Assembly: GCF_000733935.1 (NCBI RefSeq)
Contig: NZ_JPON01000001.1
Span: 4,042,623 to 4,106,622, forward strand
From: Methylomarinum vadi
GTDB taxonomy: Bacteria; Pseudomonadota; Gammaproteobacteria; Methylococcales; Methylomonadaceae
Direction of reading: 5' to 3'
Length of the DNA stretch: 64,000 nt
In this document: positions 1 to 64,000 of the stretch, one piece after another
How positions within the stretch are numbered: the first letter of the stretch is position 1
How the letters are laid out: each line of letters starts with the position of its first letter
The notes under the pieces: generated by a model
The model's database searches: none
Seen by the model: only the letters and a program-made list of their open reading frames with translations
Told to the model about the DNA's origin: nothing
Position numbers and translations under genes: made by a program

Positions 1-2469
1 ACCCAGGGACGTCTGGTGACCAGCGCCAAGAGCTGGCTGTCTCATCCGGCAGTCGATCATGGTGCCGCCATTCTGCCGTGGGGCAGCGCCGAGGAGATCG
101 ACAAAGTATCGCCCTTGGACGCCAGCGCTAGTTATCTGGCCCATGTCCGTAACGTTTGGCGGCATCGCTTTCCCGACGCCCCTTTAGAAGAACAGGATAT
201 CGTCATCACCGTGCCTGCTTCGTTCGACGAGGCGGCCAGATCGTTGACTTTGGAAGCCGCTCGCATTGCCGGCTTGGCCGATGTCCGGTTGCTCGAAGAA
301 CCGCAGGCGGTTTGTTACGACTGGCTGCGCCGGCACGCCGGGAATATCCGCCAGGCATTGGCCGATGTGCATTTGCTGCTGGTTTGCGATGTCGGCGGCG
401 GCACCACGGACCTGACCCTGATCAAGGTCGAGCCCGGCGAAAAAGAGCCGAAATTGACCCGGATCGGGGTCGGCGACCATTTGATGCTAGGCGGCGATAA
501 TATCGACCTGGCCTTGGCGCGCCTGGCGGAAGGGCGCTTGAATCCAGGCGAGAAAAAATTGTCGACGGCCGATTTTTCCCAATTAATCGAGCAATGCCGC
601 ATCGCCAAAGAGCAACTACTGGCCGACGACGCGCCGGAGCAGGTCAACGTGACGCTGTTGGGAGGCGGCTCCCGTCTGATCGGCGGCAGCCGGACCACAT
701 CATTGACACGGGATGAAGTCAGAAATATCGCGCTGGACGGTTTTTTCCCGTTGTCCGCTATCGATGAATTGCCGGACAAAAAGCGAAGCGGGGTGGTCGA
801 GTTCGGTTTGCCGTACGCGGCGGAACCGGCCGTCAGCAAACATATCGCCGCTTTTTTGCATATGCACGGCAATGCGGCCAAGGAGGCCCTAGGCAAGGAC
901 AGCATCGCGCCGGATGCGTTGCTGCTGAATGGCGGGGTATTTCGCAGTCAGCCGTTGACGCAACGGGTCATTGATCTGCTCAACAGTTGGAGCGACAAAT
1001 CGCCGAAGTTGCTGGAAAACAACCATCCGGAATTGGCGGTGGCCTACGGCGCCGTCAGCTATGCGGTGGCGCGCCGGGAAAAAAACATTCGTATCGGCGG
1101 CGGTTCCGCGCGCAGCTATTTTTTACTGATCGAAAGCGGTAAGCAACAGCAGCAGGGCGTTTGTATCCTGCCGAAAGGCAGCGAAGAAGGCAACGAAATT
1201 CGCCTGAGCGGGCAACAATTCGCCTTACGGGTAGGGCAGCCGGTCCGTTTTCATCTGGTTTCCCACAGCGGCGACGGCGATTACCGGCCCGGACAATTGG
1301 TCGACGTCGACGATGACTATTTCCATTCTCTGCCGCCTTTGGCCGTGGCTTTCGAGGGTGAGGACAAAGCCGAAGTGGCGGTGCAGTTGGTGGCAACGCA
1401 TACCGAAATCGGCACATTGCAGATTCAATGCGTTGCAATAGCCGATGAAAATCGTCGCTGGGATGTCGAATTTCAGCTGCGTAAAAAAGGAGTCGCCGCA
1501 AGCGGCGATGTCGAGCTGCCGCCCCAGTTCGAGCAGGCGGCCGAGAATATTCAGCGGGTGTTCGGAGCCAAATCCAAACAGGTAAATCCCAAGGCGGTCA
1601 AAAGCCTGCGCGCCGATCTGGAGAAAGCGCTGGGCATGGGGCGGGCAGAGTGGGATACGCCATTATTGCGAGCCCTGTTCGCGGTATTGCTGGACGGCCT
1701 GAAGAACCGGCGCCGTTCGGAGAACCATGAAAGGGTCTGGCTCAGCCTGACCGGTTTCTGCCTGCGTCCCGGCTTCGGTTATCCGCTGGACGATTGGCGT
1801 GTCGATCAATTATGGAAAACCTACCAACAGGGCATCCAGTTCGTCAACGAACAGCAGAACTGGAGCGAGTGGTGGACGCTGTGGCGGCGTATCGCCGGCG
1901 GCCTCGACACAGAGGCCCAGCAGCGGCTGTTGAAAGATATCGCCAAATTCCTTAATCCGGCTGCGGCCCGGCAGGCAGGGGTGGCCAAACAAATCAAGAC
2001 AAGGGGCTACGAGGATATGGTGCGCCTGGCCGGCGTATTGGAACGCCTGCCGGTCGAGAAAAAGACTGAATTGGGGGGATGGCTGCTGAAACGCCTGCAA
2101 AAGGCCAGCGAACCGCAGCAAACCTGGTGGGCGGTGGGGCGTATCGGTTCGCGGGTGCCTTTTCACGGCAGTAGCCATAATGTCGTTCCCGCCACTACCG
2201 TGTCAGTGTGGTTGGAGCAATTGTTAACCGTCGATTGGAAGAAAGTGCCGCAGGCCGGTTTCGCCGCAACCATGATCGCGCGCAACAGCGGCGACCGTGC
2301 GCGCGATATCGATGACGACATGCGCGAACAAGTGCTCGACAAAATGCGCTCGAGCAAGCTGCCGTCCTCATGGATCGCCATGGTCGAGGAATTCACGCAG
2401 TTGGATGAACAACAGGAGAAGCAAATCTATGGCGAAGCGCTTCCGCCGGGTTTAAAGTTAATCGGTTGA
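1..2469 (+). CDS. Hsp70-family protein, 5' end outside the window
   Basis: The reading frame is open from base 1; the first in-window start-like codon (GTG at 16) lies inside the protein, so the true start is upstream. The visible part begins in the Hsp70 nucleotide-binding domain. The phosphate loop DVGGGTTD sits about 125 residues after the GTG, followed by a glycine-rich LNGGVFRS stretch and HPELAVAYGA of the adenosine site. The last ~300 residues, rich in Trp and Arg, do not look like a DnaK peptide-binding domain; they resemble the C-terminal extension (DUF3731-like) of atypical YegD/DnaK relatives. Probably a cytoplasmic ATPase chaperone of unknown client. It stands alone, convergent with cysN. 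Confidence 0.85.
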   Translation, partial: TQGRLVTSAKSWLSHPAVDHGAAILPWGSAEEIDKVSPLDASASYLAHVRNVWRHRFPDAPLEEQDIVITVPASFDEAARSLTLEAARIAGLADVRLLEEPQAVCYDWLRRHAGNIRQALADVHLLLVCDVGGGTTDLTLIKVEPGEKEPKLTRIGVGDHLMLGGDNIDLALARLAEGRLNPGEKKLSTADFSQLIEQCRIAKEQLLADDAPEQVNVTLLGGGSRLIGGSRTTSLTRDEVRNIALDGFFPLSAIDELPDKKRSGVVEFGLPYAAEPAVSKHIAAFLHMHGNAAKEALGKDSIAPDALLLNGGVFRSQPLTQRVIDLLNSWSDKSPKLLENNHPELAVAYGAVSYAVARREKNIRIGGGSARSYFLLIESGKQQQQGVCILPKGSEEGNEIRLSGQQFALRVGQPVRFHLVSHSGDGDYRPGQLVDVDDDYFHSLPPLAVAFEGEDKAEVAVQLVATHTEIGTLQIQCVAIADENRRWDVEFQLRKKGVAASGDVELPPQFEQAAENIQRVFGAKSKQVNPKAVKSLRADLEKALGMGRAEWDTPLLRALFAVLLDGLKNRRRSENHERVWLSLTGFCLRPGFGYPLDDWRVDQLWKTYQQGIQFVNEQQNWSEWWTLWRRIAGGLDTEAQQRLLKDIAKFLNPAAARQAGVAKQIKTRGYEDMVRLAGVLERLPVEKKTELGGWLLKRLQKASEPQQTWWAVGRIGSRVPFHGSSHNVVPATTVSVWLEQLLTVDWKKVPQAGFAATMIARNSGDRARDIDDDMREQVLDKMRSSKLPSSWIAMVEEFTQLDEQQEKQIYGEALPPGLKLIG

Positions 2470-2483
2470 GTCTTCATCATTAC

Positions 2484-2502
2484 CACGGCATTGTTTGCCG
2501 TG
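2484..2502 (+). terminator. Hairpin downstream of the Hsp70-family gene
   Basis: A 7-bp perfect stem (CACGGCA/TGCCGTG) with a 5-nt loop lies 15 bases after the stop codon. A T-rich stretch follows but not an uninterrupted T run, so intrinsic termination is only plausible. Confidence 0.4.
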
Positions 2503-2593
2503 CGAAGATATTATCTTTTACCCCCTTCTTAAGAAACCTGCCGAGTAATGAACGCAGACTCCGATTTGTCATTGTCTTCGATTATTCGACAGT

Positions 2594-2613
2594 GAATAAA
2601 GCGCGCTTTATTC
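2594..2613. repeat. 20-bp perfect palindrome after cysN
   Basis: The arms GAATAAAGCG and CGCTTTATTC abut without a loop, 4 bases beyond the cysN stop codon. It could act as a transcript end for cysN or as a protein-binding palindrome; without a loop or T tract neither role is shown. Confidence 0.4.
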
Positions 2614-2617
2614 GCGT

Positions 2618-3946
2618 TTAACTAACAATGACCCCGCCGGCCACGGTGGCATGGGTACTGGCGTCGATGACGATGAAACTTCCCGTTATCCGGTTGTCGG
2701 CATAAAGATCGACAAACAGCGGCTGCTGCAATTTGATGCGCACCCGCAGTATGTCGTTCATCGCCGCCGTTTCAGGATGGGGTTCCGATACCAGGGAATT
2801 GACCTCGATCCGGTGCTGCAATTCGGCGAATAGGGCGTTGACCGTGCGAGTCGTATGCTTGATTAAATATTTGCGCCGGGGTTGCAGCGGCTCTTCCGCC
2901 AGCCAGCAGAGATCGGCGATGACTTCCTTGACGACCCGGGGAGGATGGTCGGGGGCGACCAGCATGTCGCCACGGGAGATATCCAGCTCGTCATCCAAGG
3001 TAATGACCACGGCGCTTTGCCCTTCCGCGCGTCCTACCTTGCGGGTGGCCGATTGCAGGCTGCGAACCCGTGCCGTGCGCCCCGACGGCAACGCCATAAT
3101 AAGATCCCCTTCCTGCAGGGTGCCCGAAGCAAGGCTTCCCTGATAGCCGCGAAACTCGGCATCGATTCCGGAAGCCGATTGCTCGGCGCCATTGCCAAGC
3201 ATGATCCGGGCGACCCGCTGCACCGGTAAACGCAGCGCCGAGGGACTGGATTGCCACCTGGCCGGAACCTGCTCCAAGTGCCGGAGCAATGTCGGTCCCT
3301 GATACCAGGGCATCGCAGCGCTGGCTTGCACGACATTGTCGCCACTCAGGGCCGACAGGGGGATCGCCTGAATCTTGGGATCGCCGAGTTGGCCGGCGAA
3401 GGCGTTGAAGTCATCGACGATCTGACGATAGACGCTTTCATCCCAGTCCATCAGGTCCATCTTGTTGATCGCCAGTATCCATTGTTGAATACCGAGCAGA
3501 TGAGCGAGATAGGCGTGACGACGGGTTTGCGTGACCACGCCTTTACGGGCATCGACCAGTAAAATGGCCAAATCGGCGCTCGACGCCGCAGTGACCATGT
3601 TGCGGGTGTATTGTTCATGCCCCGGCGAGTCGCCGATGATGAATTTGCGCCGCTCGGTCGAAAAATAGCGATAGGCGACATCGATGGTGATGCCTTGCTC
3701 GCGTTCCGCCTGCAGGCCGTCGGTCAACAACGACAGGTCCAGTTCGCTGAGGCCGCGTTGTCGCGAATGAGCGCGGACAGCCTCCAGCTGGTCGGCCGCC
3801 ACATTGTTAGTGTCGTGGAGCAAGCGGCCTATCAGGGTGCTCTTGCCGTCGTCGACGCTGCCGGCGGTGATGAAGCGCAGCAGGCCGGATGGCGCGTTGT
3901 CGGCGATTTCGTGTTGGTTGCTTGGTGCGATGGAAACGATGTTCAT
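2618..3946 (-). CDS. cysN: Sulfate adenylyltransferase subunit 1 (GTPase)
   Basis: CysN is the GTPase subunit that drives CysD to make adenosine 5'-phosphosulfate from sulfate and ATP in cytoplasmic sulfate assimilation. The G1 motif GSVDDGKST, G3 DSPGHEQY and G4 NKMD are all visible in the first third, followed by two EF-Tu-like beta-barrel domains. The start is the ATG at 3946, whose A is shared with the cysD TGA stop (TGATG), giving 442 aa. The upstream in-frame extension lies inside cysD and is rejected. No APS kinase (CysC) domain is fused at the C-terminus. It is the last gene of the dabB-dabA-cysD-cysN run. Confidence 0.95.
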   Translation of the reverse strand: MNIVSIAPSNQHEIADNAPSGLLRFITAGSVDDGKSTLIGRLLHDTNNVAADQLEAVRAHSRQRGLSELDLSLLTDGLQAEREQGITIDVAYRYFSTERRKFIIGDSPGHEQYTRNMVTAASSADLAILLVDARKGVVTQTRRHAYLAHLLGIQQWILAINKMDLMDWDESVYRQIVDDFNAFAGQLGDPKIQAIPLSALSGDNVVQASAAMPWYQGPTLLRHLEQVPARWQSSPSALRLPVQRVARIMLGNGAEQSASGIDAEFRGYQGSLASGTLQEGDLIMALPSGRTARVRSLQSATRKVGRAEGQSAVVITLDDELDISRGDMLVAPDHPPRVVKEVIADLCWLAEEPLQPRRKYLIKHTTRTVNALFAELQHRIEVNSLVSEPHPETAAMNDILRVRIKLQQPLFVDLYADNRITGSFIVIDASTHATVAGGVIVS

Positions 3947-4920
3947 CAGAAATACCCCTCTTTCTTGCGTTGTTCCATGGCCGCTTCCGAGGCGCGGTCG
4001 TCCAGTCGGGTAGCGCCGCGTTCGGTGATCAGGCATTGTCGGGTTTCTTGGATAATATCGGCCAGCGTCGCAGCCGAGGATTCAATCGGCGCCGTGCAGG
4101 AAATATCGCCGACGGTGCGGAAACGGCAACTGACCGTTTCGACAACATCGCCCTCCCTGGCCGGCGTCAATGCCGTGACCGGAACCAGCAGGTCGCCGCG
4201 TCTGATCACTTCGCGGCGATGTGCGAAATACAACTCGGGCAGGGCGATGTCTTCTCGTTGAATGTATTGCCACACATCCAACTCGGTCCAGTTGGAGATC
4301 GGGAATACCCGCAAATGCTCGCCTGCATCGACCCGGGTGTTATACAGCGACCACAGTTCGGGGCGCTGGTTTTTCGGTTCCCACTGGCCGAATTCATCGC
4401 GTACGCTGACCACCCGTTCCTTGGCGCGGGATTTTTCCTCGTCGCGGCGGGCGCCGCCCAGGCAGGCGTCGAAATCCCATTCGGCGATGGCTTCCATCAG
4501 GGTCACCGATTGATGCGGGTTGCGCGATTCCAGCGCATCACGCAACCGCACCGAACCGGCGCGGATCGAATCCTCGACGCTGCGGACATGCAAACGACAG
4601 CCATAGTGTCGAGCCATCCGGTCACGGTATTCGATCACCTCCGGATAGTTGTGACCAGTATCGATGTGCAGCAGCGCGAAGCCGATCCGTTCGGGATAGT
4701 ATGCCTTGTAGGCCAGATGCAGCAAGACCGCGGAATCCTTGCCGCCGGAAAACATCAGAACCGGATTACGGCACTCCGCGGCAATCTCGCGCATAATGAA
4801 TATGGCTTCGGCCTCCAATAAATCCAAATGATCATCTTGCGCTTGATGCTGCCATCGATCGGAACGGTTCGCGAGTTGGGATGAACTCGCGTTCAATTGA
4901 ATTGCTGTCGGGGTTTTCAT
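3946..4920 (-). CDS. cysD: Sulfate adenylyltransferase subunit 2
   Basis: CysD is the catalytic ATP-sulfurylase subunit of the PAPS-reductase-like PP-loop family. The pyrophosphate-binding loop SGGKDSAVLLHL is clear, as are LHIDTGHNYPE and the GGARRDEEKSRAKER segment. The start chosen is the ATG at 4920, giving 324 aa, slightly longer than the roughly 300 aa usual for the family because of a ~20-residue polar N-terminus. It begins one base after the dabA stop codon and overlaps cysN by one base, so translation is probably coupled along the operon. The upstream IS insertion in dabA might be polar on it. Confidence 0.95.
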   Translation of the reverse strand: MKTPTAIQLNASSSQLANRSDRWQHQAQDDHLDLLEAEAIFIMREIAAECRNPVLMFSGGKDSAVLLHLAYKAYYPERIGFALLHIDTGHNYPEVIEYRDRMARHYGCRLHVRSVEDSIRAGSVRLRDALESRNPHQSVTLMEAIAEWDFDACLGGARRDEEKSRAKERVVSVRDEFGQWEPKNQRPELWSLYNTRVDAGEHLRVFPISNWTELDVWQYIQREDIALPELYFAHRREVIRRGDLLVPVTALTPAREGDVVETVSCRFRTVGDISCTAPIESSAATLADIIQETRQCLITERGATRLDDRASEAAMEQRKKEGYF

Positions 4921-4921
4921 G

Positions 4922-7222
4922 TCAATGAGCCTCCGCTGTCTCAACTTGTTGCCAAGCGCTGTTACCGAGATAGCGGTAACAGCGGCCATTGTCCGGATCG
5001 ATGCGAAACAGGTGCAACCAGCGGTGGTCGACCAATTGCCGTACCGCTTCATGTTTATTCAGCACATTTTCAATCGCGAGCGCGGATGCTTCTAACAATA
5101 CGGTCAGTCGTAGCGGTTCGTGGCGCAACTTCTGGCCATCGTGTACCGATTGCCAAGGCAGGCCCACCTGCAGATCGCCGCCGTTGCCCTGCAAAATACC
5201 GAAAGTGCCGACGACGTTGTGGATCACCTTGTTGCCGCTGCCGAACAGTTTGTTATTGACCGTGGATGCGTAATATTGCAGATTGATCCAGCTTGCCACG
5301 ACCATCGGCGCGGTCATGATCAACTCCAGGATCGCTCCGTCCTTATCTTGCCTGGCGTCGTAATTATGCAGAAACACCCGGCCGTTGAATGTCGCCTGTT
5401 GGGTTCTTTCCCTGGGGGCGGCGATGAAGGCCGCATTGCCGGTCAAGCCCCACTCCGGGCGTACTTGCGACCAGTCGTGGCTGCGAGCGGTTATCGCTTG
5501 AGCCACATCGGCTTGATCTCGCGACGTGATTCCCAGTCCGCCCGCCCGTTCGAGGCGCGCCAGTTGTGATGCCTGGTTCAGCCAGGCGCTCAGTTGCGCC
5601 AGCTCGGCGGCGAACGCCTGCGGAGCGTTGTCCAGGTCGAACAGATGTATTTCATCGGTGGTGGTATCGTGTTGGCCGGCCACGAACCAGGTGTCGCGCG
5701 GAATGACGATGCCCTGAGCGGCCAGACCCGAACGTACTTCGCGGTCGTTCAGCGTCGCCGCCGCGACGCGCGCATTGGCTTCGCCGCTGTGGCCGCCGCA
5801 GGCGCCGCAATCGAGGCCGGAGCCGTACGGATTGTTCACCGTACTGCTGCCGTGTCCGCACAGTAACACCAGCCGCGCGAAATTGCCGGTCAAACCCATG
5901 CCTTGCAGGGCATTGCGCGCCAGCTCGATCCGTTCGCTCAACGCGATGCCGGTTTCGACCACCGCTCCCCCGGCCACCAGACGACCGCGTTGCCGATTGA
6001 TCAATGGTCCGATACGGCGCACGATAGCCTTGTCCAGTCCGGCCGTACCTGGCTTTGCCACCGGTCGAGTCAGGCCGAGGGTGTCGGTAAACAATTTGAT
6101 GCCGAACAGTAAACCGGCAATCTCAACATAGGAAAAACAGGATACCGCCGAGTTTTTGAATGACTTCCACAGTTTATAGAGCCGTTTCCGCAACCACCGT
6201 TTTTCCAGGATTTCACCCAATTCGGACACCGTGGCACCGGATACGCTTTCGCGGATACTGAATTTCGGCGAGATCAGGACCGGGCATTGCGAGTTGCCGC
6301 GCGGGTGCCCCAGCGGGATGTACTCGATCGGAAAACCGAAGAAACCGGCGAAACCCAATGTTTCTGATTCCGCCGAGACTGTTTCCAAGGCCCGGCGATA
6401 GACCTCGGAGCGTACGTCTATGCAAAATACCGCCTGCACAGCCTTGCGCGCAGCGGAAGCGGCGACTGTTTCGGTGGAGGCCGGCTGCAGTGTCGCCAAC
6501 AATTCGCGTTGATAACCGATTTCATAGGCTAATTGGAATACGTTCAACAGTTCCAGCCGCTGATTTACCGATGTCGACGTGGCTAGAACGTCGTCCAGAC
6601 TAATCCGCCAGGCCACGACGCTGTCCTCACCGAGGGCGCGGCCTAACGCATAATCGTACGCCAGACGGATCGCGAGCAGATCGGCCAAGGTTGCTTTCTC
6701 CCGGTCATGCCGGAATGTCTCGCGCATTTGATATTGAATCCAGCCGCTCCAACCCGAGACAGACATTAACTGCCGGTGTAGAAAATCAGGAAGATTTTCT
6801 TCGGGCGGGCGACAAACCTTGAGCATCTGTTGGATCGCCTCTTCGGAGTTATCCGGCAAGGTTTCGATGACAAGACGAAAATTAGCCAGACCGGCGATCT
6901 CCGGGTTGCGGTCCAGCAGGGCGACGCGCTTCCAGGCCTGATACAACGGTAGCGCTCGCCACGGCATGCGCCAGGCGGATTGGCCCTGATCGAAATAGGC
7001 GGCACACCATTTCGAGATTTCGTCGGTGATGAAGCTGGCCCAGGTCGTTCCTTGATCGGCGTCGACGAAATCGGCGAAGGTAGGTAACAACTCGGCGGAT
7101 ATGACCTTGTCATCTCCAGCGCACATGTCGTCCAAGGCAGCTTTGCAGCCGGCCGCGCTGGGGTCGGTTAAAACGGTCGGTTCGCTCAGTCCGATGGCTT
7201 GATTCAGATCGTCATCATTAAT
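4922..7222 (-). pseudogene. dabA: DabA-type inorganic carbon transporter subunit, C-terminal piece
   Basis: This is the large C-terminal part (about 766 codons) of a DUF2309/DabA protein, the soluble carbonic-anhydrase-like subunit that works with the membrane subunit DabB to accumulate inorganic carbon. Likely zinc ligands survive: Cys and Asp in FCIDVRSE, His in LCGHGSS and Cys in DCGACGG. Translation is open right up to the IS boundary at 7222 with no start of its own; TTG 7135 is the first candidate and lacks a good ribosome site. Removing the 586-bp IS rejoins it in frame with the 93-codon N-terminal piece at 7809-8087, giving about 859 aa. The copy is therefore a recent gene disruption. 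Confidence 0.9.
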
Positions 7223-7808
7223 TATCCATCATAAGGTTTAAACCACCGGCTTTAGCCGGTCAGCTTTAGCTGCGATAATTTGCCCAAGGAGGTGGCGATG
7301 GACTATAGATACGGCAGCCATACGGTTTACCAAATTGAGTATCATTTTGTTTGGGTTACGAAGTATCGTTATAAAGTGCTGAAGGATGAAATAGCCGAAC
7401 GAGTGAGAGACTTGGTGCGGCAGACATGCGAAGCCTTTGAGATACGGATTATCAAAGGTGTCGTGAGCAAAGATCATGTGCACATTTTGGTGAGTGCGCC
7501 GCCGACTATGGCCCCAAGCGAAATCATGAGGCGAATCAAGGGACGAACTTCGAGCTATCTGTTCGAAGAGTTCCCGCACTTGAAAAAGCGATATTGGGGT
7601 CGACATTTTTGAGCCCGCGGTTATTTTTGCGCCACAGTGGGGCAAATGACTGATGAGATGATAAAGCAATATTTGGAGCATCACTTTGAACCTAATCCAA
7701 ACGATAATTTCAAGATGGAGCCCGACTAAGACGCGTCGTTTAGTCGACGCGTATCCGGACTTTCAGTCCGTTATTGGAACCCACCCGCTTGAGCGGGTGG
7801 TTGTTTAG
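7223..7808 (+). mobile_element. IS200/IS605-family element, copy 1 (586 bp)
   Basis: Base-for-base the same as 17458-18043 by eye. The left end carries two small hairpins with TTTA loops (ACCGGC/GCCGGT and CAGC/GCTG). The right end carries three: an 8-bp stem around 7731-7752, CGGACT/AGTCCG, and an 8-bp stem CCACCCGC/GCGGGTGG ending 8 bases from the right boundary. There is no terminal inverted repeat or target duplication, as expected for HUH single-strand transposition. Boundaries come from comparing the two copies and from restoring both host reading frames. Both left flanks share TCATTAAT, the likely target region. Confidence 0.9.
7298..7729 (+). pseudogene. tnpA: IS200-type TnpA (Y1 HUH transposase) with an in-frame UGA
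   Basis: TnpA is the relaxase-like single-strand transposase of IS200/IS605. The ATG at 7298 follows an AAGGAGG site. The HUH pair is His60-Val-His62 in KDHVHILV. The frame hits TGA at 7610-7612 (codon 105) but continues without further interruption through ARGYFCATVGQ to a TAA at 7727, making 143 codons in all. From family memory the residue at 105 is a conserved Trp before ARGYF. The presumed catalytic Tyr125 (IKQY) lies beyond the UGA. The 104-residue product should be inactive unless UGA is read through. Confidence 0.85.
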
Positions 7809-8087
7809 TCGGCGTTTGCTGAACTGCTCGGCATAAAATTGCGCCGACATCACCATGTCGCCATGAGCGACGCGGTGCATGGTTGTACATGCCTTGTTGA
7901 AATCGAGGTCGGTCAGCCCCAGAAAAGGATTGACTGCAACAAAATGCTGCAAAGGCCATAACGGGGCGATGCGGCGGCAGGCTTGCTTGATCGCCCGTTT
8001 CAGCTCGGGGGTGGGCTGATCTACCCTATCTTTGTTCAGTCCAACGTGATTCTTTTGTAGGTGTAACAATGGGGTGGCAGAGTTCAT
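7809..8087 (-). pseudogene. dabA: DabA N-terminal piece, cut by IS copy 1
   Basis: Ninety-three codons from the ATG at 8087, preceded by AGAGGAAA, to the IS boundary. The residues PLWPLQHFVAVNPFLGL are characteristic of the DUF2309/DabA N-terminus. Translation as it stands would run into the IS and end after about 115 residues. See 4922-7222 for the rest of the gene. It lies 134 bp downstream of dabB in the same orientation. Confidence 0.88.
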
Positions 8088-8196
8088 CGTCAATTTCCTC
8101 TAATCATAAGTTTAGTATCCAGCCCTCACCGTCCTTGGGATGGCATTTAAATTAGGCACTGTATTCACCCAACCGGCCCTTTAATGACTCCGGATT

Positions 8197-8217
8197 CGCG
8201 GCGGCTAAAACGCCGCG
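8197..8217 (-). other. GC-rich intercistronic hairpin between dabB and dabA
   Basis: A 7-bp perfect stem (CGCGGCG/CGCCGCG) with a 7-nt loop sits just past the dabB stop codon. With no following T tract on the minus strand it may protect or differentially regulate the dabB transcript rather than end it. Confidence 0.4.
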
Positions 8218-8221
8218 GGCG

Positions 8222-9835
8222 TTAATGGTCTTGGCGGGCGGACGGTGAGCGCATGGACGGCTGGCTTCCTCTGTCCGGCCAAATCCGCTGTAACAATCGG
8301 TTAGCCAGGCTGCTGATGTAAAAACCGTTGTAAAAATGGACATAAGCGGCCTGCCAGACTCGGTTCGCGGCCGGCCCCGGAAACTGCACCTGTAACATCA
8401 GCACCCAAATGAAGCAGGCGAGGACCGTGGCCAGCAACAGCCAGCTGAATACGCCGCGGGCGGGCGCGACGGTCGCTATGGCATCGTTCAGCAAGTGCAT
8501 GAACAATATCTGCAGGCTGAAATAGGCGACACCGGCGCCGGCCGCCAGGCCGATGCCTCGCAATATTTGAGTCAGATCGGTGTCGGTTTCCAGCGCATTC
8601 CATAGCAGATAAGTCAGTGCTATTTGTAAAATCGCCCCGAGCACGATTATCCCGGGTTCTTCCGCCAGGCTAAGGCCAAAGCCCAGGGCACAAAAATAAG
8701 TCAACAAGGAAGCGGCGAAGAAGGCCAGTAGTAACTCTCCCGGATGTCGTCCCGCGCGTGGGGCCGGTGTCCAAGACGATTTGGCAATGTCGACGATACT
8801 GCCGCTTGAGAGAAAGGCATGGGCCTTATACAGTCCATGAGCGACGATATGCAGGATTGCCGAGGAAAAGGCACCGAGGCCGCACTGCAACATCATGAAA
8901 CCCATTTGTCCGATCGTGGAGAAGGCTAACGATTTTTTGATGTTGGTTTGGGTCAGCATCGCCAGTGCGCCGAACAGGGCGGTGACGGCGCCAATAACGG
9001 CGAGCAGGTTCAAAGCCGCCGGCGTCAGTACCATGACATGGCTCATTCTGACGATCAGGAAGCCGCCGGCATTGATGATGCCGGCATGCATCAATGCCGA
9101 CACGGGCGTCGGCGTTTCCATGACTTCGGGTAGCCAGCTATGGAACGGAAACTGGGCCGATTTCAGAGCGGCGCCGAGTACCAGGGCAAATCCCGCCCAG
9201 GTTAGATAAGTGCCGCTCTCGTCAGCATAAGGCCAGCGATAGGCATCGGCCGCAGCGAAAATTTCACTGAAATGGAGGCTGCCGAAAGCTTGGTAGATTG
9301 CGAACATGGCCGCAATCAGGCTGATGTCGCCGAGGCGGCTGATGACGAATTTTTTATGTGCCGCGATCCGCGCTGCGGGGCGTTCCGGATAAAACAGCAG
9401 CAAGCGGTGCAGACTCAGACTGGTCGCCATCCAGGCGAGGGTAAACTGAATCAGATTGCCGGAGACCACCAGGATCAGTACCGAACCGACGGTTATCCCC
9501 AGCCATTTCTGAAAATGTCCATGACCGGGGTCGCCATCCAGGTAATTGCGCGCATAACGAATCACGATCGTACCGATGGCGGCGACCAGCACAAGCATGG
9601 TAGCGGACAGAGAGTCGAAGTAGATATCCAGGCCGGCGATGTTTTGGTCGACTCTACCGGTGTATAGGTAGCCGCTGACGGCAAACAGGCTTGCCGTCAG
9701 CGCGGCAATGGCGGCGGTGCCACCGATCCTGTTCATCGTCTGAGGATGACGGTCCGCCCAATGATTGGAAATGAATAGCAGTGCCAGCATTAGGCTGGGT
9801 CCTAAGACGACTAAGAGTGCGATTAGAGTATGCAT
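8222..9835 (-). CDS. dabB: DabB-type proton-conducting membrane subunit (NuoL-like)
   Basis: A polytopic NADH-dehydrogenase-subunit-5-like (proton-translocating transporter) protein of 537 aa. Its partner dabA lies directly downstream, so the best reading is DabB of the energy-coupled inorganic carbon transporter, with ion flux driving CO2 hydration by DabA. Visible family features are the many hydrophobic helices, the FPFHSWLPEVMETPTPVSALMHAG-type core (HSWLPEVME and PVSALMHAG) and KSLAFSTIGQMGFM. The start is the ATG at 9835 behind GGGAGGAAGG; the 53-residue upstream extension is polar and rejected. DabB remains intact while DabA is broken, so the transporter is probably non-functional. Confidence 0.9.
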   Translation of the reverse strand: MHTLIALLVVLGPSLMLALLFISNHWADRHPQTMNRIGGTAAIAALTASLFAVSGYLYTGRVDQNIAGLDIYFDSLSATMLVLVAAIGTIVIRYARNYLDGDPGHGHFQKWLGITVGSVLILVVSGNLIQFTLAWMATSLSLHRLLLFYPERPAARIAAHKKFVISRLGDISLIAAMFAIYQAFGSLHFSEIFAAADAYRWPYADESGTYLTWAGFALVLGAALKSAQFPFHSWLPEVMETPTPVSALMHAGIINAGGFLIVRMSHVMVLTPAALNLLAVIGAVTALFGALAMLTQTNIKKSLAFSTIGQMGFMMLQCGLGAFSSAILHIVAHGLYKAHAFLSSGSIVDIAKSSWTPAPRAGRHPGELLLAFFAASLLTYFCALGFGLSLAEEPGIIVLGAILQIALTYLLWNALETDTDLTQILRGIGLAAGAGVAYFSLQILFMHLLNDAIATVAPARGVFSWLLLATVLACFIWVLMLQVQFPGPAANRVWQAAYVHFYNGFYISSLANRLLQRIWPDRGSQPSMRSPSARQDH

Positions 9836-10060
9836 GCGCCTTCCTCCCTTTGGGCTAACGTTAGCCAGGCTAGCAGTGGAATAAAGTGTCTGGTCTGCCC
9901 CAGTAGAACGAGTGCGGAGGCCCTGGAATGGGGGTAAAGTATTGAATAAGGCACGGAAATCTCCTTTATTAGCGAAAATTAATCTGGTCGCCATACTAGC
10001 AATCTGTTATTAATTCATCCAATATATAAAATTTAAATAATCGTTCTATTTTATTTATAT
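9836..10060. promoter_or_regulatory. Divergent dabB / lysR intergenic region
   Basis: 225 bp between divergent starts, becoming very AT-rich next to lysR. A spaced inverted repeat AAATAA-N10-TTATTT lies at 10035-10056 and a wider ATATAAA/TTTATAT pair at 10024-10060. These are plausible LysR-type binding elements by position only; no consensus is proven. Confidence 0.35.
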
Positions 10061-10966
10061 ATGGCCGCACTGAATTATCACCATCTGCGCTATTTCTGGA
10101 TGATCGCCAACGAAAACAATCTGACTCGGGCCGCTGAAAAACTGCATGTATCGCAATCGGCGTTGAGTATTCAACTACGCCAGCTCGAGGATTCTCTGGG
10201 ACAAAAACTGTTTGATCGGGAGGGAAAGCGTCTGCACTTGACCGAAGCGGGGCGAATTGCCCTGGATTATGCCAATGCCATTTTCAAGGCCGGGGATGAA
10301 CTGGTCAGCCTTATGCATGGCCGTCCGGCCAGTATGCGGCAACTGCTGCGTATCGGTGCGGTATCGACGTTGTCGCGTAATTTTCAGCTGGAACTGGTGC
10401 GCTCGCTGCTGCTTCGCAGCGATATCGAGTTGGTTTTGCACTCCGGCAGCCTGCGTGAATTGCTGGCGCAAATGCATACCCATACCCTCGATCTGGTCCT
10501 GTCCAACCGTCCGATACCGCGAGACGCCGAAAATAATTGGCATTGTCATTTGCTGGATGAACAGGCCGTCAGTCTGGTCGGCAAGCCGGTCGAAGGTGAG
10601 CCAATGTTGCGCTTTCCCGAGGACTTGGCAACGATACCGCTGTTGCTACCGAGCATGGAAAGTGAAATCCGCGCCGCGTTCGATTTCCTGCTGGAGCAGG
10701 CCGGGATCAGACCACAGGTGATTGCCGAAGTCGACGATATGGCCATGCTGCGGTTGCTGGCACGCGATTCCGGGCATCTGGCGCTGGTGCCGCCGGTTGT
10801 GGTTCAGGATGAGCTACGCCAGGGGATTTTGGTCGAAAAACATCGGATCTCCGCGATTCGTGAACGTTTCTATGCCATTACCCCGAACCGCCGTTTTCCC
10901 AATGCCATGGTGCGGGAGTTATTGAAGGTGAGTAGTCGGGATAAGATCGGCAATGCTAGCGGATAA
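10061..10966 (+). CDS. LysR-family transcriptional regulator
   Basis: A 301-aa LysR-type regulator. The winged HTH occupies residues 1-65 (NLTRAAEKLHVSQSALSIQLRQLE), followed by a linker helix and a periplasmic-binding-protein-like co-inducer domain. The opening YHHLRYFWMIA is of the NhaR-like branch of LysR proteins. It is divergent from dabB across a 225-bp AT-rich gap, so it most likely controls the dabBA-cysDN operon in response to carbon or ion status; that target is inference. The ATG at 10061 lacks an obvious Shine-Dalgarno, suggesting weak or leaderless translation. Confidence 0.88.
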   Translation: MAALNYHHLRYFWMIANENNLTRAAEKLHVSQSALSIQLRQLEDSLGQKLFDREGKRLHLTEAGRIALDYANAIFKAGDELVSLMHGRPASMRQLLRIGAVSTLSRNFQLELVRSLLLRSDIELVLHSGSLRELLAQMHTHTLDLVLSNRPIPRDAENNWHCHLLDEQAVSLVGKPVEGEPMLRFPEDLATIPLLLPSMESEIRAAFDFLLEQAGIRPQVIAEVDDMAMLRLLARDSGHLALVPPVVVQDELRQGILVEKHRISAIRERFYAITPNRRFPNAMVRELLKVSSRDKIGNASG

Positions 10967-11183
10967 AGCTTAGTCTTCCCTATTTTATACGAACCGCAGC
11001 TCGCCTGAAGCAATGGCTATTTCCTCGGAGGTTTTGAAGATTGTTGGTAGCAGGGCGGAGTTTTGCTTCATGCAGATTGTGCATTCCCACTGATGCAGGC
11101 AATTTTGATCTCAGTTTTGCCATCATTTGGTTAAATGAGGTGCAATACATGTGCGAAGAAGATGAATTGTGTTTTTTTGCCTG

Positions 11184-11678
11184 TCAACGATAATCAATAT
11201 CGACCACATAATAGCGCGTTTCCCGCAGTTCATTGCGGATAACGACTTCGTCGTCCAGCGTTTTTTTCAACAGGGCGCGCGCTAACGGCGAATCGAGGCT
11301 GATATAGCCTTTGCCGGAGTCGATTTCATCGGGGCCGACGATGCGGTAGGTCACTTCCGAACCGTCGGTTTTTTCCAAGGTTACCCAGGCGCCGAAAAAA
11401 ATCTGCTCGCGGTTGGCCGGCAGTTCGGAAACGATGGTCAAAGATGGCAGGCGTTTTTGCAGATAGCGGATGCGCCGGTCGATTTCGCGCAGTTCTTTTT
11501 TTCGGTAGATGTATTCGGCGTTCTCGGAGCGGTCGCCTTCGGCCGCGGCGGCCGAAAGGGCGGCGGTGACGTCCTTGCGTCTTTCCCAAAGCTGTTTTAA
11601 TTCATTTTCCAGGGCTCGATAGCCTTCCTGGGTGATATAAGGAGATGATTTGGGTCGAGGTGGTCGCCAACGGGACAT
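11184..11678 (-). CDS. greB: Transcription elongation factor GreB
   Basis: GreB stimulates the transcript-cleavage activity of backtracked RNA polymerase. The 164-aa protein has an N-terminal antiparallel coiled coil (residues ~15-80) with the acidic tip DRSENAEYIYRKKELREIDRRI, then the globular FKBP-like domain with GPDEIDSGKGYISLDSPLARALL. The NAEYIYRKK sequence at the tip separates GreB from GreA. It is a single gene with a ~217-bp gap on the lysR side that shows no feature I can name. Confidence 0.95.
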   Translation of the reverse strand: MSRWRPPRPKSSPYITQEGYRALENELKQLWERRKDVTAALSAAAAEGDRSENAEYIYRKKELREIDRRIRYLQKRLPSLTIVSELPANREQIFFGAWVTLEKTDGSEVTYRIVGPDEIDSGKGYISLDSPLARALLKKTLDDEVVIRNELRETRYYVVDIDYR

Positions 11679-11739
11679 GTAATTTATTTGTAAAACAGGT
11701 ATGATAGAAAGTTTTTAGTTAAGCATTAAGGTTGTTGCC

Positions 11740-12216
11740 ATGCAGATTACAGATAACACGGCCGTGTCTATCCATTATACATTAACCAATTCGGTCGGCG
11801 AGACACTGGACAGTTCCGTGGGCTCTGAGCCATTGGTTTATTTACACGGGGCGGGCAATATCATCTCCGGTTTGGAGGATGCATTGACTGGCAAGACGCC
11901 TGGAGACAAATTCAATGTCACGGTCGAGCCGGAAGATGCTTACGGCGAAAAACGCGCCGAGATGATTCAAGTAGTCCCCAAAAGCATGTTCGGCGATATG
12001 CCGGTGGAAGAGGGAATGCAGTTCCAAGCAGAAGTCAGCCACGGTCCCGGCATCATTACCGTCATTCATATCGATGGCGAGGAAGTGACGATCGACGGGA
12101 ATCATCCGTTGGCGGGCGAGGCCCTGACCTTCGACGTTGAAGTAATGGATGTCCGGGAAGCGAGCGAGGACGAGATTGCCCACGGCCATATTCACGGCGA
12201 AGGCGGCCATCATTGA
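11740..12216 (+). CDS. SlyD-like FKBP-type peptidyl-prolyl isomerase
   Basis: A 158-aa cytoplasmic FKBP-type prolyl isomerase/chaperone. The FKBP fold is split by an IF (insert-in-flap) domain: the N-terminal half contains VSIHYTLTNSVGETLDSS and YLHGAGNIISGLEDAL, the insert begins near EDAYGEKR, and the fold closes with the segment GEALTFDVEVMDVREA. The tail ends with spaced histidines (GHIHGEGGHH), a short version of the metal-binding tail of SlyD. It overlaps the convergent fetB-like gene by 7 bases, so the two share a transcript end. Confidence 0.93.
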   Translation: MQITDNTAVSIHYTLTNSVGETLDSSVGSEPLVYLHGAGNIISGLEDALTGKTPGDKFNVTVEPEDAYGEKRAEMIQVVPKSMFGDMPVEEGMQFQAEVSHGPGIITVIHIDGEEVTIDGNHPLAGEALTFDVEVMDVREASEDEIAHGHIHGEGGHH

Positions 12217-12920
12217 TGGCTGTAGTCTTTTCTTAACAGGGACAAAAAACAAGTCGCCGTCAGCCCCGATGAAGCGAAGATCATGGCCATGACCATGATC
12301 TGGTATCTGGCGGCGATAAAAGGTGAAACGCCGGACAGAATCTGTCCGGTCATCATGCCCGGCAAAGAAACCAGGCCGACGGCCAGCAGACCGTTGATGG
12401 TCGGTATCATGGCCGTATGGAAAGCGTGATTTCGCGCTTCGACGTAGGCCGCACCATTTGCCATCTCCGCCTGAAAACGATCCGCCGCCAGACTGAGGCT
12501 GTTCATGCAACTGGCGAAAATCATGCCGGCCAATGGAATGACATAGCGGGCCTGATACCAAGGTTGTAATTCCAGCACCGTTAGGATGATGATTCCTAAG
12601 GTCGCTCCTCCTCCCGCCAGCACCGCGATGATGGCTTTCAATAACAATTTTCTCCGCTTCGACTTGATCGAGCCGAGTCCGATCCAGCAGGAAAAAAGAA
12701 TCATCACCGCCAATATCGACAAGGTCACGGCAGGCGAATCGGACTTGAAGATATAATTCAACAAATAACCGATCAACAGCAATTGGGTAAGCATTCTGGC
12801 CAGGGCATAACTGGCATGGCCAAGGCCTTGCTGCCATTTAAACAGAATGACGAGCACAACCAATACCGGAACAAAGGTCAGCGCCAGATTCTGTAAGGGG
12901 ATGGTTTGGATATTATTCAT
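12210..12920 (-). CDS. FetB-like ABC transporter permease (UPF0014)
   Basis: A 236-aa inner-membrane protein with about seven hydrophobic helices, matching the UPF0014/YbbM family whose E. coli member FetB forms an iron exporter with the ATPase FetA. The conserved cytoplasmic segment MNSLSLAADRF and the LSLPGMMTGQILSG region are visible. No FetA-type ATPase gene adjoins it; the neighbours are slyD-like (convergent) and a TraB protein (divergent), so a partner must be elsewhere if it is an ABC exporter. Confidence 0.85.
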   Translation of the reverse strand: MNNIQTIPLQNLALTFVPVLVVLVILFKWQQGLGHASYALARMLTQLLLIGYLLNYIFKSDSPAVTLSILAVMILFSCWIGLGSIKSKRRKLLLKAIIAVLAGGGATLGIIILTVLELQPWYQARYVIPLAGMIFASCMNSLSLAADRFQAEMANGAAYVEARNHAFHTAMIPTINGLLAVGLVSLPGMMTGQILSGVSPFIAARYQIMVMAMIFASSGLTATCFLSLLRKDYSHQ

Positions 12921-12942
12921 ATAGATTTACGGGGGGACGATA

Positions 12943-13800
12943 ATGATGCGTGGGTTTATTTTACTATGGTTGCTGTTGCCGCTACAGTGCGCCGCGGAAT
13001 CAGCCGTGTGGAAGGTCAGCAAGGGGCAATCCGAGCTGTATATTGGCGGGACCATTCATGTTTTGAGCAGACAGGATTATCCGCTGCCGCGAGAGTTTGA
13101 ACAGGCTTACCGCCAGGCCGAAATATTGGTGTTGGAAACCGATTTGGCGGCGATGGCGAATCCGGAAACGCAGCAACAATTGCTGGGCAAAGTGATGTAC
13201 CGGAACGAACGCTCATTGAGGGACGATTTGTCGGCAGAGACTTATCGAAAACTGGTTGCCTATGTCGCCAAGACGACGTTATCGCTGGAAATTTTGCAAC
13301 AGTTCAAACCGCCGATGGCGGCAATGACGTTGACGATGGCCGAGTTACAGCGTTTGGGGATGGCCGATGCAGGCGTCGATAATTATTTTAATGACAGGGC
13401 ATTGCGCGAGGGCAAGCGCTTGGGGCAATTGGAAACGGTCGAACAACAGATAGACTTGATTGCCAACATGGGCAAGGGACAAGAGGATGAAATGATCTTG
13501 AGTACCATCGAGGAACTAGAGCAATTGCCGGCGTTGATGGGAGACATGAAGGCGGCCTGGCGTTCAGGCGACATGCGGCGACTGGAGCGTATCGGCATCG
13601 CACCGATGCGGGATGAATTTCCGGAACTGTATCGATCATTATTGGTTTTCCGCAATAATGATTGGTTGCCGAAAATCGAAGCAATGCTGGCGACGCCGCA
13701 AGTTGAATTTGTCCTGGTCGGCGCGTTGCATCTTGCCGCCAGGGAAGGGGTGATTCAACAATTACTGGAGCGCGGCTATCGGGTCGAGCAGTTGGAATAA
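12943..13800 (+). CDS. TraB/GumN family exported protein
   Basis: A 285-aa protein with an N-terminal signal peptide (MRGFILLWLLLPLQCAAES). The two signatures of the TraB/GumN (TIKI-like) fold are present: GGTIHVL near residue 35 and GALHLAA near residue 265. Related proteins are proposed metal-dependent hydrolases, but bacterial members have no settled substrate. The start is the first of two adjacent ATGs behind a GGGGGGA sequence. It is divergent from the fetB-like gene with only ~22 bp between starts, so the two promoters must overlap the coding edges. Confidence 0.85.
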   Translation: MMRGFILLWLLLPLQCAAESAVWKVSKGQSELYIGGTIHVLSRQDYPLPREFEQAYRQAEILVLETDLAAMANPETQQQLLGKVMYRNERSLRDDLSAETYRKLVAYVAKTTLSLEILQQFKPPMAAMTLTMAELQRLGMADAGVDNYFNDRALREGKRLGQLETVEQQIDLIANMGKGQEDEMILSTIEELEQLPALMGDMKAAWRSGDMRRLERIGIAPMRDEFPELYRSLLVFRNNDWLPKIEAMLATPQVEFVLVGALHLAAREGVIQQLLERGYRVEQLE

Positions 13801-13839
13801 TGTATTGTGTCGATACTTAATTGATTAATAAGGAATTTT

Positions 13840-13880
13840 TTGATCTGGGTCAAAAATAATAACCTTACTTTTTGTACTAT
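13840..13880 (+). promoter_or_regulatory. FNR/Anr-type class II promoter
   Basis: TTGATCTGGGTCAA at 13840-13853 matches the FNR-family half-sites TTGAT-N4-ATCAA with one mismatch. A -10-like TACTAT lies at 13875-13880. A start near 13887 would put the box centre at about -41, the standard class II position. It precedes the 55-aa membrane protein gene. Confidence 0.6.
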
Positions 13881-13937
13881 ATCTAGCGTTGAAGTCAATT
13901 CAGCATTTTTCTTACATAACTACAAAAGGTAATAACA

Positions 13938-14105
13938 ATGAGTGAAGTACAAGAAAAAGATAATTTTTGGCTTTATATCATTATCGGCGTTGTCTTCTTT
14001 GCGGGCGCGATTTTCATGGTCAAAAATTCAGAAAGCGCGAAATACGATCGAGCCGCTGAATTGATTGCTGAAGACTCCAGTAATTCAGCATATCGAAATA
14101 AGTAA
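13938..14105 (+). CDS. Small single-span membrane protein, 55 aa, unrecognised
   Basis: A short gene starting at the ATG at 13938 (AAAAGGT 8 bases upstream) and ending TAA. The protein has a charged N-terminus (MSEVQEKDNF), one transmembrane helix (residues ~11-28, LYIIIGVVFFAGAIFMV) and a polar, mildly acidic C-terminal tail. I do not recognise a family. Support for expression comes from a well-spaced FNR-type promoter upstream and a hairpin terminator downstream, making it a stand-alone transcription unit likely induced at low oxygen. Confidence 0.7.
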   Translation: MSEVQEKDNFWLYIIIGVVFFAGAIFMVKNSESAKYDRAAELIAEDSSNSAYRNK

Positions 14106-14190
14106 TCAGTTGTCCTGTTTGTTATGACAACCGATTCGGTACAAGGAAGTACCGGCATTTTCTCTCCCCAATGGCGAGTGAGAATGGATT

Positions 14191-14211
14191 AAATGCCCCG
14201 AAAGGGCATTT
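14191..14211 (+). terminator. Terminator after the small membrane protein gene
   Basis: An 8-bp stem AAATGCCC/GGGCATTT with loop CGAAA. The stem itself ends in T bases but the T run is short, so termination is moderate. Confidence 0.55.
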
Positions 14212-14242
14212 GTAAACACACTAGTTCTACCTATCTCCTCTT

Positions 14243-14279
14243 GACAGGCTGCACCTTGCTTCTTCCGGTGCAGCCTGTC
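14243..14279. repeat. 13-bp perfect stem hairpin
   Basis: GACAGGCTGCACC and its exact complement GGTGCAGCCTGTC flank an 11-nt pyrimidine-rich loop (14256-14266). It lies 9 bases past the stop of the methylthioinosine phosphorylase gene on the minus strand. It probably ends or stabilises that operon's transcript; it lacks a T tract in either direction. Confidence 0.6.
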
Positions 14280-14288
14280 CTCTCGGGA

Positions 14289-15023
14289 CTATCCCGCAAT
14301 CAGTTTTTTCAATAAATTCATGGTATCCGCCATGCCTTTTTGCAAATGGCGCTCGATTTCGGCCATGGTGATTTCGCCTTCCGTTTTGCCGGCCGCCCAA
14401 TTGGCGACTACTGCCAACGCCGCGTAATCGATATTCAGCTCCCGCGCCAACGCCGCTTCCGGCATGCCGGTCATGCCGACCACATCGCAACCGTCCCGTT
14501 CCAACCGTATGATTTCGGCGCCCGTTTCCAATCGGGGGCCTTGTGTGCAGCCGTAGGTCCCATAATTGATCACTTCGATGCCGGCATTGTCGGCGGCTGC
14601 CAACAGTCGTTGCCGCAACGCCGGCGTATACGGTTGGGTAAAGTCGATATGGGTGACTTCTTCCAGGTCGTCGGCAAAAAAAGTGTGTTCCCGTCCGTAG
14701 CTATAGTCGATCAATTGGTCGGGCACGGCAATGCGGGAAGGTGCCATTTCATCGCTAATGCCGCCGACGGCCGCGACCGCCACGATCTGGGTGATTCCCA
14801 ATGCTTGCAAACCCCAGATGTTAGCACGGTAATTGATTTTATGCGGTGGAATCCTATGAGGATTGCCATGGCGTGCCAGAAAGACGACCGACTTACCGTT
14901 CAGTTCGCCGTGGATAAAGTCGGCCGAGGCTTGCCCGTAAGGCGTGTCGATTTGTTGCCGGCCGGTGATATGGAGTTCGCTGATTTGAGTCAACCCGGTA
15001 CCGCCGATGATTGCCAGTGTCAT
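14289..15023 (-). CDS. S-methyl-5'-thioinosine phosphorylase
   Basis: A 244-aa purine nucleoside phosphorylase of the MTAP family. Visible motifs are IIGGTGLTQ (phosphate loop), FLARHGNPHRIPPHKINYRAN, VAAVGGISDEMAP, and GPRLETGAEI with VGMTGMPEAALARE of the substrate pocket. The early TGL and the M-T-G-M-P-E segment fit the bacterial methylthioinosine-type enzyme of pseudomonads rather than human-like MTAP, but specificity cannot be fixed from sequence. It would recycle the methylthioadenosine produced in polyamine synthesis. It overlaps hpt by 4 bases, so the released hypoxanthine could be salvaged by the next enzyme. Confidence 0.88.
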   Translation of the reverse strand: MTLAIIGGTGLTQISELHITGRQQIDTPYGQASADFIHGELNGKSVVFLARHGNPHRIPPHKINYRANIWGLQALGITQIVAVAAVGGISDEMAPSRIAVPDQLIDYSYGREHTFFADDLEEVTHIDFTQPYTPALRQRLLAAADNAGIEVINYGTYGCTQGPRLETGAEIIRLERDGCDVVGMTGMPEAALARELNIDYAALAVVANWAAGKTEGEITMAEIERHLQKGMADTMNLLKKLIAG

Positions 15024-15565
15024 GATGTTTCCTTGCAGGCAAATATACCTGCCGCGTTTCTGAGATAACCTTTGTAATCCATGCCATAGCCGAATAAGTA
15101 ACGGTCTTCTACTTCCAGGCCGACGAAATCGGCGGTTACCGGTTTGGGGCGGTTTAGTTTCTTGTCGACCAGGACGGCGCTATAGACCGATGGGGCGCCT
15201 TGTTCCTGGCAAAATTGGATCAAGGCGTCGAGGGTGTAACCTTCATCGAGGATGTCGTCGACGATCAAGACGGTTCGTCCCTGCAAGGGAGTGACCGGCT
15301 TCAGCAACCATTTGATGTCGCCGCCGCTGGTAGCATTGCGGTAGCGGCTGGCGTTAACGGCATCGACGGTCAACGGGAAGTTAAGCCGGGTCAATAATTT
15401 GCCGGTGGTGACGATGCCGCCGTTCATCGCGCATAGCAATACCGGATTGCGGTCACCTAAAAACTGGTTGATCTGATCCGCCATTTTGTCGATTGCATGT
15501 TCCACCTCTTGCTCGCTGTGCAGCATTTCGGCGGTTTGTTGTACCTGTTTGATTTCGTTAAGCAT
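15020..15565 (-). CDS. hpt: Hypoxanthine-guanine phosphoribosyltransferase
   Basis: A 181-aa type I phosphoribosyltransferase. The PRPP-binding motif VLIVDDILDEGYTL is exact and the PPi loop is near LLCAMNGG. It converts hypoxanthine or guanine to IMP or GMP in the cytoplasm. It overlaps nagZ by 8 bases at its start and the methylthioinosine phosphorylase by 4 at its end, forming a nagZ-hpt-MTIP operon. The combination gives a direct route from methylthioinosine to IMP. Confidence 0.92.
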   Translation of the reverse strand: MLNEIKQVQQTAEMLHSEQEVEHAIDKMADQINQFLGDRNPVLLCAMNGGIVTTGKLLTRLNFPLTVDAVNASRYRNATSGGDIKWLLKPVTPLQGRTVLIVDDILDEGYTLDALIQFCQEQGAPSVYSAVLVDKKLNRPKPVTADFVGLEVEDRYLFGYGMDYKGYLRNAAGIFACKETS

Positions 15566-16577
15566 GAGTCTGGTAAAAGTCAGTAATTTGTTCGGAAACC
15601 CGCCGCCATTGCTCCGAGGCCAGCAGTTGTTCGCGGTTCATCAGCGGCTTGCCGCGCATCGCATTCAGCCGGGTATTTCGTTGGGCATCGTTTTTGATCG
15701 GAACGCTTTCCAATACCTGTTCGGCCGCCTGCGGATTATTGCATACCAGCAGCATGTCGCAGCCGGCTTGTTGCGCCAAACGGGCGCGTTCGGGGAAGTC
15801 TCCGACACTGGCGGCACCCGCCATACTCAGGTCGTCACTGAACACAGCACCATTGAATTTTAATTCATCGCGCAAGATTTGTTGTACCCAAATGGGGGAA
15901 AAGCCGGCCGGCAGTTCGTCGACGGCTGGGTAGACCACATGGGCCGGCATCACCGCTTCCAGACCATCGGCGATCAATTGTTTAAATGGCTGCAAGTCAT
16001 TGTTGCGGATGTCGTCCAGGTTGCGTTGGTCGATTGGTAATGTCAGATGCGAATCCAGTGCGACGGCACCATGGCCGGGGAAATGCTTGCCGGTCGCCGC
16101 CATGCCGGCTCTGCGCATGCCGTTACGGAAATTGCCGGCATAACGGCTAGCCAGTCGCCAGTCCCTGGAAAAGGAACGGTCACCGATGATGTCACTGATG
16201 CCGCAGTCGACATCGAGCACCGGCGCAAAACTGAAATCGACACCGACCGCGAGGAGTTCCATGGCCATCAACCAGCCGGCCATTTCGGCCAGTTCCGGTT
16301 GGAGTTGGTAATGCATAGCGGCCGGCAGGCGGGTGAAGCCCTCTTGAAAACGTTGCACGCGGCCGCCTTCCTGATCGACGGCTATTAAAATATCCCCCGG
16401 CCGGCTGCGGCGTATATCCGCGATTAATTCGTTGATTTGGGATGGGTTTTCGTAGTTGCGCGAGAACAGGATAATCGCGCCGGTATTGGGGTGGCGGATT
16501 TTTTCCCGATCGTATTCGCTGAGCGATTGTCCTTCGATATCGATCATGATCGGGCCGACGGCTAGTGGTTGAGTCAT
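15558..16577 (-). CDS. nagZ: Beta-N-acetylglucosaminidase of cell-wall recycling
   Basis: A GH3 family cytoplasmic hydrolase of 339 aa that removes GlcNAc from anhydro-muropeptides. The family signature KHFPGHGAVALDSHLTLP, with the catalytic His-Asp pair in the loop, and the nucleophile Asp in FSDDLSMAGA are visible. DQEGGRVQRF near residue 68 binds the sugar. The same window encodes MurU and AmgK, which use muramic acid released later in recycling, so much of this pathway is present. Confidence 0.94.
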   Translation of the reverse strand: MTQPLAVGPIMIDIEGQSLSEYDREKIRHPNTGAIILFSRNYENPSQINELIADIRRSRPGDILIAVDQEGGRVQRFQEGFTRLPAAMHYQLQPELAEMAGWLMAMELLAVGVDFSFAPVLDVDCGISDIIGDRSFSRDWRLASRYAGNFRNGMRRAGMAATGKHFPGHGAVALDSHLTLPIDQRNLDDIRNNDLQPFKQLIADGLEAVMPAHVVYPAVDELPAGFSPIWVQQILRDELKFNGAVFSDDLSMAGAASVGDFPERARLAQQAGCDMLLVCNNPQAAEQVLESVPIKNDAQRNTRLNAMRGKPLMNREQLLASEQWRRVSEQITDFYQTHA

Positions 16578-16724
16578 GGTGGTAAACGAAAAAAATTGGA
16601 ATATACTGGTTATCGTTTCCGAAAAATTTTAACAAAGGTTAATTCGGCTTGAGCCTTGGCTTACCGGCTGGAATTGCTTATCCCGGGTTTGAAAACCAGC
16701 CCGGACATTATATGAGGAAAAACC

Positions 16725-17123
16725 GTGCGTGTAGTTGTTTTGTTGTTAGCTTTGACGATCTTTACGGGTTTAGCCCATGCCGAGGGAGAAGAACAGCCGG
16801 AAAAAATACCGGATATAGCATATCTGGAGATGAAGCCGAAATTTACCGTCAATCTGGCGGAAAGACGCAAATACATGATGGTTAACGTGCAATTGCTGAT
16901 CGAGGGCGATAAGTACATCGAGAAAGTCAAGAAACACATGCCCTTGCTTCGTCACGAACTCATTATGCTTTACAGCGGCATGTCGGTCGATGACTTACAA
17001 ACCATGGAGCAGCGCGAGGCATTGCGCTTGAAGACCAAACGCGCTATTACCGATGCGTTGGACAAATATGACAACAGCGACGGTTTCCGCGACGTTTTCT
17101 TTACCGAATTTTTAGTCAATTAA
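16725..17123 (+). CDS. FliL-like protein with signal peptide
   Basis: A 132-aa protein starting with GTG behind AGGAAAA. The C-terminal ~95 residues match the FliL fold (KFTVNLAERRKYMMVNVQLLIE, then LRHELIMLYSGMSVDDL and a C-terminal FFTEFLVN). FliL proteins associate with the flagellar motor stator, but no flagellar gene is in this window. The N-terminus looks like a cleavable signal (LTIFTGLAHA then EGEE) instead of the usual membrane anchor with cytoplasmic start, so it may be a free periplasmic FliL homologue. It overlaps the HIT gene by 12 bases at its 3' end. Confidence 0.82.
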   Translation: MRVVVLLLALTIFTGLAHAEGEEQPEKIPDIAYLEMKPKFTVNLAERRKYMMVNVQLLIEGDKYIEKVKKHMPLLRHELIMLYSGMSVDDLQTMEQREALRLKTKRAITDALDKYDNSDGFRDVFFTEFLVN

Positions 17124-17457
17124 AGCATTGTTTAGCGCCTCTCGCAGCTGCGCGGCCATTGCCTTGATTTGTTTCTTGTCATAGGGAAGGGCGTTGGAGT
17201 GTCCCCACACCGGCGCCGGCCAGGCCTTGTCGGTACGGTAGCGGACGATATGATGCACATGCAGTTGCGGCACCATGTTGCCGATGGCGGCGATATTCAT
17301 CTTATCGGCCCGGTAAATTTCAGCCATTTTGCTGCTGAGCAGGCTGGATTCGGTGAGCAATTGTTGTTGGTCTTGCTGGGATAGTTCGTAAATTTCCAGA
17401 ATGTTTTCTCTCTCCGGCACCAGCAGACACCAGGGATACTGGTTGTCATTCATTAAT
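17112..17457 (-). pseudogene. HIT-family protein, C-terminal piece (cut by IS copy 2)
   Basis: This piece holds the histidine-triad motif QLHVHHIVRYR and the following AWPAPVWG typical of a proteobacterial HIT subfamily of nucleotide hydrolases. Translation is open from the IS boundary at 17457. The first ATG (17453) could start a shortened 113-aa protein that keeps the active-site triad but lacks about 25 N-terminal residues and any ribosome site of its own. Rejoining with 18044-18117 gives the consensus-like SRLLLMNDNQYPW, supporting the boundary used. Confidence 0.85.
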
Positions 17458-18043
17458 TATCCATCATAAGGTTTAAACCACCGGCTTTAGCCGGTCAGCT
17501 TTAGCTGCGATAATTTGCCCAAGGAGGTGGCGATGGACTATAGATACGGCAGCCATACGGTTTACCAAATTGAGTATCATTTTGTTTGGGTTACGAAGTA
17601 TCGTTATAAAGTGCTGAAGGATGAAATAGCCGAACGAGTGAGAGACTTGGTGCGGCAGACATGCGAAGCCTTTGAGATACGGATTATCAAAGGTGTCGTG
17701 AGCAAAGATCATGTGCACATTTTGGTGAGTGCGCCGCCGACTATGGCCCCAAGCGAAATCATGAGGCGAATCAAGGGACGAACTTCGAGCTATCTGTTCG
17801 AAGAGTTCCCGCACTTGAAAAAGCGATATTGGGGTCGACATTTTTGAGCCCGCGGTTATTTTTGCGCCACAGTGGGGCAAATGACTGATGAGATGATAAA
17901 GCAATATTTGGAGCATCACTTTGAACCTAATCCAAACGATAATTTCAAGATGGAGCCCGACTAAGACGCGTCGTTTAGTCGACGCGTATCCGGACTTTCA
18001 GTCCGTTATTGGAACCCACCCGCTTGAGCGGGTGGTTGTTTAG
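17458..18043 (+). mobile_element. IS200/IS605-family element, copy 2 (586 bp)
   Basis: Identical by eye to copy 1 at 7223-7808, including the terminal hairpins. It is inserted in the HIT gene, with the transposase reading opposite to the host gene, as in copy 1. The left flank again ends in TCATTAAT. Identity over the full length points to very recent transposition. Confidence 0.9.
17533..17964 (+). pseudogene. tnpA: IS200-type TnpA, copy 2, same in-frame UGA
   Basis: Same sequence as 7298-7729, with the UGA at 17845-17847 replacing the expected Trp codon and the open frame continuing to TAA at 17962. The HUH motif is upstream of the UGA and the putative catalytic Tyr downstream. The second identical copy shows that the UGA-bearing version was itself mobilised. 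Confidence 0.85.
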
Positions 18044-18117
18044 AACAGACGAGAAAGTTCGAGGCGGCCGATTTCTATGCAATCCTGTTCCAGGCGGGGA
18101 TGTAATTGAAATGTCAT
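18044..18117 (-). pseudogene. HIT-family protein, N-terminal piece
   Basis: Starts at the ATG at 18117 (MTFQLHPRLEQDCIEIG) and runs about 24 codons to the IS boundary, matching the usual N-terminus of the HIT subfamily (LHPxLxxDC). The split codon at the junction is completed by the downstream piece when the IS is removed. Confidence 0.8.
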
Positions 18118-18237
18118 GATAACTCTTGAGTTATAGCGGTTAATACCGTAATAATTAAGTTCGTGTGTTTTAAGGACGTTATCTCTTATTCAAGGTATTT
18201 GTCCAGTATAACGATAATAATAAACAAGGGTTGTATC

Positions 18238-19284
18238 ATGTCGGCGCGAAGTTTTTCCATTCAACGGGATATCAACGACAATAAACTGGCGGTTTCCTTT
18301 CGTGTGTTGATGGGCCTGTATGCGATTATCCCGATTTGCCTATTGATTAAATGGGTGGATGGCGCGTATTGGGGCGAGTATTTATTGCACCATTTGCCCA
18401 GCAGTCCCACCCATTATGTCTTGTTCCAAATTTTGTTCGGCACGCCGCATATTGTCGCTAGTGCCATTCTATTGACCAGTAACCGCGAATACCTGGTTTT
18501 TTATAGAACTAAGATATTTGCGATGACGGCATTCATCATCGTCTTTTTCGGCATCGGCAGCTTGTTCATTCCTTACAAGGTGCTGTATATCATTACCGCC
18601 TGCTGGACGGTATATCATGTCTTAAAGCAACAACATGGTATCGGCAAGGCGGTTTGCCGCTTGCCGCCTTACGCCTTTTATGTATTGTTATGGCTCAGCG
18701 TGGCGGCGGGGATCTTCATCTACATGGGGATTTTCCTGAAAAACAGCCTGGAACCTGAGCAGGCGGAATGGATCAGACGGATTGCGGCGGCCTTGTCGGC
18801 CTTGCTGGTGGCTGCTTCGATCGCCTGTCAGCATAAGGTAGGGACCACCTTCGGCAAATTCTTCATGTGGGCCAATACGCTGTTGATCGTCAGTAGTTTT
18901 TACCTGTATACCCAGCAGTATTATTTTTTGGCGATCTTGATTCCCCGCCTGGTGCACGACGCGACCGCCTATATCTTTTATGTCACCCATGATTACAACA
19001 AACACTATCGGCAACCGCGTAATTGGCTGTATCACGCCGCCGCCCGCTGTAATCTACATGTGTTTGTTGTGTTGCCGCTGCTGTCGTTCGTGTTGACTTT
19101 CTTGTTGCAGGCTTATGGGGATGAGCTGGTCAATTGGATCACGAGGACTCTGTTCGATACCGAAATCTACAAGGCAATCACCCTCGGACTGCTGGGATAT
19201 TTGGCCTTGATGCATTATTACACCGAGGCCTTCGTCTGGGCCGCCGGTTCTCCACTTCGTCAATACATACGCTTCAAACTATGA
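18238..19284 (+). CDS. Polytopic membrane protein with conserved-looking histidines
   Basis: A 348-aa integral membrane protein with roughly eight to nine hydrophobic helices. The start is the ATG at 18238 behind AAGGG; the upstream extension (GTG 18163) is rejected. I do not recognise the family with confidence. Histidines recur at helix edges: TPHIVAS, YHVLKQQHG, HDATAYIFYVTHDYN and MHYYTEAF. That layout recalls membrane di-iron or carotenoid-cleaving (Brp/Blh-like) enzymes, but this is only a resemblance. It overlaps rof by 4 bases. Confidence 0.7.
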   Translation: MSARSFSIQRDINDNKLAVSFRVLMGLYAIIPICLLIKWVDGAYWGEYLLHHLPSSPTHYVLFQILFGTPHIVASAILLTSNREYLVFYRTKIFAMTAFIIVFFGIGSLFIPYKVLYIITACWTVYHVLKQQHGIGKAVCRLPPYAFYVLLWLSVAAGIFIYMGIFLKNSLEPEQAEWIRRIAAALSALLVAASIACQHKVGTTFGKFFMWANTLLIVSSFYLYTQQYYFLAILIPRLVHDATAYIFYVTHDYNKHYRQPRNWLYHAAARCNLHVFVVLPLLSFVLTFLLQAYGDELVNWITRTLFDTEIYKAITLGLLGYLALMHYYTEAFVWAAGSPLRQYIRFKL

Positions 19285-19523
19285 CGCAATTAATCTCCTG
19301 TCAGTTACATGACTATATCGAAATCACCTGTCTGTACGGTTACCGTGTTCGCTTGACATTGAAGAACGGTGAAATTGTCGAGGGTAAGGCGGTCGATACG
19401 GCGGTTGACGAGGAAAGACGGGAATATTTGCTGATGGATAATGGCTCTCGGGTCGAACTGAATCGATTATCCAGATTGGAAGTGCTTTCCGCGAACCCTG
19501 CTTTTAAAACAGTCGATTTTTAG
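19281..19523 (+). CDS. rof: Rho-binding antiterminator (Rof/YaeO-like)
   Basis: An 80-aa protein with the Rof signature: an N-terminal Cys near DYIEITCLYGYRVRLTLKNGEIVEGKA, then EYLLMDNG and ELNRLSRLEVL. Rof folds like an Sm protein and binds the hexameric Rho factor, blocking RNA loading. The ATG overlaps the stop of the upstream membrane protein gene (ATGA), so translation is probably coupled. It is convergent with dodecin across a long hairpin. Confidence 0.85.
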   Translation: MTQLISCQLHDYIEITCLYGYRVRLTLKNGEIVEGKAVDTAVDEERREYLLMDNGSRVELNRLSRLEVLSANPAFKTVDF

Positions 19524-19548
19524 GGTTATAAGAAGGACTTTTCAAAAG

Positions 19549-19599
19549 AGGGTTAACTGACGGAAAAACCAAGAGGCTTGGTTTAATCAGTGTAACCCT
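19549..19599. terminator. Long bidirectional hairpin between rof and dodecin
   Basis: Nested stems: outer AGGGTTA/TAACCCT, middle CTGA/TCAG, inner AAACCAAG/CTTGGTTT with a 3-nt loop (19566-19584). It sits between two convergent genes and can serve both. Confidence 0.65.
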
Positions 19600-19614
19600 A
19601 TTCGGCTTTTGCGA

Positions 19615-19821
19615 TTATTCAATGGTAAAGCCGATCTTGATCGTGACCTGCCAATGCGCGACCTTGCCCTCTTCGATATGGCCGCGGGTTTCGATGACTT
19701 CAAGCCAGCGCATGTTCTTGATCGTTTTCGAGGCCTTGGCGACGGCGTTTTCGATGGCCTGTTGGATTCCGGCGCTGGAAGAGCCGGTCAATTCGATTTT
19801 TTTGTAGACATGGTCAGACAT
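19615..19821 (-). CDS. Dodecin family flavin-binding protein
   Basis: A 68-aa dodecin, a small protein forming hollow dodecamers that store or buffer flavins. The family pattern is evident: [23 protein letters not shown], then [29 protein letters not shown], with the Trp of MRWLEV placed to stack on the isoalloxazine ring. The start is the ATG at 19821 behind GAGGAGTT. It lies 10 bp after murU on the same strand. Confidence 0.92.
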
Positions 19822-19831
19822 GATGAACTCC

Positions 19832-20497
19832 TCACTGTTGATAATGATGTTCCAGTTCCCGCAGGCGTTCGGGGGTGCCGATGTCCATCCAGAAACCGGA
19901 GTGTTTTTCGCCGCTGATACGGCCGTATAGCATGTGTTTGCGTAATATGGGGCCCAATTTATGCGGTCCCGGCGCGATTCCGACAAAGCAGTCCGGGCGA
20001 TAAAGACCGATGCCGCTGAATGTTAGTTTTTTAGGGCCGTGTTCCGATAGTTTCCCGTCTTCCGCGATAGAAAAATCGCCGTCGGCGTGATGGGGCGGAT
20101 TATCGACTAGGACGAGATGGGCCAGATCGAATCGTCTTTGATGTAACGAGGATAACGGAAAATCGCAGGCGATGTCACCATTGACGACCAAAAAAGGGTG
20201 TTCTCCCAGCAAGGGTAGCGCCTTGATGATACCTCCGGCGGTTTCCAGCGCGCTGTCGCCTTCATCGGAATAGACGATATTCGCGCTCAGCGCCTGACCG
20301 TTGCCGAAATAGTCCCGAATCCGCCGTCCCAGGTGGGCTAGATTGATGACGATTTCCGGATAGCCGGCCGCTACCAGGTTTTCGATGGTGTATTGGATCA
20401 GAGGTTTGCCGGCGACCTCGAGCAACGGCTTCGGGGTGGAATCGGTCAAGGGGCGCATGCGTTCACCGCGTCCGGCGGCCAATATCATCGCTTTCAT
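19832..20497 (-). CDS. murU: N-acetylmuramate-1-phosphate uridylyltransferase
   Basis: A 221-aa sugar nucleotidyltransferase with the signature [29 protein letters not shown] and the [10 protein letters not shown] metal site. Right after amgK with a 4-base ATGA overlap, the best call is MurU, which makes UDP-MurNAc from MurNAc-1-phosphate in the recycling bypass that skips MurA. The ATG at 20497 is chosen by the overlap; the longer in-frame extension lies inside amgK. Confidence 0.9.
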
Positions 20498-21495
20498 AGC
20501 TTGTCCTGATAGACGGGTAAGACGCGTTCGCGCAAAAACCGGGCGAAGTCCGCCAATTCGGGATAAACGCCGCAAACTTGCGTGACATAGTTCATCGTTC
20601 GCGGAATGTCGGCCAGATAACCCGGTTTTTGGTCGCGCAAATGCAAACGGGCGAAAATGCCGATGGCTTTCAGGTGTCGTTGCAGCCCCATTAAATCGAA
20701 CCAGCGGCGGAATCTGTCGATGTCGACACTGATCAAGCCGGCAGCCTGCAAACGTCGGTAATATTGCCGCATCCATTGCTCGACTTGTTGTGGCGGCCAG
20801 CTGATATAGCAGTCACGCAGCAGCGATACCAAATCGTAAGTGATTGGGCCGATCACGGCGTCCTGGAAATCGATCACGCCGGGCGAGCGTTCTCCCAAGA
20901 CCATGAGGTTACGGGAATGAAAGTCGCGGTGGACGCAGACTTGCGGTTGGCTCAAGGCCGACTCGATTAGAAAGGCGTCGAGAAATCCCTTTACCCTTTT
21001 CGGCATGGTGACGGCAAGCAGGTCGCCGAGAAACCATTGATAAAAAATATCCAGTTCGCGTTGCAGCAGGGCTTCGTCGTATCGCGGCAGATGAAACTGT
21101 TCCAAGCCGGCTTGTGTTTGTAATTTGAACAGGCTGTCGAAAGCACTTTGATACAGCGAGTCCGCGCTTTTCTCGTCCAATCGGTCCAGGAAACATTGGG
21201 AACCCAGGTCTTCCAATAACAAAAAGCCTTCGGCCAGATTTTGGCGATAAATGTCGGGCACATGAATATCGGCCTGTTTTAATAAACCGGCGATGCGGAT
21301 GAACGGTTCGGTGTTTTCCTTGTTCGGCGGTGCGTCCATGACGATATGACGCCCACCGGCATGAATGACGCGAAAATAACGCCGAAAACTGGCATCGTTG
21401 GACGCCGGTTCAAAACTTTCAATTTTGAAACGCAACTTTTCGTTGAGCCAGCTTAGAATGGCCTTGGAACGAAGATCCGCTGTCGCCTGGTACAT
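20494..21495 (-). CDS. amgK: Anomeric MurNAc/GlcNAc kinase
   Basis: A 333-aa aminoglycoside-phosphotransferase-fold kinase. The catalytic loop CVHRDFHSRNLMV and metal-binding VIDFQDAVIGP are clear. In the AmgK/MurU pathway it phosphorylates MurNAc at C1. It is divergent from lptD across 91 bp, the same arrangement as in pseudomonads, which strengthens the assignment. NagZ of the same pathway is about 4 kb away. Confidence 0.9.
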   Translation of the reverse strand: MYQATADLRSKAILSWLNEKLRFKIESFEPASNDASFRRYFRVIHAGGRHIVMDAPPNKENTEPFIRIAGLLKQADIHVPDIYRQNLAEGFLLLEDLGSQCFLDRLDEKSADSLYQSAFDSLFKLQTQAGLEQFHLPRYDEALLQRELDIFYQWFLGDLLAVTMPKRVKGFLDAFLIESALSQPQVCVHRDFHSRNLMVLGERSPGVIDFQDAVIGPITYDLVSLLRDCYISWPPQQVEQWMRQYYRRLQAAGLISVDIDRFRRWFDLMGLQRHLKAIGIFARLHLRDQKPGYLADIPRTMNYVTQVCGVYPELADFARFLRERVLPVYQDKL

Positions 21496-21586
21496 TATTT
21501 ATAATCGTTCGCTAAACTAAGGTAAAATACACGACTGCATTCTATTCGATTTTCGACTCAATTAGCCACTAACTCCTAACGCATTT

Positions 21587-24205
21587 ATGCATTTCCGTTT
21601 ATTGTCCGTTTTTTTTCTTTACCTTGTCAGCAAATCGACGATAGCGGAAAACAACATTTGGGATTGCGAAAAAAATAAGGATGGTGAGTGGTCTTGCGTA
21701 AGCCAAGGGCAAGCGGAAAAACTTCAGAGTGAACCCGAGCCGTCTCAATCTATTGAAGTTACCCCTTTGGCCGAAACAAAACCCGCGCCAAAAAGAGAAA
21801 AACCAAGGCCTGTCTATATCAAACCGCCCAGATCGGTCGCTAAACGGCCGGGCTGGACCTGCCGGGCCAGCGATGAGAACGCCGAGGAAGAAACCTGGAA
21901 TTGCAGCTTGATAGGCGCGGACCCGAAAGGCAAAGCCAGAGTCGTGGAAAACGAAGCGTATGACAACGCCTGGTTGAAACCGGCTTATGATTATAGCCAG
22001 GAGGAAATATTCAAAACCCTGCAATCGCAACTTCCCTACGATCCCTGGCAAAATTGCGGAGGGCCTTCGCCAGCCAGGGAAGTCTCCGGTGTAAACAATG
22101 ATTTACGCGAGAGCGCGCCGATGGATGTGCATGCCGATTATTCGGAGGTCTTCGACCGGGATATCACCAGTTTTTTCGGGAATGTCGATATCAGGCGGGC
22201 CGACCAGCATATCATGGCCGACATGGCCAGTTACGATACCGTTTCCGAAACGATGGATGCCCAAGGCCATGTATTCTACAGCGAGAATGAGCTGTCTCTG
22301 TATAGCGATTCGGTGTTATTGAAATTAGCCACCGACGAAGCCAGATTGCGTAACGCGCTATTCATAACGCCGAGCGGCCCGTTCCGCGGTGGGGCCGAAG
22401 TGATGTATCGTGACAGCAAGACATTGTCGAGATATGCGGATGCGTCGTTCACCAGTTGCCGGCCCGGTAACCAGGATTGGGTCATTCATGCCGATAGGTT
22501 GAAAATGAACCGGGAGACCGGTAAGGCATCGGCCAAGCATGCCTGGCTGGAATTCAAGGGAGTGCCGGTGCTTTATACTCCTTATATTGCGTTTCCTATC
22601 GACGATCGCCGCTTGTCCGGTATCTTGCCGCCGAGTTGGGGCAGCACCGAAAAGAACGGCTTTGACGTAGAAGTGCCTTATTATTGGAATATCGCGCCGA
22701 ATTACGATGTCATTATTACCCCACGGTACATGTCCAAGCGGGGCGGGATGTTGCGTACTCAGTTCCGCTACTTGACGGAACTATCGCGCGGCTCTCTCGG
22801 TCTTGAGTATTTACCCTATGACAGTTTGTTGAAGGAATCCCGTTATTCGGCCAGTCTGCAGGCACAGTCCAACTTCACGCACGGTATTACCTCCAATCTG
22901 GATCTGAATTACGTGTCCGACGACGATTATTTCAACGACTTGAACAACGCACTCGGTTTTTCCAATACCCGCCATGTCAGAAGTTACGCCGACCTGCAAT
23001 ACAACCAGGATTGGGTGTCGTTTATCGCCAGGATGGAGCATTACCAAACGATCGATAGAACTATCACCGATGCGGATAAACCGTATCAAAAATATCCGCA
23101 ACTGCAATTGAATCTGAATCATTCGTTCGACGAGTTTCCGCTGGACGTGGCGATGGAAAATCAATACACCTACTTTTATCGTAGCAGTACGGTCAGCGGA
23201 CAACGCATTAATTTGAAACCGTCTATCAGTGTTCCATTGCAAACCGCCGGGGCGTTTTTCACCCCCAAATTTTCCTTGCAACATACGGATTATATTCTGG
23301 AAAACCAGTTGCCCGGCAAAGCCCCGAATATCAGCCGCACCTTGCCTATCGTATCGGTTGACAGCGGCTTGTTTTTCGAACGTGATTTTGAATTTGGCGA
23401 TACGTCGTATCTCCATACTTTGGAACCGCGCGCTTTTTATTTGTATATACCCTACGAGGATCAAAGCGATATACCGCTCTTCGACACGTCGCAGTACGAT
23501 TTCAATTTTTACAGTTTGTTCCGGGAGAATCGTTTCAACGGCCCCGATCGGGTCCAGGACGCCAATCAGGTGACGCTGGCATTGACTTCACGTATGGTGG
23601 ATTCGGTGACTGGGCTGGAGCGCTTGAAATTAAGTGTCGGCGAAATATTTTATTTTCGCGACCGCGAGGTCGTCTTAACGGGAACTAACCCGGAAACCAA
23701 TCCTTTTTCCAATTTAGTTGTCGAAGCCAGTGGGCAATTGACCAATCATTGGTCTTTTTCCTCGGCGATTCAATGGAATCCCGATGTTAACGATATTACC
23801 CGTGGGCAAGGCATGTTGCGTTATCGTAATCAACCGGAGCAGATCATCAATCTCGGCTATCGTTATCGGCGCGACAATCCCAACCTGGAAGCGACCATCA
23901 TTCAAAGCGATATGTCGTTCCGCTGGCCGCTTTACGATAATTGGTATGCCGTTGGCCGCTGGCAATATTCTTTGAAATATAATCAAACTGTGGAAAGTTT
24001 TATTGGTCTAGAAAAAGAAAGTTGTTGTTGGCGTTTTCGTGTTGTTGGCAGACGTTTTGTCAACAATATCAGTCAATCGGTGGAAACCACCGCGCAAAAT
24101 GCCGTATTCGTGCAATTGGAACTGAAAGGCTTGGGGAGTTTCGGCGATAAGGTCGACGACTTCCTCGAAAGAAATTTGTTTGGCTATCGTAAGCCGGAGT
24201 ATTAG
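21587..24205 (+). CDS. lptD: LPS assembly outer-membrane protein LptD
   Basis: An 872-aa beta-barrel LPS translocon subunit. A signal peptide (MHFRLLSVFFLYLVSKSTIA) is followed by an unusually long Pro/Lys-rich linker (residues ~50-170) with two W-x-C-type motifs. The OstA/LptA-like jellyroll then starts near NDLRESAPMDVHADYSEVF, and the barrel ends near LFGYRKPEY. Cysteines for interdomain disulfides are visible: NCGG in the N-terminal part and the adjacent Cys pair in KESCCWRF. surA follows 8 bp downstream. Confidence 0.95.
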   Translation: MHFRLLSVFFLYLVSKSTIAENNIWDCEKNKDGEWSCVSQGQAEKLQSEPEPSQSIEVTPLAETKPAPKREKPRPVYIKPPRSVAKRPGWTCRASDENAEEETWNCSLIGADPKGKARVVENEAYDNAWLKPAYDYSQEEIFKTLQSQLPYDPWQNCGGPSPAREVSGVNNDLRESAPMDVHADYSEVFDRDITSFFGNVDIRRADQHIMADMASYDTVSETMDAQGHVFYSENELSLYSDSVLLKLATDEARLRNALFITPSGPFRGGAEVMYRDSKTLSRYADASFTSCRPGNQDWVIHADRLKMNRETGKASAKHAWLEFKGVPVLYTPYIAFPIDDRRLSGILPPSWGSTEKNGFDVEVPYYWNIAPNYDVIITPRYMSKRGGMLRTQFRYLTELSRGSLGLEYLPYDSLLKESRYSASLQAQSNFTHGITSNLDLNYVSDDDYFNDLNNALGFSNTRHVRSYADLQYNQDWVSFIARMEHYQTIDRTITDADKPYQKYPQLQLNLNHSFDEFPLDVAMENQYTYFYRSSTVSGQRINLKPSISVPLQTAGAFFTPKFSLQHTDYILENQLPGKAPNISRTLPIVSVDSGLFFERDFEFGDTSYLHTLEPRAFYLYIPYEDQSDIPLFDTSQYDFNFYSLFRENRFNGPDRVQDANQVTLALTSRMVDSVTGLERLKLSVGEIFYFRDREVVLTGTNPETNPFSNLVVEASGQLTNHWSFSSAIQWNPDVNDITRGQGMLRYRNQPEQIINLGYRYRRDNPNLEATIIQSDMSFRWPLYDNWYAVGRWQYSLKYNQTVESFIGLEKESCCWRFRVVGRRFVNNISQSVETTAQNAVFVQLELKGLGSFGDKVDDFLERNLFGYRKPEY

Positions 24206-24213
24206 AGTTAATC

Positions 24214-25503
24214 GTGATGAAGAGAATCAGTTATCTGACCATTCTGTTGCTGTTGTTGCTTAATAGCTTGAGCGCCGGCGCCCAATTATTGGATCGAATC
24301 GTTGCCGTGGTCGAGGACGATGTGATACTCGATCGCGAATTATCCGAGGAAGCTTACGCGATCGCGCAAAAATTACGGGCTAATAATGTTATGGTGCCGC
24401 CGAAGTTCGTGCTCAGGAAGCAAGTGCTGGAACGTTTGATTCTCGACAAACTGCAACGGCAAATGGCGGAAAAGTCGGGCATTAGCGTCAGTGACGAGAT
24501 GCTGCGCGCCTCGGTGGCCGATATTGCCGCCCGCAATAATATGACGGTCGAGCAGTTTCGTAACGAACTGCAAAATCAGGGGATGGACTTTGCCAAGTTT
24601 CAGGAAAGTATCCGTAATGAAATTATTATCAATCAATTGCGGGCACGGGAAATCGGTTCCCGCATTAAGGTGACCGATCGGGAGGTGGCGCATTATTTGG
24701 AAACACAGGGCAGGGTCGGCCAGGAGAAGATCAAATATCGACTAGGACATATTTTAATCTCTGTTCCGGAAGCCGCTTCGGCAACGGTGATACAAAAAGC
24801 CAGCGACAAGGCCCGGCGGGTGGTCAACGAACTGCGGGGCGGCGAGAATTTCAAGCAAATGGCGATGAGTGTTTCGGATAGCGGCAATGCGCTCGGCGGC
24901 GGTGACTTAGGGTGGCGAACATTGGGGCAAATTCCGACCCTATTTGTCGATACCGTCAGTAAAATGAGCCGGGGTGAGGTGTCCGATCCTATTCGCAGTC
25001 CCAGCGGTTTCCATATCATCAAGATGTTGGAAATGGAGGGCATGGAGAAACATATCGTCACTAAGACCAAGGTCCGCCATATCTTAATTAAAACCAACGA
25101 GTTGATCGATGACGAAGAAGCCAAGAAAAGGCTGTTGGCCTTGAAACAACGCATCATGGATGGTGACGATTTTGCCACTTTGGCGAAATCGCATTCCGAT
25201 GATAAAGGCTCCGCCATCAAGGGCGGCGACCTGGATTGGGTCGGGCCGGGGGCCTTGGTGCCGCCGTTCGAAGCGGCGATGAATAAATTGGTGATCAATG
25301 AAATCAGCGACCCGGTACAAACCCAGTTCGGCTGGCATATCATTCAGGTCTTGGACAGAGAGAAGCGGGATAACAGCGTTGAATTCAAGAAAAACCAAGT
25401 GCGCGAGGAAATCCGCAACCGTAAGATCGAAGAGGAAACCGAATTATGGCTCAGGCGATTACGAGATGAGGCTTTCGTCGATATCAATCTGGACCGTTTG
25501 TAA
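24214..25503 (+). CDS. surA: Periplasmic chaperone / prolyl isomerase SurA
   Basis: A 429-aa periplasmic chaperone for outer-membrane proteins such as LptD. After a signal peptide (LLLLLLNSLSAGAQ) comes the SurA N-domain (LDRIVAVVEDDVILDREL), then two parvulin domains. The first contains YRLGHILISVPE and GGDLGWRTLGQIP; the second contains KVRHILIKTNEL and GGDLDWVGPGALVPPFE. It follows lptD in one operon and precedes the DbpA-domain gene by 9 bp. Confidence 0.96.
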   Translation: MMKRISYLTILLLLLLNSLSAGAQLLDRIVAVVEDDVILDRELSEEAYAIAQKLRANNVMVPPKFVLRKQVLERLILDKLQRQMAEKSGISVSDEMLRASVADIAARNNMTVEQFRNELQNQGMDFAKFQESIRNEIIINQLRAREIGSRIKVTDREVAHYLETQGRVGQEKIKYRLGHILISVPEAASATVIQKASDKARRVVNELRGGENFKQMAMSVSDSGNALGGGDLGWRTLGQIPTLFVDTVSKMSRGEVSDPIRSPSGFHIIKMLEMEGMEKHIVTKTKVRHILIKTNELIDDEEAKKRLLALKQRIMDGDDFATLAKSHSDDKGSAIKGGDLDWVGPGALVPPFEAAMNKLVINEISDPVQTQFGWHIIQVLDREKRDNSVEFKKNQVREEIRNRKIEEETELWLRRLRDEAFVDINLDRL

Positions 25504-25512
25504 GGTAGATGA

Positions 25513-26031
25513 ATGCAGGCAAAACACAAAAAAGAAGAAAAATTCAAGAAACGGTTGCAAAAGGTGCTTTGCTCAGAGAATTTGCAGCAGCAACGTGACC
25601 TGATTCAACGTATTGCCGCGGAGTTGAAATTGGATATGTTGGATTGCGCCGCCGCTTTGGTTTATCTAAGCCAGCCGAATCTGTATCAATCGGTCAAAAA
25701 AACACACTCCGAATGTACGCATAGCTTAAATTTCGAAATACCTCTAAGCGCGCCCAAAAGAAAGAGCGTCCGCTATCGGCTGGAAGTCGGTAGTCGCCAT
25801 CAAGTCAAGCCCGAGGAAATCAAAGATATATTGGTGGCGGAATCGGGTGTGGACAGAAACAGAATAGGTCGGATCGACATTCGTGATCACTATACCCTCG
25901 TCGAACTGCCCGATGGGATGCCGGCCGATATTTTTCAATTATTGGGCGAAGTGGAAATCCGTCGGCAAAAACTGAATATCAAGCGTTTGAAATCGCAACG
26001 GAAATTCAGGCGATTTCGTAATCCGGCTTAA
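25513..26031 (+). CDS. Stand-alone DbpA-type RNA-binding domain protein
   Basis: A 172-aa basic protein. Residues ~80-160 (RYRLEVGSRHQVKPEEIKDILV to EIRRQKLNIKRL) match the DbpA/CsdA RNA-binding domain that normally ends DEAD-box helicases, but there is no helicase core here or nearby. The N-terminal ~60 residues are highly charged, followed by a helical stretch (LKLDMLDCAAALVYLSQ) resembling the helicase region just before that domain. Probably an RNA-binding protein of ribosome-linked function; role unknown. It appears to be the last gene of lptD-surA. Confidence 0.78.
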   Translation: MQAKHKKEEKFKKRLQKVLCSENLQQQRDLIQRIAAELKLDMLDCAAALVYLSQPNLYQSVKKTHSECTHSLNFEIPLSAPKRKSVRYRLEVGSRHQVKPEEIKDILVAESGVDRNRIGRIDIRDHYTLVELPDGMPADIFQLLGEVEIRRQKLNIKRLKSQRKFRRFRNPA

Positions 26032-26063
26032 TGTTGATGAAGGACGAAAGACAGCATGGGCTG

Positions 26064-26702
26064 TCAGGCAGCTTCGCCAACGAAGGGATTCGAACGCATT
26101 TCCTCGCCGAAGGTCGACATCGGGCCGTGGCCGGGGATGAAGGCGACGTCTTCGCCCAGCGGCCATAATTTGTTGCGGATAGAGGCGATCAGGGTGGGAA
26201 AATCGCCTTTGGGGAAATCGGTTCTGCCTATCGAACCCTTGAACAGCACATCGCCAACGATGGCGAGTCTGATTTTTGCATTGAAATAAACGATATGGCC
26301 CGGCGTATGGCCTGGACAATGGATGACGCGAAGCGTCTCGTTACCCACTTTTACGTGGTCGCCATCGTGTAACCAACGAGTCGGCGCGAAGGTTTCGCAC
26401 GGAGGAAAACCGAAGGTTTGGCATTGTTCCGCCAGCGCCGCTATCCAAAAATTGTCCTCGAAATGCGGGCCATAAATCGGTAAAGACAGTCTGATCGCCA
26501 GTTCCGCGACACCGCCGACGTGGTCGAGATGGCCATGAGTGACCAGAATGGATTGCAATTCAACCTTTTCCTGGTCGACTCGGCGTAAGATTAGGTCGAG
26601 GTCTCCGCCGGGGTCGACGACCGCGGCCTGATTGGTTTGTTCGCAAATCAATAAGGAACAGTTTTGTTGATACGGTGTGACAGGAATAATCGAAAATCTC
26701 AT
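26064..26702 (-). CDS. Glyoxalase II-like metallo-beta-lactamase fold hydrolase
   Basis: A 212-aa MBL-fold hydrolase of the YcbL/GloB2 type. Metal ligands are visible: THGHLDHVGG, HCPGHTPGHIVYF, GDVLF and the C-terminal PGHGPMS. The likely activity is thioester hydrolysis in the cytoplasm (type II glyoxalase), though substrate cannot be set. It is just downstream of lpd on the same strand with an 11-bp gap and may be part of the sucAB-lpd transcript. Confidence 0.88.
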   Translation of the reverse strand: MRFSIIPVTPYQQNCSLLICEQTNQAAVVDPGGDLDLILRRVDQEKVELQSILVTHGHLDHVGGVAELAIRLSLPIYGPHFEDNFWIAALAEQCQTFGFPPCETFAPTRWLHDGDHVKVGNETLRVIHCPGHTPGHIVYFNAKIRLAIVGDVLFKGSIGRTDFPKGDFPTLIASIRNKLWPLGEDVAFIPGHGPMSTFGEEMRSNPFVGEAA

Positions 26703-26714
26703 GTTGTTTTATGG

Positions 26715-28163
26715 TCACTCAAACGGCATGTGTAATGCCCGATTGGCCAGGGACAAAGCAGCTTCGTGGAGGGTCTCGGAGATGGTCGGGTGGGCGTGAA
26801 TCGTTCGGGCCAGGTCTTCCGCGCTGGCGGAAAACTCCATCGCTAGTACCGCTTCGGCGATCAGGTCTGAAGCTCTAACTCCGATGATATGCACGCCGAG
26901 GATGATATCGGTATCGGCTTGGGTAATGATTTTGACCATGCCTTCGGGGCGTCCCAGCGATTGCGCCCGGGCCGAGGCCCTGAAAGGGAAGCAGCCGACC
27001 CGGTAGTTTTCGCCCATGGCTTTCAGGGTTTGCTCGGTCTGGCCGACCCAGGCGATTTCAGGATCGGTATAGACGACATTGGGAATGTAGTCATAGTTGA
27101 TGGCGCTATGCTTGCCGGCGATCTGCTCGGCGACAAAGACCCCTTCCTCCAGGCCTTTATGGGCCAGCATAGGACCTAGCATGGTTAGGTCGCCTATCGC
27201 GTACACTCCCGGAATGTTGGTGCAACAATTTTCATCGACGTGAACGAAACCGTTTTCATCCAGTAACAGGTCGACTTCCGCTGCGGCCAGGTTTTCTGAA
27301 CTGGGCAATCGGCCCGAAGCGACGATCAGTTTATCCAGCGTAAGATGGTGATTGCCTTCGTGGTCCTGATATTCCAGCTTGATCCGATTGTTTTCAATGC
27401 GGGAGGAGACGACGCGGGCGCCAAGGCGGATGTCGAGGCCCTGCCGGCTGCTGAAGAGGAGATAGGCTTCCTGAGCGATTTGCTGATCGGCTGCGGTCAG
27501 GAAAGTTTCCTGCGCTTCCAGCATGATGACTTTAGACCCCAGTTTGTTCCAGATACCGGCCATTTCCAGGCCGATTGGACCGGCGCCGATGATGCCGAGT
27601 TTTTTCGGCTTTTCCGTCATGTTCAAAGCTTGGGTGGTGTCGATGATCAGTTCGTTGTCGAGCATCGCGCAGGGTAGGCTCATTGGTTTGGAGCCGGTTG
27701 CCAGAATGATATTGTTGCCTTCGATGAGATAGCCGGGCTGCTGATCCAATGGTTTGACCTCGACCTGGGAAGCGGACATGAGTTTGCCGTGGGCGTGAAT
27801 GCAGTCGATTCCGTAATGATCGAAAATGGTTTTGATTTGGCGGCTGATAGTCTCGGTTGTCCGGTTTTTACGGTTCACCATCTTTTTGACATCCAGCTTC
27901 AGGTTGTCGAAGCCGATCCCATGCGAACCGCTGTCCTTGACTAGCATGTGATAGATTTTCGCCGACTCCAGCAGGGCCATCGACGACAGGCAACCGGCAT
28001 TGATGAAAGTGCCGCCTAGACTGGCGGAATCTTTATGATTGCGCCAGTTGTCGATACAGGCCGTTTTCAGACCGAGTTGGGCGCAGCGGATGGCGGCCGC
28101 ATAACCGGCCGGTCCGGCTCCGATGACAATTACATCATAACTGGCTATAGAAGACATAGGCAT
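26715..28163 (-). CDS. lpd: Dihydrolipoamide dehydrogenase-like E3 with a degenerate redox site
   Basis: A 482-aa FAD/NAD oxidoreductase at the E3 position of the sucA-sucB operon. The FAD motif VIVIGAGPAGYAAAI, the NAD motif IIGAGPIGLEMAG and the C-terminal active-site HAHPTISETLHE are intact. The redox-disulfide loop is not: the family pattern GGTC-x4-GC-x3-K reads GGTF-INAGCLSSM here. The first Cys is Phe53 (codon TTC at 28005-28007), Cys58 remains, and the usual Pro-Ser-Lys is Ser-Ser-Met. Such a protein should not cycle a lipoyl disulfide in the usual way. It starts one base after the sucB stop; a second ATG two codons later is equally possible. Confidence 0.9.
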   Translation of the reverse strand: MPMSSIASYDVIVIGAGPAGYAAAIRCAQLGLKTACIDNWRNHKDSASLGGTFINAGCLSSMALLESAKIYHMLVKDSGSHGIGFDNLKLDVKKMVNRKNRTTETISRQIKTIFDHYGIDCIHAHGKLMSASQVEVKPLDQQPGYLIEGNNIILATGSKPMSLPCAMLDNELIIDTTQALNMTEKPKKLGIIGAGPIGLEMAGIWNKLGSKVIMLEAQETFLTAADQQIAQEAYLLFSSRQGLDIRLGARVVSSRIENNRIKLEYQDHEGNHHLTLDKLIVASGRLPSSENLAAAEVDLLLDENGFVHVDENCCTNIPGVYAIGDLTMLGPMLAHKGLEEGVFVAEQIAGKHSAINYDYIPNVVYTDPEIAWVGQTEQTLKAMGENYRVGCFPFRASARAQSLGRPEGMVKIITQADTDIILGVHIIGVRASDLIAEAVLAMEFSASAEDLARTIHAHPTISETLHEAALSLANRALHMPFE

Positions 28164-28164
28164 G

Positions 28165-29385
28165 CTAAATATTCAGTAATAAATGGGCGGGAGACTCCAA
28201 GCATTCCTTGATGGTTCCCAGAAATTGCACCGCCTCCTTGCCATCGACCAAACGATGGTCATAAGACAGGGCAAGGTACATGATCGGCCGTATCACTATT
28301 TCGCCATTTTCGACTACCGGACGTTCCTTGATGGCATGCATTCCCAAAATCGCGCACTGCGGCGGATTCAGAATCGGCGTCGACAACATCGAGCCGAAAA
28401 TACCGCCGTTGGTAATGGTAAACGTGCCGCCGGTGAGGTCTTCGACGGTCAGCGATCCTGCTTTGGCTTTATTGCCGTAATCGGCGATGCTTTTTTCGAT
28501 TCCGGCAAAATCCAGCTGGTCGGCATCGCGCACAACCGGAACGATCAGGCCGCGGGGCGTGGAAACGGCGATGCCGATATCGTAATAGCCATGGTAAATG
28601 ATGTCATTATCGTCGATCGAGGCGTTTACCGCCGGGAAATGCTTGAGCGCTTCGATGGAGGCCTTAACGAAGAACGACATGAAGCCGAGTTTAACGTTAT
28701 GCTTTTGTTCGAAACGCGTCTTATATTGTTGTCTTAGGTCGATGACGGCCTGCATGTTGACCTCATTGAAGGTGGTCAGCATGGCGGCGTTTTGTTGAGC
28801 CTGCAGCAACCGTTCGGCAATTTTGGCGCGCAGCCGTGTCATCGGGACCCGTTGTTCCGGACGCAGGCTGGAAGCGCTAACCGAGGAAAAATTGTTTTCT
28901 TCGTCGACAATCGGTTGTTCCTTGTATTCTTCTTTTCTCTCCGCTTTGCGATCGGCTTTTTGTTGTTTTTCCAGATAAGCCAGAACGTCGGTTTTCAGAA
29001 TACGGCCGTGTTTGCCGGAACCTAAGATGGCATGCGGGTCGAGTTGGTTTTCATTGATCAAGCGGCGCACGGCCGGACTCAGCGGAATATCCTCGCCTTG
29101 CACCTCTTCTTCGGCACCGCCTTCTTCCGCTTCGGTTTCCACCACCTCCTTTTCTTCCATTAACGCTAGAACTTCTCCGCCGACTACCGTCGAACCGTTG
29201 GTCTTCAGTATCTTGCTTAACACACCGGAAATGGGAGCGGGAACTTCCAGCACGACTTTGTCGGTTTCCAGGTCGACTAGGTTGTCGTCTTTGTTGACGA
29301 GGTCGCCGGGTTGTTTGTGCCAGCTGACCAGAGTGGCGTCTGAGACTGATTCGGGAAGGTCCGGGACCAGAATTTCAAAGCTCAT
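28165..29385 (-). CDS. sucB: 2-oxoglutarate dehydrogenase E2 (dihydrolipoyl succinyltransferase)
   Basis: A 406-aa E2 with one N-terminal lipoyl domain (lipoyl Lys in [10 protein letters not shown], residue ~43), an acidic linker, a peripheral-subunit-binding domain ([33 protein letters not shown] region), a charged linker and the catalytic domain ending in SYDHRLVDG with the active-site His. The start is the ATG at 29385 behind AAGGAA, overlapping sucA by 11 bases. It acts in the cytoplasmic TCA-cycle complex with SucA. Confidence 0.95.
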
Positions 29386-32212
29386 TATTATTTCCTTCGG
29401 ATTGTCCGTATAAAGCTGCGTGTACGACGGCGCGTTGTTCTTTGATATGGGTTCTGAAATTGCCGACAGCAGGCGCGGCGGAAGGAGGCCTTCCGGCATA
29501 GATTATGGTGATGTCTTTCGTCAGGTTGTTGTAGAAATGGTGTTTGCTCTGATACCAGGCACCCTGGTTCTTCGGTTCTTCCTGACACCAGACGATGCTT
29601 TCCACGTTTGGATATTTTTTCAATTGCTTTCTGAATAACACATCGGGAAACGGATAGAGTTGTTCGATGCGGATGATGGCGACATGTTTCAACTCATCCT
29701 GGCGGCGTACTTCCACCAAGTCGTAATAGATCTTGCCCGAACACAAGATCAAACGACTGACCTCCTTGGGATCGATATCATCCTGTTCGCCGATGACCGG
29801 TAAAAACCGTCCGCTGGTCAGATCCTCCAGCGTGGAGATCGCCAGTTTGTGCCGGAGCAGGCTTTTCGGGCTCATGATGATCAAAGGCTTGCGGAATTGC
29901 CTGATCAACTGGCGCCTGAGCAGATGGAATATTTGCGCCGGCGTGGTTGGATAGCAAACCTGGATATTATGATCGGCGCACAGTTGCAGGAAGCGTTCCA
30001 AACGGGCGGAAGAATGTTCCGGTCCCTGGCCCTCGAAGCCATGGGGCAGCAACATCACCAGGCCGCTGAGACGGCCCCATTTGGTTTCGCCGGAACTGAT
30101 GAATTGGTCGATGACGACCTGGGCGCCGTTGGCGAAATCGCCGAATTGAGCCTCCCAGATCACCAATTTGTTCGGTTCGGTCGAACTGTAACCATACTCG
30201 AAACCGAGCACGCCGGCCTCGGATAGCAAGGAATCGAAGATTTGCGCCCTGGCCTGGTGTTTATCGAGATGTTGTAGCGGGATATAAGGTTCGCCATTGA
30301 GTTGGTTGTAGATGATGGCATGGCGATGGGAAAAAGTGCCGCGACCGACATCCTGCCCGGTCAGGCGTACTTCAAAATTTTCCAGCAGCAGGGTCGCGTA
30401 AGCCAGGTTTTCGGCGAAGCCCCAGTCCAGCGGTAATGCGCCCGCGGCCATTTTATTGCGGTTTTCCATGACCTTGGCGACGCGCGGATGCAATTCGAAT
30501 CCCGCCGGCAGGCATTGCATCCTGTCGTTGCAATAGCGGATGCGTTCCAAAGCGACGCGGGTATCCGCCGGGCTGTCCCAATTCGCATGCAGGAAAATAT
30601 CCCATTGCCTGGAATAAGAATACAGTTCGCTGCCGAGGGTCGGGCGGGAGACGACCTGGCCCTCGTCCAACATCTGTTGATAGTCGGTTTCCATCGCCTG
30701 GGCTTCTTTTTCGTGCAGGATGCCGGCCTTGATCAGCTTATCCGCATATATTTGCCGGGTGGTCGGGTGATGCTTGATCTGTTTGTACATCATCGGCTGG
30801 GTGGCGGCCGGTTCATCGGCTTCGTTATGCCCTAGGCGGCGGTAACATATCAGATCGATCACAACATCCTTGTGGAACTGCATGCGGTATTCCAACGCTA
30901 ATTGGGTGACATACAGCACCGCCTCGGGATCATCGCCATTGACATGGAAAACCGGTGCTTGAATCATGTTGGCGACATCGGTGCAATACAGGGTGGAACG
31001 GGCGTCGAAAGGATTGCTGGTGGTAAAGCCGATTTGGTTGTTGATGACGATATGCACGGTGCCACCGGTGGAAAAGGCCCGCGTTTCCGACATGTTCAAC
31101 GTTTCCATGACGATTCCCTGGCCTGCGAAAGCGGCGTCGCCGTGGATCAGCACCGGTATCACGGTGTCGATACTGCCCTTGCCGCGCCTATCCTGGCGGG
31201 CCTTGACCGAACCTTCAACCACTGGATTGATAATTTCCAGGTGCGAGGGGTTGAAGGCCAGCGTCACGTGTATGGGCCCGCCCGGCGTGGCCAGGTTGGA
31301 GGAAAAACCCAAATGGTATTTGACGTCGCCGGTTAGCACGCCGGGGGAAGAAACGTGGGTGCCTTCGAATTCGCCGAATAAAGCGGCCGGGCTTTTGCCC
31401 AGGATATTCACCAAGACATTGAGGCGGCCGCGGTGGGCCATACCGATGACGACTTCTTTTACGTGTTTTTCGCCGGACCTTTGGATGAGTTCGTCGAGAA
31501 TCGGAATCAGGCTTTCGCCGCCCTCCAGGGAAAAGCGTTTTTGGCCGACGTATTTACGATGCAGGTGTTTTTCGATGCCTTCCGCCGCGATCAATAATTT
31601 GAGCGTCCAACGCTGCTTTTCGGGGTTGTCGGCCAGGCCTGGCCGGGTGCTTTCCAGTTTAGTCTTGATCCAGCGTTTCGACTCGGTATCAACGATGTGC
31701 ATGTATTCGGTGCCGATACTGCCGCAATAAATTCCCTTGAGGATTTTGATGATCTCTCTCAGCGGCAGGCGGTCGAAGCCGTACAGGGTGCCGGCATCGA
31801 ACAAGGTGTCCATGTCGGGCTCGGCCAGGCCGTAATAGGCTGGTTCCAGGTCGGCGGGAATCGCTTCATGCTTGCCTAACGGATTGTTGGCGGCAATCTG
31901 ATGGCCACGTACCCGGTAATGATTGATCAGTCTGGCTACTGCAGATTGTTTCTTGACGCTTTCCTCGGTAAAACCTTGTAATTTGGCTAAACGTCCGGGC
32001 GAGGAGATGGCCAGCTGCTCGAAACGTTCGACAATCGGGCTATGGGGAATGTCGATTTTTTCCTTGTCTTGCATTTTCCGGAACCGTTGTCGCCAGCTTT
32101 CCGGAACCGAGTCGGGATTTTCCAGAAATTGCTCATAGAGCTCCTCTATATAAACGGCATTATTGCCGTAAAGTGCTGATGACTCTCGAAACAATTTAAG
32201 AAGGTTGCTCAT
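29375..32212 (-). CDS. sucA: 2-oxoglutarate dehydrogenase E1
   Basis: A 945-aa thiamine-diphosphate-dependent E1, close to the ~930 aa of the E. coli enzyme. The N-terminus ([26 protein letters not shown]) and [33 protein letters not shown] and [11 protein letters not shown] segments are all typical, including the ThDP-site residues. It heads the sucA-sucB-lpd operon. With an E3 lacking one redox cysteine, the operon may yield an incomplete complex. Confidence 0.96.
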
Positions 32213-32352
32213 GTGAAGTTCCTGTTTTCAGCAAGTCTAAGCCGTATCTTAGGGCTAAAATGCTATATTACCAAGTCGAATCAACGGATAATATGAAAAT
32301 TTATCGTTCCGCACGGAACGAGGGGATGAAGCCATCCATTTCAGGAAACGTT

Positions 32353-33111
32353 ATGACAGAAAATAAAGTAGTAATAAAGATCAATTACGATAAATCCAAA
32401 CAGAAAAAGCAGTCCGAGCCCCAACCTCATATGGTAACTGAGTGGCATCTCGGCAGAATAATCTTAGCCTTGGTATTGATAGTGTCGATGGGAGGACTGT
32501 TAACCTATTGGTTACTGAGTCCTGTTCCGGTTGAACAAAAAACACTCTCGCAACCGGTATTGGCAAAAAATGAGCACATAAAAAAAGCAAATAAAGAAAG
32601 CCAGCAAAACACCATTTCAAATAAGAAAGTTGTTAAGGAAAATAAAGCGGTTAATGGTATTAACGAAAAACAACAAAGCCAAAATCCGACAAAACCGGTC
32701 ACGGTTAACGAAACCGAGCAAAGTTCGGTTAAGCAGGTAAATAAAAAAGAAACTCAAAGCACCGTAGTGCCGTTAATAAAGGATGAGAGAATATCCCGGT
32801 TAATATTGGCAAAAGCATTAAATAACAAAGAACCGGTCGGTGAGGTGTCGTTGCCTATTCTTGCCGATAAGAACAGGGCGATAGGCGTTTTCTTTTTTAC
32901 CGAAATTAATAACATGAAAGGTGAGGTTTTATTTCATCATTGGTTGCGGAACGATAAGTCGGTATTTAAGAGAAAGATACATATATTAGGTAATCGTTGG
33001 CGTGCGGTGACTAGTAAATTGATTACATATTCTGGGAAAGGCCACTGGGTTGTAATGTTAACTGATATAAAAGGCAATATTCTTGGCGAAATTGAGTTTG
33101 ATGTTATCTGA
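32353..33111 (+). CDS. DUF2914 membrane-anchored protein
   Basis: A 252-aa protein starting at the ATG at 32353 behind AGGAAA; the upstream extension is rejected. It has a lysine-rich cytoplasmic N-terminus (~35 aa), one transmembrane helix (IILALVLIVSMGGLLTYWLL, residues ~42-61), a ~100-aa low-complexity Asn/Lys/Gln/Thr linker, and a C-terminal ~75-residue DUF2914 domain (GVFFFTEINNMKGEVLFHHWLR to VVMLTDIKGNILGEIEF). That topology would place DUF2914 outside the cytoplasm. Function unknown. Its AT-rich coding sequence differs from the sucA side. Confidence 0.8.
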   Translation: MTENKVVIKINYDKSKQKKQSEPQPHMVTEWHLGRIILALVLIVSMGGLLTYWLLSPVPVEQKTLSQPVLAKNEHIKKANKESQQNTISNKKVVKENKAVNGINEKQQSQNPTKPVTVNETEQSSVKQVNKKETQSTVVPLIKDERISRLILAKALNNKEPVGEVSLPILADKNRAIGVFFFTEINNMKGEVLFHHWLRNDKSVFKRKIHILGNRWRAVTSKLITYSGKGHWVVMLTDIKGNILGEIEFDVI

Positions 33112-33190
33112 AAGGTTCAGTTATAGGGTTTTTATTATTATTAAATAATGTTATACTTCTGCGGTATTTTTTATTGTTAAGAGGATAATT

Positions 33191-33505
33191 ATGACCGAGT
33201 ATATGAATCTTTCTGAATCAGAATTACAGAGCGTTATTCAAAATGCCGAAAAAGCATTAAAAGAAAAACAGGCGAGTAAGCGGAAAGAGGTCATTGCACA
33301 AATCAAGGAATTGGCTGCTTCGATCGGAGTCAGCGTAGATATCAAAGAAGAGGATGGCAGGTCGTCTCGTAAAGGCAGCAAGGTGGCGCCAAAATACCGC
33401 AATCCGAACAACCCCGCCGAGACCTGGACCGGTAGAGGGGTGGCTCCGAAATGGATGCAAGCCCTGATCGATGCAGGTCACGACAAGTCTGAGTTCTTGA
33501 TCTGA
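33191..33505 (+). CDS. H-NS family nucleoid protein
   Basis: A 104-aa H-NS-like xenogeneic silencer. Residues 1-50 form the coiled-coil oligomerisation region; the C-terminal DNA-binding motif reads KYRNPNNPAETWTGRGVAPKWMQALIDAG, including the TWTGRG loop that enters AT-rich minor grooves. It starts at the ATG at 33191 behind AAGAGGA; a TATACT -10 candidate is about 40 bases upstream. A strong terminator follows, so it is a single-gene unit. Confidence 0.93.
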   Translation: MTEYMNLSESELQSVIQNAEKALKEKQASKRKEVIAQIKELAASIGVSVDIKEEDGRSSRKGSKVAPKYRNPNNPAETWTGRGVAPKWMQALIDAGHDKSEFLI

Positions 33506-33515
33506 CAATGCAATC

Positions 33516-33537
33516 AAAGGCAGGGCAACCTGCCTTT
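33516..33537. terminator. Terminator between hns-like gene and aguB
   Basis: A 9-bp perfect stem AAAGGCAGG/CCTGCCTTT with a GCAA tetraloop. It sits between convergent genes and has A and T flanks within the stem, suiting both directions. Confidence 0.75.
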
Positions 33538-33540
33538 GTA

Positions 33541-34425
33541 TCAATCGATAAAACGCCGGCTTAAATCGGCAAACTCATCGATCCTGCGGTCTCGCAGAAA
33601 AGGCCAGATATTTCTGACCGCCGTGCTTCTTTCCATATCCAAATCGTAAATTAATATCGTATCCTGTTTGTCGTCGGCATCGCTTAGTATTTCGCCTTGA
33701 GGCCCCGCGATAAAACTATACCCCCAAAATTCGATGCCGCCATTATTATCCGGCGAAGGTTCGAATCCGATACGGTTACAGGAAATAACAGGCAAACCAT
33801 TAGCCACCGCATGGCCTCGTTGCACGGTAATCCAGGCATTTTTCTGCCGCTGTTTTTCCTCATTACTATCGTTAGAATCCCAACCGATGGCGGTCGGGTA
33901 TATTAATATCTCTGCGCCCGCCAGCGCCATTAAGCGTGCGGCTTCCGGGTACCATTGATCCCAGCAGATTAATACGCCTAATTTACCGATGGAGGTATTA
34001 ATCGGCTTGAAACCCAAATCCCCCGGCGTGAAATAGAATTTTTCGTAATAACCGGGATCATCGGGAATATGCATCTTGCGGTATTTACCGGCAATATCGC
34101 CGTCCTTATCGAATACCACGGCGGTATTGTGATATAAACCGGGAGCGCGTTGCTCGAATATTGTCGAGACAATAACAATACTATTGTCTTTGGCGACCCG
34201 ACTTAATATTTCCGTGGTCGGTCCGGGAATAGGCTGGGCCTGTTTAAATACCTCGGTATCTTCGGTTTGACAGAAATAAGGACCTAAATGCAATTCCGGT
34301 AATACCGCCAGGTCAACGCCTTGTTCGGCCGCTTGCGTAATTTGTTGAATCGAATAATTCAGATTGGATTCACGGTCCAATCCGCAAGGTTGCTGAATGG
34401 CGGCGACTTTCAATCGTTTACTCAT
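33541..34425 (-). CDS. aguB: N-carbamoylputrescine amidase
   Basis: A 294-aa nitrilase-superfamily amidase. The catalytic Glu-Lys-Cys triad is in VLPELHLG, YRKMHIPDD and LICWDQWYPEAAR. It converts N-carbamoylputrescine to putrescine, CO2 and ammonia. The start is the ATG at 34425, overlapping the aguA stop (ATGA). It is the last gene of nadK-recN-aguA-aguB, completing agmatine to putrescine. Confidence 0.93.
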   Translation of the reverse strand: MSKRLKVAAIQQPCGLDRESNLNYSIQQITQAAEQGVDLAVLPELHLGPYFCQTEDTEVFKQAQPIPGPTTEILSRVAKDNSIVIVSTIFEQRAPGLYHNTAVVFDKDGDIAGKYRKMHIPDDPGYYEKFYFTPGDLGFKPINTSIGKLGVLICWDQWYPEAARLMALAGAEILIYPTAIGWDSNDSNEEKQRQKNAWITVQRGHAVANGLPVISCNRIGFEPSPDNNGGIEFWGYSFIAGPQGEILSDADDKQDTILIYDLDMERSTAVRNIWPFLRDRRIDEFADLSRRFID

Positions 34426-35444
34426 AGTTTTAAATCCACGGTGGCCGGAAATTGCATGGTCATGCAATGCAAACTTCCGTATTGATGAATAATGGGGCGG
34501 CAAGGAGTGGCGATGATTTCCCGATCGGGGAAACATTCGCTTAGCCTGTCCAGTGCCACTTGGTCCATCGGGTCGTCGTAAACCGGCACCATCACCGCGT
34601 CGTTGATGATAAGAAAGTTGACGTAGTTACCGGGCAGGCGTTGACTGCTCGGATCAAAAATGGCTTGCGGTAGCGGTAAAGGAACCAGCTTATAGGCCTG
34701 ACCTGAGGTGGTCCGAAAGGTCTTGAGCTGTGCTTCCATTTGTTTCAATTCGTCATAATGCGGATCTTTCCTGTCGCTGCATGCGGTGTAGGCGATGGTA
34801 TCCGCACTGCAGAAGCGGGCCAGGGTGTCGATATGGGCGTCGGTGTCGTCACCGGCCAGATTGCTTTGTTCCACCCATAAAATGCGTTCCGCGCCTAGCT
34901 GTTTTTCCAGTTGTCTGGTAATGGCGTGTTGATTAAACTCGGGGTTGCGGTTTGGGTTCAGCAGGCAGTTGGCGGTGGTCAGCAAGGTGCCTCGGCCGTC
35001 CGATTCAAGACTGCCGCCTTCCAGTACGAAGTCGATGTCGCGGTAAGGAAGGCCGGCAAAAACAGCGTGCCGCAACAAAGTCTTGTTCAACGCATTGTCG
35101 GCGCCATGTTCGTATTTGTTACCCCAGCCGTTGAAACGGAAGTTGAGCAATTCGGCTTGGCCGTTGTTTTCGACCGTCAGGAAAACGGTATCGCGCAGCC
35201 AGATATCGTTATAGTCGGCCTGAATGAAACGGATTTTATCGCTGCTATCCAATTGTGCTTCGATGCGCTGTTGATGCTCGTCGTTCTTGCAAACGATCAA
35301 TAGCGGCTGAAAACGAGCGATGGTTGCGGCGATGAAGCGGTAACTATCTTCCACCGCTGTCAGATTGGTGAAATCGCCACTTGGGTGTGGCCAGGCGATA
35401 ACGACGGCGGATTGGGCTTCCCATTCGGCTGGAAAACGGATCAT
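34422..35444 (-). CDS. aguA: Agmatine deiminase
   Basis: A 340-aa guanidino-group-modifying enzyme. Visible active-site parts are LEGGSLESDGRGTLLTT, NLAGDDTDAHIDTLARF (with the catalytic His/Asp) and the C-terminal SLHCMTMQFP containing the nucleophilic Cys. It hydrolyses agmatine to N-carbamoylputrescine and ammonia. It overlaps recN and aguB by 4 bases each (ATGA), so translation is coupled. Confidence 0.93.
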   Translation of the reverse strand: MIRFPAEWEAQSAVVIAWPHPSGDFTNLTAVEDSYRFIAATIARFQPLLIVCKNDEHQQRIEAQLDSSDKIRFIQADYNDIWLRDTVFLTVENNGQAELLNFRFNGWGNKYEHGADNALNKTLLRHAVFAGLPYRDIDFVLEGGSLESDGRGTLLTTANCLLNPNRNPEFNQHAITRQLEKQLGAERILWVEQSNLAGDDTDAHIDTLARFCSADTIAYTACSDRKDPHYDELKQMEAQLKTFRTTSGQAYKLVPLPLPQAIFDPSSQRLPGNYVNFLIINDAVMVPVYDDPMDQVALDRLSECFPDREIIATPCRPIIHQYGSLHCMTMQFPATVDLKL

Positions 35445-37120
35445 TGAATAGAGTCTCCTGAGTTAAGCATTTCCCGGGCATGGGCCAGGGTTTTTTCGGT
35501 GAGTTTGACGCCGCCCAACATGCGGGCGATCTCGCTGATGCGTTCGTCCTCGCTCAATGATCTGACCGTGGATGACGTCATGTTCTTGTTATTGTTCTTG
35601 GCGACGAAGAGATGATGATGCGCCTGGGCCGCGACTTGCGGTAAATGGGTCACACACATGACCTGGCGGTTTTCGCTCAGGCTACGCATTTTCTGGCCTA
35701 CGATTTCGGCGATCCCGCCACCGATACCGGAATCGACTTCGTCGAAAATCATCGTCGGCGTGGTCTTGTCGGTGCTGGTGGTGACCTGTATGGCCAGGCT
35801 GATGCGCGATAGTTCGCCGCCGGAGGCCACTTTGGCCAGCGGCTTGGCCGGCAATCCCGGATTTGCGCTGACCAAAAATTCGATCCGGTCGTTGCCGTTC
35901 AACGTCGGTTTGGCGTTTTCCTCGTAATCGACGGTGACGATAAATTCGCCGTGCGGCATGCCTAAATCGCGGATCATCGCGGAAATCCGGTCGGACAATT
36001 GTTGACCGTATTGTTGGCGTCGCCGGCTCAATTTTTCGGCCTGTTGGCGATATTTCTGCAGCAATTGCTCGCACTGTTGTTGTAATGCTTCGATGCGCTC
36101 GTCGCTGTGGGTTAGATTGTTCAGCTCTTGCTCCATCTGTAAGGCAGTTTCGGGCAAGGCTTCCGGTTCGCAGTGATGTTTTCGGGTCAGATTATGGACA
36201 ATGCCGATTTCCTCATCCAGCCAATTCAGGCGTTGCGGGTCGGCCTCCTGCGATTCCAGATAACGGCGCAGCTGATGCGAAGCCTCGTCGATCTGAATCT
36301 GTGCTCCGTTCAACTGTTCGGCGATGGCACCGAGATCGGAAGAGTATCGGCTGAGATCGGTCAAGGCCTGAATGCTGTGGTTCAGCATTTGATTAACCGA
36401 CTGCTGTTCATTCTCATAAAGAATATCCAGTTGTTGTTGCCCTACGTTTAGGATCTGGCCGAGATTGGCCAGGGTGTTGTGCTCTTCGGCCAGCGCCGGG
36501 TAATCGAAATGGTCCAGATCGAGGTGGCGGAGCTCTTCCAATTGGTAGCTTAGTAATTCCTCTCGTTCGTTCCGGTCGTCGCGGGACTTCAGCAGTTTAT
36601 CGAGCTCTCGTCTGCTTTGGTTCCAGCTTCGGTAGACGGCGTTCAATTCATCCAGCATGTTGTCGTTGGCGGCAAAGCCGTCCAACAGGCGCCGTTGTTC
36701 CTCGCCGTTCAGCAAGGTCAGGTGGGCGTGTTGGCCGTGAATCTCCACTAATTGGCGGCTAAGGTCTTGCAACGTTTGCAGGGTGACCGGGCGATTGTTG
36801 ATATAAGCCTTGGAACGGCCGTCTTGATTGATGACGCGTCGAATCAGGCAATGCTGCTCGTCATCCAATTCGTTTTCTTGCAGCCAGTTTTGCGCCGCTG
36901 GCGCATCATGCAGATCGAATTCGATATTGATTTCGGCGCGCTTGCAATTGGGGCGAATATAACCGGAATCGGCACGGTCGCCCAAAGCCAAGCCCAACGC
37001 GGTCAGCAAGATGGATTTTCCGGCTCCGGTTTCGCCGGTCAACACCGACATGCCGGGCTCAAGATCGAGGTCTAATTGGTCGACGACGGCGAGATCGCTG
37101 ATAGTGATATTAACTAGCAT
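35441..37120 (-). CDS. recN: DNA repair ATPase RecN
   Basis: A 559-aa SMC-like protein of double-strand-break repair. The Walker A (GETGAGKSILLTALGLALGDRA) is near residue 30; the middle is coiled coil; the C-terminal ABC signature LSRISLAIQV with the preceding VASGGE and Walker B TPTMIFDEVDSGIGG is intact. It starts 3 bases after the nadK stop. LexA control was looked for but no box could be argued because it lies within the operon. Confidence 0.95.
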   Translation of the reverse strand: MLVNITISDLAVVDQLDLDLEPGMSVLTGETGAGKSILLTALGLALGDRADSGYIRPNCKRAEINIEFDLHDAPAAQNWLQENELDDEQHCLIRRVINQDGRSKAYINNRPVTLQTLQDLSRQLVEIHGQHAHLTLLNGEEQRRLLDGFAANDNMLDELNAVYRSWNQSRRELDKLLKSRDDRNEREELLSYQLEELRHLDLDHFDYPALAEEHNTLANLGQILNVGQQQLDILYENEQQSVNQMLNHSIQALTDLSRYSSDLGAIAEQLNGAQIQIDEASHQLRRYLESQEADPQRLNWLDEEIGIVHNLTRKHHCEPEALPETALQMEQELNNLTHSDERIEALQQQCEQLLQKYRQQAEKLSRRRQQYGQQLSDRISAMIRDLGMPHGEFIVTVDYEENAKPTLNGNDRIEFLVSANPGLPAKPLAKVASGGELSRISLAIQVTTSTDKTTPTMIFDEVDSGIGGGIAEIVGQKMRSLSENRQVMCVTHLPQVAAQAHHHLFVAKNNNKNMTSSTVRSLSEDERISEIARMLGGVKLTEKTLAHAREMLNSGDSIQ

Positions 37121-37122
37121 GA

Positions 37123-38010
37123 TTAAATATTGTAACCGCGGCTCCAGTTCAGTTTTTCTCGGAGAATATGAAAAAAATCGTGGTCTTCAGGATGCAAAAT
37201 TCTAATCGGTTTTGCTTCTTTTTTGATCAAAATTTTATCGCTGATCAGGACTTCCGGTATTTCCAGATGGTCGCAGGTGACCAAGGCATTGATTTGCTTG
37301 GTTTGGCTGAAGCATATTTCGATTTCGGCATTGTCGTCGATGACCAACGGCCGGTTCGATAGCATGTGCGGATTCAGCGGTACCAGCACCAGCGCGTTTA
37401 ATGCCGGATGCAGAATCGGGCCGCCGGCGGACAACGAATAGGCGGTCGAGCCGGTCGGCGTCGAAATGATCAGGCCGTCGGAGCGTTGCGTATTCAAATA
37501 AAGTCCATCGATAGTGGTGATGATTTCGATCATGCTAGGTGTGACCCAGCGGTGAACGACGACTTCGTTGACGGCGGTTTGCTGGTGGATGATTTGGCCG
37601 TCGCGGATAATTTTGGCGCGCAATAAATAACGTTTTTCTTCACGGTATTTGCCTTGCAGAATCAGATCGAGCTTAGCGGACAACTGTTCCGGAGAAATGT
37701 CGACCAGAAAGCCCAGGCGGCCTAAATTGACACCGATCAACGGAATATCGTAGGAGGCGATGGCGCGCGAGGCGGACAAAAAAGTCCCGTCGCCGCCTAA
37801 TGCTATGACTAGATCGCAATGCTGTCCCAAATTCTCTATCGGGCAGCTTTGGCAAGTGCCCTCGTTAATGAATTCCGCACTACGCTCGTCGATAAATATC
37901 GTGAAATGCCGGTCGACTAAAAAACGGTACAATCTATTCAAAGTTTCGGCAATGCCGGGGTCGCTGGGTTTACCGATTATACCGATGGTCTGAAATGGGG
38001 ATAGTTGCAT
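37123..38010 (-). CDS. nadK: NAD kinase
   Basis: A 295-aa ATP-NAD kinase. The GGDGTFLSASR signature near residue 75 and the STPTGSTAYSLSAGGPILHP segment are exact. It phosphorylates NAD to NADP in the cytoplasm. The ATG at 38010 starts the nadK-recN-aguA-aguB operon; upstream is a 900-bp degraded region. Confidence 0.95.
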   Translation of the reverse strand: MQLSPFQTIGIIGKPSDPGIAETLNRLYRFLVDRHFTIFIDERSAEFINEGTCQSCPIENLGQHCDLVIALGGDGTFLSASRAIASYDIPLIGVNLGRLGFLVDISPEQLSAKLDLILQGKYREEKRYLLRAKIIRDGQIIHQQTAVNEVVVHRWVTPSMIEIITTIDGLYLNTQRSDGLIISTPTGSTAYSLSAGGPILHPALNALVLVPLNPHMLSNRPLVIDDNAEIEICFSQTKQINALVTCDHLEIPEVLISDKILIKKEAKPIRILHPEDHDFFHILREKLNWSRGYNI

Positions 38011-38099
38011 TGCGTGTGCTAGTGGCTGGATAAATCCGGATTATACAAAAATCTAAAAAAAAGAAGATATACTCATGGTTAGCCAAATTTCGGCTCAAG

Positions 38100-38185
38100 G
38101 GCGTCTATCAGAGGACGCCGTTCACCCAGCACCTAAATTCTATAGACTATTGGCTTTGCTCATCATCTTCGTATATTTAGGTGCT
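38100..38185. repeat. Structured intergenic block with two hairpins
   Basis: GGCGTC/GACGCC (38100-38119) is followed by an 11-bp perfect inverted repeat AGCACCTAAAT (38128-38138) and ATTTAGGTGCT (38175-38185) separated by 36 bases. It has the look of a dispersed intergenic repeat or structured RNA. Nothing here identifies a known RNA family. Confidence 0.5.
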
Positions 38186-38320
38186 AGGTAAATCCTTCCT
38201 TGGAGGCTTTACGACAGCATCCTTGCAGTCGATTCCATCCAATAAGGCCCTTGTTTAAAACAATGAGTACGATAATACCTGTTATTAACCCATAATAAAA
38301 AATTAAGCGAGGTTTAAATA

Positions 38321-38455
38321 GATAAGCAACAAGTAGAAAAGATTTGGGATGAGGTAACGATTGAAACGGGTCAGCGCCGAGGAAGTATTGCGAAAAAAGT
38401 GAAACATTCGATCAAAGATCTTAAGTCTAATGACTTTTCAAGTCATCGATCGTAA
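38321..38455 (+). pseudogene. Decayed coding fragment without a start
   Basis: A 44-codon open stretch (DKQQVEKIWDEVTIETGQRRG...) with good codon usage, a stop just upstream, and no start codon. Further fragments with coding character lie at about 38567-38640 (KLAHAKKQVSPTIQALMAS) and 38690-38765. Together they look like the remains of one or two genes cut by stops and by the 102-bp repeat. I cannot name the parent. Confidence 0.4.
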
Positions 38456-38458
38456 TTT

Positions 38459-38560
38459 AGGCAGCCTCTAAAAATAACGTTATGCGAATTTGGCCATCCA
38501 ATTTTTTCGATAACTTACACACATCAAAATAGCCAAATTTTGAATTATTAGAAGCTGCCT
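38459..38560. repeat. 102-bp MITE-like inverted-repeat element
   Basis: Imperfect terminal repeats AGGCAGC-C-TCTAA and TTAGA-A-GCTGCCT enclose a second perfect inverted pair, AATTTGGC (38487-38494) and GCCAAATT (38532-38539). It carries no coding capacity and sits between the decayed ORF fragments. Likely a miniature transposable element. Confidence 0.5.
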
Positions 38561-38910
38561 TTAGTGAAATTGGCCCATGCCAAAAAACAAGTCAGTCCCA
38601 CGATTCAAGCATTAATGGCCTCGGCCTCCCAAGCTAGGTAAGGTGTTGGCGAGGGTCAGGCTTAAAAGGCGCATGACGCCCTGAAAACGATTGCGGAAAC
38701 GGAGTACTATAACAAAAGTGATGGGGGTGGTCGTTACGTTAAAGGAGTCGCTTGGCAAAATTGAGGATGACCTGAATCAACTGCAAGTCGCAACGCAAAA
38801 ACGCGCAAAGGGGTAATGGATTACATCGAAGAAGTGATTGAAAACCGATGGTTTATTCGAGGGGCAAAGACAAACTCGTGCCCATGCCCCTCTTGCCTCA
38901 ATTTATAAAA

Positions 38911-41163
38911 TTACTGTTTCCATACGTTCATGATGCTGGTGAAGTCGTCGGTCCAGGAACGGGCATCGGCGTAATGCCCTGGCTTTATCCAGCGTTGTTC
39001 GCTATCGCTAATGAGTAGCGGTTCTAGATTTTTTCCGTCTCTAGCCAAAATAGCCCAATCGGAACGGTAGGCCAAAGGGATTTCCCGTTCAGGGCGGAAC
39101 TCCTGCACCAACAGGGTAAGGCCTAACTTTTCGGCATGATCGGCCAGGACCTTTTTCAATTCCAGATAACGATTGGATATGTGAAAGACCAGCAGGCCGT
39201 CATTGTTCAGTCTGGAAAAATAAAGTTCCATGGCTTCTTTGGTCAGCAAGTGCGTGGGTATCGAGTCGGAAGTGAAGGCGTCGATGACCAATAGATCGTA
39301 GCTGTTCGGTTGCTTTTCCAGCGTGATTCTAGCGTCGCCAATTGCAATATTGTAATCGTCGATGCACTGCGTCAGGTACGTAAAGTAATCGGAATTAGTG
39401 GCGAGATCGACGACCGCCGGATTCAGTTCGAAAAATGTCCAGCTTTGCGAGGCTTTCGAATAACCGGCCATTTCACCGGCACCCAAACCCACGACGCCAA
39501 TGCGCCAATTATCGTTGCGGCTGTCGTAGTTGGAGAAAATGGCTCCGAGAGGGCCGGCCGGGCTGTAATAACCATTTGGCGTACATTGACGACTCGAATC
39601 GTTGACCACTTGCAGACCGTGTTTCGTGGTGCCGCTATAAATCTCGTGCACCTTTTCCTTGCTGTCGCCAACATCGTAGTCGGCAATCTGCTTGACGGAC
39701 AATACACCATAAAAATTCCGGCTTTGGTGCAACAATTGATCTCTTTGCTGCTTTTCCGGGACTGCGCAGGAAACAACGAGTAAGCCGATTAACGGGAAAT
39801 AGAGCGCGATATTTCTGAAGAAAAAATAAGCGATGGTCATCAAGGCGATGATAGCGCAGCCGATCAGAAAGGCGCTGTTAAAGTGATTGATATTGATCGA
39901 TAAAATTAGCGCGAAGGTGAAAATATAAATACTGAATATGATTTTCGCGAAATGTTCTTTTAAATACAGCCTGACGCTTTTATGAATGGGATTTAGCAAC
40001 AATGCCAAGACGATCATCAAGGGGTATTCGTAAATCGAGCTGAAGATCAACGGCGCGATAAAACTGTTGAAGATGCCGCCGAGCATACCGCCGAATGACA
40101 TGATTAAGTAATACTGGGTCAGGTAATCGGTAGACGGCCGTTTCTTAGCGAGCTCTCCGTGACACACCATGACGGAGATGAAGAAGACCGCCAAGTGTAA
40201 CAATAACTCCAGCGAAAAGTAGGCGAGTTTCTGATGTGAAAAATAATAAATAAGAAAGGACGCGATTACCCAGGGTTGCATCAAAACGATTTTTTTATGA
40301 ATGGCTTCGCCGTACCCGGAAAATACCAAAATAAAAGAAAATAAATACAGGGCTAGGGGAATGACCCACAATAGCGGCACTGTGGCGATATCGATACTGA
40401 TGAAGTTGGTCGTGCCCAGTAATAAACTAGAGGGGACGAAAGCCAGCAACAACCATTCGAATTGGTCCTTGAGGCTTGGCTTTTGCAATAAAACGGTTGT
40501 CGATTTTTTCTGTATGGCGGAATGTTGAAAATGTTCTTTTTTCAACAGCATCATGCAGAGTGCAATCAGACAAGTAAGCAATAGAAAACCGATGCTCCAC
40601 CATTGCTGTTGTTGAGTAATACCGATGCTGGGTTCCAATAAAAAAGGATAGCTAAGCAAGGCAATCAAACTGCCGGAATTGCTGGCTATGGACAAATAGT
40701 AGGGGTCGTTACTCGTTTGGTGGCCGAGTTTGGAAAACCATTTCTGCAACAATGGCGAATTGGTCGAGAGGATGAAAAAAGGCAAGCCAATTGAAACCAA
40801 CAAGGTCGTTAGTAGCCAAATACTCGGATTGTCCGAAATGGGCGGCCTGCTGCCTTCCGGTATCGCAACCGGGAGAAAGTACAGGCTAATGATTAATAAC
40901 GAAGCATGTATCAATAGATGCTTGCGATAACTCAACCGAGTGGAAAGCAAATGGGCATAAAGATAGCCCAGAAAGAGAACACTCTGATAAAAAACCATGC
41001 AGGTATTCCACACGGAAGCAGAGCCTCCCAATAAGGGCAGGAGTGCCTTCCCGAACATCGGTTGTAAAACAAACATCAATGAAGCACTGCTGAATAAGGT
41101 CAACGCGAATAAGAAGATAGGAGATATGTCGCGTCTTATTTCACTTTGTTGAATAATATCCAC
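38911..41163 (-). CDS. Multi-span membrane protein fused to a spermidine-synthase-like domain
   Basis: A 750-aa protein. Residues ~15-470 hold about 12 hydrophobic helices in a transporter-like arrangement; residues ~510-720 form a Rossmann methyltransferase-like aminopropyltransferase domain with GVVGLGAGEMAGYSK (nucleotide loop), FELNPAVVDLA (acidic end of strand 2), IGDARITLEK and LLVIDAFTSDSIPTHLLT. This is the fused MFS/spermidine-synthase type; the biochemical product is not known. Whether it uses putrescine from aguAB (3.5 kb away, not in the same operon) is open. Confidence 0.82.
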   Translation of the reverse strand: MDIIQQSEIRRDISPIFLFALTLFSSASLMFVLQPMFGKALLPLLGGSASVWNTCMVFYQSVLFLGYLYAHLLSTRLSYRKHLLIHASLLIISLYFLPVAIPEGSRPPISDNPSIWLLTTLLVSIGLPFFILSTNSPLLQKWFSKLGHQTSNDPYYLSIASNSGSLIALLSYPFLLEPSIGITQQQQWWSIGFLLLTCLIALCMMLLKKEHFQHSAIQKKSTTVLLQKPSLKDQFEWLLLAFVPSSLLLGTTNFISIDIATVPLLWVIPLALYLFSFILVFSGYGEAIHKKIVLMQPWVIASFLIYYFSHQKLAYFSLELLLHLAVFFISVMVCHGELAKKRPSTDYLTQYYLIMSFGGMLGGIFNSFIAPLIFSSIYEYPLMIVLALLLNPIHKSVRLYLKEHFAKIIFSIYIFTFALILSININHFNSAFLIGCAIIALMTIAYFFFRNIALYFPLIGLLVVSCAVPEKQQRDQLLHQSRNFYGVLSVKQIADYDVGDSKEKVHEIYSGTTKHGLQVVNDSSRQCTPNGYYSPAGPLGAIFSNYDSRNDNWRIGVVGLGAGEMAGYSKASQSWTFFELNPAVVDLATNSDYFTYLTQCIDDYNIAIGDARITLEKQPNSYDLLVIDAFTSDSIPTHLLTKEAMELYFSRLNNDGLLVFHISNRYLELKKVLADHAEKLGLTLLVQEFRPEREIPLAYRSDWAILARDGKNLEPLLISDSEQRWIKPGHYADARSWTDDFTSIMNVWKQ

Positions 41164-41473
41164 ACGTCACCGCCTAGTTAGTTAATTTACGAAGAAAATT
41201 TCAGTCGAGCTTGGTTAACACCTCTTGTGTTTAAATTTGTTTTGGTAAGTTTTCGCTTTAGATAAATCAAACGAAATATCCTGAGCATTTCGCTGCGATA
41301 TTATGACCGAATTAAATTTTTTTCAAGTCCTAATTTATCATTTATCAGCGATCTTATTTTTTAGTATCAGGCTGAATTTTATCGATTAAATTGACGAAAC
41401 CAGGGAGGTCGCTATATAAGCTTATTCTTTGGCAGACATGAGTAACTTCAGCGTTTGCTTGCATGGATATATG
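41164..41473. other. AT-rich intergenic stretch without a gene
   Basis: About 310 bp between the divergent membrane-synthase gene and the first MITE-like repeat. It is AT-rich with no ORF, RNA gene or clear hairpin that I can support; promoters for the minus-strand gene presumably lie near 41164-41260. Confidence 0.4.
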
Positions 41474-41627
41474 TTAACCCACCCTTACCATAGAAATTTG
41501 TAAGATATTGATAAATAATGAATAAATTATTTTATGGCACTACAGCTAAGGAAAGTGGTATGATTTTTAATGTATATTAATCAAAGACTTGAAGGATTAT
41601 GGCGCTATATTGACAAAGCTGGGTTAA
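41474..41627. repeat. 154-bp MITE-like repeat, copy A
   Basis: Terminal inverted repeats TTAACCCA (41474-41481) and TGGGTTAA (41620-41627), extendable to an imperfect 17-bp end. A same-length, same-orientation copy lies at 43050-43203; my hand alignment gives about 20 mismatches (near 87% identity). Too short to code. Its right end contains TTGACA pointing toward the cytochrome gene. Confidence 0.75.
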
Positions 41628-41637
41628 GCGTTATGAA
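41610..41637 (+). promoter_or_regulatory. Possible outward promoter at the right end of copy A
   Basis: A consensus -35 TTGACA (41610-41615) inside the repeat end, then 16 bases, then TATGAA (41632-41637) in flanking DNA. Direction is toward the cytochrome gene. A separate TATAAT -10 candidate lies at 41738-41743. Confidence 0.35.
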
Positions 41638-41772
41638 CTTGTCAAGAAAACTCTGTCGTGGGACAAACTGAAATCATGACAGTCTTGCAATTTAGGGATG
41701 ATTGTTGATGGTTTAAAATAAATAACAACCTCTTTTCTATAATAAACCTAACAATTTAAGAGGTAGTGAAAT

Positions 41773-43053
41773 ATGAAAACTGTTGCATTATTACTGTCCC
41801 TGATAATCTTAGGGATCGTTTCATTTTTCCTGTTGATTCCGGATGGTCAAAAATCTTCTTCGGATTACGATGTCTATCAATATGTCGAAGAATGCAAGAC
41901 CGAACTTGGGATTAACGGTCAATTGCCGCTTCTATCCTGTTTGGACGGTAAACAAGTCCCTATTTATGTCGACGAGCAGGAAATAAAATCGGATAACTGG
42001 GAACAATTATTGTCATTCGGTAAAAAATGCGATAACCCGCATTGGTTAGGCGGAGACATGGGCTGTTGGACTTATTCGCATCTACAGGTTCGTAAACTCG
42101 ATAACGAAAACGTTATGGTGTTAAATTGCCGTCAAAAAGGCAATCAATTGGAGAAAAACTGGTTTCGTAAAACCAAGGCCAATCTAGGCATGAATCAGCA
42201 TCAACGCAAGGAGCAATACGAAAATGCCTCTAGTGACGAAAAGAAAGAACTTTATTATCTTTACAACACTTTCAATGATATTGGCATTATTTTGCGCAAT
42301 ACCAAGACTGGAAAAAGCTGTTACATTACGCAATATGGCACTGCCGTTGTTGGTTTCTTACCGCCATTAGACAAGCCTCTCCCGAGTAAAGAAAAGTTTT
42401 TAAAACTGTTCGATCCCGCCCAGGCAAGGCCGCCGCAAGATTTTCCCGAGGAACTTTGGTATCGCGACGCGAATGAAGCCTTCAAATCTCCCGAGGAAAC
42501 CGCTTCCGCCGGTTGTGTAGCATGCCACAATGCCCACGGTTTCAAGTACAGTCCTTATATCAATTCCAAACATGGTTTACCGGATATTTATTCGATGGCC
42601 AAGTTACCATTTTTAGCGGTAGGCGACCCTTTCAAGAATTTTTTCAACAATGCCGATATTCTCCAGGTGACGACCGATTCGATAGACGGAGAGCAACAAC
42701 TTTGCACCAGCTGTCACAAAATGACGACGTCGGGTACTTGCGGCTATATCTTCAATGCCGCGACCGATCATCCAGATTCGACCTTGAGTTCATGGTTGAC
42801 AGTGAGTTCGCGGAACAGCAGTTGGATGCCGCCGATTAAAGTCGATGCGGCACGAGTGAAAAAACATGTGGCGGCGTTACAATGCTGTTGCAAGAACCCC
42901 AGGTCGAAAGGATGCAGAACTCGGCAGTTTGGCCCGACAGAAGCCGATTTGCCGCCCGGATTCGATGAGGGTCAAGGTTGGGTAGAAGGGCAGGAAGCCG
43001 GGTTATGCGACGCAGTCATAGGATCTTATCAATGGAATGCCAAGGAATTTTAA
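41773..43053 (+). CDS. Exported diheme c-type cytochrome-like protein
   Basis: A 426-aa protein starting at the ATG at 41773 behind AAGAGGT. The N-terminal hydrophobic segment (VALLLSLIILGIVSFFLLIP) is a signal peptide or anchor. Two heme-c sites are visible: GCVACHNAH near residue 247 and LCTSCHKM near residue 313. Many other Cys occur (ALQCCCKNPRSKGCR). I do not recognise a named family; a periplasmic electron-transfer or oxidase role is inference. The stop codon TAA (43051-43053) lies inside the left end of repeat copy B, so the natural C-terminus may have been replaced. Confidence 0.75.
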   Translation: MKTVALLLSLIILGIVSFFLLIPDGQKSSSDYDVYQYVEECKTELGINGQLPLLSCLDGKQVPIYVDEQEIKSDNWEQLLSFGKKCDNPHWLGGDMGCWTYSHLQVRKLDNENVMVLNCRQKGNQLEKNWFRKTKANLGMNQHQRKEQYENASSDEKKELYYLYNTFNDIGIILRNTKTGKSCYITQYGTAVVGFLPPLDKPLPSKEKFLKLFDPAQARPPQDFPEELWYRDANEAFKSPEETASAGCVACHNAHGFKYSPYINSKHGLPDIYSMAKLPFLAVGDPFKNFFNNADILQVTTDSIDGEQQLCTSCHKMTTSGTCGYIFNAATDHPDSTLSSWLTVSSRNSSWMPPIKVDAARVKKHVAALQCCCKNPRSKGCRTRQFGPTEADLPPGFDEGQGWVEGQEAGLCDAVIGSYQWNAKEF

Positions 43054-43203
43054 CCCAGCCTTGTCATTGAAATTTGTAAGATATTGATAAATAAAGAATA
43101 AGCAATTTTATGGCACTACAGGTAAGGAAGGTGGCATGATTTTTAATTTATATTAATCAATGGCTTAAAGGGTTATGGCGCTACATTGACAAAGCTAAGA
43201 TAA
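43050..43203. repeat. 154-bp MITE-like repeat, copy B
   Basis: Direct repeat of copy A. Left end TTAACCCAGCCTTGTCA pairs imperfectly with the right end TGACAAAGCTAAGATAA (13 of 17 by eye). It begins within the last codons of the cytochrome gene, providing its TAA, and separates that gene from a strong terminator at 43217. Confidence 0.75.
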
Positions 43204-43216
43204 TGTTTTTTGTGCT

Positions 43217-43250
43217 GGCCGGACTCGGCGTTAGCGTGTCCGGCCTTTTT
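43217..43250 (+). terminator. Rho-independent terminator
   Basis: An 8-bp GC-rich stem GGCCGGAC/GTCCGGCC with a 13-nt loop followed by TTTTT. It probably ended the cytochrome gene directly before copy B was inserted between them. Confidence 0.88.
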
Positions 43251-43293
43251 AAATCGATAACTTCGCTAAAATTCCAGGAATCAAATTTCCATT

Positions 43294-43730
43294 TCATTTG
43301 TCCGTTATCTGTTTAAGGTTTTCCAGGAATTCTTTAAGCGAACCGCGGTAAAGCCAGATTACGCCTGCTAACAAATAGAGAGCCGAGGAGGCATAAAAGT
43401 TTGCTTCTCTGAACGTTTGATTTCCCATTGCCATGTGACAAAGCATATAGATCCAGTCTACGACAAATAGCCAAGCTGGCAGGGCGCCTAATATATGCCA
43501 CATCCAGGATTTAGGTCGATGCCTGATCGCAGACAAAATGATATAGATACTCCAGGGAGCCATTAATAAGTTGGCCCATCCATAATCAATGATATTCCTA
43601 CATCCCAGTCCGCGATTTCATAGTTTAGGGCGCCATAAAGCAGCCAGCCCATTCCGATAGCAAAGCTGGAAATCTTCCAAGGCCTGATCAATTTCTTGGC
43701 GTAGGATTTGTCTGGTAAAAACGAATACAT
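43294..43730 (-). pseudogene. Small polytopic membrane protein split by a frameshift
   Basis: The 5' half starts at the ATG at 43730 behind AGAGGTG and reads MYSFLPDKSYAKKLIRPWKI... for 55 codons to TAA at 43563. The 3' half (89 aa from the ATG at 43563) reads MAPWSIYIILSAIRHRPKSW to the stop at 43294. The two frames join smoothly if one base is added near 43593, giving DWDVGNIIDYGWANLLMAPW and a ~144-aa protein with four to five helices. The TAATG overlap could also allow coupled translation of two pieces. No family recognised. Confidence 0.65.
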
Positions 43731-43963
43731 TTATTCACCTCTTGCTGGAAGCTTGGTTGAGTGCACAGGCATAAAACTTTTTAGCACTCCGCAAGTTAAG
43801 GAACCAATGTCGCTTCGCGGTAATCTCATTGATTAAGTGGTTATTTATCGCCCGGTTGTCAAGTCATCGGATAGGTTTATTTTTCGCTTATTTGCGAACC
43901 ACTTAACTTAAGTTCGATTAAGTTTAAGTAAGATGTAAGATTCGATGTCTAAGATTTTTTATT

Positions 43964-46723
43964 ATGTCAATCCAAAAGAAGCTTGTGTCAAGGGCCGTTA
44001 AGATTATCTTGGCCGGAGTTGTCGTGACTCTGGGGCTTATGTTCGTGCGCCAAAATCAACCTATAATAACGGCACAGGCGCAGCAACAATCTGCCGCGTT
44101 ACAATCGGTTACATTGACCGCCGAGGAACAAGCTTGGTTGGAGGCGCATCAGCCTATTCGTATCGCCTTCGACGGCCATTTTCCTCCCTACAGTTTTGTC
44201 GATCAATCAGGCCAATTGCAAGGTATCGCCGTCGAAACCATTCAATTGATCAGCCGCCAACTGAATATTCGTTTCGAGATCGATGACAGGACCTTGTGGA
44301 CGGATATCTATCCGGCCGCGCTAGATAAACAGATCGATGTCGTTGCGACCATGGTCGACAGACCGGAACGGCAATTTCAATTCGCCTTCACCAAACCCTA
44401 TGTTTTCAAATCGCTGGTCATTGTGACACATAAGAACAATCAGCAAATCAAAGATCGCAGTAACTTGGCCGGTAAAACGGTTGCCCTGGTGAAGAATTAC
44501 CAATATTCGCTCAGAATTTTAGAAGAAATCCCCAGCATTACGCCTTTTTATGCCGACGACATGCGCGAGGCGCTGATTGCCGTCGAAAATCAACAGGCCG
44601 ATGCCGCCATTATTTTCTTCGCCAGCAGCTATTACCTGCAGAATAAATACCAGTTCAGTCAGATCAAGTTTCCAGCCTTTTATGATCATAACAGTTCCAA
44701 TGAAAGTATTGCAGTACGAAGCGATTGGCCGTTATTGGCGGGGATCTTACAGAAGGGATTGGATTCCTTGAGTCTTGAGGAGAAAAAAGCCATCAATGAA
44801 AAATGGTATGCGCCGGACGAATTGCCGATCGATTATGAAACCATTGCCAAGGTTGTTGCTACGTTATTATTGCTTTTATTAATTCTGCTGGTCTGGATTG
44901 GGCAAATCAAGCGCCAGAACCGGCGCATCACGAGTACAGGCAGGAAACTGCAACGAGCCAATAGCGAACTTAACCTGCTGAAGCAGGACCTTGAGAACCA
45001 AGTGCTGCAACGCACCAAACAGCTCCGCAACAGCGAACAAAAATACCGTAGTTTAGTGGAAAACCTGGAGGACGAATATTTTTTCTACCAACACGATTTG
45101 AATGGAGTATTCACCTATTTGAGTCCGTCGGTGACTACGATTCTCGGTTATCCGGTCGAACAAATGCTGACGCATATCAGCACTTATCTGACCGACCATC
45201 CCAATAATGAAAAAGTCGAGGACTATACCGCGCGTTGCCTGAATGGCGAGAAAGTTCCCCCTTATGAAGTGGAGATACTCGACAGCAAGGGCAAGAAGCA
45301 TTGTTTGGAAGTGTTGGAAAATCAACTACTCGATGATGATGGCCACTGTATCGGCGTTGAGGGAATCGCTCACGATATAACCTTGTTGAAACAGGCTTGC
45401 GACCGCCTGAATTGGTTGTCGTATTACGATGATTTGACCGGCTTGGCCAACAGGCGTTTGTTTACCGACCGGCTTGAACAAATGATCGCGCTTTCGCATC
45501 GGCAACAGGAAACGATGGCCTTGCTGTTTCTCGATGTGGACCGATTTAAAATGGTCAATGACAGTCTCGGCCATGCCGCGGGCGATGAAGTGCTCAGGGA
45601 GACGGCGGGCAGGTTAAAATCGGTATTGCGCGAATCAGATATGGCCGCACGTATGGGCGGCGACGAGTTTACCTTGATTTTGCCAGGCTCAGACACCGAA
45701 GCGGCAAAGATTGTCGCGGAAAAATTACAGCAACAACTGCTCGCGCCTTACGACTTGAACGGCCAGCAATTTATTTTGGGTACCAGCATCGGCATAGCGA
45801 TTTATCCAGAAGACGGCATTGATGCGGAGACTTTATTACAACATGCCGATAACGCCATGTATTTTGCCAAAAAGGAGAAGAAGGGCTACGCGTTTTGCTC
45901 GGTCGATATGCAGGATATCGCCAATCGCCGACTGTTGCTCGAGCAAGGCCTGCGCCAGGCGCTGGCGCTGCAACGCTATGATGACGATTTCGAATTGCAG
46001 GTTTATTATCAATCCAAACATTGCGCGCAAAACCACCGCTTGATTGGTTACGAAGCGCTGATGCGTTGGAATCATCCCGATTTGGGGCCGATCTCACCGC
46101 TGGAATTCATTCCCTTGGCGGAAGAGTCCGGGCTGATCGCCGAGTTGAGCCGTTGGGTCATCAATCGGGTTTGCCGGCAGGCTGTTAGCTGGTTCGAGGC
46201 CGGGATCGATTTCGGCAAAATCGCCATCAACATTTCCGCGATAGAGCTGATAAATTTGGAATTGGCCAAGAATATTATCCAACAAATCGATGCCGCGGAG
46301 GCCCGGCGGGAATGGATAGAAATCGAAATTACCGAAAGCGCGTTGATGAAAACGCCGGATGTCGCGATCAAGGCCATGGAACAACTGGTGAATGCCGGCA
46401 TACTGATCGCCATCGATGATTTCGGTACGGGCTATTCCTCGTTGGCTTATCTAAAGAGATTGCCGGCCAGTTTTATCAAAATCGACCAATCCTTTGTCCG
46501 TAATGTTTTGCATAGCGCGGCCGACCAGACCGTGGTCCATGCCGTCATCGCGATGTCCCATGCCTTGAAAAAGAAAGTGATCGCGGAGGGAGTGGAAACG
46601 AAAGAGCAATTGCAATATTTGATCGATAACGGTTGCGATGCGGTGCAGGGCTTCTGGTTTTCCAAACCGACCGCGCCTGTCGACTTATTTCTTCATCAGG
46701 GAGTTAAATTGGCGTTGAATTGA
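43964..46723 (+). CDS. Membrane sensor with SBP_bac_3, PAS, GGDEF and EAL domains
   Basis: A 919-aa cyclic-di-GMP enzyme. After an N-terminal anchor (residues ~12-26) comes a periplasmic amino-acid-binding-protein-like domain (LEAHQPIRIAFDGHFPPYSFVDQSGQLQGI, ~50-285), a transmembrane helix (VVATLLLLLLILLVWIG), a coiled coil, a PAS domain (~360-480), a GGDEF domain with intact ARMGGDEF (~564) and an EAL domain with intact YEALMRW (~695) and DDFGTGYSS (~818). Both synthesis and breakdown motifs are preserved, so the net activity cannot be predicted. It is a single gene, convergent with the arsenosugar operon. Confidence 0.92.
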   Translation: MSIQKKLVSRAVKIILAGVVVTLGLMFVRQNQPIITAQAQQQSAALQSVTLTAEEQAWLEAHQPIRIAFDGHFPPYSFVDQSGQLQGIAVETIQLISRQLNIRFEIDDRTLWTDIYPAALDKQIDVVATMVDRPERQFQFAFTKPYVFKSLVIVTHKNNQQIKDRSNLAGKTVALVKNYQYSLRILEEIPSITPFYADDMREALIAVENQQADAAIIFFASSYYLQNKYQFSQIKFPAFYDHNSSNESIAVRSDWPLLAGILQKGLDSLSLEEKKAINEKWYAPDELPIDYETIAKVVATLLLLLLILLVWIGQIKRQNRRITSTGRKLQRANSELNLLKQDLENQVLQRTKQLRNSEQKYRSLVENLEDEYFFYQHDLNGVFTYLSPSVTTILGYPVEQMLTHISTYLTDHPNNEKVEDYTARCLNGEKVPPYEVEILDSKGKKHCLEVLENQLLDDDGHCIGVEGIAHDITLLKQACDRLNWLSYYDDLTGLANRRLFTDRLEQMIALSHRQQETMALLFLDVDRFKMVNDSLGHAAGDEVLRETAGRLKSVLRESDMAARMGGDEFTLILPGSDTEAAKIVAEKLQQQLLAPYDLNGQQFILGTSIGIAIYPEDGIDAETLLQHADNAMYFAKKEKKGYAFCSVDMQDIANRRLLLEQGLRQALALQRYDDDFELQVYYQSKHCAQNHRLIGYEALMRWNHPDLGPISPLEFIPLAEESGLIAELSRWVINRVCRQAVSWFEAGIDFGKIAINISAIELINLELAKNIIQQIDAAEARREWIEIEITESALMKTPDVAIKAMEQLVNAGILIAIDDFGTGYSSLAYLKRLPASFIKIDQSFVRNVLHSAADQTVVHAVIAMSHALKKKVIAEGVETKEQLQYLIDNGCDAVQGFWFSKPTAPVDLFLHQGVKLALN

Positions 46724-46732
46724 AATAACGCA

Positions 46733-47698
46733 TCAATTTAATACGCCGGTGCAGCTCGAGCCTTGTCCGGCGGTACAGCCGTAGCAATGGTCGGCAACGG
46801 CGATCGGCATCGAGTCCGGCATGTTTTCCAATAACTGGGATATATGGGTGGGGCGGCCGGACAAAGGCAGTTCCAGCATTTGATTGAAATCGCAGTCGTA
46901 CGCATAACCTTGCCAATCCACGCTCAGTAGGGTCTTGCACATGACTTGTTCCAGGTTTTCCGCGCGGTAGGCTTGTTTGAGGCGACCCATATAAGCCGCG
47001 AATTGTCCTTTTGCCGCCAACACCGCGCCAAAGCGTTGTATCGGCATGTTGGTGATGGTGAAAAGGCGGTTAAATTGCAGATCGAATTGATCCTGTAAAA
47101 AACCTCGGTAAGCTTGCTCCAATTCTTGCTGGGGCGGTGGCAAGGAGGCGCCTTGCGGGTTGAATACCAGGTTCAGGACTAAATCGCCGCCCGGTTTGCC
47201 GAAACCCAAACTATTCAGTTTCTGCAAGGCAGCGATCGAGGCTTTGAATACACCCTTGCCGCGTTGCGCATCGACATTATCTTCCAAATAACAGGGCAGG
47301 GAAGCGATTACCTCCACTTGTTGTTCGGCCAGAAATTCGGCCATGTCTTCATAACCGGGTTCCATCAGGATAGTCGGATTGCACCGGTCCGTCACATGTA
47401 ATTCCCGTTGTTTTGCCTGCCGTACCAACCAACGAAAAGCGGGATTCATCTCCGGCGAACCGCCGGTCAAGTCGAGCGTCTCTAATCGATAGCGTTCGGC
47501 AAATTGCAATGCGGTAAGCATGGTTTCTCGCGACATCAATTCGGTCCGTTTCGGACCGGCATTCACATGGCAATGGGTACAGCTCAGGTTGCACAGATAA
47601 CCCAGATTCATTTGCAGGGTCTGCAATTGTCCTCTTCGGATAGGGGGGAAATCACTTTTAAGTAATAAAGGTTTTACGTCACGCATCTGGTAACTCAA
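46733..47698 (-). CDS. arsS: Arsenosugar biosynthesis radical SAM protein ArsS
   Basis: A 321-aa radical SAM enzyme. The 4Fe-4S motif CNLSCTHCH is near residue 36 and a C-terminal Cys-rich DUF3641-like end reads DHCYGCTAGQGSSCTGV. ArsS proteins add a deoxyadenosyl group to methylated arsenic to build arsenosugars. It is the last gene of an arsM-GT-GT-arsS operon, overlapping the upstream glycosyltransferase by 4 bases. Operon context makes the assignment firm. Confidence 0.92.
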   Translation of the reverse strand: MSYQMRDVKPLLLKSDFPPIRRGQLQTLQMNLGYLCNLSCTHCHVNAGPKRTELMSRETMLTALQFAERYRLETLDLTGGSPEMNPAFRWLVRQAKQRELHVTDRCNPTILMEPGYEDMAEFLAEQQVEVIASLPCYLEDNVDAQRGKGVFKASIAALQKLNSLGFGKPGGDLVLNLVFNPQGASLPPPQQELEQAYRGFLQDQFDLQFNRLFTITNMPIQRFGAVLAAKGQFAAYMGRLKQAYRAENLEQVMCKTLLSVDWQGYAYDCDFNQMLELPLSGRPTHISQLLENMPDSMPIAVADHCYGCTAGQGSSCTGVLN

Positions 47699-48381
47699 GG
47701 CGAAGAAGGTTCGGGTAAAGCATACAATAGCCGTAACAATGCGCGTTGGGCCGGCAAAGGTTCCGGCATTTCCTGCAACGTTTGTTTAAGTTGAAGCATA
47801 TCTTCCGTGTCGTCGACATCCTGTAACAAATCCATCTGCTTTAACTCGCCAAATTTTCGGATTTTATTCAGAAATTGAGTGCCGGTGTCCTCTCGACTGT
47901 AGGTGACTTCGGTCCAGAGTTTTTGTGGAATTTCGCAATTGCCGCCGAATAACCAGAAGCCGCCGTCGACGCTCGGTCCGAAGGCCATGCGGGCATGTTC
48001 TTCCCGGCTTAACCAGACACATGCCGAAAGTAGTTCACCAGCGATCATTTGCGGAATATCGGCGCCGATCAAAATAACGAAATCGTGCTTGTTTAGCAAG
48101 GTTTGATAAACATATGCCATGCGTTCGCCCAATCCGCCTTCGCCTTGCCAAACACAAGGCAAGTCCTGCCAATATGAATGTTTTAAGCCTGTTTGTTCCG
48201 CCACGGCATAATAACCCTGGACATCCTCCTGCTTACAGGTTTTCTGCACGACTTCCCGCACGGCTGCGGTTGAGGCTAGGTGGAACACTTCCGCCAATTT
48301 TTTTCCTAGAAAGGGCGCCAGTCTGGTCTTGACCGGCGACAATCCCGGCGTCTTCACGAAAATGGCTATTGCTCCACTCAT
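47695..48381 (-). CDS. TIGR04282-type arsenosugar-cluster glycosyltransferase
   Basis: A 228-aa GT-A fold protein of the DUF2064/TIGR04282 family: AIAIFVKTPGLSPVKTRLAP at the N-terminus, LIGADIPQM as the metal-binding acidic motif, and FGPSVDGGFWLFGG. The start is the ATG at 48381, overlapping the upstream gene's stop (ATGA). Together with the TIGR04283 gene next to it, it probably adds or trims sugars on arsenic ribosides; exact donor and acceptor are unknown. Confidence 0.88.
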   Translation of the reverse strand: MSGAIAIFVKTPGLSPVKTRLAPFLGKKLAEVFHLASTAAVREVVQKTCKQEDVQGYYAVAEQTGLKHSYWQDLPCVWQGEGGLGERMAYVYQTLLNKHDFVILIGADIPQMIAGELLSACVWLSREEHARMAFGPSVDGGFWLFGGNCEIPQKLWTEVTYSREDTGTQFLNKIRKFGELKQMDLLQDVDDTEDMLQLKQTLQEMPEPLPAQRALLRLLYALPEPSSP

Positions 48382-49058
48382 GAGGCCTCGCTCAAGCGTT
48401 GTTTTGATTGTCGGGTCAATTGCCAGGTCAACCACAGATGACGCAGGGTCGTCTTTAGCCAGCCTTGCTGGCGATAACGTCTGGCGCTAGTGATAAGCAT
48501 AGCCGGAAGTTCACCTATTGGTAAACCGGATGCTTTAAAACGTACGACAAAATCGAGGTCTTCACCCAATCTTATTGTTTCATCGAAGCCATGCATAGCA
48601 AAAAAAATAGATTTTTTGACGATAAATCCCTGGTCGCCGAATGGCAGTCCCAGTAATTTCGAGCGAATATTGGCGGCGCATGCATTCAGTTGGGTCAATG
48701 CCGGCCCGTCGGCGGCGAAACTCAATTTGAAATAACCCAGATAGTCCTTGTCACTTTCGATAAAATGCAGCAAGCAGGTCCTGACCTCCTCGCCACAGCG
48801 AGTATCGGCGTGCACAAACCAGATGAACGGGCGTTGCGCTTTTTGGGCGCCGTTATTGAGTTGCCGCGCGCGGCCTTGTGCGCCACACAGCCAGCAGGCG
48901 TTTTCTGGTAGTTCGATGCCATCGGGTTGCGGTTCACAGGCGGACAGTATGATTTCCGGAGAGGAACCGAATGCCGCCAAATCGTTTAATAGAACCTGCC
49001 AGGACGTATCGCCGGGGCCAATGGGCACGACGATGCTCAATTGACTGATTGCAATCAT
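48378..49058 (-). CDS. TIGR04283-type arsenosugar-cluster glycosyltransferase
   Basis: A 226-aa family 2 glycosyltransferase: ISQLSIVVPIGPG at the start, WFVHADTRCGEE (DxD-like site), GDQGFIVKKSIFFAMHGFDE and LGEDLDFVVRFKASG. The start is the ATG at 49058; the longer frame overlaps arsM and is rejected. It follows arsM by 5 bp and overlaps the next gene by 4. Confidence 0.87.
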   Translation of the reverse strand: MIAISQLSIVVPIGPGDTSWQVLLNDLAAFGSSPEIILSACEPQPDGIELPENACWLCGAQGRARQLNNGAQKAQRPFIWFVHADTRCGEEVRTCLLHFIESDKDYLGYFKLSFAADGPALTQLNACAANIRSKLLGLPFGDQGFIVKKSIFFAMHGFDETIRLGEDLDFVVRFKASGLPIGELPAMLITSARRYRQQGWLKTTLRHLWLTWQLTRQSKQRLSEAS

Positions 49059-49063
49059 CGTAC

Positions 49064-50110
49064 TTAACAACAGGCGGATCCGGATTCCAGGTTGCGGCTG
49101 GTATTGGGGGGGGCGCAATCGAACAGGCCAAAATGGGTCGATTTGTCGCCCACGATATCGAAATGAGTCGCATAACGGCTGGAGCCGATCATGTCGGCAG
49201 TGTTGCCGCATATCCTTAGCGGCCGCCCTGTTTCCAGGTGGTGATGGTCATCCAGGTCGAAAGCGTGTGGATGCTCGCCGATCGTCCCTTTATAAACGGC
49301 GATCTGGCCGAAATCCTCGCAACGGTCTTCCAGCGGCATTTTGAAGGCCCTCACCGTGACCGAACGGAAATGCACCATGCCGATCTTGGCGGCGACCTCG
49401 GGGTCGTCCAGATTGATTGGATTTTCCTTGACCACGCGCACGTCGGGACAACCCAGCTCCTGCATGATGCGGCGAAAATCCTCCCAATATAAGGCGCCTC
49501 CCAGACATTCCCCCAACAGCACCGGATCGGTTCTCAGCGCTGGCGGAATGCGGCGGTCGGCGTAGACATCGGAGAAATAGAGTTCTCCGCCTGGCTTTAA
49601 TACGCGGAAAATTTCCTTTAAAACACGGCGTTTATCGGGCGATAAATTAATCACGCAATTGGAGACGACGACATCGATGGAATTGTCGGCGATACCGGCA
49701 GTTGCTAAGTCCTCGATAAGGCCATAGATGAATTCGACATTGGACTGCGCATAGCCGTAGCGTTCGGCATGCCAGTCGCAATGGCGCTTGGCGACCGCCA
49801 GCTGTTCCTCGGTCATGTCGATACCGATGACACGGCCTGATTCGCCGACCAGTTTCGATAACAGATAACAGTCGCGGCCGGAGCCACAGCCGAGATCCAA
49901 CACGGTACAGCCTTCCAGTGCTGGAGGCAATGGCGAACCGCAACCGTAAAAACGTGCGGTCACTTCCGGATGCAAGTCGGACAATAAGGGGCGTAGATGC
50001 CGGGGCATCGTATCCAATGTGCAACAGGCGCTGGTTTTAAGGTCGGCGTTGGATTGCAGTACCTCGCCGTAATAATTTTGTACAGATTCACTGATGGCGC
50101 TATCAGTCAT
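49064..50110 (-). CDS. arsM: Arsenite S-adenosylmethionine methyltransferase ArsM
   Basis: A 348-aa class I methyltransferase. The SAM motif VLDLGCGSGRDCYLLSKLVG is near residue 71, followed by GIDMTEEQLAVA and SNCVINLSPDK, whose Cys is one of the conserved arsenite ligands; further Cys are TSACC near residue 29 and GECLGGALY. The C-terminal extension ends in Cys-Cys. It methylates arsenite, the first step to arsenosugars. It heads the operon; the ~185 bp upstream shows no ArsR box that I can defend. Confidence 0.92.
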   Translation of the reverse strand: MTDSAISESVQNYYGEVLQSNADLKTSACCTLDTMPRHLRPLLSDLHPEVTARFYGCGSPLPPALEGCTVLDLGCGSGRDCYLLSKLVGESGRVIGIDMTEEQLAVAKRHCDWHAERYGYAQSNVEFIYGLIEDLATAGIADNSIDVVVSNCVINLSPDKRRVLKEIFRVLKPGGELYFSDVYADRRIPPALRTDPVLLGECLGGALYWEDFRRIMQELGCPDVRVVKENPINLDDPEVAAKIGMVHFRSVTVRAFKMPLEDRCEDFGQIAVYKGTIGEHPHAFDLDDHHHLETGRPLRICGNTADMIGSSRYATHFDIVGDKSTHFGLFDCAPPNTSRNLESGSACC

Positions 50111-50266
50111 GCGAACTCCGATTGATTCTGCTTTCCATAAAAGATTGACTATGAGTCTATGCGATTTATCATTTCTGATAACGACTTATATTGTTCCACA
50201 TAGTTTCATATAATCAAATTTAACGTATCCAAAAAACATTTTAGGGATAACCAGTCAAGTTTCCAT

Positions 50267-50309
50267 AGGAGGCCATTCGATGCCATTAGCAGATAATGAT
50301 GTTTTTTGA
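50267..50309 (+). other. Strong ribosome site with a 9-codon mini-ORF before the debranching enzyme
   Basis: AGGAGG (50267-50272) is spaced 7 bases from the ATG at 50280. That frame reads MPLADNDVF then TGA at 50307-50309, directly after a T6 run (50302-50307). The debranching-enzyme frame starts at 50296/50299, too far from AGGAGG. Losing one T would fuse MPLADNDVF to ELGRAACGN of the enzyme. Confidence 0.55.
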
Positions 50310-52299
50310 GCTAGGGCGGGCTGCCTGCGGCAATTTCGAACAGGCCATCTCTCACGAATGGTTGGTTACCAACGGTATCGGCGGTTTTGCCTGCGGTACG
50401 GTTGCCGAGACGAATACCCGCCGTTACCACGGGTTGTTAATGGCGGCATTGAGTCCACCGACGGGCCGGGTTCTCCTGGTTTCCAAGCTCGATGTGGCCG
50501 CCTGTTACCTGAAGCGGCGCTACGACCTCTTTAGCAATGTATTCGCGGATGGAACAATCGCGCCCAAGGGCTTTACATTACTGGAATCGTTCCGCCTCGA
50601 CCAGGGCCTGCCGGTCTGGCGCTATGCCATTGCCGATGCGCTGATCGAAAAACGCGTCGTCATGCAGCCAGGCAGTAATACCACATTGGCCACTATCGAA
50701 ATTCTCCGGGCATCGGCCGGTATATCGTTCGACCTGACTCCGCTTTGCGCTTATCGTGATTATCACGGCCTCGAACAGGGCGAATTGGCGCCGGCAATTC
50801 ATCAAATTCAAGGTGGCTTCGAAGTGATCGCCTTTCCCGGCGCAAAAGTTTATCGGGTCGTTTGCGATCGGGGCGAATATATTCCCGGCTTTTTCTGGTA
50901 CCGGTATTTCAAATACCGGCAGGAAACTCAACGCGGCCTGGATGACACGGAAGATTTGTTTCGTCCGGGGATGTTCCATCTGACTTTGGCCGAAGGTGAA
51001 AAAGCGACGGTGCTGTTGACCGGGGACGTGTCTGCGGCAGAGGATTACGATCGAGTCGCTCGGCAAATACAAAGCAAACGCCAACACTGGTTGCAAGCGT
51101 TACCGGACGATGTGCCGGAATGGATCGAACAACTCGCTTTGGCTGCCGAGCAATTCATCGTCGATCGCCGAAGCGGGCGGGATTCGGCAGGAAAAACGGT
51201 GATTGCCGGATATCCCTGGTTTACCGATTGGGGACGCGATACGATGATCGCCTTGCCGGGATTGACGCTGGCCTTGGGACATTTCGCTATCGCCGCCGAC
51301 ATCTTGCGCACGTTTGCCGGTTACGTTAGCGCCGGAATGATTCCGAACCGCTTTCCGGATCAGGGAGGTGATCCCGAATACAACACCGTCGATGCGACCT
51401 TATGGTTCATCCACGCCCTAGATCGCTACACGCATGAAAGCGGCGACGCCGCTTTGGCTGCCGAGCTGTTTCCGGTCTTGGTCGATATCATCGCTTGGCA
51501 TAGGCGGGGCTCCCGCTACGGCATTCGGGTCGATTCCGAAGACGGCTTGTTGACGGCGGGCGAAACCGGCATGCAACTGACTTGGATGGACGCCAAGGTG
51601 GACGACTGGGTGGTGACGCCGCGCAGCGGCAAATGCGTGGAAATCAACGCGCTCTGGTACAACGCCTTATCGGTCATGGAAGGATTGGCCGCCCAAGTCG
51701 GACGAGAAGACCTGGCCGAAGACTATCGACACAGCGCGCAACGGGTCAAATCAAGCTTCCGCCGGTTTTGGAACGCGGACCGGCAATGTCTGTACGATGT
51801 CATCCACGGCGAACAAGGGGAGCTTCATGGCGACGGCAGACTTTACGATGGAAGGTTGCGCCCCAACCAGTTGCTGGCAGTGTCTTTGCCGCACAGCCCG
51901 CTTAGCGAGGCACAACAACGGGCCGTGGTCGACCTATGCGCGCGGGAATTGCTGACGTCTTATGGCCTGCGCAGCCTGGCCGACAGCGATCCAGGCTACG
52001 TTCTCCAATATCAAGGCGATCGCAAGATGCGGGATGGCGCCTATCATCAGGGTACGGTCTGGGCTTGGCTGATAGGCCCCTTTGTCGATGCGCATTACCG
52101 GGTGTATCGGGATCGCGAAAAGGCGTTGTCGTTTCTCGAACCTTTTCGGCAGCATCTTAACGAAGGCTGTCTCGGACAAATTGCTGAAATCTTCGACGCG
52201 ATTCCGCCTTTTCTGCCCCGTGGTTGTTTCGCCCAGGCTTGGAGTGTCGCCGAAGTCTTGCGGGTTTGGCTGACGCTTGCTCGCCAAGATAGAACTTAA
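50296..52299 (+). CDS. Glycogen debranching enzyme (amylo-alpha-1,6-glucosidase, archaeal type)
   Basis: A 667-aa glycoside hydrolase. The N-terminal GDE domain contains HEWLVTNGIGGFACGTVAETNTRRYHGLL; the (alpha/alpha)6 C-terminal domain contains PWFTDWGRDTMIALPGLTLALG, PNRFPDQGGDPEYNTVDATLWF and the late GTVWAWLIGPFVDAHYRVY. It removes alpha-1,6 branches of glycogen. The annotated ATG at 50296 has no proper ribosome site; the perfect site upstream drives a mini-ORF in another frame, so either coupling, slippage or a real frameshift is involved. gltA follows 52 bp downstream. Confidence 0.9.
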   Translation: MMFFELGRAACGNFEQAISHEWLVTNGIGGFACGTVAETNTRRYHGLLMAALSPPTGRVLLVSKLDVAACYLKRRYDLFSNVFADGTIAPKGFTLLESFRLDQGLPVWRYAIADALIEKRVVMQPGSNTTLATIEILRASAGISFDLTPLCAYRDYHGLEQGELAPAIHQIQGGFEVIAFPGAKVYRVVCDRGEYIPGFFWYRYFKYRQETQRGLDDTEDLFRPGMFHLTLAEGEKATVLLTGDVSAAEDYDRVARQIQSKRQHWLQALPDDVPEWIEQLALAAEQFIVDRRSGRDSAGKTVIAGYPWFTDWGRDTMIALPGLTLALGHFAIAADILRTFAGYVSAGMIPNRFPDQGGDPEYNTVDATLWFIHALDRYTHESGDAALAAELFPVLVDIIAWHRRGSRYGIRVDSEDGLLTAGETGMQLTWMDAKVDDWVVTPRSGKCVEINALWYNALSVMEGLAAQVGREDLAEDYRHSAQRVKSSFRRFWNADRQCLYDVIHGEQGELHGDGRLYDGRLRPNQLLAVSLPHSPLSEAQQRAVVDLCARELLTSYGLRSLADSDPGYVLQYQGDRKMRDGAYHQGTVWAWLIGPFVDAHYRVYRDREKALSFLEPFRQHLNEGCLGQIAEIFDAIPPFLPRGCFAQAWSVAEVLRVWLTLARQDRT

Positions 52300-52351
52300 C
52301 GTCTAAAAACAAGTCCACCGAAAGGATAACAGTCTTTCGGAGGATCAAGCC

Positions 52352-53659
52352 ATGAACAACAAACGGCATTACACGTTAAACGACGATAATTCCTCAAGTT
52401 CCTATTCGCTACCACTGTTATCGGGGTCGCTCGGACCGGATGTCGTCGACATGCGCTCGCTTTATCGGGAAAGCGGACTTTTTGCTTTCGATCCGGGGTT
52501 TACCTCGACCGCCAGTTGCGCGTCGAAAATCACCTACATAGACGGCGAGGCCGGCATTCTGCTCTACCGTGGCTATCCGATCGAACAGTTGGCCGAGAGC
52601 TGCAGTTTTCTGGAAGTCTGTTATTTATTGCTTTACGGCGATTTACCCAACGAGGACGAACTCGATGGTTTTGTTCATCGCGTGACCTACCATACTTTGC
52701 TACACGATCAGCTCAATTATTTTTTAAAGGGCTTTCGCCGCGATGCCCATCCGATGGCGATCATGGTGGGCGTGGTCGGCGCGCTGTCGGCGTTTTATCA
52801 CGACGCGTTGGACATCAATTCGCAGGAAGACCGCGATTTGTCGGCAATCCGCATCATCGCCAAAATTCCTACTATCATTGCGATGACATATAAGTACAGC
52901 ATTGGCTTGCCGTTTTTGTTTCCGCGCAACGATCTCGGCTACGTCGAGAACTTCATGCGCATGATGTTCGGCAATCCGTGCGAAGAGTACCGACAGAACC
53001 CGGTGTTGGTGCGAGCGCTCGACCGCATCCTGGTCCTGCATGCCGATCACGAACAAAACGCCTCGACCTCGACCGTGCGCCTGGCCGGTTCCAGCGGCGC
53101 CAATCCTTACGCCTGTTTGACTTCCGGCATCGCCTGCTTGTGGGGGCCGGCGCACGGCGGCGCCAATGAAGCGGTCTTGAACATGCTGCAGGAAATCGGT
53201 GACAGCTCGAATATCGGCCAATATATCGAAAAGGCCAAGGACAAAAACGATCCATTCCGTTTGATGGGATTCGGTCATCGGGTTTATAAAAATTACGATC
53301 CTCGCGCCAAACTGATCCGGCAAACCTGTCATGAAGTGCTCGATGAACTGGGGCTAAAAGATGACCCCTTGTTCAAGCTGGCCATGGAACTGGAGCGTAT
53401 TGCGCTCGAAGACGATTATTTCATCGATAAAAAGCTTTATCCGAATGTCGATTTCTATTCCGGCATCGTGCTCAAGGCGCTGGGCGTCCCCAGTAATATG
53501 TTTACGGCGATGTTCGCCATGGGGCGCAGCGTCGGCTGGATCGCCCATTGGGACGAAATGATCGCCGATCCGGAGCAAAAAATCGGCCGGCCACGGCAGC
53601 TCTATACCGGAGAGCCCCGGCGCAATGTCGAGCCGATCGCGGTAAGGAAGCATCACTAA
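52352..53659 (+). CDS. gltA: Citrate synthase
   Basis: A 435-aa type II (hexameric) citrate synthase behind CGGAGGA. The catalytic segments [28 protein letters not shown] and [14 protein letters not shown] (His) and the later Asp region are present. The N-terminal ~50 residues form the small beta domain typical of NADH-regulated enzymes. It condenses acetyl-CoA and oxaloacetate. It is probably transcribed with the debranching enzyme. Confidence 0.95.
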
Positions 53660-53727
53660 GGCGACACACGCGGCTCTTCTTGTTCAGCGTAATCGAAGAA
53701 GGGATAACAATGTTGAGCCAATCATGT

Positions 53728-53748
53728 CTCCGATTACGTTAATCGGAG
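53728..53748 (+). terminator. Hairpin after gltA
   Basis: A 9-bp perfect stem CTCCGATTA/TAATCGGAG with a 3-nt loop, then a T5 stretch beginning 9 bases later. Probable terminator for gltA; the T run is displaced. Confidence 0.55.
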
Positions 53749-53809
53749 CGGATCTGATTTTTGCTTTCAACCATTAATCGGTCTTTTCCAGTGGAATACA
53801 CGGTCGAAT

Positions 53810-55957
53810 TTATCTTCTACGCCAGCGGTGATAACGCGCGACCCAGCGCAGCAAACCTTCCGGCGCATGCGCTTTCTTCCAGACGCCGGCCGCGTATTTG
53901 TTAGCCTCGGCCAGGGTCGGGTAGATATGGATCGTGCTCAGCACCTTATTCAAACCGATGCCGTGTTTCATCGCCAGCACGAATTCGGCGATCAGATCGC
54001 CGGCATGTTCGCCGACGATGGTAACGCCGATAATTTGGTCTTTACCCGGCTTCGTTAGAATCTTGACGAAACCATGCGCCTCGCCGTCGGCGATGGCCCG
54101 GTCCAGGTCGTCGATGCCATAGGTTACGGCTTCATAGGCGACGCCTTGTTGCCGGGCGTCCTGTTCATTGAGACCGACCCGGGCGGCTTCGGGGTCGGTG
54201 AAGGTCGACCACGGAATGACCGAATAGTCGGTGCGGAATTTCTTGAATCCGCCGAACAGGGCGTTCACCGCCGCGTACCAGGCTTGATGAGCGGCGGTAT
54301 GGGTGAATTGATAGGGTCCCGCGACATCGCCGACCGCGTAAATGTTTGGGTAATTGGTGCATTGAAACGGATCGGTGGCGATAGTGTTGCGCGGCGATAG
54401 TTTAATGCCGAGTTCCTCGATGCCGTAACCGGTAACGTTGGCGGCGCGGCCGATCGCGACCAGTACTTGGTCGAACGGGATTTTGACCGTTTGCCCCTCG
54501 TGTTCGGCGAACAGGATATTCTCGCCGTTTTCGACGGCAAATTCCCTGGCCGTGTGGCCGACCCGCATGTCGACGCCTTCTTGTTTAAAGCGCTGCATGA
54601 CCGTCTCGGACACTTCCGGGTCTTCGCGTGCCAGGATGCGTTCTGCCATTTCCACCTGGGTGACCCGGCTGCCCAGGCGGGCGAAACATTGCGTCAATTC
54701 GCAGCCGATCGGCCCGCCGCCAAGCACCAATAGCCGCTTCGGCAGCGCTCGCAAATTCCAGATAGTGTCCGAAGTGAGATAGTCGATCTTGTCCAGGCCC
54801 GGGATCGGCGGCACGAACGGACGGGCGCCGGCGGCAATGACGATGGCGCGGGTAGTCAGCTTTTTCACGCCCTCAGCCGTGGTCACCTGGACTTCCCACG
54901 GAGTAAGGATTTTGGCCTCGCCGGTCACGACCTCGACGCCGAGCCCGCGATAACGTTCGATCGAATCGTGCGGCTCGATGGTTTTGATCACCAGCTTCAC
55001 CCGTTCCATGACGGCGGCGAAATCGACATCGGCCTGGGCCTGCTTGATGCCGAATTCTTCGTGGCGCTTGAGATGCGACAGCCATTTGGCCGAACGGATC
55101 AGCGCCTTGGACGGTACACAGCCGGTGTTCAGGCAGTCGCCGCCCATCTTGTGCTTCTCGATCAGCGTGACCTTGGCTTTGACCGCCGCCGCGATATAGG
55201 CCGTAACGAGGCCACCGGAACCGGCACCAATGACGATCAGATTATTGTCGAACTGCCTGGGTTTTGGCCAATGTCGGTAGACCCTCAGTCGCCGTATCGC
55301 TTCTACCATTTTTTTTGCGATTAACGGAAACAACCCCAACAGCACGAACGCGCCCAACACCGCCGGCGACAGGATACCGGACAGCGAATCGATCCGTGCC
55401 AGTTGCGTGCCGGCATTGACGTAAACGACGGTGCCGGCCAGCATGCCGACCTGGCTGACCCAATAAAAGGTCCAAGTTCGAAGCGCCGTCAATCCCATCG
55501 CCAGATTGATCGCGAAAAACGGAAACAGCGGCACCAGCCGTAACGTGAACAGATAAAAGGCGCCGTCGCGAGCGATGCCTTCGTCGATGGTCTGCAGGCG
55601 TTTCTCGAAACGGGCCTTGACCGCATCGCGAAACACGAAGCGCGCGGCGAGAAAGGCCAGCGTCGCGCCTATAGTGGAAGCGAAGGAAACGATCAGGCTG
55701 CCCCAGAGCAGGCCGAATATGGCGCCGCCCGCCAGGGTCAAAACCGTCGCGCCGGGTAGCGATAGGCCGGTAACGGCGATATAAACCAAGGCATAGACCG
55801 TGATGGCCAGGGCCGGATGCGCGCTTCGGTAGGCTTCGATGTCGGCCTGCTTGGTCTTTAACGTTTCCAGGGTCAGATACTGGTGCAGATCGAACGCAAT
55901 AAACGCCGCGACAGCAACCGCGATTAACAATAACAACAGCCATTTCGATAACTTCAT
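53810..55957 (-). CDS. TVP38/DedA-like membrane domain fused to a mercuric-reductase-like flavoprotein
   Basis: A 715-aa fusion. Residues ~1-225 are a TVP38/TMEM64 (SNARE-associated, DedA-like) membrane domain with FGLLWGSLIVSFASTIGATLAFL and RLVPLFPFFAINLAMGL. Residues ~238-715 are a disulfide flavoprotein with IVIGAGSGGLVTAYIAA, the intact redox site GGDCLNTGCVPSKALIRSAK, NAD loop VLGGGPIGCELTQCF and C-terminal HIYPTLAEANKYA. There is no N-terminal MerA heavy-metal domain or C-terminal Cys pair, so mercury reduction is unlikely; a membrane-linked disulfide or quinone reductase is possible. The substrate is unknown. Confidence 0.88.
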   Translation of the reverse strand: MKLSKWLLLLLIAVAVAAFIAFDLHQYLTLETLKTKQADIEAYRSAHPALAITVYALVYIAVTGLSLPGATVLTLAGGAIFGLLWGSLIVSFASTIGATLAFLAARFVFRDAVKARFEKRLQTIDEGIARDGAFYLFTLRLVPLFPFFAINLAMGLTALRTWTFYWVSQVGMLAGTVVYVNAGTQLARIDSLSGILSPAVLGAFVLLGLFPLIAKKMVEAIRRLRVYRHWPKPRQFDNNLIVIGAGSGGLVTAYIAAAVKAKVTLIEKHKMGGDCLNTGCVPSKALIRSAKWLSHLKRHEEFGIKQAQADVDFAAVMERVKLVIKTIEPHDSIERYRGLGVEVVTGEAKILTPWEVQVTTAEGVKKLTTRAIVIAAGARPFVPPIPGLDKIDYLTSDTIWNLRALPKRLLVLGGGPIGCELTQCFARLGSRVTQVEMAERILAREDPEVSETVMQRFKQEGVDMRVGHTAREFAVENGENILFAEHEGQTVKIPFDQVLVAIGRAANVTGYGIEELGIKLSPRNTIATDPFQCTNYPNIYAVGDVAGPYQFTHTAAHQAWYAAVNALFGGFKKFRTDYSVIPWSTFTDPEAARVGLNEQDARQQGVAYEAVTYGIDDLDRAIADGEAHGFVKILTKPGKDQIIGVTIVGEHAGDLIAEFVLAMKHGIGLNKVLSTIHIYPTLAEANKYAAGVWKKAHAPEGLLRWVARYHRWRRR

Positions 55958-56700
55958 GGAGCACGCTCTATCGCTAGGAGTGCCGTGTGGTTGTCAGTGC
56001 TTGGCCGGGGCCGGATCTCTTTACCAGGATGATTTCCGCACATGCTATTCGCTCTTTTTAAATTGATCGGCGATGTTTGTTGGTCGAATAAATGGTCGAT
56101 TACTTACAAGCGACCGTGGTCTTCCATTATCGATTCGTCGCTACATCGTGTTGGTGCTGCACGAACTAACTCGGCCAGCGCTGGCAAGCCGGACTGGACC
56201 TGCGGGTTCAGGAGATTCTATCTTTAAAGCCTTCATGGATTAACAGCGTCTCTGACAGGCATTTCTGTGCCGAAATTTTAAATAAGATTAGCCTAATGCG
56301 GTAAAGTGCAATGCCAGGGCGCAAAAATGGTCGCCCGTATCGAACCTTATGCCGTTGTGGCTAGAAGTGAGCGAGGCGGGATTTCATTTTTGCCCGTGAG
56401 ATTTTGCGCGCAACCGAGATCCTTTTGTGACATCGGGCTTCGCAGGCTTGTCCGATTCGTTCGAGAATCGTCATGCCGATTTAAAGGGCGTCATTTGAAG
56501 TATCGGCCGGAAACCGGGAATGAACAATAAAATGGCTGGGTTCGTAACTTATGATGCAAGCGGATTATTATGGCCGCAGCCAATTGAAAACCGAAAAACT
56601 TAGAAGCGCCTTTGCCGATAAAGCCCGGCCGCACTGGATGCGAGGATACCGTCGCTTTTGCCGTTTCGTGGAAAAGGATCGGTAGATTTTCAAACCGGAT
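55958..56700. other. 743-bp region without a convincing gene
   Basis: Several short open frames exist but lack ribosome sites or family character. One 44-codon frame (56551-56685) is listed separately. No tRNA, no strong terminator and no repeat were recognised. It may be a decayed locus. Confidence 0.4.
56551..56685 (+). CDS. Possible 44-aa basic peptide
   Basis: Starts with two ATGs and reads MMQADYYGRSQLKTEKL... to TAG. The sequence is rich in Arg/Lys and aromatic residues (GYRRFCRFVEKDR). No Shine-Dalgarno is evident and no relatives are recognised, so it could be chance or the end of a lost gene. Confidence 0.2.
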   Translation: MMQADYYGRSQLKTEKLRSAFADKARPHWMRGYRRFCRFVEKDR

Positions 56701-57282
56701 CTAACTGCGTTTGCGGCGAAATGCTTTCAAACTTGCGAGTGCAATAGCGAGAAGGGGAAGGCCTCCGGGTGCCGGCACTGGCGCTTGGGTATTGAAATTG
56801 CTAATGGTCGTTGAAGCTGAGCCAAAGAGGCTGTCTAACGATTGCATGCGGAATCCGATCAGATCACCGGCCTGGACGTCGAATTCAAAATGCCCTGTTT
56901 GATTCACGGCGTTAGAACCTGATAACACTAAATATTCATCGCCGTTATGCAACAGAAAAAATGGGTCCCATTGAGCAGACCCATCACTATCATTAGTTGC
57001 GTAAGTCCAATCGAAAGAGATTGTGCTTGTAGCTTGGGCGGTTATGCTAAAGTCGATATTCGACAAGAACCCGGGGTAACTTATTCCATTGTTTCCGCTG
57101 ATCAGGGTAATGGAATTCGGTGCGTCGCTGAGATCGATCGATGCATCCGAACCGAACGGATCGATATTGGTGGTCCAGTTTCCGACATCATAATAATCCA
57201 CGAAACTGGCTTGAACCACTCCTGTAGCTCCGATCACATAGAGAGCCAGAAGAATCTGAAAAATAACCTGTATTGTCTGCAT
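56701..57282 (-). CDS. Exported protein with PEP-CTERM-like sorting tail
   Basis: A 193-aa secreted protein. The start is the ATG at 57282 behind AAGGAG. A signal peptide (VIFQILLALYVIGATGVVQA) precedes a Ser/Asp/Asn-rich beta-sandwich-like body with FEFDVQAGDLIGFRMQSLDS. The tail reads VPAPGGLPLLAIALASLKAFRRKRS: a Pro-rich motif, a hydrophobic helix and a basic end, as in exosortase substrates, although the motif is APGG rather than PEP. It probably depends on an exosortase encoded elsewhere. Confidence 0.8.
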   Translation of the reverse strand: MQTIQVIFQILLALYVIGATGVVQASFVDYYDVGNWTTNIDPFGSDASIDLSDAPNSITLISGNNGISYPGFLSNIDFSITAQATSTISFDWTYATNDSDGSAQWDPFFLLHNGDEYLVLSGSNAVNQTGHFEFDVQAGDLIGFRMQSLDSLFGSASTTISNFNTQAPVPAPGGLPLLAIALASLKAFRRKRS

Positions 57283-57828
57283 TGCGATCTCCTTAACTGT
57301 ATGTGATATAAATGCAATTACCAAGCCATTTGTTAATTTATGTTGCTTAATCAATACTTAGGTTTCGCGAATCTGGTTTGTGCTTAAATGTTTGTAAAAA
57401 AAACTGACAGAATTTTGTGGTTAGACCAGGATTGCGCACAACGTTTTAAAGTTTAGTAGATTATAAGAATTGTGTTTCCACGCACAGAAATTCCCATGCG
57501 AGGAATAATGAATCCATGTGTCAACAAAGTTATACAATTCGACTAACATTTATTAGATACGAAATTGAAAATACAATATGATTGGCTTATAAAAGAAATA
57601 TTGTGGTATTTCCCTTACGCATCTAAGTATAGGAAAAATTAGTAATCAGGTTAATAACCACTGGCCTTGAAACGAGGTAGGTTGTTGGCCAGAGCGATTA
57701 ACTCTACGGTGCAGGCAAGACCACCAATATATAGATGGCAGAGTGTTCTCCCAGTGTCAGCACTACTGCCAGAATTTTAAATTGGAACAATCTATCTCAT
57801 CTGAAAGTTTTATATTGGAGGCAAGGCC
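57283..57828. other. AT-rich spacer between two exported-protein genes
   Basis: About 546 bp between divergent starts, without a supportable gene or RNA. No sigma-54 -24/-12 promoter of the kind often linked to exopolysaccharide-associated PEP-CTERM genes could be defended. Confidence 0.4.
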
Positions 57829-58245
57829 ATGAAATATGTTATCGTCCTAGGATTAGCAGCATCTATCGCCGTGTCTGGGGAAGCTTTTGCGGTTTGCGAT
57901 GCAGCGACTCAGCTAGACTTAAGTATAGACAATATCTTAGTTGATAAAACCGTTTGCGCCGAAAAGGCCAATGGCGATCAATGGCAAGAATATCACGAAC
58001 CCGGAGGAGATCTGATCGATTACAAGAAAGGCCCGAACGATCCGGTCGATCCGACTACATCGGTCGGTACCTGGCGTTTATCTAATCGCGCCGGAGGTAT
58101 TTGCTACTCCTATGGCGGCGGTAATTTTAACTACTGCTATTCCGTGCATGATATCGGCAACGGAAACTATGAATTTTGTAATAACAACGGTTTGGATGTT
58201 ACGGCAAAACTTGTTCCGGGTAATGGCGGATGCGGTTTTAATTAA
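57829..58245 (+). CDS. Small secreted cysteine-containing protein
   Basis: A 138-aa protein behind TTGGAGGC. The signal peptide (MKYVIVLGLAASIAVSGEAFA, cleavage before VCD) is followed by a mature part with seven cysteines (VCDAATQ, TVCAEK, GICYSYGGGNFNYCYS, YEFCNNNG, GGCGFN), a GTWRLSNRAGGICYSYGGG core and an overall acidic, Asn/Gly-rich composition. I do not recognise a family. Disulfide-bonded periplasmic or extracellular location is inferred. Confidence 0.65.
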   Translation: MKYVIVLGLAASIAVSGEAFAVCDAATQLDLSIDNILVDKTVCAEKANGDQWQEYHEPGGDLIDYKKGPNDPVDPTTSVGTWRLSNRAGGICYSYGGGNFNYCYSVHDIGNGNYEFCNNNGLDVTAKLVPGNGGCGFN

Positions 58246-58306
58246 ACGATGATCGATTACAAGTGTCATAATAAACTCTCACACTAAATACGCTTAAAAC
58301 GTTCTA

Positions 58307-58340
58307 TTTTTACCGTGAATTTCGGTCGGGACGGTAAAAA
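58307..58340. terminator. Hairpin after the secreted-protein gene
   Basis: A 10-bp stem TTTTTACCGT/ACGGTAAAAA with a 14-nt loop, followed by AGTCGTTTTT. Possible terminator; the T tract is offset by 6 bases. Confidence 0.4.
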
Positions 58341-58542
58341 AGTCGTTTTTGGGGCGCTGAATAAATCTATTCTAGGTTTCTCAGTGCCATAAAGGGAATG
58401 TGATTTGCCTTGGTCTTAGTAAATGCTGATTAGATTGGTACTTCGCATAGCTAGCACCTGCGGTGATGACTTAGTGTCGAGGCAAAAAGGTCGGAATGAA
58501 ATCCTGCTAGGCGGGCGGTTCGATCATCTCGGAGAGCCGGTA

Positions 58543-59529
58543 TTAGTCCACTGAACTGGAAGCGACATGGAAGGCGTCGGCATAGATGTCGGACAGCGAA
58601 GCCCCGGCCATAAAAGCCTGACGCTTGCTGGCCGCCACCATGTCGGGATGACCGCATAAATACACGCGCCAGCCCTTCAACGCCGTTAAGTCCTTAAATG
58701 CGACCTCATGCGCGCGGCCGCGGGCCTTGTCGGGGTTCGGCTCGCCTCGCGAAATACAAGGCGTGTAATGAAAGTTGGCGTAGCGTTGTTGTAGCGAACG
58801 CATTTCCTCGACCCAATACAGACCGTTTAAATCGCTGCTGCCGTGATACAAATGAATGTCGCCCCGATGGCCGTCATGCAGCGCCTCGCTGATGATGCCG
58901 GCCAGCGGCGCCAGCCCGCTGCCGGTGCCGATCAGCAGCAGGTTTTGCTCGGGTTGTCCCGGTTGGTAATAACAAAGTCCTTGCGGTTCGGAAACCGCCA
59001 GGCGGTCGCCGACTTGCAATTCCTGGTGGGCCCATTCGCTGAACTGTCCTCCCGACAATCGTCTGACATGAAAACTTAACTGACGTCCATGCATGCGGTG
59101 ATTGGCGATCGAATAGCTGCGGGTCAGGCCGTCTTCGCGTTTCAGGTTGACAAATTGTCCGGCGTAATAATCCAACCCCTCGTCGGTTTCGATGACCAAT
59201 TGCATGATTTCCGGATTGAGCATCTGCTTCGCTTTCACGGTGGCGTAAGTCACATAGTCGCGATGATGGCTGTAGGCGATTTCCATGTCTTGCTGCGGAT
59301 AACACAAGCAGGCGAGGAAATAGTTTTGTCGTTTCAAGCCTTCTTTCAAGCCGTGTTGCGCCTCGGCGGGCGGCTTGCCCTTCAAACTCCTCAGCATGCA
59401 GCTTTGGCAGGCCCCTTGTCGGCAGCCGTGGCTGATTTCGATATTTTCCCGCAACAAGGAATCCAATAAGGGCTCGTCGGGTTGGCATAGGACGGTTTGT
59501 TCGTCCAGTTTGATTTTTCTGACAGTCAT
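58543..59529 (-). CDS. 2Fe-2S/FAD oxidoreductase (phenol- or methane-monooxygenase-reductase-like)
   Basis: A 328-aa electron-transfer protein. The N-terminal plant-type ferredoxin domain has CRQGACQSC and the distal Cys in LACLC (residues ~37-75). It is followed by an FAD domain (RSYSIANH) and an NAD domain (LLLIGTGSGLAPLAGI and VYLCGHPDMV). The layout matches class I reductases of oxygenases. No oxygenase is adjacent; the next gene is a truncated hemoglobin, so it may re-reduce that protein. The start is the ATG at 59529; the extension is rejected. Confidence 0.87.
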   Translation of the reverse strand: MTVRKIKLDEQTVLCQPDEPLLDSLLRENIEISHGCRQGACQSCMLRSLKGKPPAEAQHGLKEGLKRQNYFLACLCYPQQDMEIAYSHHRDYVTYATVKAKQMLNPEIMQLVIETDEGLDYYAGQFVNLKREDGLTRSYSIANHRMHGRQLSFHVRRLSGGQFSEWAHQELQVGDRLAVSEPQGLCYYQPGQPEQNLLLIGTGSGLAPLAGIISEALHDGHRGDIHLYHGSSDLNGLYWVEEMRSLQQRYANFHYTPCISRGEPNPDKARGRAHEVAFKDLTALKGWRVYLCGHPDMVAASKRQAFMAGASLSDIYADAFHVASSSVD

Positions 59530-59594
59530 GATCGATTCTGCATCCTGGGTACGCCTTAACAATCACCCTGGTAATTATTAAGGCGCGATAGTGG

Positions 59595-59963
59595 TTAGCG
59601 GCCTAATACGTCTTCGCGCGTGCTTTCGGCAATCGCGGCAACCTGACCGATCAAGTCTTGCGGCAGGTTCAACTCTTCCAGGGTGCCACTCAAATGTTCC
59701 ATGACGGCATCGAAATGGCTGTCGTCCAGACCTTTCTTGACCAGTTTGGCGTGAGCCTGGCGCATATCGGCGCCGGTGTAATTATTGGGGCCGCCGAAGG
59801 CCATGGTCAGAAAAGCTTTCTGCTTGGCGGCTTGTTCTTCCATGTCGACGTTATCGAAGAAGCGGTTGATGCGATAGTCGTTCAATACGCGGCGATAAAA
59901 AATATCGACCGCCGCATTGACGGCTGCTTCGCCGCCCAGTTGTTCATAAAGTGATTCGGTCAT
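59595..59963 (-). CDS. Group 1 truncated hemoglobin
   Basis: A 122-aa 2-on-2 globin. SLYEQLGGEAAVNAAVDIFYRRVL starts the fold, FF of RINRFFDNVDM precedes the E helix, and the proximal His is in MRQAHAKLV. Phe-Phe and the GG of MAFGGPNNYTG are group 1 features. Likely roles are O2 binding or NO dioxygenation with the downstream flavoreductase as reductant (66-bp gap). It is divergent from a regulator across a palindrome. Confidence 0.93.
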   Translation of the reverse strand: MTESLYEQLGGEAAVNAAVDIFYRRVLNDYRINRFFDNVDMEEQAAKQKAFLTMAFGGPNNYTGADMRQAHAKLVKKGLDDSHFDAVMEHLSGTLEELNLPQDLIGQVAAIAESTREDVLGR

Positions 59964-60049
59964 TATCTACCCCTGTTGTTGCTAGTGAAAAAAGCATCTA
60001 TAAAATGCGAGACTAGTATAGAATCGATACGTAACTTATGCAATAATTA

Positions 60050-60069
60050 TATTATAAAAGTTTATAATA
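60050..60069. promoter_or_regulatory. 20-bp palindrome between trHb and the regulator
   Basis: TATTATAAA-AG-TTTATAATA, perfect 9-bp arms, in the ~200-bp divergent region. It is a good candidate operator for the adjacent HTH/Fe-S regulator. Confidence 0.6.
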
Positions 60070-60167
60070 ATTTCCTTCTATTCGCTCATAAAGACTAAAA
60101 TAAGCCGTTAGTTATACTTTATGTACGCTATATATTGACTCCGGTAAACGTTAGGGAAAAACCATCA

Positions 60168-60791
60168 ATGCATAATCAACTTCCATCCAGGCAGGAACAA
60201 ATCCTTACTTTGCTGTTAAGCACCAAGAGCGGTTTAAGCATTGACGCGATGGCCGAAAAGTTGGCGATTTCGCGCAATGCCGTTCAACAGCATTTATCCG
60301 GCTTGGAAAGTCAGTCCTTGATTCAGGCGACTTATTTGAACAGCACCGGAGGCCGTCCGGCGCGTAATTACGTCCTGACCGAAAAAGGTATCAATCATTT
60401 CACCAAGCAATACTCTTGGTTTTGCAACTTAGTCCTGGAAGAAATGAAACACGAAATGGGGTCCGAAGCCTTTTCGGCTTTCATGCAGCGCCTAGGGCGT
60501 AAGATAGCCGCCAGTCTGGAAGGGCAGTTTTTCGGCCAGAATGCGAATGAGAAGGCGCAAACGTTGACGGCGATAATGCATAAACTAGGGTATCAGGCCG
60601 ATATCGAACAACAGGGCGATACCGTCACGATTTCCGCAATCAATTGCGTTTTTCACGATTTGGCTCAACAGCACACGGAATTATGCGAATTCGATCGCGC
60701 GTTGATCGGACATTTACTGGACAACCCGGTGGAACAGGTCGAGTGCATGGCGAAAGACGGTTGTTCCTGCCGATTCGTTACCAAGACCTAG
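60168..60791 (+). CDS. SufR-like HTH regulator with C-terminal cysteines
   Basis: A 207-aa regulator. The N-terminal winged HTH reads LSIDAMAEKLAISRNAVQQHLSGLESQSLI. The C-terminal part carries cysteines spaced as in SufR-type 4Fe-4S proteins: NCVFHDLAQQHTELCEFD and VECMAKDGCSC. The start is the ATG at 60168. It is divergent from the truncated hemoglobin and reductase genes and the palindrome in between suggests it represses or activates them in response to NO, O2 or Fe-S status; the signal is inferred. Confidence 0.8.
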   Translation: MHNQLPSRQEQILTLLLSTKSGLSIDAMAEKLAISRNAVQQHLSGLESQSLIQATYLNSTGGRPARNYVLTEKGINHFTKQYSWFCNLVLEEMKHEMGSEAFSAFMQRLGRKIAASLEGQFFGQNANEKAQTLTAIMHKLGYQADIEQQGDTVTISAINCVFHDLAQQHTELCEFDRALIGHLLDNPVEQVECMAKDGCSCRFVTKT

Positions 60792-61070
60792 TTTTGGATT
60801 AGTTTGCATTTGCGGTGAGCGTGCGATGAAAGTAAGCTATTTGGTTATCCCGACGTGGACGTAAGGGTTCAGGGCCGTATTGTCCGATGCTTTTTTGTTT
60901 TCATTTTCCCAAGCTCAAATGTGTTCGTTATGCGCGACCCGAGGTCAGACAATACTTACATTTTTTCAGAGCTTGCGGCTTTGCCGAATTTGAAAAGGTA
61001 TGAGATGCATACTCACTAAGCTATACAATGCCTTACTTCAATAGCGATGCTTCATGATGGCGGAAAAAAC

Positions 61071-61661
61071 ATGAATCAAATAAAAAGTATTTGCGTTTAT
61101 TGCGGCTCCAGTCCGGGACGGTTGGAAGCTTATGCCTCGGCCGCCCGTGACCTGGCCGAAACCTTGGTCGAAAGAAACATCCAGTTGGTCTACGGCGGCG
61201 CCAGCATCGGCGTCATGGGGGCGGTGGCCGATCGAGTGTTGCAGCTCGGAGGCGATGTGGTCGGGGTGATTCCCAAGGCTTTGGCGCATAAGGAAGTGGC
61301 GCACGATAGTCTGACCGAACTGCATATTACCCGATCTATGCACGAACGCAAAATGTTGATGGCCGAACTGGCGGATGGCTTCATAGCACTTCCCGGCGGC
61401 ATAGGCACCCTGGAGGAATTGTTCGAAATCTGGACTTGGGGACAATTGGGTTTTCACCATAAGCCTTGCGGGGTCCTCAATGTGGAAGGCTATTTCGATT
61501 CCTTGGTCCGGTTCATGGACCATGTATTGGCGGAACAGTTCGTTAAACCCCATCAGCGAGCGATGCTGATCGTGGAAACCGAGGCCGGCCGGTTGTTGGA
61601 CCGTTACAGTGCTTATCGGCCGCCGGAAGTAGCCCATTGGGTAGGCAAGGACGAGACCTAA
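61071..61661 (+). CDS. LOG-family nucleoside 5'-monophosphate phosphoribohydrolase
   Basis: A 196-aa LOG (lysine-decarboxylase-like fold) protein. VYGGASIGVMGAVAD and the catalytic PGGIGTLEELFE signature are present, as is the N-terminal SICVYCGSSPG. Such enzymes cleave the N-glycosidic bond of purine nucleoside monophosphates (cytokinin precursors or related). The start is the ATG at 61071 preceded by GGAAAA. It is a single gene. Confidence 0.92.
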   Translation: MNQIKSICVYCGSSPGRLEAYASAARDLAETLVERNIQLVYGGASIGVMGAVADRVLQLGGDVVGVIPKALAHKEVAHDSLTELHITRSMHERKMLMAELADGFIALPGGIGTLEELFEIWTWGQLGFHHKPCGVLNVEGYFDSLVRFMDHVLAEQFVKPHQRAMLIVETEAGRLLDRYSAYRPPEVAHWVGKDET

Positions 61662-61757
61662 AGGTCAAACTTGTAAAACCTGCGGTTAGAGAATAGTTTC
61701 GCACTTGCCGAACCAAGCAATGGAATCGACTGATTTCGCTCCTTTTTGACCTATTGA

Positions 61758-62765
61758 TCAGGAAAAATTCGTTTCAACCGCCAACTCGCGGGCATCCCAT
61801 TCCGCCTTGATTTCTTGAATTTTTGGCAGAATGTCCATGAACGCCTCGACCAAACGGGATTCCAAATGGTTGCCGGCGTTTTGAGCCAAGAAATCCAAAA
61901 TTTTGTCCAGTGGCCAGATATCTTTATAAGGGCGTTTCATGGAAAGGGCATCGAATATGTCGGCGATGGCGACGATGCGGGCCGATTCAGGAATTGCCAT
62001 GCCCGATAAACCATGCGGGTAACCCGTGCCGTCCCATTTTTCATGGTGATTCAGCGCGATTTCCGCCGCGAGTTGAAAGATCGGGGCGTTGCTCTGTTTG
62101 AGGATGCCGTGACCGATACTGGCATGGCTTTTCATGATATGCCACTCGTCAACATCGAGTTTTCCCGGTTTTTTTAATATGGCGTCGGGAATTCCGATTT
62201 TGCCGGTATCATGCATAGGCGCGGCCAATTCCAGTAGCTTGCAACTTTCTTCATCCCAACCCACTGCCTCGGCGATGGCACGACCGTAAGCGGCCATTCG
62301 CCAGATATGGGCACCGGTGTCGGTATCGTTATAATGCCCGGCCTTGCCTAGCATGTGAATGGCATCGTGATAGCTCTTTTCGAGTTTGTCGGCCCGAACC
62401 AGCGACAAGTGGGTTTGCACCCTGGCCTGAACGATGGGGGCCGAAATCGGCTTGGTGATGTAATCGACCGCGCCGACCTCGAAGCCGGCCTGTTCGTCGA
62501 TTTCTTGTGTCATGCCGGTGACGAATATGATGGGAATACTCTCGGTTTCTCGATCATTCTTGAGTTGGCGGCACACTTCGTAACCGTCCATGTCAGGCAT
62601 TTGCACATCGAGCAATATCAAGGAAGGGCTATGTTTGTTGACGGCCTGGAGGGTTTCCCGACCGTTGCGGGCAAATACCAGGGAATGATACTGCTTCAGC
62701 GCCATGCGCAAAACGCCTAGGTTATAGGGTTCGTCATCGGCGCATAAAATGGGTCCGTTGATCAT
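61758..62765 (-). CDS. Response regulator with HD-GYP cyclic-di-GMP phosphodiesterase domain
   Basis: A 335-aa RpfG-like protein. The receiver domain (residues 1-~120) has CADDEPYN, phospho-acceptor Asp in LILLDVQMPDMDG and the TKP Lys. The HD-GYP domain has APMHDTGKIGIPDAIL and NHHEKWDGTGYPHGLSG. Both motifs are intact, so it likely degrades cyclic-di-GMP when phosphorylated. It follows the hybrid kinase by 2 bases and is probably its output partner. Confidence 0.94.
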   Translation of the reverse strand: MINGPILCADDEPYNLGVLRMALKQYHSLVFARNGRETLQAVNKHSPSLILLDVQMPDMDGYEVCRQLKNDRETESIPIIFVTGMTQEIDEQAGFEVGAVDYITKPISAPIVQARVQTHLSLVRADKLEKSYHDAIHMLGKAGHYNDTDTGAHIWRMAAYGRAIAEAVGWDEESCKLLELAAPMHDTGKIGIPDAILKKPGKLDVDEWHIMKSHASIGHGILKQSNAPIFQLAAEIALNHHEKWDGTGYPHGLSGMAIPESARIVAIADIFDALSMKRPYKDIWPLDKILDFLAQNAGNHLESRLVEAFMDILPKIQEIKAEWDARELAVETNFS

Positions 62766-62767
62766 GA

Positions 62768-64000
62768 TTAGTCGTCCTGCATTTCGATCTTTAAGTGTGT
62801 CATAAGGTGTTTGGTTTGTTCCTCGGCGGCGCGAAAGTCGAAGTTATCAATCAGTTCGCGGATAGGGTCCAGCATCGGTTTTGGCAATATTTTCTCCAGG
62901 GCAAGCAACGAAGGTTCCGCATCATCGGGATTGTCCTTATCGAGTGCCTGTAATAGTTCCCGCAGCCACTGCCGGGGAGCTTCGCTGTTCGTTACACAGG
63001 AAATCTCCGCTTGCTGTAAATGGGAGGTTTCGGTGAGTCGCCGGATTTCAGAAAATGTATCGTCGAGAGCCGACTGTAATCTTTCCAAGCGACTGCCCAT
63101 TTCTCCTGAGGTGGAAAGAATCCGTTCGATTTCTTCGGCCTGACTCCAAACGGCCATCATTGCCAGGTTGCCGGCCGTTCCTTTTAATTTATGGGTCAAA
63201 GCGAGCGCCATATCGAGATTGCCTTGGCTAACCAAGTCGCCGATCTCGAGGCCGTCGCGACCGTGGGTATCGGCAAATTTGCGCAGATATTTGCAATAGG
63301 TCGTATTATCTCCCCAGCTGCTCATGGCGCGACGCATATCGATGAGCGGAAGTAAATCGGCAGCGTCTTGATTGGCCGGTATGGGGGCGACTGGCTCCGG
63401 TTTGACATCTTGTTGTTGATCGACATACGTTTGCAATCGGCTGATCAGGTCCTCTACATCGAATGGTTTGGCGATAAAGCCGTTCATGCCCGCGGCCATC
63501 GCGGCAGCCTGTTGGTTCTTGAAAGCCCCTGCAGTCAAGGCGATGATGGGTAGGGCGGTGAGTCCCAGCGACTGGCGGATCTCGTGGGTTGCGGTATAGC
63601 CATCCATCACCGGCATCTGGACATCCATCAATATTACATCGATTAATTGAGGATTTTTCTTTAACCATGCCAAGGCGGATTGGCCGTCGTCCGCCAACTC
63701 CACGATGGCGCCTTCCGATTGCAGAATTCGGCTCGCCATGTCGCGGTTGATTTCGCTATCGTCCACCACCAAAATACGCAATCGTTCCAGCCGTCGCCCG
63801 TTAGCCGCTGTGAGGGGGCTCTTGGTGGAGGTTTTTCCGGCGAGGTTTTTTCTTGCCTCGGAGAGCGCATTGTATAACGCCGATGCCGTGATCGGTTTGC
63901 TTAGAATGGCGCTGGCCAGCCCCGTTCCCGCTTCATTCCTCAATAGATTTCGATCATGGGCCGTGGCCATCACAATGATGGGGGCGTTGGGAATATCGCC
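62768..64000 (-). CDS. C-terminal part of a hybrid histidine kinase (REC-REC-Hpt), start outside the window
   Basis: The frame is open to base 64000, so the N-terminus is missing. The window begins inside a first receiver domain (NAPIIVMATAH, SKPITASALYNAL). A second complete receiver follows (LRILVVDDSEINRD, acceptor Asp in ILMDVQMPVMDG, KPF), then an Hpt domain with the phospho-His in LTHKLKGTAGNLAMM. The remainder is a polar tail. The upstream kinase core is expected beyond the right edge. It pairs with the HD-GYP regulator 2 bases downstream. Confidence 0.9.
   Translation of the reverse strand, partial: GDIPNAPIIVMATAHDRNLLRNEAGTGLASAILSKPITASALYNALSEARKNLAGKTSTKSPLTAANGRRLERLRILVVDDSEINRDMASRILQSEGAIVELADDGQSALAWLKKNPQLIDVILMDVQMPVMDGYTATHEIRQSLGLTALPIIALTAGAFKNQQAAAMAAGMNGFIAKPFDVEDLISRLQTYVDQQQDVKPEPVAPIPANQDAADLLPLIDMRRAMSSWGDNTTYCKYLRKFADTHGRDGLEIGDLVSQGNLDMALALTHKLKGTAGNLAMMAVWSQAEEIERILSTSGEMGSRLERLQSALDDTFSEIRRLTETSHLQQAEISCVTNSEAPRQWLRELLQALDKDNPDDAEPSLLALEKILPKPMLDPIRELIDNFDFRAAEEQTKHLMTHLKIEMQDD

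Follow-up and report, generated by a model that had tools for sequence, protein, structure and literature searches.

The third gene of the 2-oxoglutarate dehydrogenase (OGDH) operon of Methylomarinum vadi encodes an E3-family protein in which the first redox cysteine is replaced by phenylalanine, and the same site is without cysteine in every readable member of a clade that spans 27 genus-level groups. The loss has a single origin and is accompanied by purifying selection, kept nucleotide sites, a kept predicted fold, linkage to the operon and a canonical E3 elsewhere in the genomes. As the rest of the protein is kept largely intact, it probably serves a different, NADH- and flavin-based job. 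We lean towards the view that a former OGDH-linked E3 has become a dithiol-free, NADH-reducible flavoprotein that would pass electrons to a non-disulfide acceptor, perhaps still in association with the OGDH complex. The gene was read in a window of 64,000 nucleotides, which is the whole stretch of DNA analysed, and the following features are given in window positions.

29375 to 32212, minus strand: sucA, the E1 of 2-oxoglutarate dehydrogenase (1334.5 bits to NF006914)
28165 to 29385, minus strand: sucB (E2), likely start MSFEILVP at 29385; lipoyl lysine, E3-binding domain and HxxxD active site kept
26715 to 28163, minus strand: E3-derived flavoprotein gene, third in the sucAB operon (ORF of 482 residues; TIGR01350 lipoamide_DH, 456.3 bits, cut-off 408.8)
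28104 to 28121, minus strand: FAD dinucleotide-binding GxGPxG, residues 15-20, kept
28005 to 28007, minus strand: codon 53, TTC (Phe; plus-strand bases GAA), in place of the first redox (interchange) cysteine
27990 to 27992, minus strand: codon 58, TGC (plus-strand bases GCA), the second (charge-transfer) cysteine, kept in the window protein
27978 to 27980, minus strand: codon 62, ATG (Met), in place of a lysine invariant in 41 of 41 canonical E3s
27564 to 27587, minus strand: NAD-binding GxGxxGxE, residues 193-200, kept
27189 to 27194, minus strand: Gly324-Asp325, the second FAD motif
26790 to 26792, minus strand: His458, the catalytic base in canonical E3, kept in the window protein
26775 to 26777, minus strand: Glu463, the partner of His458, kept in the window protein
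26064 to 26702, minus strand: metallo-beta-lactamase-fold hydrolase, directly downstream of the E3 gene

In the alignment to 1lpf and 5u8u, the window protein reads GGTFINAGCLSSM (GGT-F-INAG-C-LSSM), where the solved E3s read GGTCLNVGCIPSK (GGT-C-LNVG-C-IPSK). A preliminary description had noted phenylalanine at codon 53 where the family has cysteine, the retention of Cys58 and the change of Pro-Ser-Lys to Ser-Ser-Met, and all three changes or retentions are found as it described them, with LSSM facing IPSK in the alignment. It had also called the FAD and NAD sites and the C-terminal histidine preserved, and the corresponding motifs and the C-terminal HPT..E are indeed present in the window protein. 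A loss of E3 activity is what we infer from the residues of the protein. Though above the score cut-off of TIGR01350, the protein lacks the Cys-x4-Cys of dihydrolipoamide dehydrogenase; the same cut-off is passed by nine of ten other clade members tested (10 of 11 with the window protein). Other identities within the family were rejected by score: the protein reaches 290.3 bits to the Si-specific NAD(P)+ transhydrogenase (NF003585, cut-off 465) and lies far below the cut-offs of mercuric reductase and glutathione reductase.

Several observations concern the surroundings of the gene. The mechanical ORF of sucB (28165-29499, minus strand) begins 38 codons upstream, inside sucA, and the likely start at 29385 leaves an 11-base overlap with the sucA end. 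No Rfam match to an RNA element was obtained in the window. At 25513-26031 (plus strand) lies a stand-alone protein with a DeaD dimerisation domain (PF25399) and a DbpA RNA-binding domain (PF03880), in which Pfam finds no helicase core. Within a 727-residue frame (L003) at about 53891-55243 (minus strand), an E3-family reductase domain (GGDCLNTGCVPSK) is fused behind an N-terminal membrane region, which to us resembles a TVP38/VTT-type domain.

A search for orthologues gave matches in 166 of the family's 237 genomes at E up to 1e-110, and in 185 of the order's 311 at E up to 1e-125. The Cys-less clade set comprises 170 sequences from 169 genomes, five of them fragments unreadable at position 53. 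The preliminary description had left to an alignment of orthologues whether the change is conserved, and Cys53 is present in none of the 165 readable relatives: position 53 is Tyr in 80, His in 55, Phe in 28, Asn in one and Val in one, so that Tyr, His or Phe accounts for 163 of 165. Among the five other genomes of the same genus searched, four carry the gene, all four with Phe53, and the fifth (G002) gave no match to the E3 gene. With phenylalanine in these four genomes and cysteine in no relative, a sequencing or assembly error at codon 53 can practically be dismissed. Beyond what the preliminary description covered, the change is clade-wide, its substitute is nearly always Tyr, His or Phe, and the second cysteine and the catalytic dyad also decay in many members.

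Canonical sucB-linked E3s served as controls. The order-wide matches outside the clade include 18 genomes of f2 and two of f8, of which eight and two, respectively, were read; together with two loci from Gammaproteobacteria (L016 and L017) they give 12 canonical sequences, all reading GGTCLNVGCIPSK. A class-wide sample of 114 genomes, the window's own included, yielded 66 matches at E up to 1e-120, and the best 29 of the 65 non-window matches are sucB-linked E3s from 29 other families of the class, every one keeping both cysteines. Both cysteines and the His-Glu pair are kept in 41 of 41 canonical sucB-linked E3s, each behind a sucB. The E3s of the pyruvate dehydrogenase (PDH) type in the order likewise carry both cysteines (GGVCLNVGCIPSK) in all 30 read. 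Distant E3-family proteins of other phyla (L018-L033) did not enter the controls; both cysteines are present wherever the pattern caught the motif, L018, L021, L026, L030 and L033 standing outside that set.

Against this background, the decay in the clade extends beyond position 53. Position 58 is Cys in 116 of the 165 readable members, Ser in 23, Gly in 19, Asp in four, Asn in two and Thr in one, the second cysteine thus being lost in 49. At position 62 none of the 165 has the lysine, and Met, Ile, Leu, Val or Phe stands there instead. His458 and Glu463 are kept together in 94 members and changed in 71, compared with 41 of 41 canonical sequences that keep both, and position 458 is not His in 43. 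At 133 positions at least 95% of the 41 canonical sequences share one residue; 66 of these positions still reach that level in the clade, and at 20 the canonical residue is found in fewer than 50% of its members, six of the 20 falling at 52-68, which is the redox motif and the following helix. The loss of the second cysteine and of the dyad indicates that thiol chemistry is not what the clade conserves. Judged by these residues, a shared thiol chemistry is excluded for the clade as a whole, a conclusion that does not extend to single members keeping Cys58, such as the window protein.

The E3 tree indicates that the cysteine was lost once. It contains 95 bacterial rows, obtained from 172 sequences of at least 430 residues by thinning at 86% identity, with the motif columns removed, and the Cys-less E3s (88 of the 95 rows) form one side of a branch with an SH-aLRT of 98, a support value from a quick search without bootstrap. 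Parsimony places 12 changes at position 53. One most-parsimonious reconstruction starts with a single step from Cys to Tyr, continues with nine exchanges within Tyr, His and Phe, and adds a step to Val and a step to Asn, the last two both on long branches; Cys never reappears. For position 58 the same tree requires 14 changes. The ancestral gene would have been an OGDH-linked E3 of the Pseudomonas LpdG type, and its dithiol centre was probably lost once, by a change of Cys to Tyr or Phe, in the ancestor of f1 and the small families f6 and f7.

E3-family proteins without a dithiol centre are already known, and the nearest measured case is Irc15p of Saccharomyces cerevisiae. It is described as a paralogue of Lpd1p that has Tyr and Ala in place of the two cysteines and carries one FAD per protomer; NADH reduces this FAD at 250 per s, electrons pass to menadione, ferricyanide and dyes, lipoamide, glutathione and cystine are reported not to react, and a structural change is linked to NADH-dependent peroxide formation (PMC6296175). 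As far as that description allows a comparison, the methanotroph proteins share with Irc15p the loss of the dithiol centre, the kept FAD and NAD sites and the predicted E3 fold, and the replacement of the first cysteine by Tyr, the commonest residue in the clade. Irc15p differs in that it is eukaryotic and microtubule-associated, with Ala for the second cysteine and, according to the source, the His-Glu dyad kept (PMC6296175), whereas the clade consists of bacterial OGDH-operon E3s in which 116 of 165 members retain the second cysteine and 71 show a changed dyad. LpdA of M. tuberculosis is described as an E3-like flavoprotein that lacks one cysteine and does not reduce disulfides, with quinone reductase activity reported; it also lacks the catalytic His-Glu pair, and the description used here does not present it as an OGDH-operon gene (PMC6296175). 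The soluble pyridine nucleotide transhydrogenase SthA is, by the same account, another E3-family flavoprotein without disulfide reduction (PMC6296175). Canonical LpdG (5u8u/5u8v) resembles the window protein in predicted fold (TM 0.94, with 49% identity in the structural alignment), operon position and FAD and NAD motifs, and differs from it in that the window protein lacks the first redox cysteine and has LSSM for IPSK. By analogy, the measured behaviour of Irc15p and the shared Tyr replacement favour a dithiol-free, NADH-reducible flavoprotein, with a non-catalytic pseudo-E3 as the main rival.

For the favoured flavoprotein, NADH would reduce the flavin directly, and the electrons may leave to a quinone, O2 or another one-electron or hydride acceptor. 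The protein would still associate with the OGDH complex, as its position behind sucB suggests, possibly by docking to SucB, and its redox or nucleotide state could tune the complex. The loss of the dithiol centre may have been tolerated because a second, canonical E3 behind aceEF could take over lipoamide oxidation. The preliminary description had pointed to a search for a second lpd gene with a cysteine pair, and such a gene exists: it carries GGVCLNVGCIPSK, lies at G000:C1:3736038-3737399 and follows ORFs that look like aceE and aceF. The same arrangement is present in Methylotuvimicrobium alcaliphilum 20Z, aceE and aceF being assigned in both genomes by size and lipoyl motif. At E up to 1e-120, a match to a PDH-type E3 was obtained for 285 of the order's 311 genomes (a few, such as G173 and G177, barely pass and may be fragments) and for 155 of the 169 genomes carrying the Cys-less protein, the other 14 all being drafts of about 200 contigs or more. 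In E. coli one E3 serves both complexes. In the Cys-less group, the lipoyl lysine of SucB is intact in 57 of 57 readable sequences and its HxxxD site in 58 of 58, and the E3-binding domain is retained too, so a canonical E3 could serve both complexes here as well.

The Cys-less gene is closely tied to its operon. In 157 of the 163 rows with enough DNA for the test (seven others had too little), sucB immediately precedes it. Gaps were measured at 41 operon loci, among them the canonical L145, and do not exceed about 25 bases in 38. The six rows without an adjacent sucB are G004, G005, G006, G008, G062 and G201; for G008, G062 and G201 only about 290-380 bases of upstream DNA were examined, and in G008 the coordinates place sucB about 340 bases upstream of the Cys-less E3. 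In two genomes of the window's genus, G004 and G005 (loci L012 and L013), the Cys-less E3 stands beside the metallo-hydrolase and away from sucAB, and this persistence weakens the case for service to the OGDH complex. In L012, the ORF between the two genes looks transposase-like to us. Two other signals proved uninformative: co-occurrence with sucB, because sucB is present in 292 of 311 genomes of the order, and the methane-oxidation marker PF02461, which 240 of the 311 genomes carry, including members of f2 and f8, where the E3s read are canonical, so that pmoA-type genes do not separate Cys-less from canonical groups. In one genome (G033), two Cys-less E3 copies (L254 and L259) lie near contig ends, possibly reflecting a strain mixture in a draft genome.

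The position behind sucB and the conserved E3-binding domain of SucB would also fit a non-catalytic pseudo-E3 that occupies this domain and regulates or limits OGDH, with FAD and NAD(H) in a structural or sensing role and with the PDH-operon E3 as competitor; we regard this as a possible, though distinctly less probable, explanation. Genome G158 is M. alcaliphilum 20Z, since 12 kb of its small replicon matches NC_016108.1 at 100%, and its OGDH-linked E3 reads GGTYINAGCVSSM, alongside the canonical PDH-type E3. In this strain pyruvate dehydrogenase is measured and NAD-linked 2-oxoglutarate dehydrogenase is given as N.D.; the table, for 20Z-R, lists pyruvate dehydrogenase as 120 and 290, and the text searched does not spell the abbreviation out (PMC5802761). 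These entries speak for a limiting pseudo-E3. On the other side, no such E3 lies near sucB in the seven f4 genomes read, and no f3, f4 or f5 genome matched order-wide at E up to 1e-125; M. capsulatus, which we take to belong to f4, carries weight in this respect. It too is reported to be without OGDH activity, as far as the sources consulted describe it (PMC517821, PMC8527097). Labelling of M. buryatense 5GB1 is, moreover, cited as showing that the oxidative cycle runs in full on methane and carries little flux when the substrate is methanol (PMC6456754). In our set, genome G159 carries a replicon 98% like the NC_016108.1 plasmid. We take G159 to be probably M. buryatense.

The gene is dispensable: the loci read from g16, g21 and g26 have no such E3 after sucB. 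Of 20 sucB regions from genomes without an E3 match, 19 show no E3 near sucB (five of g16, two of g21, two of g26, one of f6, seven of f4 and two of f5), and the remaining one, G236, holds a broken copy. Four g16 loci (L109, L111, L112 and L358) read sucA-sucB-hydrolase where the window reads sucA-sucB-E3-hydrolase; the gap between sucB and the hydrolase is larger in the g16 locus L110, and the hydrolase was not found in L113. Among the E3-bearing operon loci measured, the hydrolase occurs only in the window's genus (L089 and L090). On the SucB tree, g16, g21, g26 and G305 are placed among Cys-less lineages, with f4 and f5 branching outside, and this nesting suggests that the gene was lost after the cysteine was; repeated gene loss thus probably followed cysteine loss.

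These losses raise the question of a slowly decaying relic of a redundant E3 heading for deletion, with the repeated decay of the dyad and the second cysteine as further signs. In G236 (L114, about 5259-6667), a long-contig genome, the match to the E3 gene is split into three parts lying in different frames, apparently through two frameshifts. We nevertheless consider a relic very unlikely. Within genera, dN/dS has a median of 0.090 and a maximum of 0.18 (Nei-Gojobori, 398 pairs with dS 0.15-1.5, of which 242 come from the single genus g11), and none of the 170 profile rows contains an in-frame stop; G236 apart, a pseudogene is ruled out by these two results. Position 53, moreover, stays Tyr, His or Phe through nine of the 11 changes after the loss. 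In eight matched three-gene pairs, six of them from g11, dN/dS is 0.086-0.112 for E3, 0.068-0.161 for E2 and 0.042-0.055 for E1; only these matched pairs were used, as short C-terminal fragments distort the E2 median of 0.011 obtained from the complete set of 309 pairs. By these ratios, the Cys-less E3 is a maintained protein, constrained about as much as SucB and less than SucA. The only comparable canonical E3 pair has a lower dN/dS of 0.035, which is a point for the relic; measured against the clade median, this one pair suggests that the Cys-less E3 may be under relaxed constraint and is perhaps less constrained than a true E3.

The nucleotide sites, near invariant, also speak against a relic. 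In the NAD motif, G195 and G198 are kept in 170 of 170 clade rows, G193 in 169 and E200 in 167, and residue 216 is acidic (Glu or Asp) in all 170; an acidic residue at this position means a preference for NAD. In the first FAD motif, G15 and G17 are kept in 164 of 164 and G20 in 162 of 165; G324, D325, H335 and K336 are kept in 169 of 169 readable rows. Some decay is seen on the flavin side, where G157 is kept in 154 of 169, G50 in 149 of 165 and G51 in 157 of 165. The kept sites could be needed for folding alone. An AlphaFold2 model of the window protein, built from 13 sequences (the window protein and related loci), has a pLDDT of 88.1 and a pTM of 0.85, with Pseudomonas LpdG (5u8v) as its closest PDB match (TM 0.94), and thus predicts that the E3 fold is kept. 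The preliminary description had proposed that selection maintains a protein incapable of normal disulfide exchange; one ancient loss, no reversion in 165 sequences, a dN/dS of 0.09 and near-invariant FAD and NAD sites agree with that proposal, as far as sequence data can speak for an activity.

A further, very unlikely alternative is that the protein is still an E3, with Cys58 alone (for example together with glutathione or CoA) or another residue acting as the interchange thiol. Retention of Cys58 in the window protein and in 116 of 165 relatives speaks for such a mechanism, and it could operate in genera keeping this residue, such as g1; for the whole clade it fails, because 49 of 165 members have Ser, Gly, Asp, Asn or Thr there and the position changes 14 times on the tree.

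A dithiol-free flavoprotein derived from the OGDH-linked E3 may bear on a puzzle of type I methanotrophs, whose tricarboxylic acid cycle is reported to lack 2-oxoglutarate dehydrogenase activity despite the genes (PMC517821, PMC8527097); its absence in vitro is restated for M. capsulatus Bath (PMC8527097), and a recent paper holds that the matter of the methanotroph cycle needs clarification (PMC10602362). The evidence cuts both ways, and with OGDH data in conflict, the Cys-less E3 is a candidate for part of the puzzle and not its solution. The lack of a dedicated E3 is in itself a weak explanation of the missing activity, because one E3 serves both complexes of E. coli and because M. capsulatus is reported to be without the activity, although no Cys-less E3 is present in the f4 genomes examined. 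It is conceivable, but in our judgement unlikely, that the OGDH-operon E3 of a large type I clade became an NADH-responsive brake or electron outlet of the complex, which would hold OGDH off or divert electrons on methane or methanol and account for the activity missing in extracts.

Among the matches listed, no paper on a Cys-less E3 in methanotrophs was found in the open-licence PMC literature. As far as this search reaches, the new elements are the clade-wide conversion of the OGDH-operon E3 itself in methanotrophs, the constraint to an aromatic residue or His at the lost cysteine, and the later, repeated loss of the gene. The clade provides a bacterial case, across its genus-level groups, of an E3 whose redox centre was lost where that of yeast Irc15p was, in many members with an identical replacement. 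Absence of dihydrolipoamide activity in the Cys-less protein is what we infer, and a Cys-less subunit would, so the sequences say, be incapable of the dihydrolipoyl dehydrogenase reaction. Databases nonetheless call these proteins dihydrolipoyl dehydrogenase: the TIGR01350 equivalog accepts Cys-less members, so that automatic annotation overcalls the activity, and the mistake would pass into metabolic models that rely on these names. A conserved dithiol-free E3 in the OGDH operon is thus a specific candidate in strains that are already in culture.
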